From Branchiostoma floridae (taxonomy: Eukaryota > Chordata > Leptocardii > Amphioxiformes > Branchiostomatidae), in NCBI RefSeq assembly GCF_000003815.2, contig NC_049995.1, positions 2,304,994 to 2,368,993 on the forward strand: a DNA stretch of 64,000 nt, read 5' to 3'. Both the position numbers and the translations under genes were made by a program. The notes under the pieces are model-generated. The model made no database searches, was not told the DNA's origin, and saw only the letters and a program-made list of their open reading frames with translations. The first letter of the stretch is position 1. Every line of letters begins with the position of its first letter. Positions 1 to 64,000 of this stretch are shown one piece after another.

Positions 1-1877
1 CTTCATAGGGACTGGTGAGACTGAAACGTACACAAGACCACATACTTTCTGACTGGACACACACTGTGCTTTTAACTTCATATGGACTGGTGAGACTGAA
101 ACGTACACAAGACAACATGCTTTCTGACTGGACGAACACTGTGCTTTTAACTTCATATGGACTGGTGAGACTGTAACGTACACAAGACAACATTCCTCCT
201 GACTGGACAAACACTGTGCTTTTAACTTCTTAGGGACTGGTGAGACTGATACATACACAAGACAACATACTTTCTGACTGGACAAACACTGTGCTTTTAA
301 ATTCATAGGGACTGGTGAGACTGAAACGTACACAAGACAACATACTTTCTGACTGGACAAACACACACATACACACACACACACAGACACCCACACACAC
401 GCACTGTCACACACACAAACAAACAAAGAAAAGTACATTAGGAGAAACTGCCCTTATACAGCATGTTCCCTGGCCTTGTGTCAGCTACGGTTGCAGAGTT
501 GCTCTATTGGAGAATTGCCCCTAGCTGGTTCTGTTGGTAGTGACTTCTCGTGCAAGAGCTGGTACTTCATCTGCCCTGAAAAATGAAAGTAAAGGTAAGA
601 AAATTCGAAAACATAACTTTGCAGTGACTGTGTTGTAAAGACGGACATGCACACAAGACAACATTCCTCCTGACTGGACGAACACTGTGCTTTAACTTCA
701 TAGGGACTGTGAGATGTNNNNNNNNNNNNNNNNNNNNNNNNNNNNNNNNNNNNNNNNNNNNNNNNNNNNNNNNNNNNNNNNNNNNNNNNNNNNNNNNNNN
801 NNNNNNNNNNNNNNNNNNNACTGGACAAACACTGTGCTTTTAACTTCATAGGGACTGGTGAGACTGTAACGTACACAAGACAACATACTTTCTGACTGGA
901 CAAACACTGTGCTTTTAACTTCATATGGACTGGTGAAACTGAAACGTACACAAGACAACATGCTTTCTGACTGGACAAACACTGTGCTTTTAACTTCATA
1001 TGGACTGGTGAGACTGTAACGTACACAAGACAACATTCCTCCTGACTGGACAAACACTGTGCTTTTAACTTCTTAGGGACTGGTGAGACTGAAACGTACA
1101 CAAGACAACATTCCTCCTGACTGGACAAACACTGTGCTTTTAAATTCATAGGGACTGGTGAGACTGAAACGTACACAAGACAACATACTTCCTGACTGGA
1201 CAAACACACACATACACACACACAGACACCCACACACACGCACTGTCACACACACAAACAAACAAAGAAAAGTACATTAGGAGAAACTGCCCTTATACAG
1301 CATGTTCCCTGGCCTTGTGTCAGCTACGGTTGCAGAGTTGCTCAAGAGCTGGTACTTCATCTGCCCTGAAAAATGAAAGTAAAGGTAAGAAAATTCGAAA
1401 ACATAACTTTGCAATGACTGTGTTGTAAAGACGGACATGCACACAAGACAACATTCCTCCTGACTGGACGAACACTGTGCTTTTAACTTCATAGGGACTG
1501 GTGAGACTGAAACGTACACAAGACAACATTCCTCCTGACTGGACAAACACTGTGCTTTTGACTTCATATGAACAGGTGAGACTGAAACGTACACAAGACA
1601 ACATACTTTCTGACTGGACAAACACTGTGCTTTTAACTTCATAGGGACTGGTGAGACTGAAACGTACACAAGACAACATACTTTCTGACTGGACAAACAC
1701 TGTGCTTTTAACTTCATATGAACAGGTGAGACTGAAACGTACACAAGACAACATTCCTCCTGACTGGACAAACACTGTGCTTTTAACTTCATAGGGACTG
1801 GTGAGACTGTAACGTACACAAGACAACATACTTTCTGACTGGACAAACACTGTGCTTTAACTTCATATGGACTGGGA
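1..1877. repeat. 75-bp minisatellite with higher-order duplication
   Basis: Tandem copies of a 75-bp unit carrying the motifs GGGACTGGTGAGACTG, ACACAAGACAACAT and CTGACTGGACAAACACTGTG run through most of this stretch; the first units begin at 1, 76, 151 and 226. At about 360-650 the array is broken by a (CA)-rich patch and a unique segment (AAAGTACATTAGGAGAAACT, then CAGCTACGGTTGCAGAG). This patch recurs 839 bp later (about 1200-1440), so a block of repeats plus spacer was itself duplicated. Gaps at 718-819 and 1878-1977 interrupt the array, so its true length is unknown. The long open frames here (for example 481-1239 minus) come from the repeat, whose 75-bp unit is a multiple of three. I see no gene. 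Confidence 0.93.
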
Positions 1878-2296
1878 NNNNNNNNNNNNNNNNNNNNNNN
1901 NNNNNNNNNNNNNNNNNNNNNNNNNNNNNNNNNNNNNNNNNNNNNNNNNNNNNNNNNNNNNNNNNNNNNNNNNNNNNGACAAAAGAGCCCACCCTGGAGC
2001 GACCTGAGAGATGTCAGGACATAGACGGTAGGCGTTCATCTAGCGCGTGCCTCAAAGAGAAAATGAAGATAGATACATGTACACGAGTTTCACGTTGCAG
2101 ATCTACGCTACATCGGTATAGCTCTATTCCTCCTCCAGACACAAATGGCTATAAACTTAATAATTACGTATTTTCAGTTTTCGGTGACCACTAATCCTTT
2201 CTGTAGTCTGACAAAAAATGTCGCGGAAAAATTCCCCTTCCAGAGGCCTTCTTTGTGAATGGTTTCTCTGACATCATCTTTCGTTCTTAAGACTTA

Positions 2297-2485
2297 GGTC
2301 ACATTTCCAAACCGGGGTCCGGCCGGGTAGCTTTCGGGAGCGAAAAGTATGATACAAAAGACATGAAAATACACAACATGTCAAAATAAGACTCATAGGC
2401 ATGATTTGTGGATATTTCTAGGTATAAATGTCAATTCTTTGTTTCTTAAAACATCCCGGACGGGCCATGGTTTGGAAATGTGACC
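2297..2485. mobile_element. Small inverted-repeat element (MITE-like)
   Basis: The ends GGTCACATTTCCAAACC and GGTTTGGAAATGTGACC are inverted repeats, followed inward by GGTCCGGCCGGG and CCCGGACGGGCC. The flanks CTTAG and CTAAG extend the symmetry. The interior is AT-rich with no open frame. The length of about 190 bp and lack of coding suggest a non-autonomous DNA transposon; the family is not identified. Confidence 0.7.
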
Positions 2486-2834
2486 CAGGCCTAAGTCCTA
2501 AGTCAAATACACTATAGTGTCAGAAAATGGTAACGGACAGAAACGGTGTAAAAGTAGAAGTACAATCAAAGAAACTAAACCGCACCGAGATCTTATTTCT
2601 GGGACAACGGAAAGCCAACTCTGTCAATAGATATTCAAATGTCATTCTCAGTGGTTCTGTTCTGTTGCCTGGTGATACAGCTAGAGATGACACTAGCAGG
2701 TGACAAGGCCTGCTGTGGAAGACGTAATACGGTGAGGCTCGAGAACACACATCAAAGATAAGACGATTCTTTGATCATATCTCCTTTATCATTTAGATGG
2801 ACGAGATGGATTTCACACAAAGCAGTAATGAAAT

Positions 2835-3125
2835 TACCGGTGCAATGGCCGAGTGGGCAGAGTGTTTGCTTTGCATTCGGTAGGTCGTGAGTTCGATCCC
2901 CAGCCGAGTCATACCAAAGACTTTAAAAATGGTACATGCTGCTTTCTCTACATAGCACCCAGGACTAATGAGGAAGAGAATGGAAGTTAAACACACATCA
3001 CTACCAGCGGACAACCCCCCTGCTGTAGTGGCTTGCACAAAAGTGTGGCCCAAGGGCTACAGAAATGGAGAGGGGCGCCACGTCCCTAAGCATCTGCACA
3101 GATGTATGGGCAACTTTAACTTTTA
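2835..3125 (+). mobile_element. tRNA-derived SINE with intact target-site duplication
   Basis: The 5' part resembles a tRNA: GGTGCAATGGCCGAGTGGGC holds an A-box (TGGCCGAGTGG) and GAGTTCGATCC is a B-box. A tRNA-unrelated body follows, ending near GGGCTACAGAAATGGAGAGG and GATGTATGGGCAACTTTAAC. The element is flanked by a perfect 11-bp direct repeat, AGTAATGAAAT, at 2824-2834 and 3126-3136, the mark of reverse-transcriptase-mediated insertion. Reverse-strand copies of the same family occur at 53338-53617 and, as 3' fragments, near 50.9 and 58.9 kb. It is not a functional tRNA gene: the acceptor stem and anticodon arm do not fold as a standard tRNA. Confidence 0.88.
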
Positions 3126-3765
3126 AGTAATGAAATGTTGGCATCAAACAGTCAATCATGAGTTCCTTTGAATAGTCGTATCTTCTTTAGCATTTAGATA
3201 ATTGTATGGACGAGAAACCTTCACAAAACAATCATGAAATTTTGGCTCGTCGGAGGATAAGCTTCGTAAATAGGGATTCTTTTGATGTTCAGCCCTTTTG
3301 ACAAAGCGACATGGAATCTTCCGTAGTAAGAAAGGACTGACAACTATACAGCCTGCAATGAGTTTCAGTCAAACCCTAGACTGGAACTATTCAGGGATTG
3401 ATTTGAAAGTGACAGGCTAAAAGAGTCATCTAGCTGATTAAATGAAAACTGCAGCTTTGCTTCGACGAGTGACATTTTTACACACGCACACGCACATAGA
3501 TATAAATATACGTGCATACATACATATCGTTACATACATGACAAATTGGGTAAGATGATGATTTTGGCTAAATTCGATATCATGTTGACATTTTAGATGT
3601 ACAAAAATGGTGTGCCGAACAAATTTCTTCGAAAATTCATTAATTACTTCTCGATGACAATGTACGTACATATAATCTTTTAAGTCAGCTGTTTTCCCTT
3701 GGGGCTGTATTTCATTTTATGGTATGTGTGTGTGTATGGGGGGGGGGGGGTATTTTGGGGGGCAG
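3126..3765. other. Intergenic stretch, no gene recognised
   Basis: AT-rich sequence between the SINE and the orphan lectin upstream repeat. It ends in a poly(G) run at about 3738-3750. No open frame with family features or splice context was seen. Confidence 0.6.
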
Positions 3766-4220
3766 GTTCGCGATTTTCAACTTTGGCTGGGTTGTCAATC
3801 GCCACACTTTGAACAGTCGAGACATATCATATTGAAACTTAATAACTTCGCCTCATTTAAGCCTGTCATGAGAGCCGAACCAATTTGTATCTTCGATCAT
3901 CCAAAGATTAAAGGTAGTTTACTACAAAAGATGAAAGTTTACAGTATTTGATCTTCTTCAATCGTCACACTTTGAACAGTCGAGACATTTCATATAGAAA
4001 CTTAATAACTTGTCCATTTAAGCCTGTCACGAGAACCGAGCCAATTTGTACTTCGATCATCCAAACATTAAAGTTTACTACAAAAGATGAAAGTTTACAG
4101 CATTTGATTGTCTTCAATCGTCACTTTTCACTGCCGAAACGTAAAGGATTAAAGCTCACCATATTGGATTGGCTAAAACGCTTCACTTTGTACAATGGAG
4201 ACATATAATCATGCCAACAT
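3766..4220 (-). pseudogene. Orphan 5' region of a lost fifth lectin copy
   Basis: Starting at GCGATTTTCAACTTTGG (about 3767), this block matches the sequence directly upstream of the start codon in the four lectin genes (for example GGCGATTTTCAGCTTG beside the ATG of gene B). It is followed by two to three copies of the shared upstream repeat (ACTTTGAACAGTCGAGACAT, GCCTGTCACGAGA, TTTACTACAAAAGATGAAAG). Where exon 1 should lie (below 3767) there is only a GT/poly(G) run and unrelated sequence. I read this as the promoter side of a minus-strand lectin copy whose body was deleted or lies outside the window. Confidence 0.7.
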
Positions 4221-4291
4221 CATTTGATATTGAAATATGCTTTTTAAAAAGTTGTCTTATCCCTTACACAATAGCTGTGGGGTTTATTGCG

Positions 4292-4395
4292 TGAAAGGTT
4301 GGTCAGAATAAAACTTGTCTAAGCTCAGTGCTAAGTACAAGGAGTCGTGGCAGATGCAGTAAGAACAGAGGCTAAATACATTTAGAACGAGATAA
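4292..4395 (+). pseudogene. Decayed copy of the last SF3B6 exon (downstream of lectin A)
   Basis: The stretch AAGGTTGGTCAGAA, then ACTTGTCTAAGCTCAG and GCAGTAAGAACAGAGGCTAA, aligns in order with the terminal coding exon of SF3B6 (sense AAGGTCGACCAGAA, ACTCTCCAAGCTCAAG, GCAGCAAGAACGGAGGCTAA). A short deletion removes the lysine/glutamate-rich part. The homology continues into the 3' UTR (TTTAGAACGAGATA versus ACTAGAACCAGATA). It lies on the strand opposite lectin A, as SF3B6 does relative to lectin D, so it was probably carried along when the lectin locus was duplicated. It cannot be translated as the original exon. Confidence 0.82.
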
Positions 4396-5401
4396 TGTCC
4401 ATGTCAACTGTTTATTTTACAAAGGGTGGTGTTACAAAAGACAGCTGTCCTCTTGTAGTCTTATTCATTAACAAAGACTGGATTTGCACAATCGTAATTT
4501 TTAAGTGAGTTGTCCTTTCTGTTACGTGTTAGACACTATAACAGTATTTGTTCCATAATAATGTAGCCTAGAGCTGGTTACAACAAATACAGGTTGACAT
4601 ATAACTGGTTACAACAAATAACATGGCAGACGGCGCTTAAGCTTCTATCACTTATAAATCTCCAGCACACCACATTACAAACTCAAAATAATAATCTCCA
4701 ATCGCTTGTATTTAGTTTTCATGCAACAGATATTTTTGTTGACTATCACTCAGAGTCCAGGTCACAGTACTAGTAAACCTTACCAATGTTTTTATGTTAT
4801 TAGTATATCCTTTCCCTTGAATACATATTTTACTAGATCAACTCCTACAAAGTTAAACATTCTTGACAGCATATAAAACTGCATGTTGCAGTCCCATCGA
4901 CCAGAATATGTGAAAGACAAAGTTTTCCTGTTTTCAATATTCCAAAAGTTACAATCATTGAACTGAGACCCGTTGGCCTGAATCAAAGTACATACTATTC
5001 ATTGTACTTAAATGTTCTGGGAAAAAAACACACAGAAAAGATAGCAAAAATTGAAGTAAACTTATCATCACAAGTTCTAGTGTTTTCTTGCTAATTGCTT
5101 ACATTTGTGTGGTAGAATATAATCTAAAAAAGTAATCTTAAAACTTCAGTTCCCAATACTGTCCTGTTTTCTATGTTCAGAAAATAACAATCGTAGAATT
5201 AAGAACCGTTGGCCTGAATCAAAGTACAAACTATTCATTGTTCTTAAATGTTATAAAAAAAACTTTTAAAAAATGAAGAAAACTCATCTTCAAAAGCTCT
5301 GGTGGCTCTTGCCAATTGCTTACATTTGTGTGTTAGAATATAATCTAACAAAATCAAAATGAAAATCGTCTCAAAGTTGCGGTGAGAGCTCGGCCTGTCG
5401 T
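4396..5401 (-). other. Probable 3' UTR and downstream region of lectin A
   Basis: This stretch is similar to the regions downstream of genes B (10.7-11.5 kb), C (22.24-23.0 kb) and D (27.6-28.57 kb), including motifs such as CAATCCCATCGACCAGA, TAGTCAACAAAAATATT (strand-adjusted) and CTAGAGCTGGTTACAACAAA. Conservation among the copies reflects shared ancestry of the duplicated unit. A possible poly(A) signal on the minus strand lies at 4411-4416. No coding exon is seen. Confidence 0.5.
4411..4416 (-). terminator. Candidate poly(A) signal of lectin A
   Basis: TTTATT on the plus strand reads AATAAA on the minus strand, about 1 kb downstream of the lectin A stop, just after the conserved CACCACCCTTTGTAAA. 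The equivalent site exists for gene B at 10701-10706. It sits at the boundary of the SF3B6-derived fragment, so real usage is uncertain. Confidence 0.4.
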
Positions 5402-8400
5402 CTAGGTACGTCCTGTAAATCAATGAACGAAGGAAGATGAGAAACATTTTCTACAATGAACTACAACTCTAAAGAGGATATTCAACGGTGTTAACATATA
5501 GACATACCATATATATATATCATATCATATGTATATATCTTTTTTTTAAACAATGTCCATAATGGTGCTTTTGAGTAAAGTACCTGGAGCCACCTGGCAG
5601 AAGATGTATTCGATGTGTCGGCATTTCTCGTCATACCAATGCCCCCGACCGGAATGGCTGGAGAAAGCAACGCAGTCTTCATCCCCGTCTTTGTTATCTG
5701 GTTGTTCCACAGTCCACGAGTTGTACCTTCCAAGCGCAGACCCGTCCACCCACTCAAATGTTCCCTCCATGCGCTGATCGTGCAGGCCGATCCAGTAAAA
5801 GCTCCCTTTGTTTCGCTCTAAGGTGACTAGGAACCTGTTGGTCTCAGCGTCTCGGGGCATGGCGAGGGTACCGCCATCTTTGCGACAGGTCTCGGTCGCT
5901 TCGCTGAAGGTCCCGACGAATTTATATTCATTGAACGCTTTGTAGCAGGTTTCACGCCACATGGTATAACCTTCGGGGCAGGATGCTAGAAAAGAAAATG
6001 ATTTAAACTGATACAGCAAAGTTAGCGAGAGTACAAGAACTGAATCACACACACACAATCCAGGACTTTCCAGCTAAACATTCGTAGAATACAGTTTGGC
6101 CCTTTCAGGGTGAAGAAATACAATCAAGTATTATCAAAAAGTACATGTAGTAAGAACATATACTAGTATTGCGCAAAAGGTCAGAGGTGTGCTTAGAAAC
6201 TATTATCAATGCCTCACCTCGTTCAGCTAGTCCAGGGCAAAACGAGTTTCCCGGCAGACCAGGCGGCCCTGGAGGTCCGGGTCGCCCAAAAGACACAGGA
6301 CCAGCCGGCCCTATCGGTCCCGTTTTTCCCAGAGGTCCAGCCGGCCCCACGGCTCCCTTTTCTCCAGAAGGACCAGTCGGTCCCATGGCTCCCTTTTCTC
6401 CAGGAGGACCAGCCGGCCCCATGGCTCCCTTTTCTCCCGGAGGTCCAGGAGGTCCCATGGCTCCCTTTTCTCCTGGAGGTCCAGGAGGCCCGACAGACAC
6501 AGGACCAGCCGGCCCCATGGCTCCTTTGTCTCCTGGAGGACCAGGAGGCCCAACAGACACAGGACCAGCCGGCCCCATGGCTCCCTTTTCTCCTGGAGGT
6601 CCAGGAGGTCCGACAGACACAGGACCAGCCGGCCCCATGGCTCCCTTTTCTTCTGGAGGTCCAGGAGGCCCGACAGACGCAGGACCAGCCGGCCCCATGG
6701 CGCCCTTTTCTCCTGGAGGTCCAGGAGGCCCAACAGACACAGGACCAGCCGGTCCCTTTTCTCCTGGAGGTCCAGGAGGCCCAACAGACACAGGACCAGC
6801 CGGCCCCATGGCTCCCTTTTCTCCTGGAGGTCCAGGAGGTCCGACAGACACAGGACCATTAGGTCCCATTTCTCCCATTTTTCCCTGAGGTCCACGAGAC
6901 CCTGATAGAAACGAGAGTCAGATTGCAATTTGTGTCGGAATCCATGGTTTTTACAATCACGCAACATTTATTCAACCATAATGAGTAACGTCATAGTACA
7001 AACAAGGAACATAATATCTAAGAACGATATTTGAAACATGAGGAACGTCATTGTATCAGTAATCCAAGGACTCGATGTAAGGTAGAAAATTGACATTTCA
7101 TTCATGATATTAGTAATATGTACTTACATTCCAGATCAGCCAGGGCAGGAAACTTCCGTTCTGTCCGGTTGATCAGCTTGTCAATTTGTTTAAACACTTT
7201 GGCCATATCCTCAGAATGTCTGATGACTCTAACTGTATTGAAAATGTTATGGAAAGATGCAAAACTGGCGGTCGACGTACCAAACTTATGTAAGTTCTTC
7301 TCACGTAATAGTTACTTTGCTGTTTACTTTGATTAATTCATGATCAGAAATAGTGACCATAGCAGGTCCAGAATCCGAGTTTCAAAATCGAAATGCAACC
7401 GAAACAAGTATAACCTTCTGATAATGGTGCTCAAAGCAGAGGTTTGACGTCGGTTGTTTTTTGACGTGTTTTAGAAAACGAGACAAAATAGAAGGTCTAA
7501 AAAAACTACTAAAACACTTTTAAAAAAACAGCGAATACCGAACCTCTGCTTGGAGAGTAAAACGGGCCTACTGTACCTGTCAAATATGGCAGCATGATGG
7601 CGACTACCAGGCAGAACACAAACCCAGCGGTTTGCAACAGCTTTTTGAGGAGGCTGCGACATTGTGTCTTGCTGTTAGCGTCCGTATCGTACTCTACATC
7701 TGTAGAAATATCAGATACTGTAAATGAATTTAAGTTCGCAGTAAGACTGCCTCGTGAAAACCGCGAACATAAAACCACCGCGAACATTTCTGTATTTACA
7801 GTAAATCAAAACTTTTTGAAAATGTATGAAGATTTGGGTTTGTTCGATTGTATATTCATTATTGCGGGACACATATCATTATTGGGACACATATCTGATT
7901 GCTATTCTTAAGAACGATACTGCCGTACTTATGAATATAGGGTGGAAGTCTTGAAGTCACTAGCATATACCTGACTAGTGTATACATATGTATACTCTTC
8001 AATCGGAAAGAAATGAAGGAACCAAGTTGAACAACGATATTATGAAATGACGTCACAGTAAATCACTGATAGTGCTCACTGACAACCTGGCCAAAAATGA
8101 AGTACTTGCTATAGGTCATGTATGTATTAAATTGCAGGGCAATGGGACAGCAAAAGAGTATCTTGAATTCCACAATCCGTTTCTCGTTTTACCTGCTCTA
8201 GAGACGTACATCGTGTTGGGTATGTTCGCAGCGGCGTCCGCAATGGTCCTCCAATCAGTCTGGGGCTGCTGCTGGGGCGTGGTGCCTGGAAGAAATATTG
8301 GTATTGGTATGATTTCGAATTCACAGATGATATGATCTTAGGAAGCTTCTTAAAGTGGTCCCATGTATCAGAAAAACTGCAAATTTATTGAAATGCCATT

Positions 8401-9250
8401 CTTCCAAATTCACATGTGAAATAATCTGAAAACGTTTCTAAAACTGGTCCCATGTTAATTTATGTATCAGAAAAACTGCAAATATACTGAAATGCCATTC
8501 TCCCAAATTCACATGTGAAATAATCTGAAGAAATCTTCTAAAAGTGGTCCCATGTTATAATTCATGTATCCGAAAAACTGCAAATATATCGAAATGTTTT
8601 TGTTTATCAGAAGTCCTCTGTCTGACGCGATGTTCTCTGATCCGAACCCCTTACAAAACAGTAAAAATGGCGGGGGCAAGCTTTTAGAAAAGTCCATGTA
8701 CTCGAAGTTGAAGTCGAAACGAAAAGAATTTCCCTCATCTCTTTCCTGCTAATTGTCGGGACGTTTTGAGTATTTTTGTTTTTTTAGATTGGACTCATCA
8801 GTTATGAAATTTGCAACATAACTCAGACTCAGTCGGTCATTTTGTCGTCACTGCAGAATGTACCACCAACAAACTGGCGTTTAAACTGTACTAGTGTTTG
8901 TGATGTGAGTACATTAGATATGGAAATTGTCGACCAAGATAAACATAAAACTAACCAACAAACAACCAAAGATAAAAAAACTCTTGACGGATGGTTTTAG
9001 CTACCCGCCTTTTAAAAGCCATGGGACTGACTGACTGAATAACTTTTACGACAGTCGTTGTAAAGAATATTTGCTTACAGTTAACGTTTGTTAGAATCGG
9101 TCTTTAAACATAGAAACATGATCAATCAAGAATAATGATATGGCGAAATTACATGCCTTTTGTTGAAAAAAGAAGAACAAGGCCAAAAAAAACCAGTAGA
9201 GACTTGTTACCTCCAGTGTTGGCTTGGGACTGCTGATTCCCTTCCGACAT
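5402..9250 (-). CDS. Type II membrane collagen-stalk C-type lectin, copy A
   Basis: Seven coding exons, all joined in phase 1, on the minus strand: 9211-9250, 8193-8285, 7577-7699, 7128-7232, 6218-6901, 5584-5985, 5402-5412; 1458 nt, 485 residues. Order: cytoplasmic part (about 1-65, starts [13 protein letters not shown]), transmembrane segment (about 69-85, [16 protein letters not shown]), short helical neck (86-120, with an NRT glycosylation sequon), Gly-X-Y collagen stalk (about 124-330), and a C-type lectin domain (349-482) with WIGL, six cysteines, a QPD-type motif and WYD in place of WND. The terminal exon adds only GRT and stop. The layout (type II membrane, coiled coil, collagen, lectin) recalls vertebrate collectin-12, a scavenger receptor. 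Binding sugar-coated ligands or microbes at the cell surface is inferred. The start is the only ATG at the conserved exon 1 of all four copies. One collagen Gly is replaced by Glu (PPEEKG). Confidence 0.88.
7716..7803. mobile_element. MITE family with TACTGTAAAT ends, short copy in lectin A intron
   Basis: Begins TACTGTAAATGAATTTAAG and ends ATTTCTGTATTTACAGTA, with internal inverted TTCGCGG/CCGCGAA motifs (GAACATAAAACCACCGCGAA). Related longer copies lie at 19391-19600 (intron of gene C) and 26479-26660 (intron of gene D). The three sit in different introns or positions, so they were inserted after the gene duplications or moved independently. Confidence 0.75.
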
Positions 9251-9289
9251 GATGGCGATTTTCAGCTGGGCAGCAAAAACACGTCCTAC

Positions 9290-9600
9290 CCCGGTTAAGA
9301 CGCTGGTCAATTTAAGCCTGTTACGAGAGCCGAAAAATTATGTGTCTTTGATTAACCGAAGTTACAGATCACAAAAGATTAAAGTTTACTGTCTTCAATC
9401 GTTAAACTTTGAACAGTTGAGACATTTCATATAGAAACTTAATAATCCCGCTTGTCCATTTAAGCCTCTCACGAGAGCCGATCAAATTTGTATCTTTGAT
9501 CAACCAAAGATTAAAGTTTACTACAAAAGATTAAAGTTTACAGTTTTTGATTGTCTTCATACGCTACCCTTTGAACAATGGAGCAACAGTTTACATGATT
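9290..9600 (-). promoter_or_regulatory. Shared upstream tandem repeat of lectin A
   Basis: Directly upstream of exon 1 lie degenerate copies of a unit with CACGAGAGCCGA, TTGTATCTTTGATCAACC, AAAGATTAAAGTTTAC and CTTTGAACAGTTGAGACAT. The same unit precedes genes B, C and D and the orphan block at 3.77 kb. Its fixed position before the start codon of every copy suggests either the promoter or a repeat duplicated with it. No TATA box was recognised near it. Confidence 0.6.
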
Positions 9601-9936
9601 TAATATTGAAATATGAAGAACGTTATCCTTGGTTAAATGTATTAAAAACTGTCTTCATCGTCAATAGTGTGACAACAGTTTTAGAGAAAGTTGTACATCA
9701 TGTTTTTCTTGAAGCTAGCTGGTGCAAGTCATATGACCAGTGACAGTCTCAAAGCAAAAATTAACAATTGGAGAGGATAGAAAATACACATCTATCTATC
9801 TATCTCACACACACACAAACATAGATATATACACACACATATATAACACACACATACACACACACTCACACACATACACACATATATACATATATATCTA
9901 ACATATACACACGCACACACACAAAAACACATACAT

Positions 9937-10014
<78 letters not shown>

Positions 10015-10566
10015 CGCATTTCATTTAACAATTCTAGTAAATCAATAATCCATTCTTACCCTTATACTAATATATTCTATTTTGTTCTGTCGTTTGCTTG
10101 TAGGCATTTCGTTGATTAGTCTCTCCTTGGAAATACTTTCTAGTATCGGAACACCCCCCTGATATTTAGTCAGCAGTTGTGATACATCGGAGAGCGAATC
10201 TTCTAGAGATCTCAGCACAGTTTTGCCGATTTATGAATGTGTTGTTGGGTTACCTTTTTCTTCACACAAATTGTGAATTTTACTTCAGTTTTGTTTAGTT
10301 ACTAGAGAAATATGGGATAGATTATAAGCATCGTGAGATGGATCAAAGCGTATAATGACTATCATTGTGGTACTGTTGTGCATGTAAAATGTTAAAAAGG
10401 TGCATTGCAATGATTTCTTTTTCAAAACATGCTTATGTCATATTCTTCTATTAATTCGATTATTTGATCCATTTGCAACTTTACTCTTTGAGTTTTTTTA
10501 TTGTCAGCAGTGAACCATGTGTTGGCATTTTTCTCACGAAGTCTTTTGATTCGATTGCCCCTTGCA
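9601..10566. other. Intergenic stretch between lectins A and B with CA/TA microsatellite
   Basis: Contains a long compound microsatellite at about 9800-10012 (CA repeats passing into about 27 TA repeats) and otherwise AT-rich sequence. The open frame over the microsatellite (minus strand) is a repeat artefact. No gene was recognised. Confidence 0.7.
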
Positions 10567-10672
10567 AGCATTTAAAAGGTAGGCCGCAATAAAACAGAAT
10601 GAGACTTGTCTAAGCTCAGTGTCAACTATAAGGAGTCGGGGAGATGCAGTAAGAACAGAGGCTAAATAAATT
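10567..10672 (+). pseudogene. Decayed copy of the last SF3B6 exon (downstream of lectin B)
   Basis: Begins AGCATTTAAAAGGTAGGCC, matching the start of the SF3B6 terminal exon (GCATTTAAGAAGGTCGACC). It continues ACTTGTCTAAGCTCAG, GGAGTCGGGGAGATGCAGTA and AGAACAGAGGCTAAAT, then TTAGAACCA of the 3' UTR. It is a fuller copy than the one at 4292-4395, retaining the exon start, but has indels and stops. Same relative orientation to lectin B as the other fragment has to lectin A, which supports tandem duplication of a lectin-plus-SF3B6-end unit. Confidence 0.83.
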
Positions 10673-10700
10673 TAGAACCACAAACTGTCCATGTCAACTG

Positions 10701-10706
10701 TTTATT
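10701..10706 (-). terminator. Candidate poly(A) signal of lectin B
   Basis: Minus-strand AATAAA about 820 bp downstream of the gene B stop, in the same sequence context (CATGTCAACTGTTTATTTT on the plus strand) as the site beyond gene A. The interval 10707-11523 is the probable 3' UTR, similar to the other copies and without open frames of interest. Confidence 0.4.
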
Positions 10707-11523
10707 TTGCAAAGGGTGGTACATGTATTACAAACTCAAAATAATAATATCCAATCGTCTGTTTATAGTTATCATGAACAAATATTTTTGTTGACTATCA
10801 CTCAAAGTCCCGGTCACAGTAAACCTTACCAATGTTTTTGTTACTAGTATATCCTTTTCCTAGAATACATATTTTACAAGATCAACTCATACAAAGTTAA
10901 TAGTTAACAGCATATAAAACTGCATGTTGCAATCCCATCGACCAGATTATGTGACAAACAAAGCTGTCCTGTTTTCTATGTTTAGAAAATAGGAATCAAT
11001 AAATTTAGAACCGTTTGTCTGAATTTAAAGTACAAACTCTTCATTGTTCTTAAATGTTCTGGAAAAAAACACAGCAAAGATAGTAAAAATTGAAGTAAAC
11101 TCATCATCACAAGTTCTGGTGTTTTCTTGCCAATTGCATACATTTGTGTGTTAGAATATAATCCAAAAAACTGATAATTTTAATAATAAGAACTATTGGC
11201 CTGAATCAAAGTACATACTATTCGTTGTTCTTAAATGGGACTGACGTTGTTCTTAAATCTGAACAAATTTTAAAAACATTAAATGAAAAACAGAAAACAT
11301 AAAAAAAGTTGAAGAAAAACCATCTTCAGAAGTGGTAAAGTGACATACTGATCACGTTGCACAAGAAACTCGCAAATTGCTAACATTCGTATGTTAGAAT
11401 CTAATGTAACAAACTGATATTTTAAAACTTCAGTTTCCTAGTCTTTCTGTTGAGTTTTCTAAGAAACAAAAGAAGACGGTCTGCAATTCGTCTCATAGTT
11501 GCGGTGAGAGCTCAGTCTGTCGT

Positions 11524-14500
11524 CTAGGTACGTCCTGTAAATCAAAGAAAGCAAGAAAATAAGAAAAATTTTCTACAATTGAAATTTATAGAGGATATTC
11601 AACTTCACCGTTTAGACATATCATATATATCATATCATGTATATATATTATTTAGAAAGATGTCGATAAATGGTGCTTTTGAGTGAAGTACCTGAAGCCA
11701 CCTGGCAGAAGATGTATTCTCTGTTGTTGCATTTCAGATCATACCAATGTCCCCAACCGGAATAGCTGGAGAAAGCAACGCAGTTTTCATCCCCGTCTTT
11801 GTTATCTGGGTTTCCCCCAGTCCACGAGTTGTACCTTCCAAGCACAGACCCGTCCACCCACTCAAATAGTCCCTCCGAGCGCTGATCGTGCAGGCCGATC
11901 CAGTAAAAGCTCCCTTTGTTTCGCTCTAAGGAGACCAGGAACTTGTTAGTCTCAGCGTCTCGGGGCATGGCGAGGGTACCGCCATCTCTGCGACAGGTCT
12001 CGGTCGCTTCGTTGAAGGTCCCGCCGGATTTATATTCGTTGAACGCTTTATAGCAGGTTTCACGCCACTTGGTATAACCTTCGGGGCAGGACGCTAGAAA
12101 AAAAAATTGGCATTTAAAGGATGTAAGATTATAATCAAGTAAGTGGTAAGAAAATATATTGCGCAAAAGGTCAGAGGTTTGCTTAGAAACTGTTATGGAT
12201 GCCTCACCTCGTTCAGCTGGTCCTGGACACTGAAACGAGTTTCCTGGCAGACCAGGCGGCCCTGGAGGTCCGGGTGGCCCAAAAGACACAGGGCCAGCCG
12301 GTCCCTTTTCTCCTGGAGGACCAGGAGGCCCGACAGACGCAGGACCAGCAGGCCCCATGGCTCCCTTTTCTCCTGGAGGACCAGGAGGCCCGAGAGACGC
12401 AGGACCAGCAGGCCCCATGGCGCCCTTTTCTCCTGGAGGACCAGGAGGCCCGAGAGACGCAGGACCAGCCGGCCCCATGGCTCCCTTTTCTCCTGGAGGT
12501 CCAGGAGGCCCAACAGACACAGGACCAGCCGGCCCCATGGCTCCCTTTTCTCCTGGAGGTCCAGGAGGCCCGACAGACACAGGACCAGCCGGCCCCATGG
12601 CTCCCTTTTCTCCTGGAGGTCCAGCTGGCCCTATGCCTCCCTTTTCTCCCGGAGGTCCAGCTGGCCCCGTGGGCCCTTTTTCTCCAGGAGGGCCAGTTAG
12701 TCCCGTGAGCCCAGGAGGGCCAGCCGGGCCCATGGATCCAGTATGGTCCCGAGGTCGAAGAGACTGGCAAAAGGTCCAAGTGACTGATAAAAACGAGAAT
12801 AAGATTGAGTAACAGCAAAGTACGAAAGTTCACAGTGAGCATATTTAGGAAAACGAACGATTTGTTGAAAACGAGGTATTTCTGGTACAGTAGAAGCCAG
12901 TTCATTGCACAACGGATTAATGGACACGTCTGTTTACTGCACAGAATCCCCAAATCTCAAACTAGCCTGGTATCCAGCCATATTATAGCTCCCGAGTCTC
13001 GTCTGTCTCACATATTTATGGAGAGGGCAGAAGAGACTCGGGAGCTATAATATGGCTGGATACCAAACTAATCCCAAACAAGTGTTGTCCAGTTGGATAA
13101 CTTCGCATCATTGCAACAGCCGGATAATTGCATAAAATTGGCAAATAGGCCCGTCAATTAAGCGACTTCTACTGTATCAGTAAACAAGGTTTAGGAATTG
13201 GCTATCCATTATATAAAGACATTACGTACTTACCTTCCAGATCAGTTTGTGGATGTAACCGCAGTTCCGTCCGGAGCTTGGCAATCTCTTTTGACAGTTT
13301 GGCCATATCCTCAGAATTACTGATGACTTTAACTGTATTGAAAATGCAATGGAGGTGGTAAGATGTGTAACTAGAGGTCGACTTGCCCAAACTTATGTAA
13401 TTTATTCCCAAGAATTAGTTACTTTGCTGGTTACTTTGATTGATTCGTAAATCGTGACCAAAGCTGGCCCAGATTCCAAAATAGGAAAAACAGAATCTCT
13501 GCTGCATTACCTTGTCCTTGGAAATCAAGATATAGCCTCTTAATCTATACAATTTAACTACATAATATACTTGTTACCAAACATATACATGCTATAACCT
13601 TCTTGACAAAAGTAATGGTACTCAAAGAAAATTACAAATTACTATGATGAATACTCCGACAAGAGCTTTAATCTAATAAAACTATTGAAGTCACCACTTC
13701 TAATTTGAAGGAAGGATAAAAGGGCCTGATCTCTTAGCAAAGTTTTGGCTCAGATTATTTTTTGACGTCTTAGAAAACGGGACAAAATGGAAAGCCCGAC
13801 AAAAAGAACGACTGAAAAACGTCAAATAACAACCGAAGCCGAATCTCTGCTTGGAGAGTAGAACGGGCCTACTGTACCTGTCAGAAATGACAGCGTGATG
13901 GCGACTACCAGGCAGAACACAAACCCAGCGGTGTGCAACAGCTTTTTGAGGAGGTTGCGGAGTTCTGTCTTGCAGTTACCGTCCGTAATGGAATCGTACG
14001 TTGCATCTGTGGTAACATCAGATAAATTATGCCTTTTCGAAAATGTTTGAAGATTGGGGTTTGTTCAGTCGTACATTCACTGTTGACTATGAATCAACAT
14101 TACTTAGTTATTACCTTAGGCCATGGGATAAATGAATGTCATGTCTTCGTAGTTCTTAAAGATAAAAGAAGTCTGGTGTCCAGGGTAGTGTGGTCAAATG
14201 TCAGTATATGTATCAGAGTATCAGACAAACTGTAAATATATCGAAATGCCTTTTTTTCTTCAAATTTACGGGTAAATTAATCTGAAAAAGCTTGTGTGGT
14301 CCTACCTACCATGAGAGCCAGTCAGGACCGGGTAGCTAGCGAGTTTTGCTCGGGGAGCCAAGGCAGTCAGCCCGCCTATCTCACATAAGCGCTCCGGGGA
14401 GTTTAAGCCTGAAGGAGTTATCCCTACCCTTGGATAAGGGCGGTTGGACCTCATCAGGCTTAAACTCCCCGGGGCGCTAATAGGAGATCGGGCGGGCCTG

Positions 14501-16477
14501 ACTGTCTTGGGCCACCGAATAAACTGTCCTAGCTGTCCGATCCTGGCTGGCTCCCAGGGTATGTCCTACCATGAAAACCAGACTTTTACCCAGGGCCGAC
14601 AGAGAATTTGTTCGGCAGCCAGGGGCAGATTTTCACCAGGCCGCTTAATAAGGCCCCCCCGGTCCGGGCTGCTGAATTCTCACCCTGGACGCCTGCCCCG
14701 ATTTCACGAGCAAGAACATTTTATCGTTGGTCTTGGAAATCCCTCCTGCCACTCACATCCAGCTCAGGGCCCTCATAAGCTGATGCGCCCCTCTACCTCT
14801 CCCGGGTGAGGATACTGTGCCACCGTNNNNNNNNNNNNNNNNNNNNNNNNNNNNNNNNNNNNNNNNNNNNNNNNNNNNNNNNNNNNNNNNNNNNNNNNNN
14901 NNNNNNNNNNNNNNNNNNNNNNNNNNTCAGCCCGCCGATCTCCTATAAGCACTCGAGGGAGTCTAAGCCCGAAGGAGGCCCACCTGCCCTCTTGTCCTGG
15001 AAAGGGTAGCAATAACTCCTTCAGGCTTAAACTCCCCGGAGCGCTAATATGAGATCGGCGGCTGACTGCCTTGGATCCCCGAACAAAACTCGCTAGCTAC
15101 CCGGTCCTGGGCTGGCCCCCAGGGTAACAAATTGTCTCCTGCATGACTGCTCCCCGTTGTGCTTCTCTAATAAGGTCCTCGGGAAAACCTGCCTTGGCTG
15201 CTGGACAAATTCTCTGACGGTCCTGGCTGTAAGTGTGGGTTCCTGGAAACCAGCTCGAAGAAGCTTCACAAAGAAGAGTTTACTGATCCCCTGCCTAACG
15301 CGCGCCCTCCCTCAACTATACACCGGTCCCACTACCACCTGGCCCCACTTACGCCGGCCCCCGACTATCGCTTGCTTCTCGATTAGCGTGGCCAATTTTA
15401 CCCCTCTGCCGGCTTAAGTCCTTCCCCAGCTTATGTTACTGTCTTGCCACGAAGGAATCTGCTTGGAGATTACTTCTCGATAGTTGAGGCAAGTTGGTTC
15501 GCCGGGCCGGCGGGTGTTGGGCGGCGGGTATTCCGTGCGCGTGTGTGGTGGGGATCGGTAAACATTGCGCTCCTCGTAGGAGTCTGCGTTTTCCCAGGGT
15601 GGGTAGGACCAAAGAAACTTTTCCAGATTATTTTACCCGTGAATTTTATTATTGCTTCCCGATAAATTCTCTGCCGCCATTGGCCCAGTAGTAAAAGTCT
15701 GGTTTTCATGTGAGTGTTGTCAGACAAACAACAAATTTATCAAAAGGCCATTCTTTCAAATTCACACTTAGAATAATCCGAAAAAGCTTCTAAAAGTGAT
15801 CACATGTCAATTCATGCATCAGACAAAATGCAAATTTATCGATATGTTTGTTTTGGAACTATAGTTCATCTTAATTCGTAGGGCAGCCTTTATCCGTTCT
15901 TTTTAAGAACAATGTATTTAGGGCACATTAATCCGACAGATTGTGGTTTCAAACTGCAATATTTTGAAAATATTGCATTTTAAAACTGCCATCCATCAGC
16001 TTGATATCCTTTAATACCATATTTAGCAACACAACGCATATAGGTTACCCCACGGATAAAGGTGAACTAACGTTATATCTTTTTGAAATCAGACTTGGTC
16101 ACAAAATTCACAGCATAACTGAATGAAATGGAATAAACCAACAGACCGACGACTAAAATGTACCAGTGTGGGGACATATTGGAGATGGAAATTGTCGGTC
16201 AAAATGAACATAAAACTAGCTAACAAACAATCAAAGATAAACAAAACTCTTGACGGACAGTTTTAGCAACCCCCCTTTAACAGTCTCTGTAAAGAATATT
16301 TGCTTACCATGTGAAAACATGATCATTTAACCATCAAACCACCGTATAGGAATTCAAATTTGCTGATCATGACATTTAAAGAATAAAGAAGAACAACGCG
16401 AAAAAAAAACAAAAAAAAAAACATAAAAACTTGTTACCTCCAGTGTTGGCTTGGGACTGCTGATTCCCTTCCGACAT
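11524..16477 (-). CDS. Type II membrane collagen-stalk C-type lectin, copy B
   Basis: Six coding exons found on the minus strand: 16438-16477, 13878-14006, 13234-13332, 12208-12783, 11692-12093, 11524-11534; 1257 nt, 418 residues. Exons 1, 3, 4, 5, 6 and 7 of the family are present. The 93-nt exon 2 (cytoplasmic segment) was not found in the 2.4-kb intron, which instead holds transposon-like inserts and a gap (14827-14926). All junctions are phase 1, so omission keeps the frame. Order: [13 protein letters not shown], transmembrane segment ([16 protein letters not shown]), neck with heptad-like [14 protein letters not shown], collagen stalk of about 190 residues, lectin domain (282-415) with WIGL, six cysteines, NPD where copies A and C have QPD, and WYD. 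The terminal exon encodes GRT and stop. The NPD change could alter sugar preference; that is inference. Confidence 0.85.
12886..13176. mobile_element. MITE with TACAGTAGAAGCC ends, interrupted by another element
   Basis: Ends TACAGTAGAAGCCAGTTCATTGCAC and AAGCGACTTCTACTGTA are inverted repeats; the interior mentions GGATAACTTCGCATCATTGC and AGCCGGATAATTGC. A sister copy lies at 21936-22106 downstream of gene C. The present copy is split by the foldback element at 12965-13064, so this insertion is the older one. It lies in the intron between the neck and collagen exons of gene B. Confidence 0.8.
12965..13064. mobile_element. 100-bp foldback element (GGTATCCAGC family)
   Basis: Near-perfect palindrome: arms read CCTGGTATCCAGCCATATTA, TAGCTCCCGAGTCTC and, inverted, GAGACTCGGGAGCTA, TAATATGGCTGGATACC. 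A short AC-rich loop separates them. The 6-bp repeat AAACTA flanks both sides (12959-12964 and 13065-13070), a likely target-site duplication. Diverged relatives occur at 58302-58397 and about 38600-38690. Confidence 0.8.
14322..14558. repeat. Foldback element in lectin B intron
   Basis: The left arm (GGACCGGGTAGCTAGCGAG, CGCTCCGGGGAGTTTAAGCC) and right arm (GGCTTAAACTCCCCGGGGCG, GGGCGGGCCTGACTG) are inverted repeats of about 100 bp. A second version of the same hairpin sequence lies at about 14927-15122. It occupies the place where exon 2 of the lectin family would be expected. Confidence 0.7.
14570..15710. mobile_element. DNA-transposon-like element with 20-bp perfect terminal repeats
   Basis: Perfect terminal inverted repeats CATGAAAACCAGACTTTTAC (14570-14589) and GTAAAAGTCTGGTTTTCATG (15691-15710). 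Subterminal similarity continues on both sides (CAGAGAATTTGTTCGG versus, inverted, CAGAGAATTTATCGGG). It carries a nested foldback copy (about 14927-15122) and an assembly gap (14827-14926). The GC-rich interior has frames of up to about 120 codons on both strands, but none shows transposase features I recognise. I call it a non-autonomous element inside the first large intron of gene B. Confidence 0.72.
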
Positions 16478-16529
16478 GATGGCGATTTTCAGCTTGAGTC
16501 TGGACAGCAGAAACACGTCCTACACCGGG

Positions 16530-17220
16530 CAAGACGCTCGTCTATTTGCTTCGAGAGCCGGTCCAATATGTGTTTTCGTTCAACCAAAGCTACAATTCTA
16601 CGGACCACAAAAGATTAAAGTTTACTTTCTTCAATCGTCACACTTTGAACATTCGAGACATATCATATAGAAACTTAATAACTTCGCCTGTCACGAGGGC
16701 CGATCAATTTGTATCTTTGATCAACCTAAGATTAAAGTGTACTACAAAAGATTAAAGTTTACAGTCTTCAATCGTCACACTTTGAACATTCGAGACATAT
16801 CATATAAAAACTAAATAACTCCGCCTGTCACGAGGGCCGATCAATTTGTATCTTTGATCAACCTATAGCTAAGATTAAAGTTTACTACAAAAGATTAAAG
16901 TTAACAGTGTTTGATTGTCTTCAATCGTCATACTTTGAACAGTCGAGACATATCATATAAAAAAACTTAATAATTATCCTCTCAATTTAAGTCTGTCACG
17001 AGGGCCAAACCAATTTGTATCTTTGATCAACCAAACATTAAAGTTAATTATAAATGATGAAAGTTTACAGTATTTGATCTTCTTCAATCGTCACTTTTCA
17101 CTGCCGAAACGTACAGGATTAAAGCTGTCAATATAGGATTGTCTAAAACGCTACACTTTGAAGAATGGAGACATATCATGCAACAGCTTAACATCATTTG
17201 ATATTGAAATATACGTAAAA
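16530..17220 (-). promoter_or_regulatory. Shared upstream tandem repeat of lectin B
   Basis: Four degenerate units; CACACTTTGAACATTCGAGA starts at 16639 and 16776 and a diverged version at 16929, giving spacings of 137 and 153 bp. Each unit also carries CTGTCACGAGGGCC, TTTGTATCTTTGATCAACC and ACTACAAAAGATTAAAG. It lies just upstream of exon 1 and mirrors the block before gene C, so B and C form a divergent pair with start codons 1.5 kb apart. Confidence 0.65.
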
Positions 17221-17269
17221 AGAACGTTGTTTATTTACTTACACAGGGGCTGTAGCGTTTATAAAATAA

Positions 17270-17287
17270 TATAAATTATATAACGTT

Positions 17288-17363
<76 letters not shown>

Positions 17364-17530
17364 ATATGTGTATGTGTGTGTGTGTGTGTATGTGTATGTA
17401 TATACATACACATANNNNNNNNNNNNNNNNNNNNNNNNNNNNNNNNNNNNNNNNNNNNNNNNNNNNNNNNNNNNNNNNNNNNNNNNNNNNNNNNNNNNNN
17501 NNNNNNNNNNNNNNACGCACACACAAATAT
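17270..17530. repeat. CA/TA/TG microsatellite at the centre of the head-to-head lectin pair
   Basis: A (CA)n run passes into (TA)n and then (TG)n, followed by a 100-base gap (17415-17514) and a further short CA patch. The run is itself nearly palindromic and sits near the symmetry centre (about 17240) between the start codons of B and C, where an inverted duplication would have its joint. Assembly there is likely unreliable. Confidence 0.85.
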
Positions 17531-17589
17531 GTATAACATATGATATACCATTTACCAAGGCCACACTGGCTTCATTAGACATTTTGTAG

Positions 17590-17950
17590 TAAACTTTAAT
17601 CTTTGGTCGATCAGTTCGGCTCCCGTGATAGGCTAAGATAAACAGGCGGAGTTATAAGTTTGTATATGATATGTCTCGACTCTTCAAAGTGTTACGATTA
17701 AAGACAGTAAACTGTAAACTTTTCTGGTCTATAACTTTGCTTGATCAAAGATACAAATTGGTTCGGCTCTCGTGACAGGCTTAAGTGGAAAAGCGGAGTT
17801 TTAAAGTTTTTCGATATGTCTCGACTGTTCAAAGTCTGGCGATTATATATGATTAAAGACAGAAAACAATAATCGTTTGTAGTCTGTACCTTTAGTTGAT
17901 CAAAAATACATATTGGACCGGTTCTCGTGGCAAATAGACGAGCGTCCTTT
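17590..17950 (+). promoter_or_regulatory. Shared upstream tandem repeat of lectin C
   Basis: Reverse-orientation units of the lectin upstream repeat (TTGATCAAAGATACAAATTG, GGCTCTCGTGACAGGCTTAA, ATGTCTCGACTGTTCAAAG), ending in AGACGAGCGTC, GGTGTAGGACGTGTTTCTG, CTGTCCAGTCTCAAGCTG directly before the ATG at 18002. The last 60 bp are almost identical to the sequence before genes B and D. Confidence 0.65.
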
Positions 17951-18001
17951 CCGGTGTAGGACGTGTTTCTGCTGTCCAGTCTCAAGCTGAAAATCGCCAA
18001 C

Positions 18002-21000
18002 ATGTCGGAAGGGAATCAGCAGTCCCAAGCCAACACTGGAGGTAGCAAGTTTTTATTGTTTTTTTTTCGGCTGTTCTTTTCTTTTTTTCGACAAAAGAAA
18101 GCAATTCCGTCCTATTCTTTTTGCTTAGATGATCATGTTTTCATGTTTGAAGTCTTATTTCACATGGCAAGCAAATATTCTTTACATAGACTATTAAAGG
18201 CGGGTAGCTAAAACTATCCGTCAACAGTTTTGTTTATCTTTGATTGTTAGCTTTATGTTAATCTTGGTCGACAATTTCCATCTCTAATGTACCTACATAA
18301 TTTTAATTATTACTAATTATAACTTTTAACACTAGTACAGTTTAGTCACCGGTTGGTTGGTTGGTTCATTCTGCAGTGACGACAAAATGGCCAACTGAGT
18401 TATGCTGTAAATTTCATGACAAAGCCTGATTCTTAAAAAAAATATGCTAAAATCGTCCTGACAGGAAAAGAGGTGGAGAAAATTTGACTTACATGGTCGT
18501 TTTCAAACTTGCCCAAGCCGTTTTGACTCTTTTTCATATTATTGATATACGCAACTCTTTTATCAGTGCTCTCAATGTAGATACACGATGTAAACGTTAA
18601 CTAACGACAACCGGTTTGTACGTACATGTATAATGACAACCACAGACAAAACTGTACAACAAAAACTCTGTGATTTCGTATACACATGTTTTAAGAAAAG
18701 GGAAGAGACATGTAAACGTTACATATAGTGATAGCATAGCTCAAGATGTATTGTTTATTCAACTGTAATACTACATGTGCTTAGTCTTTAGTATCCCATC
18801 ATGGGATTTGCTGCATTTAGCCCACATGGGCAGGAACATGCAAATAAAGATCATCATTATTTCACCTATGAAACTAGACTTTGGGACCACTTTTAGAATC
18901 TTACTTGAATTATTTTACATGTGAATTTGAAAAGATATCAATATTTCTTCCAGGCACCACGCCCCAGCAGCAGCCCCAGACATATTGGAGGTCACTTGCG
19001 GACGCCACTGCCAACATACCCAACCCTCTGTACGTCTCAAGAGCAGGTAAAACATCATTTTTTTAAAGAATTCTAGAAAGGGATTTGGAATTTCAGATAT
19101 TCTTTTGCGTTCTCATTGTTCTGCAATCTAATAGGAAAACTACTAAGTATTTTTTAGGCTTTTTGGCTTGGCTGTCATTGAGCAATGATTCACTGTGACG
19201 TCACTTCATATGATCTGTTTTCGTTCCTTCATCTATTTCCGATAAAAGGGTGTATACTAGTCAGGTATATGCCACAGTAGCTTAAGATATCGGTATTTCT
19301 ACCCTACTTTTATAACACACGCGGTACGGTTTCAAATAATAGTAATTACGTGCCCCAATGATATTCCCTACAGAGCCGCGCCTTGGCTAATACTGTAAAT
19401 GCAGAAATGTTCGCGGTAGTTTTATGTTCGCGGTTTTCGAGGTAGCCACTTTACTGCGAACTTAAAACCACCGCGAACATTTTTCCATTATAGTATGTGA
19501 CTACAGTCTACGGTGCTACCGCAAACTTAAAACCACCGCGATAGTCCATTTTCCCGCTACCGTGAAAGTGATCCCCGCGAACCTAATTCCTATAGCCCTC
19601 TCCTTTCTTCATCATTACACAATACTGTCANNNNNNNNNNNNNNNNNNNNNNNNNNNNNNNNNNNNNNNNNNNNNNNNNNNNNNNNNNNNNNNNNNNNNN
19701 NNNNNNNNNNNNNNNNNNNNNNNNNNNNNNNNNNNNNNNNNNNNNNNNNNNNNNNNNNNNNNNNNNNNNNNNNNNNNNNNNNNNNNNNNNNNNNNNNNNN
19801 NNNNNNNNNNNNNNNNNNNNNNNNNNNNNNNNNNNNNNNNNNNNNNNNNNNNNNNNNNNNNNNNNNNNNNNNNNNNNNNNNNNNNNNNNNNNNNNNNNNN
19901 NNNNNNNNNNNNNNNNNNNNNNNNNNNNNNNNNNNNNNNNNNNNNNNNNNNNNNNNNNNNNNNNNNNNNNNNNNNNNNNNNNNNNNNNNNNNNNNNNNNN
20001 NNNNNNNNNNNNNNNNNNNNNNNNNNNNNNNNNNNNNNNNNNNNNNNNNNNNNNNNNNNNNNNNNNNNNNNNNNNNNNNNNNNNNNNNNNNNNNNNNNNN
20101 NNNNNNNNNNNNNNNNNNNNNNNNNNNNNNNNNNNNNNNNNNNNNNNNNNNNNNNNNNNNNNNNNNNNNNNNNNNNNNNNNNNNNNNNNNNNNNNNNNNN
20201 NNNNNNNNCATTCGTCATAATCATCTGTCATTTTCTGGGTACAATTAGTTACAACAATTTTCATCAATCAATGACTGTTTTTGAAAAGGTACAGTACATA
20301 CCTTCCAAATTTTCGATGTCTACCATCATCGGTACATGATGTATTGGTAGACATCGAAAATTTGGGAGGTATGTCCTGTACCTTTTCAAAAACAGTCATT
20401 GATTGATGAAAATTGTTGTAACTGTTTGCATACGTGACTGATGAACCTCTTCAATGAGTACAATTAATTTCGCCAAGAAGGTTATAGAATTCATATTTGG
20501 TAACATGTATATGCGGTTAAGAGTACACTCGTCGGCCTTTAGTTACGCACCTTACGACCTCAATTGTATTTTCAATACAGTTAAAATCATCAGTCTGTCT
20601 CAGGATATGGCTAAAGAGAATGCCAAACTGTCTAGAGAGATTGACAAGCTCAGGACGGAACTGCAGTTACCTTCACAAACTGATCTGGAAGGTAAGTACG
20701 TAATGTCCTTATATAATGGATTCCCAATTTCTGCTTTGAATAAACACGAAAATACCTCATTTTCAACAAATCGTTCCTTTCATTAAATATGCTCACTGTA
20801 TACAAACGTGCTTTTCTGTTACTCATTTTGGTTGGATAAATCTGGCATGATTGTAAAAAACAATCCGACTCTCGTTTTCATCAGAGTCTCTTGGACCTCG
20901 GGACCAACCTGGAGGCATNNNNNNNNNNNNNNNNNNNNNNNNNNNNNNNNNNNNNNNNNNNNNNNNNNNNNNNNNNNNNNNNNNNNNNNNNNNNNNNNNN

Positions 21001-22237
21001 NNNNNNNNNNNNNNNNNNNNNNNNNNNNNNNNNNNNNNNNNNNNNNNNNNNNNNNNNNNNNNNNNNNNNNNNNNNNNNNNNNNNNNNNNNNNNNNNNNNN
21101 NNNNNNNNNNNNNNNNNNNNNNNNNNNNNNNNNNNNNNNNNNNNNNNNNNNNNNNNNNNNNNNNNNNNNNNNNNNNNNNNNNNNNNNNNNNNNNNNNNNN
21201 NNNNNNNNNNNNNNNNNNNNNNNNNNNNNNNNNNNNNNNNNNNNNNNNNNNNNNNNNNNNNNNNNNNNNNNNNNNNNNNNNTGCACTTTCTGAGCCTCTG
21301 ACCTTTTGCGCAATATATTGTCTTACTTCTTACATGATTGTAATCCTACGACCTTTTCTAGCGTCCTGCCCCGAAGGTTATACCATGTGGCGTGAAACCT
21401 GCTACAAAGCGTTCAACGAATATAAATTCATGGTGTCGACCCGGTTCAGCGAAGCGACCGAGACCTGTCGCAAAGATGGCGGTACCCTCGCCATGCCCCG
21501 AGACGCTGAGACTAACAAGTTCCTAGTCTCCTTGGAGCGAAACAAAGGGAGCTTTTACTGGATCGGCCTGCACGATCAGCGCTCGGAGGGAAAGTTTGAG
21601 TGGGTGGACGGGTCTGCGCTTGGAAAGTACAGCTCGTGGACTGTGGAACAACCAGACAGCAGATACGGGGATGAAGACTGCGTTGCTTTCTCCAGCCATT
21701 CCGGTCGGGGGCATTGGTATGCCTTGAAATGCCACTACAGATCATACATCTTCTGCCAGGTGGCTCCAGGTACTTCACTCAAAAGGCACCATTTATCTAG
21801 TCTCCAAGCAGNNNNNNNNNNNNNNNNNNNNNNNNNNNNNNNNNNNNNNNNNNNNNNNNNNNNNNNNNNNNNNNNNNNNNNNNNNNNNNNNNNNNNNNNN
21901 NNNNNNNNNNNTTGTTCTAAATGATATATATGTAATACAGTAGAAGCCGCTTTATTGCACAGCCTATTTGCCAGCTTATTTTGTGCCATTATCCGGCTGG
22001 CGCGATAATGCGAAGTTATCTGAGGTGGACCGCACTGGTTTGGGATTCCGTGAAGCTAAAAGAAGTGTGCGTTAATCTGTTGTGCAATTAATTGGCTTCT
22101 ACTGTATGGGATTATATAAAATATGTCTAAAGGATAACACAGCTGAATATATATTCTCTTTACAATCTAATTATAGAAAGTTATTCTCATTTTCCTTCAT
22201 TCATTGATTTACAGGACGTATCTACGAGCTCTCATGA
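18002..22237 (+). CDS. Type II membrane collagen-stalk C-type lectin, copy C (gapped)
   Basis: Plus-strand exons seen: 18002-18041, 18954-19046, 20581-20691, start of the collagen exon 20885-20918 (continues into gap 20919-21281), lectin-domain exon 21362-21769, terminal exon 22215-22237. The transmembrane exon is missing and must lie in gap 19631-20208. All visible junctions are phase 1. Exon 1 encodes [13 protein letters not shown]; the neck exon has an extra KENA and heptad-like spacing (KLSREIDKLRTELQL). The lectin domain has WIGL, six cysteines and QPD. It carries a two-residue insertion (FMVSTRFSEA versus FVGTFSEA) and reads WYALKC where the others have WYD. The D-to-A change removes a side chain that binds Ca2+ in sugar-binding family members. 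The terminal exon gives GRIYELS and stop. The total length cannot be given because of the gaps. Confidence 0.82.
19391..19600. mobile_element. MITE with TACTGTAAAT end, next to a gap
   Basis: Starts TACTGTAAATGCAGAAATG and repeats TTCGCGGT and ACCACCGCGAACAT several times in both orientations. The right end probably falls at or in the gap starting at 19631. Same family as 7716-7803 and 26479-26660. Confidence 0.7.
19631..20208. other. Assembly gap, expected to hold the transmembrane exon of lectin C
   Basis: A run of 578 N. By comparison with genes A and D, the 123-129 nt transmembrane exon should lie between 19046 and 20581; the sequenced remainder of that interval does not contain it. Confidence 0.75.
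20249..20422. repeat. Near-perfect palindrome (about 77-bp arms) in lectin C intron
   Basis: Left arm 20249-20325 and right arm 20345-20422 are inverted copies (GTTACAACAATTTTCATC at one end, GATGAAAATTGTTGTAAC at the other; GATGTCTACCA and TGGTAGACATC at the loop). They differ at two or three positions, with a 19-base loop. Gene D has continuous intron sequence at the same place without this insert, so it is a recent foldback insertion. No open frame. Confidence 0.85.
20919..21281. other. Assembly gap covering most of the collagen exon of lectin C
   Basis: 363 N replace the repetitive Gly-X-Y coding sequence. The exon start (AGTCTCTTGGACC) is present before the gap and intron sequence (ACCTTTTGCGCAATATA) follows it. 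The stalk length of copy C is therefore unknown. Confidence 0.85.
21936..22106. mobile_element. MITE with TACAGTAGAAGCC ends, lectin C last intron
   Basis: Ends TACAGTAGAAGCCGCTTTAT and AATTGGCTTCTACTGTA are inverted repeats; GCACAGCC and GTGCAATT extend them. Sister copy of the interrupted element at 12886-13176. It sits between the lectin-domain exon and the terminal exon. Confidence 0.8.
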
Positions 22238-23405
22238 GACGATTTGCAGATCGCGCGCTGCCGTCTTCTGATTTTTCTTAGAAAACAGAAAGAATAGGAA
22301 ACTGAAGTTTTAAATTATTAGTCTGTTAAATGATATTCTAATACACATGTTAGCAATTGACGAGTTTCGTGTAAAATGTGATTATGTCACTCACACACTA
22401 GAGCTTGTGAGTTTTCTTCAAATTTTTCGATGTTTTTTTTTCTGTTTTTCATTTGATTTTTTTTCTTACATTTGCTCAGATGTTCCATTTAAGAACAATG
22501 AATAGTATGTAATTTAATTAAGGCTAATGGTTGTAAATTTAATGATGGCTATTTTCTGAATATATATATATATATATATATAAACAGGACAGCTTTGCTT
22601 GTCACATAACCTGTTCAATGGGATTGCAAAATGCAGTTTTATGTCCTGTCAAATATATTTAACTTTGTATGAGTTGATCTTGTAAAACTTTTATTCCAGG
22701 GAAATGCCAGACCCTGGATCTATAAAAAGATATACTAGTAACAGAAAACATTAGTAAGGTTTACTATGGTCTGGACTTGAGTGACAGTCGACAAAAAATA
22801 GTTGTGGCATGAGAGCTAAAAACAGACGATTGGACATTCAATGATTATTTTGAGCTTTACAATGTGGTTTGCTGGAGATTTAGAAGTGATAGAGTAGAAG
22901 CTTAAGCGCCGTCTGCCATGTTATTTGTTTTAACCAGTTATTTGTCAACCTGTATTTGTTGTGACCAGCTCTAGGCTATACTATTATAGAACAAATACTG
23001 TTGTAGTGTCTAACAGGAAGAACAACTCACTTTTATTTTCGAGTGTGTAACTCAAGTCTCAAGTTGTTAATTAATGAATGAAGACCTTTATTGCACATTT
23101 TTGCCACACCGGGCTAAGTGCAGGTCACAACAAGACATGTTGAAAAGATACAGTTCACAGATACAAAATGAGACTATTGCTGGATAAATTCAACTTCTCC
23201 TCGCTTTTCTGTTATAGTGGAGATAAAAGAGCAGATATGTTTTATAATAATAAGGGACTGGACAAATTTGGCCACTATAGACAGGTGGCCTCTGTATAGA
23301 GGTGGCAACTTGTAGATAAAATACCCAAGGGACCGACAAAAAGTGGCCACTATGGACAGGTGGCCCCTCTGTAGAGGTGGCCCCTAATACAGGTTTGACT
23401 GTATA
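22238..23405. other. 3' region of lectin C and unclassified repeats
   Basis: To about 23000 the sequence resembles the 3' regions of the other lectin copies (AAGAACAATGAATAGTATGT, CTGTTTATA after a TA repeat at 22559-22580, CAGCTCTAGGCTATA). It then diverges before the SF3B6-like fragment seen behind A and B. At 23255-23405 there are repeated GTGGCCACTAT, GACAGGTGGCC and TAGAGGTGGC motifs ending in ACAGGTTTGACTGTA, typical of a dispersed repeat. The minus-strand frame at 23190-23657 is over repeat sequence and is not a gene. Confidence 0.55.
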
Positions 23406-23429
23406 TAGTGTCTTAAATAATCCTCTAGT

Positions 23430-23870
23430 CTTCTTTACGTTTCGGTAGCAAACTTTAATCTTTTGTAGTAAACTTTGATCTTTGGCTGATACAAATTGGT
23501 TTGGCTCTCGTGACAGGAGTAAATGGAGAGGCGGAGTTATTAAGTTTTTACATGAATATAATATGTCTCCACTGTTCAAAGTGTGACGATTGAAGACAAT
23601 CAAATACTGTAAGCTTTCATCTTTTCTGGTCCGTAAGTTGCCTGAGAAAAGATGCATATTGAATCGGCTCTCGTGACAGACTTAATTGGACCGGCGGAGT
23701 TATTACGTTTCTATGTGATACGTCTCGACGGTTCAAAGTGTTGAAGATTGAAGAAAGTAAACTTAAATCTTCTGTAGTCTGTAACTTCGGTTGATCAAAG
23801 ATACATATTGAACCGGCTATCGTGAAAGGCTTAAATAGACGAACGGTGTAGGACGTGTTTCTGCTGTCCA
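23430..23870 (+). promoter_or_regulatory. Shared upstream tandem repeat of lectin D
   Basis: About three units with ACTTTGATCTTTGGCTGAT, GGCTCTCGTGACAGG, AGGCGGAGTTATTAAG and ATGTCTCCACTGTTCAAAG, followed by GGTGTAGGACGTGTTTCTG and CTGTCCAGTCTCAAGCTG just before the ATG at 23894. Same block as before A, B and C. Confidence 0.62.
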
Positions 23871-23893
23871 GTCTCAAGCTGAAAATCGCCATC

Positions 23894-26800
23894 ATGTCGG
23901 AAGAGGATCAGCAATCCCAAGCCAACACTGGAGGTAACAAGTTTTTATTGTTTCTCTGCCTGATTCTTATTTTTCGACAAAAGACAGAAATTTGCCCACG
24001 CCACTTTGTAAGGGTTTCTGCTCACAGTGTTATCGCGTCAGACATATGCTGTGAATTTCCTGACTAAGTCTGATCTTAAAAAGATATATACTCAAAACGT
24101 CCCGAAAATCAGCAGAAAAAGAGGTGGACAAATATATTCGTTGGGTTCATTACATGGACTTTTCTAAAACCTTGCCTCCGCAATTTTGACACTTTTTGAA
24201 GGGTCACGTATCAGGGGTCATCGCGTCAGACAGATGACTTCTGAAAATAAACATTTCGATAAATTTGCAGTTTGTCTGATACCTGAATTGACCTGGGACA
24301 ACTTTGAGAAACTTCTTCAGATTATTTTACATGTACCATGTTTTTAAATATCAACATTTTCCCCAGGCACCACGCCCCAGCAGCAGTCCCAGACTTATTG
24401 GAGGTCCCTTGCGGACGCCGCTGCGAACATACCCAACACGATGTACGTCTCCAGAGCAGGTAAAATATTTTGATAGAAACGGCTTTCTGAGCCATGTTTG
24501 GGACCGTTTTCTCACCGCAAAAGCGCCACCTACATCGGCTACATGAGAAGCAGAACTCTAGTTAGAAGCTCTGACGAAGGTGTCTGAGAGACATCGAAAC
24601 GTAAGCAATGTAAGTACTTTCTGGTTGTGTAATAAGAATTCTACTTCATCCTATATTCTACCAACCTGATGAAACTTTTTTCGGGAGTCTAAAGCAGTTG
24701 TCACTAAGACGTTGTGACGTTACTTGAAATGATCTGATTCCTAATTAGTTCCTTCATCTATTATTACTGATGGAAGAGCCTGTGCACGATTTGTTACAAT
24801 AGCGCCACATATATTCATCAGAAAAGCGGTATCGTAATGAAGAATAGTAAGCAAATGCCCTAATTATAGAAGTATTGATTCAAAGCTTACAGTGAATATA
24901 GAGAAACACAACTTCAAAGAGTCTTCAAACATTTTGGAAAATGTTTCATTTATCTGACATCAACACAGGTGCAACGTACGATACGGGCGCTAACAACAAG
25001 ATTAAGACGAAGTATCGCAGCCTCCTCAAAAATCCGTTGCACACCGCTGGGTTTGTGTTCTGCCTGGTAGTCGCCATCATGCTGCCATATTTGACAGGTA
25101 CAGTAGGCCCGTTTTACTCTCGAAACAGAGGTTGGGTTTTGGCTTTTTCATGACGCGTTGCGGGCGTTTTCGCCGGGTTCTCCATTTTGTCCCGTTTTCT
25201 AAAACGTCAAAAAAACAGCCGAGGTCGAACCTTTGCTTTTTAGAGAGCAGGTCCTTTTAATTTATTTCTTCAAATTAGACATGATGACTTCATCAGGCTT
25301 GTCAGTTTAAAGCTCAGCTTGTCGGAGTATTAATTATAATAATCTGTCATTTTCGTTGAGTACCATTACTTTCGCCAAGAAGGTTATAGCATGTATATGT
25401 TTGGTACCGTGTAAATGTAGTTAATTATATAACTTAAGTGGCTACAAGTCGATTAATATGAAGCTATAGGTTGTTAGGTACTCTGAAATCGAATAATTGC
25501 CCCCCCCCCCCCCCCCGTACGGGTTTCTAAGGGACTGCAGCAGAAATTCTGTTTTTCCTATTTTGGAACCTGGACCAGTTATGGTTACCAATTTCGAATC
25601 AATCAAAGGGATAGGCAAAGTAACTAGTTCTCGGAAATAATGTACATGCGTTTGCGCAATTCGACCTTTACTTATACGCATGTTATCACCTCAATTGCAT
25701 CTTCAACACAGTTAAAGTCATCAGTCTGTCTGAGGATATGGCCAAACTGTCAAAAGAGATTGCCAAGCTCCGGACAGGACTGCGGTTTCCTGAACAAACT
25801 GATCTGGAAGGTAAGTACATAATGCCCTTGTATATAATGGATTGCCGATTTCTACCTAAGCCCTTGTTTATTGATACCAGAAAATACCTCATTTTCAACA
25901 ATTAGTTCGTAACTGGTAGCGAGTTCGGCTCGGAATCTAGAGGTCCTGAGTTAGATCCCCGCCGTGCCCCCGACGTTGTGCCGTTGGGGTTGTGCACTTT
26001 ACACAACCTTCCTCACAAGTTCACCCAGGTGTAAAAATGGGTACCTAACTTCGGTCGGGGAGGTAAAGGACTACCTTTACCTTCTGTCTGTACCGTGTAT
26101 GTGGCACTGCTAATATATAAGTTACGTATACAAGACTTTAGTGCAGTGCCACATTGTCCTCGTCTGTCCAAAAGCAAATAGTTGGTTTTTTTCTTCAAAA
26201 TGCTCACCATGTATGTACTTTTGTGTAACTCACGATGGTAGAAAAAATGTGGCGTGGTTGTAAAACCATAGATTCGTTTTATCAGAGTCTCTTGGACCTC
26301 TGAACCAAACTGGAACCATGGGGCCAGCTGGTCATCCTAGAGAAGGGGGAGTCATGGGATCGGGACCGACTGGCCCTGTGTCTGTCGGACCCCCAGGGGC
26401 AAAGGGAGCTACTGGACTAACTGAACGAGGTGAGGCATCAATAATAGTTTCTAAGCAAACTTCTGACCTTTTGCACAATACTGTAAATGTATTTAAGTTC
26501 GCGGGGATTTGATTTCGCGGTAGCACTATACACTGCGGTGGTTTTAAGTTCGCGGTAGCACCATGCACTGTAGTCTCTTACTGCCATGGAAAAATGTTCA
26601 CGGTGGTTTTAAGTTCGCGGTGACATTAAACCACCGCAAAAGTTTCTGTATCTACAGTATATTTTCTTACTAGCTGTACTTACTTGATTGTAATTCTTCA
26701 ACCTCGGGAAAGGGCCAAACTGTATTGTAGAAAAAGTTTTGAGTGGGAAGTCCAGGAATGTGTGATTCCGTTCTTGTACTCTTGTTGACCCTGCTGTACC

Positions 26801-27585
26801 GCTAGTTCACCATTATCCGTAGGGTAACCTTTATCCGTCCTTTTTAAGAACAATGTATTAAGGTATATCAAGTCGACAGATGGTGGTTTGAAACTATCTT
26901 GAAAATAGTACAATTTGAAACTACCGTTCATCGACTTCTGAATATCCCTGGCCTTGTTTAGCAGTGACAACGGATATAGGTTTAAGGCGGATAAAGGTTA
27001 AGTAACGTTATCAATCTAAATCTGTTTTTCTAGTGTCGTGTCCAGAAGGTTATACAAAGTGGCGCGGAACCTGCTACAAATTGTTCAACGAAGTCCCAAG
27101 GACCTTCAGCGATGCGGGTGAGACCTGTCGCAAAGATGGCGGCACCCTCGCCATGCCCCGAGACGCTTGGATCAACGGCTTCCTCGCCACCTTGTCTAAC
27201 CGCAACAACTATTACTGGATAGGTCTGCACGATCCGCGCACGGAGGGACAGTGGGAGTGGGTGGACGGGTCTAAGCTTAGAAAGTACAGCTCGTGGTCCG
27301 AGGGACAACCAGATAGCAAATACGGGAACGAAGATTGCGTTGTTTACAACAGTAATGTCCCTGTAGCCGGGTATTGGTATGACCTGGAATGCCACAACAA
27401 AGAATACTTCTTCTGCCAGGTGGCTCCAGGTACTTCACTCTAAAGCACCATAAATACTAGTATATAACGTTACATATTTTAATATTCTCTTTAGAATATT
27501 ATTGCCATCGCAGAACACATTTTCCCTCGTTCTTTAACTTACAGGACGTACTAGACGACAGGCTGAGCTCTCACCGCAATTATGA
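23894..27585 (+). CDS. Type II membrane C-type lectin with shortened collagen stalk, copy D
   Basis: Seven plus-strand exons, all phase 1: 23894-23933, 24367-24459, 24969-25097, 25712-25810, 26286-26429, 27034-27429, 27545-27585; 942 nt, 313 residues. N-terminus [13 protein letters not shown]; cytoplasmic segment; transmembrane segment ([16 protein letters not shown], about 71-87); neck (88-120, [15 protein letters not shown]); a collagen-derived exon of only 48 codons with few consecutive Gly-X-Y triplets; lectin domain (169-300) with WIGL, six cysteines, QPD and WYD. The terminal exon encodes [13 protein letters not shown] and stop, longer than in A and B because their third codon of this exon became a stop. 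The lectin domain is the most divergent of the four. With so little collagen, a stable triple helix is doubtful; trimerisation by the neck alone is possible (inference). Gene D is the closest to SF3B6, as in the presumed original order. Confidence 0.87.
24562..24624 (+). ncRNA. Hammerhead ribozyme-like motif
   Basis: The conserved core is present in order: CTGACGA (24571-24577), a hairpin GGTGTCT-GAG-AGACATC for stem II, GAAA (24596-24599), then a 4-bp stem III (ACGT with ATGT around loop AAGCA) and the expected U-A before the cleavage position (24611-24612). Stem I is short: GCT pairs with AGT, and AGAA with TTCT across an internal loop. Short type I hammerheads of this form are known from Penelope-like retroelements and related sequences, so this is probably a remnant of such an element in the second intron of lectin D. 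Catalytic activity is not shown. Confidence 0.6.
25500..25516. repeat. Poly(C) run
   Basis: A run of 17 C in the intron of lectin D; it may be a sequencing or assembly weak point. No function seen. Confidence 0.9.
25905..26165 (+). mobile_element. Second SINE family, copy in lectin D intron
   Basis: TAGCGAGTTCGGCTCGGAAT, GGTCCTGAGTTAGATCCCCG (degenerate B-box) and then GTGCACTTTACACAACCTTC, CCCAGGTGTAAAAATGGGTA, CCTAACTTCGGTCGGGGAGG. This order is typical of tRNA-derived SINEs common in marine deuterostomes. A very diverged relative may lie at 34325-34450 (GTTGTGTCCTTGTGAAAGGC, ACTTAACACCTATTTCCTCA). It sits between the neck and collagen exons. Confidence 0.72.
26479..26660. mobile_element. 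MITE with TACTGTAAAT ends, lectin D intron
   Basis: Starts TACTGTAAATGTATTTAAG and ends GTTTCTGTATCTACAGTA, with repeated TTTTAAGTTCGCGGT motifs inside. Same family as 7716-7803 and 19391-19600. It lies between the collagen and lectin-domain exons. Confidence 0.78.
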
Positions 27586-28590
27586 GACGATTTTCAGACC
27601 GTCTTCTTATTTTTCTTAGAAAACTCAACAGAAATAATACGAAACTGAAGTTCAAAAACTATTAGTTTGTTAGATTATACTCTAAGACACAATGCAAGGA
27701 ATTTGCGAGTTTCATGTATAACATTATAACTTGTGAAGATTTGTGTATTTTCTGTTTTTCGTTTGACATGTTCCATTGAAGAACAATTAATAGTATGTAC
27801 TTCGATTAATGCCAATGTATATGGTTTTAAATTTGATGATTGTTATAGAAAACAGACGATGGTGATAGAAAACTGGAAAGCTTTGCATGGGATTGAAGAA
27901 AAGATGCAAAATGTAGTTGTAAAGGACACGGGACTGCAACTTATACAACCATGACAGGTATATAGTTGTATGTGCTGTCAACGTTTTTGACTTAAGGAGT
28001 TGATCTTGTAAAACATTTATTCTACAGAAAATCCACTCCCTTTGTATACTAGTAAGCATAAAAAGACAAAAACGCCAGTAAGGTTTACTGTAACCTGGAC
28101 TTTGAGTGATAGTTGACAAAAAATATTTGTTGCATGACAACTAAAAACAAGCGATTGGGCATCATCATTTTATCTCCAAGCTGATCTTGCGACAGTACCA
28201 CAAAATAGTATCAAAAGATGGCAGAGTGAAGCCGGCTTAGGAGTGTGTTTTGCTACAAGGCAAATGGACACCTCTTGGCTGACTACACTTATGCCATCAT
28301 AGGATCTACTTAGAGATTAATCACCATCAAGTTGTAATGTTGTGTACTTGAGATTTAGAAGTGATAAAGTAGACGCGCTATCTACCCTGTTGAACAAAAA
28401 CTGCATATTTGTTGTAACCAGCTCTAGGCTACTGATATTATGAAACAAATACTGTTGAAATCCAACACAAAGCACAACTCGCCTTTTTGATAAAGCAACT
28501 CCAGTCTTTGCTAACGATTGGGTGGAGGGACAGCTGTCTTTTGTAACACCACCCTTTGCAAATTATGAATTATACACGTGAATTTAAATT
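27586..28590 (+). other. Probable 3' UTR and downstream region of lectin D
   Basis: Similar over much of its length to the regions behind genes A-C (GAAACTGAAGTTCAAAA, CATGACAACTAAAAACAAGCG, CAGCTCTAGGCTACTG, ACCACCCTTTGCAAATTATG). It includes an inserted segment at about 28185-28330 (GTGAAGCCGGCTTAGGAGTG) that is also found inverted near 50.1 kb. No clear AATAAA was seen at the end of the conserved part. Confidence 0.5.
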
Positions 28591-29458
28591 CCATGCTAAG
28601 CAATATACAATTTCTAGTAATTAGTAGCTCCATTTTGGCAATGTCTACTTGAAAATGATGACAACACTAAAAGAAATGATGCAGCGTTTCAACTAAGAGT
28701 TTGACCAAAATTTATTACGTATCTGGTTCATGTCCTTCTGTTAACTTGTATCTAGAGTTAAGGAATGTAAAGAACCAATGACAATGTACAAAAATCAGAT
28801 TTCTTTTCCTATGGTGACAATACTTTTTGTTGTTAATTTGCTTGGGGTATTTTTGGTCATTGTTCACTGAACACCACTACAGTGAGCACTTCTAAACTTT
28901 TATGATCATCATCATCAGTCACTCCTAAACTTTTATCATACTTAAAAAATGTGTGATACTAGTAGCTTCATGCTTACAAGAAGACTTTGGAGAGTAACAT
29001 GTATCACCAAGTTGATTGTAAAAGTTATGAAGATCAAAGAATATCAGTGTACAAACGTTATGCTTCACTGGATCTTTCATCTACAAACATACAAAAAAGT
29101 GACAGTACTAGTGTACAGTGTGCACCAGTTATCTAAACAACTTCATGCTTTAAAAGCAGCAAAACTAGAGACGAGTTTGGTTGCCCACATGTGATTCAAA
29201 TTTTTTGTTTATAAACATGGTTGTCCGATTCTATGACCAAACAATATTCCTTTTTAACAATGTTACATCATAGTTTTTGAGGGTCATAACTATAAATATG
29301 TTCCGGCAGTACATACGTTTCATGTATGTGTTTTTTTTACATATCTAGGCTCATAAAACATTCTTGGCTTCCTCATCACCAATACCTCGAAAAATATTTA
29401 GAGAAGCTGTCCTGACTAATTTTCAGTCCTGTAGGTACAAAAGTATCTGGTTCTAGTC
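28591..29458. other. Intergenic region between lectin D and SF3B6
   Basis: AT-rich sequence between the convergent 3' ends. The 81-codon frame at 28949-29194 has no family features. The SF3B6 3' UTR probably occupies the right end; no poly(A) signal was assigned. Confidence 0.5.
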
Positions 29459-31461
29459 CTATTTAGCCTCCGTTCTTGCTGCGTCTCCCCCGACTCCATA
29501 CTTGGCCTTGAGCTTGGAGAGTTCCTCCTCCTTCTTCTTCTGGTCGACCTTCTTAAATGCCTATAAGAAGGGGAACAGAAATGCAGGACTCCATGAGAAA
29601 AAAATGATCACACATTGTATTTACCTGACATTAGGAAAATGAAAATTTACACTCATGTAATTTATTGTAAACAAAAAATGACACGAAATTTATGAAGTAA
29701 ATGGTATATGTACAAACAAAAACATTAAGAAAGTTTGATTTTATTATACTAATTTATAGATGAAATAGAAAGCTGACTTTTTCGTGACGTACATACATAT
29801 ACAGCAACGCATACATCATATTCATAGCAAATACAGTACTGTTGTAAAGGGTGCTATTATAAAATGTACATAATGCTTATAATACAATGCAACTGAAAGA
29901 GTAACCATGGAAGTATAATAAACTGTGAACAACTGTTAGCTGTAACTTTTTCAAAAATTCATGTTTTAAAAGGATTTCAAAATCAAATACAACATTGAAA
30001 ACTCAATATTCAACACATAACAATAGCCAATATTCTTAAAAAATGATGATATAATATGCTTTATTAGAAACAAACTATCCTTGGCGGCAAGCCGGAAATA
30101 TTGAAGAACTGCCTACCCTGTTGGGTTGGTAGTAAAGTACCACCAGATATCTGTTGCACACGTTAAACCCTGAGAGATGGTCGCAGGCATTCTTCGCATC
30201 AAAGATGTCTTCATAGACAACATATGCTGTGCCCTTTGTCTCTGGTGTGTTACCCCTGAAAAAAAATTAAGAGCACGAATATTAGTTGATCCCACATTTA
30301 CTTGACATTATGGCATTGCCATAACTTCTAGAAAGAAATCCATATATACTAAATACAGTTTTGGCAAATTACAATATTAGCACTATTCGATAATCATCAG
30401 TTAGAGTTTGTATATATCCCATAATGCTTTGCTCAAATCTATCCCATAAAGCCTTGCACACTGAGCTGTAACAGAAAACACAAATTGGGTACTAAAAATT
30501 GTAAATATGAACCAAAATGTAAAATATGATTTCTATAAAATGTTCCCGAAAGTACCCTAGTGACAATTATGAGACTTTATGGTCAAGTCATATCTTAATT
30601 CGTCTGCTAAAGAAGTTTTTAGTGTAAAGCGTCATGGAACCACAACACAAAGACGTCAAGAGAATTGCCCCTATATAAAGGCAGCACACCTGTACTCCTT
30701 GGCGTGTTGTATGAAAGGAGAGAAGGTTAGCACTCCCCTTGATAAGGACGGAAGACCCGCTTGCGGGTTTACAACACATATACGGTTAAGGCATTGCCGC
30801 CTACTTCGCGGCATCTAACCAATTTTTTACGGTCGTCACTTTTACACACACATTCAATAAAAAAACTTCGGTACATCTACAAGACCGTCTCTACATGGTG
30901 CTGACCAGGCAAGGGTAATGGACAATTTTTTTATGGATAACCCTTTGATTTAAGCTGAATTTACCGTCCCTGACGCGTTATGTGCACTATGAAAAAGCCA
31001 GAATATTCTTTAGTAGACATTTATGTGGGCTTAAGCCGGAAGAAGAAGAATTTTCGGACAAAGTCAAGGGATCGTTGACTTACATTCGGATCTGTCTGAT
31101 GGCGCCGTACTTGCCGAAGATGTCGTACATCTCCTCTGCTGTGATCTTGTAGGGAAGGTTCCGCACGTAGAGGATTCGGTTCACCTCTGGCGGCAACCGA
31201 ACCTGGGAAAGGGAAGGTGGAATTTTTTTAGAGGAAGGAAAATCATACATGTTTCCAAGCACAACAAGGCCAAGCACCCTATTCGAAAATCGGGATTTAT
31301 ATAAAAATAAGCGATCATAGGACTCATCGAACTAGCAAACCAAAATCAACGATGTACAGACTATAAATAAAACCCTGTTTTGAGCATATTTTGACGAAGA
31401 AGAAGGTTAAATTGGCGTTTTTTCTACTCACATTCGCCTTTCTCGCTGCTTGCATCGCCAT
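29459..31461 (-). CDS. SF3B6: Splicing factor 3B subunit 6 (p14), branch-site binding RRM protein
   Basis: Four coding exons on the minus strand: 31432-31461, 31084-31202, 30117-30255, 29459-29560; 390 nt, 129 residues. The N-terminus [18 protein letters not shown] is nearly that of vertebrate SF3B6. A single RRM follows: RNP2 ILYVRNLP (about 20-27, with the tyrosine at position 22 known in the human protein to contact the branch adenosine) and RNP1 KGTAYVVY (about 57-64). A lysine-rich C-terminal helix follows; the last residues ([11 protein letters not shown]) differ from vertebrates. Known role: subunit of the SF3b complex of the U2 and the U11/U12 snRNPs, in the nucleus. A strong pyrimidine tract and AG at about 31502 suggest an intron in the 5' UTR. 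Intron 2 hosts the U6atac gene on the other strand. It is divergent from the TPD52-like gene. Confidence 0.95.
30672..30679 (+). promoter_or_regulatory. TATA box of the U6atac gene
   Basis: TATATAAA ends 25 bases before the predicted first base of U6atac (30704), the spacing expected of type 3 RNA polymerase III promoters. A proximal sequence element should lie around 30640-30665, but its amphioxus consensus is not known to me, so I do not place it. Confidence 0.75.
30704..30828 (+). ncRNA. RNU6ATAC: U6atac small nuclear RNA (minor spliceosome)
   Basis: The sequence begins GTGTTGTATGAAAGGAGAGA and continues AGGTTAGCACTCCCCTTGA, GACCCGCTTGCGGG (internal stem-loop), ACGGTTAAGGCATTGCC and CCTACTTCGCGGCATCTAAC, then TTTTTT (30823-30828). 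This matches, from memory, the human U6atac snRNA along nearly its whole length. Kept elements include the 5'-splice-site-pairing AAGGA, the U4atac/U12-pairing region and the 3' stem-loop bound by the U11/U12 65K protein. U6atac forms the catalytic core with U12 when U12-type introns are removed. It lies within intron 2 of SF3B6 on the opposite strand, with its own TATA box and a T6 terminator, so independent Pol III transcription is expected. No disabling change was seen, so it looks functional. Confidence 0.95.
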
Positions 31462-31865
31462 CTTGAAAGCTTTGGTGTCGAGGGAACGTCATGACCACCT
31501 ACAAACAAAGAGAGAAAGTTAGCAGCAAAATTGATACTCAGCACAAATACGTCAGTATACTAACGAAACATTAAAACTAAAAATACCAATACTAAAATCA
31601 TAGGTAATAAATGTTATCTATATCAATTTGATGGATACACTTCTGTTTCTGTAATTTTTGCTCAGTCCATAACGTGTTTGTACGCGGTGTGACGTCAGGA
31701 TATCTCGCCCGACATCTCGCGAGATCTGAGGCGACATTTGGCAGGATTTGCGTTACGTCACCATTTTCCACGACTGCAGACGAGAGAAGACCACGTACCT
31801 GACAATTCCCGACATTTTCCCGCAACTTTTCAGCCTCAAACTCCTCAAACCGACCAAGTCTCGTC
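31462..31865. promoter_or_regulatory. Bidirectional promoter between SF3B6 and the TPD52-like gene
   Basis: The two start codons are 404 bp apart and face away from each other. The interval contains the palindrome TCTCGCGAGA (31715-31724), a known element of bidirectional housekeeping promoters, and a full CRE-like site TGACGTCA (31690-31697); a further half site, TTACGTCA, lies at about 31752. No TATA box is placed properly for either gene. The part near 31502 is probably SF3B6 5' UTR and intron. Confidence 0.72.
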
Positions 31866-34800
31866 ATGGACGGCACAACTCCTCCAACAAGACCAGACTC
31901 TCTCTATCCAGACGTCACGAAACCAGGTAAAATACAAACCGGGGGTTCATAAATGGGGGGAGGGGCCTTGGTGTTTATATTTTTCTTTCCGCTTTGGGGA
32001 GGGCAAAGCTAAAATCAATGGGACAAAATTATAATACATGTCGCACCAACACGTCTAACGATTCGCAACGTCTAGTTCCAGCGTAAAAGTGTTAGCTGTA
32101 ATCATATTTACGAAAACATTGCATGTAAAAAAGACATTATTTAATACTTTTGTCGCTTTAAAAATATATCGTGATGTTGTCGAATGTGGAAATGGTGACT
32201 AAATGTCACATGATTATTTCCATGACCTTATTTTTGTCCCGGATCCATAATTTTGTTGTTAGCGAGTTATGGTCGATATTTTCGAGGAAGAATGTCTGTA
32301 GTAAATATCCACATCATTCAGAATATATTGAATTTATCTAAAAACATGGTATTGTATTATATGATATCCAGGAACATACAACTTATTACAAGGGAATGTA
32401 CCTGATTAACATGTTCCATATTGTAGCAGTAAGGGGGGAAAATGAAGATGAAATTCTTGCATGAATTTGTAAAGAATTGACATTAAAAATTACTTAGCCA
32501 CTAGGTTTTTCTAGTATAATTTTTGTAAATTTTCAAAACTGATAAATTTCTGAAAGCTGTTGATTTAAATTCACTATAATTTGCTAACCTTGCATATTTA
32601 TAACCCTCATTGGAAAATTCCATCCAGAAAACAGGAAGTTTGACCATAAAACAGCAAAATCAAAAGTGAGATCATATCAGCCGTATACACATAAACGATA
32701 AACCATTGATAGCAATTACCATGTAATGAATAGGAAACATATCCATAAACCTTTAAACTAATTAGGAAACCCAGTCATAGTAGAGACCCTTAATGTAATT
32801 AGGAAACCAACCAATAGAGAGATTCTCCTAATGATTCAATGCCAACAGCATAATTGCAGACAAAGGTTCTAGATTGACAAGCAGATTTGAGTTAAACATC
32901 AGCAATTCTCGCTGATTGGAGCCAGAGCTAAAATGACTGTCGCCAAGAAGCATCTAGGCTGAAATTTTGTATCTGGTCATTTTTGTACTGAAGCTGTTGT
33001 TATCATTTTGCAAAGATGATCTTAGTCTGTCCTTAATTTTAAGATATTCTAGTTGGAAAGTAAAGATGTAATGAATTCCTGTTGGGCTGGTTTTTGGGGG
33101 TACTTGTTTTTCTGGTACTGCCTCAATGCCTGGAGGACATGGAGGAAGTGGATATGTTACCTATCGTGACTGATTTTAAGTGTTTAATGTTAGAAAGGAG
33201 TAGAAACAGACAGAAACAATATCCTCCCAGGATTCGAACCCGCACTGAATCCGGGCTGCCAGACCACAAACCCAGATGCTACTAGTAAACTGTTACGTTA
33301 TGCCAAAGGCTCAGAGCCATTTGACATGGATGGTTTGGTAGTCTTACTGTTACATTAACTTAAAGACCTCTCTTTCAAATTTTAAAGCTGGTTCGTGATC
33401 GACAGGAAGAAAACCTCGCTTGATGAGCCCACAAGCTCAAAAGGATATCTATTGTTTGCAGGTTACTTACTTACTGAGTTCTCAATGAAGTGAATTTTAC
33501 TTAGAAGAATTATGTGCTCAATTCTTGAACAAGTTTGAAATTTGGTGTCCATCTGGTGATCAAAACAATTTGGCAGAAGGTCATTTTATAGTGTGATGCT
33601 GGCTTTAGTACTGACAATAAATTGGGATTGCTTTCAGCTCATGCAAGAAGCAATGGCTCTCAAAAGAAATTCCTGCTTGTCATTTGAGATAAACTGCTGC
33701 TATTTCAGTATTTTTATTTGTTTACAAATTCAGAAGATGAGGTTTCTTGAGGACATGTATGCTTTCATGTAGATGTGCACCTGTTAGCAAAAATGTTTGG
33801 AACTGTAGACTGCTGACTCCCCCCAGGGGCTTGGAATAGCCACCTGCATTGCAGGAACAATTGATATAAACAATGTGTAATTTGCATAACTATGATAATA
33901 CAAAGTCACCTAATAGTTCAAGAGCAAGAACTGCATTTTGAACACTGCTCCAAATCTATCTGTGTACTCAAAACTTGGAATACATTGAGGGGAAAATTCA
34001 GTTTTATGCCAGAACATAAAACTCTTACTCTTAGTCTTAGCTTGGGTGTCATTACTACTACTGTATGGGACTCAAATTTTACAAAGAAGGAGAAAGGAGT
34101 CATTTGCAGTGTTTGGTTGCGATTGAAACAACTGCAGTCGCACAATGCACTACTACATGTAGTACCACATAAAATCACTGTGAATATTTCACAATTTACT
34201 GTTAGTTACTGTACCATGGTATATTCTCACAAGACAAATGGGAAATCCTAAGTTACATGTACAATGTACAATAAAGTTATGATTTTATGGGAATTCATCA
34301 TTCCCTTTACCAATGTTAACAATCAAATTTTAGGTTCTGGGACGGTTCACATCCCTGGCAAGCCACAGTGTTGTGTCCTTGTGAAAGGCACTTAACACCT
34401 ATTTCCTCACTGGACGCAGGTGAAAATAGTGCCTAGCTTTTGGTTACGGACATCCTCTTACTAGATGGACTGTAAAGCAGGATGCCCCATGTTTGAGGAG
34501 AACCACACCTCTGGTAGGATAATTGAAGATTTGAAGTACAAAACATTTATCCAAAAGAGCACTTATTAGGAGTCCATCCCAAAGTGATATTGATTTATAC
34601 CTTGCAGTCTGGTCTCCAGTTTGACATCTTGAAAAGGTGATGGTCACCTGTTATGTCAATCCTTCCACTGATGAAGGACGTTAACGTCCTTGCACTGATG
34701 TGGTATGTCTCAATAAACAAACAAATAAATAAATATCACAACTTCAATTAAGATAGTACAGAATGCTAAACTGTTTATGTTTATCTTATACAAGGTCACT

Positions 34801-37800
34801 TTGTATTTTGCTGCAACAGCTGTCCTTTTTTATTCATTGTTTTTCTGATGATATTTTGGGTTTTCTAATCTTTCCATCTTTAATTTTGTTTGTCTAAGAG
34901 TAAGACAAGGTCAGTTTGTGTCAGGGAACAGTACTTGTCCATTGTATTTGCTGTTTTTCTGTACCTATAATTGGATTTCCTGTGTTTTGACTCAACATTT
35001 TTCTGTGTGTGTGTGTTTCTGTGTGCGCAGACGATGTGGAATTTGTCCCAAAGTATACCCCGTCGTATTTGAACCCTGCACAAAGTGTGCGTAGGGGTAA
35101 GTAAGGACTGGTGCATTTTGGACTAACTCCTGCATGGAAGTAGAACACTCATAAGTAACAAGACCCTAGCATGTCCAGGTCGAAAGATACAAAAAATAGA
35201 AGTTCTGCTGCAGTACTAAGGTCACATAACAGGGGGCCCAAAATCGACCTTGACCTTCGTCTTCCCAACCCCTACCTACCCTCATGACAATATTTTCCTT
35301 TGTAACTTTACTGACTGATATAGCCGAAAACTACAAACACATGCCAAAAGGTTAGAATAGAAGTACATGTACATTTGTATTGTATTTCCGAAACTGTCCG
35401 AAAGCTTGCCACTTGGGCTTTCCACTTAATGTACATGTGAGGAAAACACGCTACTTTCAAAATCATATCTAATACCTAATAACTTAGACATACAGACAGA
35501 AATATAGTCTTTCAGATTTAACCATTAAAAGTATTTTAATATCTAGACAAATGTTCATTTAAAGTACCAAAATCCAAGAAGAAGAAAATTCTCTGTGGCC
35601 TTACATCATCCACCATAAGCTGCTATATGAGTACGTTGTCATATTGCACAAGATGAAACATACGGTAGAGATAATGGCATAAACCTTCAAATCTTGGAGC
35701 TCTACTAAACGGGCTCAGTTGCGCTCTTACGGCAGACATTTGCGTCAAACCCAAACTATCCACCCCCATAAAATATTGAAGACACAAATCTCACGAGACA
35801 ACCAACGGCTTCCATACAACAGTTGGGATGACTTTATCAGTAGATTTGCCTCTTGGCCGCGAGCCATCTCTTCATGTGATGTCGCTATAGCATCCTGTGG
35901 GGTAGAGTTAAGTGGAATTTTCCATCCAGTCAATATTGGTTTTCCCCACCTTTGGTATTTGGGATGGCTCTAAGGTATGAAATATTCTGTCATATGAACG
36001 TCTACTTGTGTGTGGCTAGAACTTTGATGGACTGAGCAGCACTTGGATTACCGGCATTTGAAATTGAAAAAAAATAAGCACAGGGTGACTGAGTGCTTTA
36101 CAAATGATTTGTATAAAACTAGAGATGGCAGGAAAAAAAGAAATGAAATTTGTGTAAAATATATTGCATTTTCTCGTGTCTACACAATACATAGGCATAA
36201 TTGCTTGCAAGTTTAAGAGTATACAAAATTGAGGTATTATCAGTTATGATATTGCTATTACTAAAGGACTCATTTGAAATTTATATTGAATTTACTGAAT
36301 CAGATCTTGGTCATGAATTTGCCATGTAGTCTATATTGACTTCACTGACAGTAGCAGTAATATGTTTTTATTGATGAAATTACAGGTACTTCATTATCTT
36401 GAATTCAATGATTTCTCTCAATGATTTTGTATACAAGTTTCGACATACATTATTATAACTTATGAACTGTTTCAGTCGTTTTCTTTGCTACTGCAAGATT
36501 GTGATCTTACTTGGTGCAAAATAATTGGCCATTGTGTGAAAACGTTGACTTGTCACATTGCAGACTAGACTAGACAGCATTTACAGTGCAGGGCTCGAAA
36601 TACTGGATGCATGTGCACCCAGGTGCACCCAAAAATGGAACTGTGCACCCAATTATTTTCAGTGGGTGCACAGGGTGCACCCAAATATTTTCTTAGGTTT
36701 ATGTATGGAAAGATATCAAAGTATACTAGTATACATCATATTCTTGACATCCAAGTGTTAGAAAGATAATAAAAAATGTCTGTCATGTTACTTGTTTAAG
36801 AATTTGATAGCTTGTAACTAAGTTTTGTTATTAGTTTTTTGTTGTTGACATTCTACTTAAATTTAAGTGGTGCACCCAAAAATGTTTTGGTGCACCCAAT
36901 TTTTAAAGCTGGGTGCACCAGTGCACCTAATCCCCAAAAATGAATTTCGAGCCCTGCAGTGCGTGGTATTGTATGTGACAGCTTTGCTGATGGTATTGAT
37001 CCTAAGGCAGACTGCTACCATCTGCCCACACTCCAAATGGAAAACCAATAAAATCCTCCGTAACCGGATACAAGCCGAGAGCTTTGTAATCATTACAGTG
37101 GAGATTGTATTGACGTTGGATGATGTAGAGTTTACTTTCAGCAAGACCATTCCTATGTAGGTGTGATGAAAGATATTGGAGGTATTGAAAGAAAGCTATA
37201 TATAAAAATGATATGGTTCCTTTCATTGGATGGGAACACAATAGAACTAAAATTCAAAGAAAAGTAATGTTAGCCAGTTGGACCTGATGTAGAGGTGGTC
37301 ACTTTCGTATTTGTTACTTTGTAGAAAAAGACCATAAATTACGTTGAATTCTAGACTAGAGAATAGAGTCAAATTGAATTATTTGACCATATGGTGTTGC
37401 ATTGTCTGTTTGAAATGTATGAATTGAGTGTTGTTTGTGTTTGTTCATCTTGTCATCTTATCTGGTAAAACAAGTCAATCTTAGAAAGAAATTGTGATAA
37501 ACATGCAATTATCATCCAATCATTCTTTGCCTCATATGGCCATCACTGCAGACAAGCAGCATTATGCAGAAGATTGTTATGGATGACACAATGATAATAA
37601 AATCTAAGTCTGATAAATACCTGCAGTTTCAAATTCTTTATTTGTGACAACCCATTTCCAGGGTTATTATCAATTAAAGAATTGATTGAAACTCTGTTGC
37701 TTTAAAAAAAAAAGAAAACAAACAAAAGATGTCATCCATAAAATCACATTTGTGCATTCTAGTTTAACAGTCTATGCATGTCTGCTTAATTTCTCGGGCT

Positions 37801-40800
37801 TGCGCTCATTGTATTCTTCATTGATTACTAGAAGTAAAACATGCACTATTCAGCGATAATTTATACCGCAATACATCACTAGCTCTGTGTGCAGCACTGT
37901 CAAATACAATCCAATCTTCTCTAATCATATTGATCTCTCTTTCCCTCCTCTTTCCTTTTGCTTTCCTGGTTTAATCACTTATCTTTTTTTACGTTTGACA
38001 TCCACGTATGTTTCTTTTGGGTTTTATTTCTGGACAACTCTTTTGTGTTGCCTTTATCCCGCTGCTTTCTGGACGTTTCTTCGACCCCTGCCGCCGCCAT
38101 GCTGGTGTTTCCCACGCTAGCGTCTAACTCCAGCTCCGGGGAGGGGTGGTCGTACCTGGAGGTGGACACACCAGGAAATAGTACGGTCTCTTTAACTTTC
38201 CTACCATCACCACACGTCACGTGCATGGACTACAACAGTGTAGTTGTATAGGTGCAAAACATATTTTTAGACATAGCTGCACAGTATACAGTAACTCATT
38301 GCGTAGCCACATATCCAAATAAGTATGGTCTCTTTAACTTTCCTACCATCACCATGTGCATGGACTACATTCATTGTAGTTATATACACTGTTGTTATAT
38401 ACAATGTAGGTGCAAAACATATTTTTAGACAAAGCTGCACAGCATACAATAACGCACTGTGTGCCCTGGTCTGTTTAACTTTCCTACCTTCACCACATGC
38501 TTGGACTACAGTGTAGTAACAATCATAGCCTATTGGTGCAAAACATGTTTTTAGATATAGCAGCACATTATACTATAACTCACTGTTTAGCATGGCATAC
38601 AGACATATTACAGCTCCCAAGTCTTTTCTGTCCTCTCTTCAAATCTACAGAGAGAAAAGAAAAGACTTTGGAGCTATAAAAGGTTTGGATAGTACCTGGC
38701 TTCACAGTCTAACGTATAACTGGAGCTACATGTACAGTATGGAATATGCATGCCAAGTATTATATCCCATCCTATTGTAGCTAGCTCCAGTTTAAGTATC
38801 AAAAAAGCAAACCTTTGTTGCTAATGTACTTTACTTTATCTATTACATATCTAAAATTTTGTAGTCAACTATAGAAATATGTTGTGCACCCAAAAGTCTT
38901 TCTAAGTGTTAAGGTTGTGCACCAGTGCACTTACTCCTAAAAATGAATTCCGAACCGTTACAGTACCATGCACGGCCTAGCCTGTGCCAGGGTGAATGAG
39001 TCATGGCCACGTTGTTTAGAACTAGGACAGCAGGACCATGTCTTCTGATCAAGTACAGGTCCTGTTGCTCATGCCAGAATCAATATTTGGGTAATACCGT
39101 ACCAGCTGGTTTAGACTGGTGTTCAATCATTGGGGCAGCTCAGTCCACGGTCAATAGACTGTTACTAAAATGACCCATTCTAGAAATAATTCTAAGCTTT
39201 GCAGTCAAGAGATGGATTTGAAAGGGAAATTGTGACAGTGCATTTGTTCACCATGTACGGCTCGGGCTAAGGCTTAGGCTACATGGTCAATAGACTATTA
39301 CAAAATGAATAGTTGAAAAATTGGATTCCCAGCTTTGTAATCAAGAATTCGCGATTTTTATCCGGGAATGCGACGGGAAAGCAAAATATGCCGGAAAAGG
39401 AAAAATGCCGGGAGACGAATATATACCGAGGGGGTAGTACCGGCCCTAGCTAGGGCTACACAGTCAATAGACTGTTACAAAATGAATGGTTGTATTCAGG
39501 GTTCTAGCTAGGATAAAATTTGAGCGTAGTGGTAAAGGCGAGGGAGCGAAGCGACCAAGCTCGAGGGCGCGAAGCGCCCGAGGGGGGGATGGTGTGGAAG
39601 GGGGGGTTTTCCCCCCCTTCCACAGTATGGAGCTTTTGGAAAAATAGAATTAAAATTGGCCATTGTTAGGGACCTATGAAAGGAAAATTGTTGTTTTCTC
39701 ACTATGTATTCTTGATGGGTAATTCTTATACTTTGCATCATGTCACTGTGTTAACCTTACAAAGGACCTTGTCACAAGATATCTTAACTCAGACACAGAA
39801 ACAAAAAGATTAACAGGAAAACCTAGAAACAGGTAAGTAACATCATTTTACTAAAAGTTACTAGAGAGTCAAACAAAGTTAAGAATTAATTTCAAAATTC
39901 TGTTATCATTTCTACATACATTTCAATATTTGCTTAGACTTTCTCAATCAGTCAATGTTCTTTCTTCCATTTCCGAGCAATATTCAAAATACAGTATTCA
40001 ATTTCATGGCAGTGGGAACAATGTTTCCAATAGTTAAAAAAGAATGGCTACATCACACTGCCATAATCTTATAATGTTAGATTGGGCCTTGAAAAATATC
40101 ATATAGAGTAATACATTTGACCTGACCTGTATATATGTAATCTATTCACAATTTGCTGTGAGTTACACGTAGTTGATTACATGAAATCAGCACCTAAGCC
40201 TCTCTGCATCTCTTGTTAATTAATTCTAGAAATTTAGTTAGAGAAAGAACACAGAACACACTTTACATTTTACACCTCCCCCTACATGTCATATCGTATT
40301 GCTGATTCCTCTGCAGGCAAATACAGGAAGATAGAAAGAAAGCACGTTCTTTTGAGACCTGTGTAAATTGTGACTCCAGTTGAAACTGATACACACCAAA
40401 TATGGGTTAATGTATTCATCTAGTATGAGGCAGGGAAACATTCCCACGGTTTCCATACTCAAGGCTCCGCCCACCAGACACTCCGGCACCCCGGCCTGCT
40501 GGCGGCAAAACTTTCCACAAAGGCTGAAAAACTTAACTCCCCCCTTTTGGGGGCGTTGTCCAGTCAGGTTGTTACTTATGGGGAGGGCTGACGGCTTGTG
40601 GATTTTCCAAAACATCGGGCGGAACTGACAATAGATGATGATTAAATGATAATAACAAATGCCCACAAAGCATATAACTGATGGCAACAGTGCTCCAACT
40701 TTCTAAAAAATATTTCACATTATATATTGTTAGTTTAGTTTGACTTTCTACTTTGATAAAATGACCAAAAATATCTGCTATTGTCACGAACTTTCAACAG

Positions 40801-43800
40801 CCTCCCAAACCCCCTCCAACAGCACAGCACTGCCAGATCGGGGTGTGCCAAGTGTCTGAGTATTATTTTTTTTCGCCTCCGTAAAAATGTTATTAATGGA
40901 GTTTAGTGGAAGCAGGCACGCAAATTACGAGGAAAAAATTGTTGAGAATGGGGAGGAAACATATTAAATTTTGTAGTTGTATTTGTACCAGTTCCATGAA
41001 AAAATTTGTTATACTTGGACACTCCCTCGGCAAGTTGTAATAAGCCAGCCTAGCCCAAATATGGCATCGAAGAAAGCCAACACTCTGTCTGGGCTTGCCA
41101 CTCCGCCACATGGGAGGGCAACATGAAGACCCGCCTCCATGCGCACTGGGGGACGCCACAAGTCACGTCAGGCAGCGCCCGCATGTGATTTTGTGTTTTG
41201 CTCATTGTGATTCCCTCCGAAAACAACGTTTTTCACATTTGATCTGGCATTACAATTATTGCACAAATAAATACAGTCAAAATGCCGCTACTTTGTATTG
41301 AAAATAAGCGTAGCGGCCACAAAATAAGCGTAGCGGTCCAAAATTTTAACGTAGCGGGCCGCTACGCAACTTTGCGCTAGCTAGAACCCTGGTATTTGAA
41401 CCATTCGATTCCAAGCTTTGCAATTAAGAAATGAATTTAAAGAGGAAATTGCGAGGATGTTTGCCAAGGTTTATCTACATTTCCATGCAAAAATGACAGG
41501 TAGTATTATAGGAGAACCCAAGGCAACCTTAATTTATGACATTGTAGGTCACTCTGGAATACCTTTACATTAAATAGTTAGCTTTAGAGCTCAATTTTGG
41601 GCAGTTTTCTTGATTGAATATCATAGGACCATTGGTGGTTGGGGAAATTTTTCAACAATGGGTGAGGAATGCCAATACCATCATTGTAAAGGGTTGTCGA
41701 ATTCCAGATGAATGTACATGTACTTGTATTTCCTGTGAAATTACCCCTTTTGAGTAGGGGTAATGTGAATTTCTGGGTTGCCGTGACTATAGCCAGACTT
41801 GTTTGAAAAGCTCTGGTAATTTTATTGATTTTCTTGTAGATTCTTGCATGGGACTACTTCGGGTGCAGTGTGTAGACCAGAACCCAGCAGGCTTACAAAT
41901 GAAACGTAATTTGTCACCCACCAACATACATGTACCGACTAAAGGGTTGTTCACTAACTCTTAGGCCACACCAAGCTAATTTCTTGGTTCACGGATTCGC
42001 TCGCTCCTATTTTTTGGAAAAAAAAATAAAAATAAAAATTACCACTCAGCAAATTTTCACCATTAATGAAACCATTCACCAACTTTCTGGTGTAGCAAAT
42101 TGGCCTTTATAAGCTCCTTAAAGTGTGGGTACAGGTGCTGTTACTGTACAATAATAGTGTTTTTGTACTTTTTTCAAGCTGAAAACTTTTTTTCTTTATG
42201 TTTGGGATTAGCCGTTACCTTTCCCTGAACCATTTTACAATTTTTATTTTTATTTCGCCCTCTCGCTCCATATTTTTTATGAAAAAATCCGTGAACCAAG
42301 AAATTAAATTGGTGTGGCCTTAAGTGCCAATTGGAAAAAAGGGGTTCTGCCGGGCAGTTTACAGGCTGTTTTATTATTATTGGTTATGCAAAACAAACAA
42401 ACCAAAGGGTTTAATTTTACTTTCAAAAGAATATATAGAAAAGAAACAGGCATCCTTGCGGAGTACTGCTTTAACACTACAGCATTATCTACAGAACTAC
42501 CTTTAGATGCATGGATGAAAGGAAGAGATAACATTTCGGTAGACAAAGACTTTCTTTGACTGTTGGTGCCAAAATATGTAAGCATTGAAGATTGATCCAT
42601 ATCCTGGTACATGGTATTTTTATCGTTATAACTTATAGTTGTGTTGTCAAATCAGGAAAAAAATCAGATCAAATATGAGAACCAAGACGTTTTGTGGCCG
42701 ACTCTTGTTCATTTCAAAATGTACAAACCTTTTGAATTGTCCTCTCACATTTTGCATTTCAGTCAAGTTATTTTCAAAGTTTCGTTAAAAAAGAACAACA
42801 AGAAAACAATGCAAAAACAAAAGACCTTTGTGATGCTGGTCTCCCTATTCTCTTAACACACAGAAGGTTACTTTAGGTCATCACCCTTTGACCTGTTTGT
42901 CTATCAGTCAGGCAGGTAAATGAGGTCACCTGTGAATAAGTTACCCTTTAACTGGACCCACTACCTGAGTCACACTTACCTGCTGATGTGTCACACGTCA
43001 AATATCTTATTGACAAACTCCTGTGGAAAACTGTTTGTACTGTCCTTAGTACTGGCAATGTCAGCACGTTACTGTTGAGTGGGAGAGAAATTGACCTCGT
43101 GATTCAGTAGATTGGAAAGGATTGGAAAGCTACGTAACGTACTAAGCAATATGGAGGAAGAAGGCATGGAACAAGACCACATCTATTCTGTTGCAAGTAG
43201 GCAGTTTTCATCTACTTGTACAGTACTGGTATATTCTCTGTAGAGTGCAATAGATTAGATCATTAGTGACATTTAAATTTTGTGCAATCGTTGATTGTAA
43301 TATGTTGTGAGTGTTGCCTTTGGACTTGTGACTTAGAATTGAACATGAATGTTCAGTGTGTTGTTTGGGAATTTTCAGGTATTGGTTGATTTTGTATGAT
43401 AGCCTTAGATTTTTGACCAGTACTCAATAGAACTGTCTGTATTGTGTCTTCAAAAATTTGTAAATGCAAATGTCATTTCTAAGCCAAGTTGCTCTTGGCT
43501 AGGTTTGTTTCTAGCATGTAATTTTATAGCTTTTTATCGATGATTCAACTCTTAGGAGTATTACTCGATACCTCAGATGACACAGCCATGGCTTTGAACA
43601 CTGTAGATCAGGAAATATTCACCCTGGTTTAATTTCATGGTTAGAGAGAGGTTATTGTGAACCTGTCACATTGTAAACATATGTTACGTCATCCATTGCA
43701 TAACTAGTGTAATAAGTAATTTCAAACTTAAAACATCGCAAATGCCTGCTCTCCCCTCCTAAGACAAAATTAAGTCTCCGCAAACTTACAACGATCTACA

Positions 43801-46800
43801 ATATTTATTGGCAGCAATGTCTACTGCGCATTTAGCAATTTCACAAAGTGCACATGTGGTTTGGGTGGATGATTTATCTTACCAACTACGCACAGACACT
43901 CCCAATGGTGAACCTTTCCAAATGACAATCTTCCATTCATTCGTGGCAGTAAATGATAGAGACATGCAGAATTTTGCAGGATTATTTCAAAGCAGGCTTC
44001 ATAACGGATTCAAGATAATACAGCATTTATTTCCCATGTTGACTTGGAGAGATATTTGCATGCAAATGATTGATATTCAAGTCCGATGAATACCGTTACA
44101 GCTTGCTAATTGCAGTTGTGTATGAAAAAAAGATCCATGTAGGAAAGTACACAGAGTTAATGTCTCTACTGTTGATTTGGTATGTGCATGTACAGTCAGT
44201 GTACTGTAAATTGTTAAAGTTTGGAGGAACATTCGAAAAGTAGCAAGCATTCGTGTTGTTTTGATCTTCGTAACTTTGAAACAACTGACAGTGTGATGAG
44301 AGACCACCACAAAAACTGCAAACAGTTACTTTTTTTCAAACCAATGCAAACATTTTACGATTTACAGAAATAGCCCAAAATGATGCTGATTATTATTTAT
44401 GGTTGGCTTGCGTTATTGGGACTGATCATTGACTTAGAAATATTTCTGGAAGAATAGATATTGTTTTCCAAACAAAAGATGTTGGATATTATTTTTTTTG
44501 TCCACTCCTTTAATTTGATCTGAGTATATTACTTTCTTGGAAACCTTATGATTTAGCTGGCATTGTGTGCGCTCAATTAAATGCAGTGGTAGCACCGTAA
44601 CAGGGTTTTGGTTTCCAAAACAACCTTAGTACTCGCTACATGTACCAATGCTAGCTGAGCTAAGAAAAGGAGAAGCATTTCTTGAGAAAAGAGGTCATGT
44701 CTTGATACAAGACCTTAGACAAACAAGGACTCAAATTCACTAAAAGGGTGACTGACCGATGGCAAGGGACCAACCATTTATGGCCATTGTAAAGTTTGTT
44801 TTTCACACCTATTGTAAGTGTGACTGGTTTGACTAGCTTTGGTTGGTTGGTGTGTTATAATTATTGGAATCTCTGACATTTGAGTTAGACGTGTAAGACT
44901 TGTAGTTTGAACATGCTGACATGTTGCCTTCTTCATGGTCCCTTCCAAAGGCCAGACCGGACTTGGTGCAATGTTTGTTTAGTGTCCCAGTGTTTGTGTA
45001 ACAGTCTAGACCTGGACATGGCCCAAGGGCAATTTAATGCCCCTCTGGTATCACAGGTGGGGTAAGATTTAAGTGTTAGGTGTAAAAAAAAGGGTGTATT
45101 GTTAGGGTCCCCAAGCCCTTGTAACCACACAATATCATACAATGTACAAGTGTCCAAGCCAACTCTACCTAAGGACCCCGTATAGCTTATGTTATCTGTG
45201 GTCCCCTGGAATTTTTACCTTTGACACCTGGCTATGATGACCATCAGATTTTACTGGTCATCTTTGGAGGGTTTTTACTGTACTAATTATAATAGCCTTT
45301 GGCAAGTTGGGCAGGCATGGCTGTATGTCTCTTATACAATGTAGCTGTAATGGTAAATCGTAAAATATAATAGATAAATGTCATGGTATGCCTTAGCTTG
45401 GCATGCCTTTTTACCTGGTCGTTTTAGGTGTTTTTTAAACGCGGAATATTATTCTTTCTATCTAGAGAATCAAGATTTTTTATTAGTAAAATAACATTAT
45501 TGTTCAAATATAGTCAAAAGTACAATGTAGGTACTGTAAGTCGATGGAAAGGTATTCCAGTGCATAACGGTAACCAGTTAGAAATACATATACCTAGGCA
45601 ATAAAATGGAAGACAGCATAATTATTTTCACCATATGATGTGTTTGCGATGAGAGCTCACTGGGAAAACTGCTGAAACTACTATGCACACGATTTGCATT
45701 ATTTGTTTCTCAGATAACACTACTAGAAAATTTACATACAATGTATACACTAGAAACCCGAGAAAACTCCCTATAAAGTAGGGCCTATCTAATTGCCTTT
45801 AACACTCACAATGTTTAAGTGTCTAGTACAGTAACAGTCTACAAGGTCACTAGGTCAAGTTATCACTTGTTATTCACCTGCAGAATAGAAACGATGACGT
45901 AATGCTCTAAGACGGATGTTAGTCTGCACTTTGAGCCAATGACTGGAGTCACATGTTTTTGACACCTGATTGTTAACAATAGGACACCTGGATTACAAAA
46001 GGCGGGGATGTGAAAAAGGATGGGAATTTTTTCACATGACTCATATAAATTTTCTTTGTACAACTTCTACAAGTCTTCAACTTTAATTTTAATTTAAGAG
46101 TTTGCTGTCTATTTTTGTAAGATAAAAAGACATTTTCAACTTATTTTCATTCAAAAATCTTGAAGTTTTTAAGTTTTTAGGACTCAATCCCCCCGTAAAA
46201 ATGGCGCCTTCTGGTGTAGAATGAGTCCATTGACATGTGCACACAACACGTCATTGTATCGGCCGGCACTTGTGAAAAGAATCAGCTGTATCCGTGAACA
46301 TGCCCGCAGCAAAATCGCACTTCAACGTCCAACATCTGCTACTTGTAAACTGATGTTTTTGCGGAGTTTACTACCCAATGGAAGGTTTTGAGGAGGACTC
46401 CTTTCATATAGAAACGTTGGAAATTTCAGGTGCTTCGCTAGACTTTGATCATGCAGAACTCTTGTTGAAAGAGCAGAGTCCAAGTCGGACTAAGAAGTCT
46501 CCGGCTAAGACGCCGCCAAGCCAGGAGAAAAAGTTTTTTACCAGAAGGATTTCCGATCTACGAGAGGAGGATCATGCAACAAAAGTTGCGTCTACGTCTG
46601 GACACTCCACACCGGAAGACGAATACGCATCCCCGTTTGATTTTAGCACAAAGGGTCTTTATGAAAATTATTTATTCCTAATGCCGGACCATCCAGAATC
46701 GCAAAGTGACGATCCACACTTGGGTGGGGATGGTCAGAAATTGCAGGGTTACAGTCAGAAATTACAAGGTGAGGTAGAGAATGGAGTTGTCTTCTTGGGG

Positions 46801-49800
46801 GAGGGGGGGCAGTCTGCTATAGCTATGTAAACATTTGTTATATAATGGTACAGATGTCGCCAAGGTGATTCAGGTAGTGGGACACTTTTGAGTTCCAAAG
46901 TTTATTTTCAACTTCTTTCAAAATCATGGTTTTATGTTCCCATATTTTTGTTCGTTCAATGACCGATGGTAGATCAAGTCATAAGACACACTCAGGTAAA
47001 ACTTTAATTTAAGAACCTGTAGTTTTGTAGGCTTGTGAAGTCCACTCATTTTTCTCTTGCAACTTGTTTTCAATTTGTACAGCTTGTTACAATCCCTCAA
47101 TGTTGGCCCCACAAAATAAAGGCAATTTTCGAAGATGGTAATCTGACGTCCTTGCAAATAATGGTACCAAATTGTAGGTACAGATTACTAGTATGTTAAC
47201 CTACAATCTCTTAGGCAACAAAGAACAGTAAGTCTTACCTAGCAAAGATCAATTGTTACTGAGCAAAGATGTCCCAGCTGATTTTAACTTCTATACAATA
47301 TTTGTGTCAAGTTCTCAATTGGGTTAATTTTTAGCAGAGGTAGGAATCCAGCTTTCAGCTTATACAATTGGTGNNNNNNNNNNNNNNNNNNNNNNNNNNN
47401 NNNNNNNNNNNNNNNNNNNNNNNNNNNNNNNNNNNNNNNNNNNNNNNNNNNNNNNNNNNNNNNNNNNNNNNNNGACCATGCCCCGAGATTCAAGGTTGGG
47501 TGTTTAGGCCCAGTAGCTAGCATTCAACTCATAAGAAAAAAATACTAAAAGAATTAGTTCTCTGTGTTGACAGGAAATGGTAAAGCAGTCAAAAAATAGT
47601 CATACATGCTTGTCAAAATGCTGTTATTATCTATCATAAGACAAATCATTTGCAAGCTAATGCAGGCCATGTCTCCCTAGGCCTACCCATATTTTTATTG
47701 GAGTAGAAGCATGATAATTGATGAACCATGTTTGTTGTTTCCAGATGAGCACACCTATGACAACAGGGACAGCGCCTACTCGACCCCTGACCCCACGCAG
47801 GACGGCGACCCCCTCTACCAGGACCCGACGGACCTGCAGGATGAACAGGAGAAGGAACAGATCAGAGCAGAGCTGCAGAAGGTCAGAGGTCATGATGATG
47901 TCTGTATCAAGGGCACTCTTTTGGCTAGTTGGTTCCCATGATGATGGTTTATGTTGCATGTCGGAGTTCAAGTCTAACCAGGGTTGGGGCTAGGGGAGGG
48001 TAATACATTGTACATGTATGCCAGAAGTGTGTAGCCTGTGTACCATCCGGATAGCAGTTTGCTCCTATGTTCGCTTCTGCTATCCGTCTGGAGACATGCA
48101 CATTCAAACCGTTTGGTGCTAACGTCAGTTTATGAGCAAATCAAGGAATGGGTTCTACTAACTTCTAGAGCACTCGTTCTATGACAACAGGCCCACAAGC
48201 GGACGGAGGGTTTGTCCGGTGTTGGAACACTGGTTCGAAAGAGAGCTTGAATCCATTTTATAACTCGCTCATACATGTAGGGACCAATCAGTGCTTGCGT
48301 CCAAAATTTGGACGATTCCAGACGTTAAGATGGTCCGCGTTCCCAGACCGAAACTCAGAGAAGCGACTGTATATAGTGTATCATGAATGTCAGAGCTAGA
48401 AGCGAGTGTATATAGTATATGAATGCCGAAGCGAACTACTTTCCGGATGGTACCCAGGCTAAGAAGTGTGTGGTTGTCTCCTTAACTTTTGCGCCCTATT
48501 GCTTGGTGGCCGCTGAGTATAGAGTTTTTTTTTTTTCAATTTACGGAAAAGCCTGTAGGCTGTTTTATATTTGTGCATGGGGTAGTTGGTCTGCCTGTGA
48601 GACCTTTTTTTGGATTTGTTCAAAGCAACGGTGATGCCTTTTTTTTGCTTGATGAGCCAAAGGTTTGCCCCAACATAAATTGCAAAAATGTTATCACATG
48701 GATTTTTATGATGACTCATTTTTCACAGAGGAGAGGTACTTAAAAGTATGTTAATCCAAAAACTTAATCTTTCATCATATTTCCTTGGAATTTCCTCTCA
48801 CACACTGACTGAAGAAAATGGGAAGGACTTAATGTTAATCCAAATCTTAATCTATTGATACAATTTTTAAGACTTTATATCCGTACACAAAATAAAGCGC
48901 TTACCAACAAGCTTTCGATCAGTCCTCTGATCCTTCTCAAGTTGTAATGACCCAAAACCTAAGTCGCACTTCCGGAACGGAAGTGTGACGTCAGTAAAGG
49001 GTCAAAGGTGCTTGACAGTCGATATCGGCCCCCGTCTCGGATACCAAATGTCTCAGTACCAAATACACCTCTGTCTCAGAGACGAGAAGAACTGTGCAGA
49101 ACGTATGCCAGCTCCCTCTGGAAATCCCCAATCTACAGAAACTGGCTCCCACCATGCCGTGGGCAGATCTCAGGTAGAGTGACTCGGTCTAGTAACAGGC
49201 TCCAGACTCTGAAAGCGAATACTACTCGTTTCAAGAGAAGTCCGATTAACTATATGGTTTCCTTGCTAAACAATGACTCTGTGTGAATAGTTTATTTAAT
49301 TGCTTAATGGTGTTATTCAGTAAAAATAACTAAAATTCTTGTTTTAATGATGACATGCTGTAAATATTTTTAACAGATTTTATTTCAATTGTAATGTGCA
49401 CGTACCTATCAATTCAGCCTTAGGGCTGCTATCTGGGTCATGTATATATGAATTGTTGTTTGAATAAACCATAAATCTTAATCATTTACCATCTTGGAAT
49501 TTCCTCCCCCAGACTGAAGAAGAGATTAAGACCCTGCGGCAGGTGTTGGCCTCGAAGGAGAAGGCCGCCGCGGACCTGAAGCGACGTCTTGGCATCACAC
49601 CTCTGCGGGAGTTCAAGGACGGAGCCTCCAAGACTTGGCAGAACGTCCAGTCTTCCCAGGCGTAAGTAGTTAATCTCCTGGCAGATTTACCAGTGGCATA
49701 AAGCTAAGGGCACAACCCGCCGTACGTGCACATACGTGCTGTCTACGTGCCAAAACGTGGGCAATCTTTTGGGATCCGTTAGTGGTAAGTACCGCCTCCG

Positions 49801-52800
49801 TACGAACTCGTAGGGAATCTGACGGATTTTGGAGCAAGCAGACACGCCGTAGAACTTTACGTGCAGGCTAAACTTTGTGTGCCATCGGGCTGTAGATGCC
49901 AGTACGGGCGACGCGCCTGCCCTGTATAGCCAGAACGTTTTCAGAAATACTTGGCGGACATGGCCTCCCAAAAAACGTACGGACAAATGGCACGTACAGT
50001 GGGTTGTGCCCTTAGCTTAAGATCGTATCAAAGCTGGCTAATGAGTACAGCTGGCAGAGGGAGTCATTAGCCACTGGGAACCAAACACACTCCTAGGCCG
50101 GCTTCACTCCTCGGGCATCTTCTGGTACTATCTTATGCTACCGTAGGATCTGCTTGGAGATTAGAAAGTAGCCACAGTCATGACCTCTCTTCTGGGATTA
50201 CTGTAGCAGTGTTATAAGGAAAGGCTTTACACCAGGGGAGTTGCCAAAAATGATCATTTCTACTCAATATGGAACTCTTAACACTCTTTAAGCCTTCAAA
50301 ACCAATGTCCAGTTTTAATTGATGTATTGATTTATACATTTGTATGCAATTAACTTGATAACAAGCACAATCTACATATAGGTAGGTATGTGAAGATAAA
50401 CAATATATAAATGTATCATAACTTTAAAAAGGTAGGTTTTATTGCATTACTCTTTGATATTACAACTATAATATTTTAGATTAGATTTGCAATACCTAGG
50501 TTGTAATTAATGGATTCCTGACTGCAATACAATTGTACAGTATGAAATTATTTATTTCACTTTTAACAGACATTATCGATTAAAGTCAGTATACAACTTG
50601 AATATTCTAAATATTTTCATGTTGAATTGAAATGTGTTTGAGTATGTGTATGAGTACATTTGTATGTATATATTGATGCTTTTGCATGCATTCTTACCTC
50701 TCATTTGTCCATAATGTATGTGGAAGTCTTGCATGCATGTATCTCTCCTTTTCACACTTCACTGCAAAATCATGTGCAGCTAGGCCACACCGTTTTATTG
50801 TCTTGGTTCACAGAAGTCATTACACGACAAGCAAGAGGCTTGGACAAAAGAAATTTTTCACAAAATCTTTTCCATAATACACCTTTCGGCATATAGGGCC
50901 CATCTCCATCTCTATAGCCCTTAGACCAGTTTTGTAAACACTATTAAAAAAATAAATAACAGTATGGGCCAGTCCACTGGTACTGTTGTGTAACTGTTTA
51001 ACTCACTAGATTCACTCTCTGAAAGAGTATATACCAAGCTTCAGGTTCAGACTCTAATAAAATGTATGAGCAATGCAGAATATTCATATTTCTTTGGTGG
51101 CAGATGGTAGGGACTTCATATTGGAGATACTTACCTTGACAAAAGGCAAGTTGAAAGAAACTTTTTATGTGCTATCATGATATTTACCACCTAACCATTT
51201 CATACTTCTTTTAGTACTGGTAGGGAAATATTCTGCATTTTCTAAAAAACTGTTGCCTTTCTAGTAAAATGTTGATCTTAGAGCAGGGCTTTAGCCAGCT
51301 CGAAATTTTTTTCCGTCAGCCAATTACAATCGTCGCGAAAACCGCGAAAATTAATTAGAAGGACTGAACTGAGACCTTGAAAAACGGGTTTTAATGATAT
51401 TATCGTATGCGAAAGGGTGCCGACACACATTGTCAACAATCATAACAATAGCAAAACAAACAAGTGTGTGGCTTTTACGGCTGTGGACGGCGTCCCCAAG
51501 CCGCCTGCAGCTTCCACCAAGGATTTTTGTCCGTCAAGGTTGACGGATTGGTTTTAAGATTTTTCCGTCAGACGCAGCACATTTCCGTCAATTAACGGAA
51601 AAACGGACGCTGGCTAGACCCCTGTCTTAGAGCTTTGCTTGATAATTCTTTTCAGATATCAGGACCAACGAATTGAAATGGTGTGGCCTAACGCTGGCAT
51701 GCATGGTTACAGCATCACAGCTATAATGCATGAGAAGTGGGGCAAGGATATTTCATTTGTTTTTCCATATGATTTTTATCATATTTTCACACCCGTTCTG
51801 CACCCCCCTCCCCATTTCTGTTCCTTTGTGTAGTTTTCAGAAAACCAATGACAAATTGGTGGAATGGAAAGAAAAAATGGAGACCTCCGAAACGTGAGTG
51901 CACAGAGTCTTGCCTTAAGAGCTAAGAAATCAAAGAAACATTCTACAGTCGTATTTTCCAAAAAGAAGAACCTTGTAGATGATAATGTAGTGTGGGAAAA
52001 TCTGTCAGTCAAAAGATGAAGGAAACATTTTAAACTTCAATTTTACTGTAAAACTTGCTCCAAATAGAAATTTAACTAATGATTATTACTAGTATAATAT
52101 AGCATTAGCAAAATCTTCTCTACAGTCGGTATCTGGAAAGTCACTTCATAAAAACATTAAAATTTGCACATTTTACTCTCAATTTTGCACCACGATTGCA
52201 GTGTCATTTTATTTCATCATACAAATTTCAAACTCTTGTTGCATTTTTTAAGGAAGTTTTTACATTCATCTTTTAAGGGTTGCATGACATTTTCCACTAC
52301 ATGTCGACATGTATTTGAAATTTTTCGTATGCATGGAGACTACATGAGTGTTTTTTTACCCATTTTTAGGTCCCAGGTACATTTTGTAGTGTTCAGAAGT
52401 TTTGGGAATGTGTGAACAGTTTGACTGATAGAGGTGGATGAGTGGTCCCATACCTGTCCGACCAACAATTTTCCTGCACTAGCTATCTTCTGCAATTAAG
52501 AGCCTGTCATCTAGTACAATCATAGGACTACCAAACTTTGGTAAAATATTATGACTAACCAAAGGTTAGTGAACAGATTCTAGCCCCTCAACAAGCTCAC
52601 TGGAACCCCAGCCCCAACCACCATTTATTTTGGTCTTTGTGTTTTCTTTTACTTTTACCCCAAACATGTCTGTTGCCTGGTTAACACACCCATCAATTCA
52701 AACTGCAAATAGTTTCATAAATTGTCAGTCAGGCGTTTTCAAACTTGATTCTTTGAAAACAGTTAATATATGTTTCCACTTCCAATACATTACTTCTGTA

Positions 52801-55800
52801 CCGATTGTATTGTCTTCAACATCACAATAACTTTTCTTTCCCTTCTATCCCAAAATCATGTCCTTTTGAAAATAGTGGATTAATAACAGTTTTATAGTAG
52901 TTGACCCTGCATGGCATGACCTGTTTAACCCTTGCCCTTTCACCTCTCTTGCTAACCTTTAACCTCAATGACCCTGGCATCTCAGCCAGATTCGCCTTAT
53001 ATTTCTTTCAGATCAGATTCCAAGTTTGCAACCCGGGATGGTTCCTCTTATTTCTTTCTTGTCTTTTCACATGTCTGAACGTTTTTTCCTCCAACCTTCA
53101 GCTATCAGAAAAGCAAAGAAAATATCGAGAAGGTGAAAACCTCGGAAACGTGAGTGGCGGACATCCCTGTCAAAGTCTTTATGTCCCAAAACTTTTCCTT
53201 TCTGTTTTTTTTTTTCGTTTCAGTACTAACCATTTCATCCATGCATATGCTTTAGTTGGTGTCCAGACTGACGTTTCTGAATTTCTCTTGAAAGGAGAAA
53301 AGGTGGAACTCCTATTATTCTAAATCAAACACAATGTTTAAAAAAAGTTGCCCATGCATCTGTAACATATGCTTAGGGGTGGCACTCATCTCCATTTCTG
53401 TAGCCCTTGGGCCACACATTTGTGCAAGCCACTACAACAGGCCTCAGTTCAGTCTACTGGTAGTGCCTCCCATATCCTTCCTCATTAGTGCTGAGTGCTA
53501 ACCAGAGAAAGCAGCATGTATCATTTCTTAATGTCTTTGGTATGACTCAGCCGGGGAAAGAACTCATGACCCACCGAATGCAAGGCAAACACTCTACCCA
53601 CTCAGCCATTGCACCGGTAGAGCAGAGAAATTTAGAAACGTCTGGAATCATGCAATTCATTTTCTTTTGCTCATTATTTTCCTGTACTCCATGTCATGCA
53701 TGCCACCAAAGCTAGAAGCCCTCCCTTCATATGCTGTGCTACAAATAAGGCAACCTAATAATAATACTGTCAATGAGTCAGAGTTTTACAAGTGCTGCTC
53801 AAAAAAGTTTTCCCACAATCCACTTCCATTCAATGCAGGAGGCTAAAATTGCACACGTTATGATACTAGTAGATTGATTTTCATGTCATCCATAGTATTA
53901 TTGTAGTCTATACAATCTTGCTCTTGCCTGTGCAACCTTGCTTGTTCTTTGTGCTTGTCGAAAAAGAGCTAGGGGAATTTCCGAGTACAATGAACCTGTA
54001 CATAGTGTCTGTCATCTCTGTTATAACCAGTGGAAGACTAGCTCCTCCGTGAGCTAAAACTGGATCCTTTCCTTGCTAAAAAGTTTCTTGGTAAAACAGA
54101 GGAGACCTGAAATACCAAACTATTGCCTGGGTGTATGGATTAACCTGAAGTAAATAACTTACATGTGTAGAAATATGTTTAGACCATCATGTGCAATTTT
54201 AGCATGCTACTTTAACCGGAAATGGTTTGGAAAACTCTTTATTGAACAGTGCTAACCCTCACGATATCTGTCCTGCAAAACTGTTGGTGGGGAAAGTATG
54301 GTGTGGTGTGGTTAGGGCTCTAGCCAGCTCAAAATTTTTTTCCGTCAGCCAATTTCAATCGTCGTGAAAACAGCAAAAATTCATTTTCCCTATGACACTA
54401 CAAAGTAGTTAATGTTGCCATTGAGACCTTGAAAAACAGGTTTTAATGAGATTATCATATGCAAAAGGACGCTGACACACGTTGTCAACAATCATAACAA
54501 TAGCAAAACAAACAGTGTGTGGCTTTTACAGCCGTGGACGGCATCCCCAAGCGGCCTGTAGCTTCCACCAAGGATTTTTGTCCGTCAAGGTTGACGGATT
54601 GGTTTTAAAACGGACGCTGGCTAGAGCCCTGGGTGTGGTGCACTGTGGTGTCTGTGTGAGTGCTGTGGTGTGGTGTTGTGGTGTTGTGTTATGTCCAGTA
54701 TTCATGTAGATAGATGCAGCAAGGAGTTAGGAATCTATTCTAAACATATAACATGGCACATTTGAAATTGTTACTTGACGTTGACTTGCATTGTCTTATC
54801 TATATTTTGTAGTCATATCTATTGTCATGTGTAGCAAGGAATGATTTCAACGTTTTTTATTTTTTTAAATTTTCAACTGAACAGTATAATCTTCTCCGCT
54901 GTCACAGGTACAAGAAGACATCAGAGACCCTGTCTGTTGCCGGCCAGAAGACGGCCCAGGCCTCTGTCGCCGCCTGGCAGTCTGTGTCACGCAAGCTGGG
55001 AGAAGTCAAGTAAATACTCTCTAGATTATTTAGATTGTACATGTTTCTATTCATACTATTCATTCTAAGTAAAATCAGCAACTAGCTTGATACGCATGCT
55101 GTACAATGTATGACTGTCCAAAAAGGTCCCATAAAATACGTGACAGGGCATGGTTTTAATGGCAACTGTAAGGGTTATCATCAAGACCAAAAAGTCTGAA
55201 GTTTTTATATGAAAAATTGATAAGAAATTGAAACTGCGTATCAGAATTAACATTAGAATTGTAGGATTAGAATTAGCATTTTTAAGTGCAGTGGTCATCC
55301 CTACATTTAAATCTATTGAAAATTGTAAACTCTTTTATTCTTTAATGTTACTTTCCCTTTTCAAGGAACTCTCAGTCATTCAAGTCGTTTGAAGAGAAGG
55401 TGGGGAGCACTGTCTCAAACCTTAAGGTAAGCACACTTATTAATTCACCTTGAGAACGAAGTTATGAAATGGATGACTTCTTAGATAATCAACTGTTCCT
55501 CATAACATCATGTCCATGTTTGCAAATTCACATGAAGCAATGTTCTTTTTCTGTTAAAGTCTTAAAGTCAGATATATGAGGATAGATAATTAAAAACAGT
55601 CTTGTAAATGTACATCACTATGTATGTTTACGAAGACCATTGGGTTGTAGAAACTGTACATTATATTATACCCTCTCCTACTTAAAAGTTTGTTTGGCTT
55701 ATTCCTTTAGAACAGCAAATACATGTAAGTCCATGATGCCCACTTTTACTACGGATTTTGTTTGCTAATCTTTGAATAAGGAGTTAGTTGTTTTGTTTCC

Positions 55801-58800
55801 AATTCATTTTCTTGCCCAGTATCCAAAATTTTCACTGACCATCACACATTTTTATCCGTTCTAAATTGAATTTCACATTTTTATGATTCTAGATTATGGT
55901 AGTTTGCTTCCTTATTTTGTTATGCTTACATAAATACAAAGATAGTTTATTTTTAAGTTTCAAAAGCTTAGTTAATGCAGTTTGCATAAATGTTGACTTC
56001 TGCTGGGTTTGAGGATTTTCTTGGTGCTGGTTTATTATATACTGTCTCGTGCTGAGTTTCTTCTTTTTTTTCTTTTTTCCTTATTTCTCCACTGCGTGGT
56101 TTCTGTTGGTGTGGGATTTTGTTGCAGACCACAACTATGGGTTACATGTACGGGCCTAATTTTACTTACGTGTAGGTAGCAGTCACTTCTGTTTCTGCAT
56201 GTGGTTCTTTCTACAGGTTCTTTTTTCTCAATTTTCTTTGTCAAACAGGGAGGGAAATGTTAGGGATGGAGGAGGAAGTATTGGGAAGGGGACGTACAAA
56301 AAAGTTGAATGAAACATAGATGAAAAAGTTCATTGTTCACCCCCCATAAGGCTTGTTTCTTTACTTTTTGACAACACCACAGGGGCAGAGATTTTCTTTT
56401 GTATATTTTGCTGTAACACATCTTGATTTTGTACCCTTTGTTTGATACTGCTACTAGTGCTACTTTTACTGCCCTCATCTTCACCTGTCTTTTTGCACCA
56501 TCAAGATCAATCTGCAATTTACATTAAAATTATCATAATTTACAAATAATTGGTCAATTTTTTAACCTCACCTTTTTGAAGTTCAATATATACAACGGAT
56601 AAGGAAAAATCAAATGTGGGTACTATTGTTACACTGATGTAATGTTTTGTACCAATACTTTCCACACATTCCCAACATCCTTCCTTCCCTGTCCCCAAAA
56701 GTGCAACTCTTTAAGTGAAATTGTTAATTCTGAACATGTTTTGAACTATTTTTACCACTTAACAGTTTAATGGTATGTGGAGATTAGTTTGTCCTGATAT
56801 ATGTCAGATTTGTAGTTTAGGATTCATTCATGTTTGCCATTTCTGTGCAATGAACTGCTCTGTATTCCATGTATAACTGTGCTGCATGAGTGTGTCTTTG
56901 TATGAGTGTATGTTTTGGAAATGCTTAGATAAAACAATGTTATTGTTTCTCCCTTCCTCTTCTTCAAACCAAATGTTTAAGAAAGAGATGTTGTGAGAAA
57001 CACTGCATTGTTTTATCAAATGTTACCAAGTCCCATCCTAACAGAGCAACGTTCAATTTATCCCAAAGGGATTTGATTTTGTGATTTTGGCAGAAAATTG
57101 CTCCAGATTTAATGCATTGATTTCAAAATGGATTTTGACAAGGATGAAGAAAGCTGAAGACTTTTTGCAGTTTACTTGAGATCTTAGACTAATTCTTTTG
57201 TTTCCGCCGTTTTCTTCCAGGCCAATGCCGTCGGGGTACGTTAAAGATGCTTTTTTAATAATAAAAATAACATTCATGTTTTACCACTCAGTTTCAGCAT
57301 GGCCTGAATGCTCTAATTTATATTTTCAATTTCTTTTTAGCCTTTTGTACGTCAATGTTTCAGACATGCTTGAAATATGTTTATGGACCAATACCAACAT
57401 TTTACTTGCATGAGTGAAAAAAGTTGCTATCATCTCTTAAAAGGCATGAAAAACTAATCAAACAGCATTGATTTTTGTCATATGTGCAATATTTTTTTAT
57501 AACACAGACCAACTAGTGTGCTAACAAATAAGATATTTTCTTTGTCAAATTTGGCATTAACATCTTTTGATTTGGATATGAGATTTACATGATATGATAA
57601 AGGTTGAACAAATGCAAAACGTAAACAGTATTGCAACTGTCTGGATGAGGCTTGCATGATCAACCTGGTTTTATGGATGACATCCTCTCTGGCAACTGTT
57701 TTATAGTAAATCATACACATGAATTTTTTATGTAATATGTGATCAGGCATTTACATTGTAGCAATGAAACTTAAAATGTATACGGACTGTTTTTACCTCA
57801 ATATTGGTATTAGCATTTTTCTTTTTGAATTTTGTGCTACAATACAAGATGATACAATACTTAGTTGATACAAGGAAGCAATCATTGCAGCATGCTATTT
57901 CCTATGTGTGGAAAAATGTAAGAAATTCTGAACTATTTTCATGATGTGACATTTTTCAACTACTGGTAGTACAGATCCAAAACTATTACAAAATCAATAC
58001 AGATGTCATCCACAAAATTAGGTTCATGGCTGGTATTGTTGTATGTATTCTGTGGAGGGCTGACATCAGGGTTCTAGCATGTGTATGGACCAACATGACG
58101 TAATTTGCATATATTCCAATTCTAAGAATTTACTTCTGGAGCAATATCCGATTGAATATATCAACCTCCAAACTGACCAAAAAATCCTTCTAATTACATG
58201 TGGTGTTCAAAGAAGATAGTTTCCTCATGGGTACCCTTAAGATACAAACTTTTCACCCTTCATTTTCAAAATCTCCTTACCATGGAAGGGCCAGGACTCT
58301 TGCCTGGTATCCAGTCGTATTATAACTCCTGAGTCTCTTCTGTCCTCTCCGCAAATACAGACAGAAGAGACAGGGAGCTATAATACTGCTGGATACCAGA
58401 CTACAAAGACTCTGTTTGATCAGTTCGCTGTCTTGCCATTACCATTATGCTAAAATTAAGTAAATTAAGATCCTTGCTAGAACCCTGACTGTTGTACGTA
58501 TTTGGTGGAGGGCTGACGTTGTGTGTCCCGCATGTGCCCTTTACTGAGCGTGTGTCGTGTTGTTTCTGACACGCCCAGGCCGGCATGATGTATGTTCTGC
58601 CTGAAGGTTTCCCTTTCTTTTTTGCCATCACTGACACGCAGAAGGGACGTAGGCTAACCTGGGTGAGGTATTAGCGTTGTATGTACCATACTTAACATCA
58701 ACTTCTGTGCATGGGTGTGTGTTCATGTGTCTCTCTTTCCTGTACGCTTTGTTGCAACAGATTCCAGTTGAATAACTTTGACCTGGACAAAAGAAAGTTC

Positions 58801-60457
58801 CAAACAACAAGAAGTTATCAGGAAAATCAGAATATTTCACATATGCACCGTTTGGTGTCTAGGGCAGTGCCCATCTCCATTTCTGTAGCCCTTGGGCCAC
58901 ACAGTAATACAAGGACTGCGACAGTGAACTAGTCCACTGTTTGTATACGTAGTGTGCGATAGTGCTCAGTAGAGAAAGTAGTGTGTTAAGTATTAAAATC
59001 TTGCAGAAAATTGCAATCATACTTTGTTGTAAGAATTTCAAAATTAACATGAAGAAATTAAGATGAAAATTATGTCTCTGTAATTTTTGTCAAAGACATT
59101 GATTCAAGGTCAAGGTCGCACAGAACAACTGGAATTTAGCTTTTCAACTTGGTCCAGTCTAGTTTTATGTGCTGTTCAACTGTTTATGGATTGGACCATG
59201 TTGAGAGTGGATTGTACTTTTTGTTTGGTGAATAAGGAACCGAAGGTGCTTTAACATCAACATGGTGTTTTGCATGGTGTTTTGCTGGGTTTTGGTGGTA
59301 TTTGTATAGAGAAAGTTTAGCTTGCTCAACAAGTATTTATGTATATATCTTGTGAAGTTTTTATTGTCTGAAAGTGTAGAAATACTGTCCAGAAATGGTG
59401 AAGAGAGGTTTGACTTCGAATTTTGGATTAAAAAAAGGACATGTATTTAGGACTCTTTTGACAAATCTTTGGTTCCTTACAATGTTTACACGTCGTATAA
59501 TAATCTTTGTCTGGTGTCACTTCTTTCTGCATGGATCCGTGATAAACCTCAGAACTATGCAAATGCTAGCATGCCATGTGTTTGGTGATGCCTCAGGGGC
59601 TAGCCTAATAGTTTATAAATGTTTCTTTTGCAAGTCTAGTGTCTTTTTGTTGTCTAGTGTCTGTTTTTGTGTGTACTGTACAATGTAGCTTGTGTTTGTG
59701 ACTTATTGTCATTTAGGTAATATGCTTCATGAAGATCTGTATGAAATATACACATAGATGCACAGGTCATCAACAATCTTTACACTTATATCTTTTAGCT
59801 TTCTTTTGATAGTAAAAAATGTCTTTCAAAATTTCAAAATTCATTCTTTGACATGCTGGAAAAAGAGCCACCATTTTAGAAAAGGAAGCTTGTCATTCAG
59901 ATCTTAAATGGCCAATACAGTTACCGTTCAATAAAGCATGAAAGGATGCAAGAACACAGAAACGGTCGTCGTGAGTTTGTCTCCTCCAAACATCGTGATA
60001 GTTCCTTTGCTCTGAACTCTTCTATCAAAAAACAAAGAAGCATGTCATACAGATCTTCATGGCCAATACAAACATTTAATAGAGCATGAACGGATGCAAG
60101 AACACAGAAACAGTCTTCGGTTGTTTGACTTCCACAGTGATAGTTCCTGTGCTCTCAACTCTTCTGTATTTCCGCAGTCGAAAAGCAAAGAAAGCATGCA
60201 TGTCATACAGATCTTCCTGGCCAATACAAACCGTTAATAGAGCATGAATGGATGCAAGAACACAGAAACAGTTGTTTGACTCCCACAGTGATAGTTCCTT
60301 TGCTCTCAACTCTTCTGTATTTCCGCAGTCGAAAGTGACGTCGCCACGCGAGCCCAAGCCAACCTTCGAGGACGTTCTCAACAGCACGGCGAACGCAGAC
60401 AAGGAAGACGAGTCCCAAAACGCCCCCCCTCTTCCTGAAGAGAAGGTGCCCCTTTAA
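31866..60457 (+). CDS. TPD52-family protein (tumour protein D52-like)
   Basis: Plus-strand exons in one consistent frame: 31866-31926, 35031-35096, 47745-47881, 49513-49661, 51834-51893, 53102-53149, 54908-55009, 55366-55426, 60329-60457; 813 nt, 270 residues. The core matches the family: an acidic stretch and coiled coil (EQIRAELQK then TEEEIKTLRQVLASKE and LKRRLGI), then YKKTSETLSVAGQKT, SVSRKLGEVK, NSQSFKSFEEKVGST and the tail PTFEDVLNSTANA. Vertebrates have three or four such genes; the ending looks most like TPD52L1, but one amphioxus gene probably stands for all. Known family roles are in membrane traffic and dimerisation through the coiled coil, in the cytoplasm. The first coding exon chosen is the one at the bidirectional promoter; exons 43151-43196 and 46378-46768 are alternatives. 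All 5' exons end in phase 1. Confidence 0.9.
31927..35030 (+). other. TPD52-like intron with SINE fragments
   Basis: AT-rich intron. At 33200-33290 the minus strand reads GGGTTCGAATCCTGGGAGG after GCAGCCCGGATTC, a tRNA-like B-box fragment of a SINE. At 34325-34450 there is a diverged SINE of the 25.9-kb family. A perfect short palindrome, AAGGACGTTAACGTCCTT, lies near 34674. No exon was recognised. Confidence 0.55.
35031..35096 (+). CDS. TPD52-like cassette exon, phase 1 to phase 1
   Basis: A 66-nt open segment preceded by a pyrimidine/GT-rich tract and GCGCAG and followed by GTAAGTAAGG, a strong donor. In the frame set by exon 1 it encodes DDVEFVPKYTPSYLNPAQ and a few more residues without a stop. 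Both ends are phase 1, so it can be skipped or included without frame change. I do not know an equivalent in vertebrate TPD52 proteins. Confidence 0.7.
36589..36956. mobile_element. hAT-like MITE with CAGGGCTCGAAAT ends
   Basis: Inverted ends CAGGGCTCGAAATAC and TGAATTTCGAGCCCTG, with many GTGCACCCA/TGGGTGCAC motifs in both orientations inside. CAGTG flanks both sides, but the duplication is not a clean 8 bp. A decayed partial copy (GTTGTGCACCCAAAAG, GTGCACCAGTGCAC) lies at about 38880-38960. Confidence 0.75.
38099..38180 (+). CDS. Candidate alternative exon of the TPD52-like gene
   Basis: GC-rich island in AT-rich intron. An ATG in strong context (GCCGCCATGC) opens 27 codons (MLVFPTLASNSSSGEGWSYL and on) ending in phase 1 before GTACGG, so it could join the common exon at 47745. 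Alternatively CTAG at 38116-38119 may be an acceptor of an internal phase-1 exon starting ASNSSSGEGW. The donor is not strong and no family similarity supports it. Confidence 0.38.
38181..38600. repeat. Tandem repeat, about 141-bp unit, three copies
   Basis: GGTCTCTTTAACTTTCCTAC recurs at 38185 and 38327, and GGTCTGTTTAACTTTCCTAC at 38468, spaced 142 and 141 bp. Each unit also holds GTGCAAAACATATTTTTAGA and CATGGACTACA. A weak foldback related to the GGTATCCAGC family follows at about 38600-38690 (CAGCTCCCAAGTCTTTTCT versus AGAAAAGACTTTGGAGCT). Confidence 0.85.
39497..41391. mobile_element. hAT-like element with CAGGGTTCTAGCTAG ends
   Basis: Inverted ends CAGGGTTCTAGCTAG (39497-39511) and CTAGCTAGAACCCTG (41377-41391), with subterminal GAGCGTAGTGG and GCGTAGCGG motifs. 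GTATT flanks both sides. CAGGG ends are typical of the hAT superfamily. The interior of 1.9 kb has no frame longer than about 130 codons and no transposase I can recognise, so it is non-autonomous or decayed. It splits a local direct repeat (GTCAATAGACTGTTACAAAA, CCAAGCTTTGCAATTAAG). Confidence 0.72.
41961..42322. mobile_element. MITE with TTAGGCCACACC ends
   Basis: Long inverted ends: TTAGGCCACACCAAGCTAAT, TTCTTGGTTCACGGATTCGC and, at the right, CCGTGAACCAAGAAATTAAA, TTGGTGTGGCCTTAA. The interior is A/T-rich. The same ends bound a longer element at 50781-51690. Confidence 0.82.
43151..43196 (+). CDS. Candidate alternative first exon of the TPD52-like gene
   Basis: ATGGAGGAAGAAGGCATGGA opens a short frame (MEEEGMEQDHIYSVA) ending in phase 1 before GTAGGC. 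This is the same phase as the other two first exons, so it would splice in frame to 47745. Acidic short N-termini are common in TPD52 proteins. Evidence is limited to frame and signals. Confidence 0.42.
46378..46768 (+). CDS. Alternative first exon of the TPD52-like gene, TPD52-type N-terminus
   Basis: A 391-nt open segment starting MEGFEEDSFHIETLEIS and ending in phase 1 at CAAG before GTGAGG; joined to 47745 it gives a 358-residue isoform. Near its end it reads YASPFDFSTKGLYENYLFLM, which resembles the N-terminal part of vertebrate TPD52 (SPFDF followed by a conserved YL-L-P pattern). The first 80 residues are rich in S, K and E, with a possible basic patch (RTKKSPAKTPPSQEKK). A separate upstream promoter is implied. 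The length and position recall the long N-terminal isoform of human TPD52. The translated region after the donor is intron. Confidence 0.75.
47745..47881 (+). CDS. First common exon of the TPD52-like gene
   Basis: Acceptor TTTGTTGTTTCCAG, then DEHTYDNRDSAYSTPD, an acidic aspartate/proline stretch, and the start of the coiled coil (EQEKEQIRAELQK), donor GTCAGA. It enters in phase 1 and leaves in phase 0. All alternative 5' exons converge here. It is part of the gene entry above and is listed because it decides the frame of the upstream exons. Confidence 0.9.
48033..48460. mobile_element. Inverted-repeat element with AGCCTGTGTACCATCCGG ends
   Basis: Left AGCCTGTGTACCATCCGGAT and right TTTCCGGATGGTACCCAGGCT are inverted repeats; GTTCGCTTC and GAAGCGAAC continue inward. 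Frames inside show no recognisable protein. Lies in the intron after 47881. Confidence 0.65.
49699..50020. mobile_element. MITE with AAGCTAAGGGCACAACCC ends
   Basis: Left AAGCTAAGGGCACAACCC and right GGGTTGTGCCCTTAGCTT are perfect 18-bp inverted repeats; inward GTACGTGC and GCACGTAC continue the symmetry. Flanked by TA-rich target sequence. It lies 40 bp after the donor of exon 49513-49661. Confidence 0.85.
50781..51690. mobile_element. Element with TAGGCCACACC ends, carrying nested insertions
   Basis: Ends TAGGCCACACCGTTTTATTG and AATTGAAATGGTGTGGCCTA match the ends of the element at 41961-42322. Inside are a SINE 3' fragment (about 50890-51000, minus strand, ATCTCTATAGCCCTTAGACC) and a complete hAT-like MITE (51284-51624). 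The order of nesting dates the MITE as younger. Confidence 0.65.
51284..51624. mobile_element. hAT-like MITE with perfect 8-bp target-site duplication
   Basis: Ends CAGGGCTTTAGCCAGC and GCTGGCTAGACCCCTG; inside, TTTTTTTCCGTCAGCCAATT and several TTTCCGTCA motifs. TCTTAGAG is repeated exactly on both sides (51276-51283 and 51625-51632), the length typical of hAT elements. 341 bp and non-coding. Sister copy at 54313-54631. Confidence 0.92.
51834..51893 (+). CDS. TPD52-like exon, first of a homologous pair
   Basis: 60 nt, phase 2 to phase 2, encoding FQKTNDKLVEWKEKMETSET. It resembles the exon at 53102-53149 and the start of the next one (YKKTSETL). In vertebrate TPD52L2 a similar segment (KTSEKLGEWNEKV) is present, so it corresponds to the alternatively used exon of that family. 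Confidence 0.85.
53102..53149 (+). CDS. TPD52-like exon, second of a homologous pair
   Basis: 48 nt, phase 2 to phase 2, encoding YQKSKENIEKVKTSET. Both this and the preceding exon end in TSET before GTGAGTG, and both start with a Y/F-Q-K pattern, so they probably arose by exon duplication. Either can be skipped without frame change. Confidence 0.82.
53338..53617 (-). mobile_element. tRNA-derived SINE, reverse copy
   Basis: Read on the minus strand it begins GGTGCAATGGCTGAGTGGGT, has a degenerate B-box (GAGTTCTTTCC), and ends CCAAGGGCTACAGAAATGGA and GATGCATGGGCAAC. Same family as 2835-3125 but older. Confidence 0.85.
54313..54631. mobile_element. hAT-like MITE, second copy, perfect 8-bp target-site duplication
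   Basis: Starts TAGGGCTCTAGCCAGC (one change in the first base) and ends GCTGGCTAGAGCCCTG. GGTGTGGT is repeated exactly at 54305-54312 and 54632-54639. The interior is closely similar to 51284-51624 (CACACGTTGTCAACAATCAT, GGATTTTTGTCCGTCAAGG). Confidence 0.92.
57221..57235 (+). CDS. Candidate 15-nt microexon of the TPD52-like gene
   Basis: A strong acceptor (CCGTTTTCTTCCAG) is followed by GCCAATGCCGTCGGG and the donor GTACGT. Phase 0 on both sides, it would insert ANAVG between SNLK (55426) and SKVT (60329) without frame change. There is no family evidence; microexons are easily mimicked by chance. Confidence 0.38.
58067..58487. mobile_element. CAGGGTTCTAGCA element with nested foldback
   Basis: Ends CAGGGTTCTAGCA and TTGCTAGAACCCTG are inverted repeats. 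At 58302-58397 a foldback of the GGTATCCAGC family is inserted (CCTGGTATCCAGTCGTATTA, TAATACTGCTGGATACC). The flanks are a host direct repeat (TGTGGAGGGCTGAC and TGGTGGAGGGCTGAC). Confidence 0.65.
58850..59000 (-). mobile_element. SINE 3' fragment, reverse
   Basis: Plus strand reads CCCATCTCCATTTCTGTAGC, CCTTGGGCCACACAGT and AGTGAACTAGTCCACTG, matching the 3' part of the 53.3-kb SINE in the same orientation. Truncated and diverged. Confidence 0.65.
59880..60328 (+). repeat. Three-fold tandem duplication reaching into the last TPD52-like splice acceptor
   Basis: The unit holds CATACAGATCTTC, GGCCAATACA, GGATGCAAGAACACAGAAAC and GATAGTTCCTTTGCTCT, then AACTCTTCTGTATTTCCGCAG. The intact acceptor copy CTGTATTTCCGCAGTCGAAA occurs at 60163-60182 and 60315-60334; only the second is followed by the real exon. 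A degraded third copy lies near 60020. Spacing is about 143-152 bp. Confidence 0.88.
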
Positions 60458-62030
60458 AACAGCACCAACAACATCCTCTCATATTCCATAGTCCAGTTAA
60501 TTAAAACCCAGCGTAGGATCACCGTGGGTTTGCTACTCCAAGATATGTATGTAAATTCAGTAAATATATTATTATGTATATGTATATCTTAAGGAAGAAA
60601 AATGAAAAATACGGACCTTACCGAGCTTTACAATTACTTTAAAGAAAACTTGGGGTAAGAAAAATGAGAAAAACGAGACTATTGGTAGTTATGACAGTTT
60701 GTCTTTAGAGCAAGTACAGTATTTTGGGGTAAGAAATATGATGAGGTGTTTTTTCTTGGGGACCGTACTGCAATTATTGCAAAACTTTAAGCTCAGTTAT
60801 GAGATAGGTAGTATCTTGTCAGAAGTGCACTATGCGGCAAGAGCACTAAAAAACTGTGTGACTGTTTATCTTTGGCTTTGTGGCATTGAATGCCCATGTA
60901 ATGATAGAAAATAAGCTAAGCACAATGTTAGTCTGTTAAGGGGAAGGATTAGAAAAGATAAGGAAAATGTTACGGAAAATCATTGAGGACTACTAATTAT
61001 TGGTTGTGGTATTTTCTGAGGTTTGGGTGGGCATTTCTGAGGGAGGGGGATGGGTTTGAAAAATGGTTCAGTTTATTCAATTTTGAACAATTTGAGGCTC
61101 GTAATGCTTCAGATACAACTACATGTATCTTGAATACCACAGTCTAGTAATATCATCATATGTGCTGCAATTGTGGTCAGTCTTTGGTGAGTTAAGGTTT
61201 CACCAAGCTTTAAAACCGAAGCAAAAGTTCTAATAGTACCATTCCTTCAGCCATGTTACAGTGAAGAACTTTCAAGTTATCGTGTGGTGTATGTTGCACT
61301 TGTATCGCTCAGACTTAGTGAAGGGCCACTGTGTTACTGTGGAAGGTTATGCAGTAGATTTATTGCTGTTCATGCGTACAAATATATTGGAAGATGCAAT
61401 GCAACATAGAGTTTGTCTTCATTTTTTGATGTGTCGTCTGCAATTCAGCTCTGCCACATGCTACCGAAATAGGTTAAGATGTTACGTACATGCTGGCCAA
61501 TGATTATACACTGTACTAGTTTGTTTGAACCTTTGTTTATTCAGGAAAGCTCAAATCGGCCTGCAGGCCACTTTTCATTAAGGTCATGAAGGAAGAGGTA
61601 TAAGGGTCAGACAAAGTACATCATAACAGAGATACAGTTTACATCACAAGTCCTAATGAGTCTTATAAGTCTATAAGTTGACTGACATAGATGATAAATT
61701 ATATAAAGACAAAGGCAAAGCACTGGTTTTTGCAATGCAAAACCTGTAATTATACAACCCTCATTTAATTTGTTGACATCTCAGTTGTTAATACTTACTA
61801 TGGATTAGCTTGAAAGTTGCAATCAAAGACTTTGACATCAACTATTCTTCCTAAGAATGCCTCCTTGTGACATTGTTGAGTACTGCACTACAGAAATAGG
61901 TTTGCGATATGCACACAGAGTTGGCATTCGAGGTGGCACGTTGTGAGAAAGTGGGAAAAAAGTATAACCCTACATTGAGCAAGCTATGTGTTTCCATATG
62001 TACATGTATGAGATATTTGCGAAAATAAAT
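60458..62030 (+). other. Probable 3' UTR of the TPD52-like gene
   Basis: AT-rich region after the stop. The first clear AATAAA on this strand that I noted is at 62024-62029. At about 61535-61640 there is a stretch (GTTTATTCAGGAAAGCTCAA, CGGCCTGCAGGCCACT) that looks like the 3' end of a dispersed repeat. No coding frame stands out. Confidence 0.45.
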
Positions 62031-62866
62031 AGTGAACATGCTATGTCCCTTGTTTGTTGTATTTTGTTGATTTTAGAGAAGCCGTTTTTATAAAAGTAAA
62101 TGCATTGTCTTATTGCTAATTTGGATTTTATCATGATATGATGACTTTGCATACAGTAAACATATATTATATGTTTCTTGTAGGCAAAGTTATATCCTGC
62201 ATTTTATTGAAAATATGTAACAAGAAAACTAGAGTTTGGAAACCATACCTCCATGAAATACAATTTAGTTTAATTATGCAAATGAATTCCACATTTACAT
62301 AATTTATGCCTGGATATGTATGCCTAACTTACACATGTCACAAGTATGAAATTCCTATCATTTACCACTCAGACAAATTATGGCAATTCTGCCCATATTA
62401 TGCAAAAGAGGTCTATATTTGCATAATAGGTAAAAACTAATTTTCATAATCGGTATATGCAAATGTTTCACTTGTATTAAGGCCCTATTATGGACGACAT
62501 GAATTATAGAATTTTTTTTATCAAGTATACAAATTAATTGAACACATCTGTGTAATTAGCATGTCATTGTGTATATCCCTGTTTAAACTTGAAAATATTT
62601 CTGTCCGTTTTCCTTTTGCTGAATCGGTTACTGTACAGGTTACTAGCTTTAGTTAAATGCAAAATTTGGTAATACAGGTAATCCGCAACTGGGCCTATAA
62701 AGATATACTGTAAAGACAGGATTGTAGGTTGTTGTTGACGGAACTGTTACAATACTCCACTTCTTCCCTCCAAAAGCCATCATTGATCTAAATCACGTGA
62801 TCAGGAAAACATCCAATGGGAGCGAAGTTCTCAATGACCGCGCGTAACTTGACTCTCTCGCCGATC

Positions 62867-62936
62867 TATAAATAAGTTTGGTCAGCGCAGACGACACCAA
62901 TACAGGAACGTTACTGGCCTTCAATCCTCCAAAACG
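62867..62936 (+). promoter_or_regulatory. TATA promoter and first exon of an unidentified right-hand gene
   Basis: TATAAATA at 62867-62874 is followed, about 25-30 bases on, by a probable start region (GTCAGCGCAGACGAC) and a short exon ending AAAACG before GTAAGTC (donor at 62937). Upstream are CACGTG (about 62795) and CCAATGGG (about 62813). Exon 1 has no ATG and is probably non-coding. The remaining 63 kb to 64 kb shows no exon I can identify. Confidence 0.55.
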
Positions 62937-64000
62937 GTAAGTCAAAACCTTTTGATATCTCAACTTTATCGTTAAAGAAGCCTGTACAACTTAGTAGTGA
63001 AACTCGGTGCTGTTGGTGAATGTTTTAGTGGTATTTGACAACATCCAAAGACAGAGAAAGACGATTTCTTTTCTAACGAAAATCGACAGACGGACTGCGT
63101 GTTAGTTTTTCCCGCAGGTGCGTTTAGACGGAGTGTTTGTCCGGTTTGCTTATGGAGTTCAAGTCTGTATTAAGTACTTTTGAGAGGATGTTTTCGCGGA
63201 TTTAGAGAAGAAAATCGCAACAACATGTTTTAGTATCACGTTCATCCTCATTCTTACGCGTATACGGTAAGAACACTCCTCCTCGTTTCCTATGGAAGGA
63301 ATTTGTATTAATTATGATTCATGGCCTTTAGGGCGCGGTCAGATATACCTTGGACTGTTTTTGTCATGGTAGGATTTTCAACGAGTTTTGTGAGACCAGA
63401 ACTGATTTTCAATTTAGACACGGATAAATACCTTACGATAAACTCGCGGCCGTCTAAAATAGCCTCAATTTTATGTCGTACAACAGACGTACGACACATT
63501 TTGACCCACCTATTAAGTAGACAAGACTTCCAGTGGCAGTGAAAAAAAAGAGTTTTCAGAAGTTTAGAAAGAAACTAGTTCTTATGTCAATTTTACAGTA
63601 TCACAAAAGGCCATTTTCTGTATGTCATGTTACCAGAGGATGCTATTACGTATTGCAGTGACATTATTCTCCAACTATTTCCGTACACACTGAAGTAAAA
63701 TGCACGCCACTGTGGAAGATATGCGTGTGCGTGGGACCACAGACCTCTATACACCTACGACTGTCTTGTTAGCTGTACTAATTGCAATTAGGCGAGCTTC
63801 CAAGACAAACACAGGAGTAGAAATGTTGTTGCAGAAACAAATGGATGTCGTAATAACCACATGAATGACGCATTTGATAAATATACATTTTGTATCATGA
63901 GCATGAGAAAATGATTGCTAAATGTTAACCCAGCACATATATAGAGCTAGAATTCGTCGATGAAGGTTAGACATCCAGGTAGAGACCGATACGCCAAAAA
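62937..64000 (+). other. Probable first intron of the right-hand gene
   Basis: No coding exon was recognised. The 73-codon frame at 63321-63542 has no splice context or family features. Confidence 0.4.

Follow-up and report, generated by a model that had tools for sequence, protein, structure and literature searches.

We found a complete U6atac snRNA gene within the second coding intron of SF3B6, on the opposite strand, in a 64-kb window of Branchiostoma floridae DNA (the whole stretch analyzed, 64,000 nucleotides). In the minor spliceosome, U6atac serves as the catalytic snRNA. We consider it probable that the gene works as an independent unit from a Pol III type 3 promoter of its own, and that it came to be nested in SF3B6 most likely by chance.

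Identity and integrity of the U6atac gene

Among the 4227 Rfam families scanned against the window, U6atac (RF00619) was the only one at or above its gathering score. The match covered positions 30704–30830 on the plus strand and the full length of the model (positions 1–126 of 126), with 133.6 bits (E=8.8e-33) against a gathering score of 33. A first-pass annotation of this DNA had described a complete U6atac gene here and had proposed a covariance-model search of the window; the full-length match and the retention of every modelled base pair bear out that description, and the search scored the gene as intact and not pseudogene-like. The gene end given at that stage, 30828, is the last base of a T run, while the Rfam match reaches 30830.

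30704..30828, plus strand: U6atac snRNA gene including the terminal T run (RF00619 match to 30830, with pair analysis)

Compared with the Rfam consensus, 110 of the 126 positions of the match agreed, among them 48 in the first 50. It is through this 5′ region (the first ~50 nt) that U6atac base-pairs with U12, U4atac and the U12-type 5′ splice site. The first 25 nt of the gene equal the human U6atac morpholino target printed in PMC3728624. Furthermore, all 14 consensus base pairs were formed: 10 were unchanged and none was broken, while in four both partners differ from the consensus, three of these lying in the central hairpin and one in the 3′ hairpin. Because every pair forms, four of them through changes on both sides, the locus is, as judged from its sequence, an intact gene under constraint rather than a decayed copy. 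Folding of the gene strand was also more stable than that of most shuffled sequences (z=-2.32); 5 of 200 shuffles equalled or surpassed it. On this basis, the copy in the SF3B6 intron looks functional.

The flanks were examined as well. No direct repeat of at least 7 bases was shared by the 60-bp flanks of U6atac, so there was no sign of retroposition. A poly-A tail directly after the gene was absent, and a run of seven A's lies ~30 bases further on. A pseudogene or retrocopy was judged unlikely, with no modelled pair broken, no flank repeat, and both the TATA box and the terminator in place. Within the 64-kb window there were no further U6atac copies; three other blastn matches to the gene were 16 to 22 bases long (E=0.25, 0.25 and 0.87). 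Searches with exact U6atac patterns found nothing in viral_contigs or genome_contigs, neither of which is meant to cover animals.

Promoter elements and terminator of U6atac

The following elements were located around the gene, with positions given relative to its start at 30704.

30416..30433, plus strand: Staf/ZNF143-like site 1, putative distal element, at -288 (15/18 against the Staf/ZNF143 consensus)
30441..30458, plus strand: Staf/ZNF143-like site 2, putative distal element, at -263 (16/18 against the Staf/ZNF143 consensus)
30672..30678, plus strand: TATA box TATATAA, starting at -32 (sequence and shuffle test)
30823..30828, plus strand: six-T Pol III terminator TTTTTT (read from the sequence)

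In type 3 Pol III promoters the TATA box lies at about -30 (PMC8362101). When the 448 upstream bases were shuffled, TATAWAW starting between -35 and -26 was obtained in 24 of 1000 shuffles.

Further upstream, the two Staf-like sites are arranged in tandem, their starts 25 bp apart; the consensus applied was vertebrate-derived, a point against the assignment. In shuffles of the same 448 bases, two or more sites scoring at least 15/18 were seen in 5 of 1000, and one or more in 109 of 1000. The window as a whole contains 18 sites scoring at least 15/18 (16 besides the U6atac pair), three of which score 16. With so many such sites in the window, neither site counts for much by itself; what matters is that they are paired and where they stand. 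Apart from the pair upstream of U6atac, no two of the 18 lie within 60 bp of each other on the same strand. Site 1 also contains the only CCCATNATGC in the window; with 0.40 expected by chance, this is weak alone, and the motif appeared at least once in 38 of 100 whole-window shuffles. Both ZNF143 motifs given in PMC7154149 share CCCATNATGC as a core, and this review describes the distal element of snRNA genes as bound by ZNF143. That element typically lies ~200 nt upstream (PMC8362101), and the pair at -288 and -263 is somewhat farther away than this. We suggest that the tandem sites may be the distal element of U6atac. The octamer ATTTGCAT at 7/8 had no match in SF3B6 intron 2, and the looser octamer ATTTGCAW had two 7/8 matches there.

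No convincing PSE stood out near -50 with a vertebrate consensus, and the best candidate was equalled by 293 of 2000 random sequences. The first-pass description of the gene as promoter-bearing is thus upheld for the TATA box and the terminator and plausible for the distal element, and is uncertain for a PSE. The PSE bears on whether the copy seen here could be an inactive duplicate of a working gene located elsewhere in the genome. Although the failure to identify a PSE would fit such a duplicate, the sequence is free of structural decay, carries double compensatory changes and keeps both TATA box and terminator, and a single U6atac copy was reported in the tunicate Didemnum vexillum (PMC5006418). 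We therefore regard an inactive duplicate as improbable, and favor a working gene that would be transcribed from its own promoter.

The host gene and the geometry of the nesting

Four coding exons on the minus strand join into a reading frame that is open throughout and encodes a 129-aa protein. Exon and intron numbers refer to coding exons only.

31432..31461, minus strand: SF3B6 coding exon 1 (joined exons)
31084..31202, minus strand: SF3B6 coding exon 2 (joined exons)
30256..31083, minus strand: SF3B6 intron 2, GT-AG, 828 bp, host of U6atac (between coding exons 2 and 3)
30117..30255, minus strand: SF3B6 coding exon 3 (joined exons)
29459..29560, minus strand: SF3B6 coding exon 4 with the stop codon (joined exons)

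The best solved-structure match of the protein was p14/SF3B6 (E=1.1e-69, residues 1–123), and it contains one RRM (Pfam RRM_1, 9.2e-16). Coding intron 2 encloses the complete U6atac unit, Staf-like sites and terminator included, on the opposite strand; 448 bp of the intron precede the U6atac start and 255 bp follow the T run. Taken together, the RF00619 match, the exon model and the p14 match confirm the antisense placement in intron 2 that the first-pass annotation had proposed. By position and promoter elements only, SF3B6 thus hosts an antisense intronic Pol III unit.

All three coding introns of SF3B6 are GT-AG, and a U12-type 5′ splice site was absent from each of them. Feedback through minor splicing of SF3B6 itself was considered and rejected, as none of the three coding introns has such a site.

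On the other side of SF3B6, the gene (start codon at 31461) and a plus-strand frame from an ATG at 31866 diverge, with 404 bp between the start codons. This frame reads MDGTTPPTRPDSLYPDVTKP and is followed by a GT splice-like site; the two could possibly share a promoter.

Chance nesting or coupling of the two genes

In the reading that we favor, an autonomous Pol III U6atac gene would sit in a permissive SF3B6 intron and be driven by a type 3 promoter comprising the TATA box at -32, a probable distal Staf-like element and the T-run terminator. The nesting would have arisen by chance, and would have persisted because so compact a Pol III unit, with intron to spare on both sides, does little harm to the host transcript. 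Strong coupling between the two genes would then be lacking, and U6atac would perhaps interfere mildly with SF3B6. Elsewhere, Pol III units have been found nested in other genes, and one minor snRNA gene is known to overlap a gene for a protein.

How surprising such a nesting is can be gauged roughly. With ~300 splicing-factor genes of ~10 kb intron each in ~500 Mb, a random gene would be nested in one of them ~0.6% of the time. There are nine kinds of spliceosomal snRNA, several of them multi-copy, so a genome with one or more nestings of this sort would be no great surprise. The narrower target set after the fact, a minor snRNA gene in an SF3b or U11/U12 gene, would be rarer, on the order of one in several hundred. 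According to the first-pass annotation, the human SF3B6 and U6atac genes probably lie on different chromosomes.

The shared function of U6atac and SF3B6 is suggestive of more than chance. According to PMC7469106, all SF3B subunits, including SF3B14a/p14, are identical in both spliceosomes; this agrees with the earlier statement that p14 is common to U2- and U12-type particles, and makes SF3B6 a shared factor and not one specific to the minor spliceosome. U6atac has a short life in human cells, where it is limiting and needs both polymerases (PMC3728624). At title level, the literature on U6atac with amphioxus or with SF3B6 yielded no title on a U6atac gene nested in SF3B6, and a narrow literature search on nested antisense snRNA genes returned no matching paper.

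The closest known system is Polr3e, where in mouse and human an antisense Pol III unit, a MIR, lies in intron 1 of this gene for a Pol III subunit, so that here too the host's product serves a related machinery (PMC5358760). This unit causes a Pol II roadblock, and its deletion removed the roadblock and raised the protein level almost 1.5-fold (PMC5358760). The two systems differ in that the Polr3e unit is a SINE with an internal promoter and its interference was proved by deletion (PMC5358760), whereas SF3B6 hosts an snRNA gene with an external promoter that is known here from sequence alone. Among 984 HeLa-cell Pol III peaks located within genes, the same study confirmed 22; a second cell line also showed 15 of the 22, which fall in nine Pol II units, and Pol II accumulated in five of five Pol II-occupied host units with confirmed peaks (PMC5358760).

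These data bear on a second account, in which transcriptional interference couples the two genes: U6atac Pol III would block Pol II in SF3B6 intron 2, or Pol II would disturb U6atac, setting a shared splicing factor against a limiting minor snRNA. Since all five occupied units accumulated Pol II, some slowing of Pol II would be expected if SF3B6 and U6atac are both active, and the Polr3e precedent is a close one (PMC5358760). However, its authors regard such cases as very few and the effect on expression as likely to depend on both transcription levels, the effect is modest in size (PMC5358760), and SF3B6 has no U12-type intron, so direct feedback via minor splicing would be missing. By this analysis, coupling through interference may be at work but is rather unlikely. 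A further step would make the locus a selected cis-regulatory pair: antisense transcription would link the level of a shared SF3b subunit to how much of the limiting minor-spliceosome catalytic snRNA is made, and the capacities for major and minor splicing would be balanced from a single locus; we regard such selection as very improbable.

Coupling could also run through RNA, if the excised SF3B6 intron 2 paired with U6atac and lowered its activity when SF3B6 is highly transcribed. The intron 2 transcript contains a perfect reverse complement of all 125 nt of U6atac, although every gene nested in antisense shares this property. Two points count against such pairing: excised introns usually turn over quickly, and U6atac exists as a folded, protein-bound RNA. 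The complement does cover the part of U6atac against which the morpholino of PMC3728624 was directed. Overall, we think it very improbable that the intron acts in this way, and return to a self-contained gene nested by chance as the preferred reading.

The gene resembles metazoan U6atac genes (RF00619) in sequence, structure and length, as judged by the Rfam model. Its location in an SF3B6 intron may set it apart from them. Another protein gene that overlaps a minor snRNA gene is CLASP1, which, unlike SF3B6, is not known as a splicing factor. Human RNU4ATAC, which overlaps CLASP1, resembles the present case as a minor-spliceosome snRNA gene that overlaps a protein gene (PMC13400782).

If the nesting proves to be conserved and functional, SF3B6 would join Polr3e as an instance of regulation by a Pol III unit from within an intron of a gene for related machinery, and SF3B6/U6atac would be a simple locus for testing cross-talk of the two spliceosomes. 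If it is due to chance, the locus still provides a clean annotation for a U6atac gene of the animal type, in an unexpected host.

Other features of the window

At E values up to 5, 34 other Rfam rows were obtained in the window, all under their gathering scores and nearly all from miRNA families; many of these fall on simple repeats. In the simple-repeat region at 17294–17416, several miRNA families matched on both strands, all below gathering scores, and these matches are likely artefacts. The region at 1–2035 is repetitive, and its minus-strand frames repeat a motif like VCCLVYVSVSPVPMKLKAQCLSSQ, interrupted by N runs. Moreover, a cluster of open frames that by eye are collagen-like (Gly-X-Y) and C-type-lectin-like occurs on both strands, at 5549–6917 (minus), 11651–12829 (minus), 20857–21921 (plus) and 26264–27440 (plus). 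Among the frames of this cluster, Pfam assigned Lectin_C only within 5549–6073 (E=5.1e-23) and 27006–27440 (E=4.3e-23).
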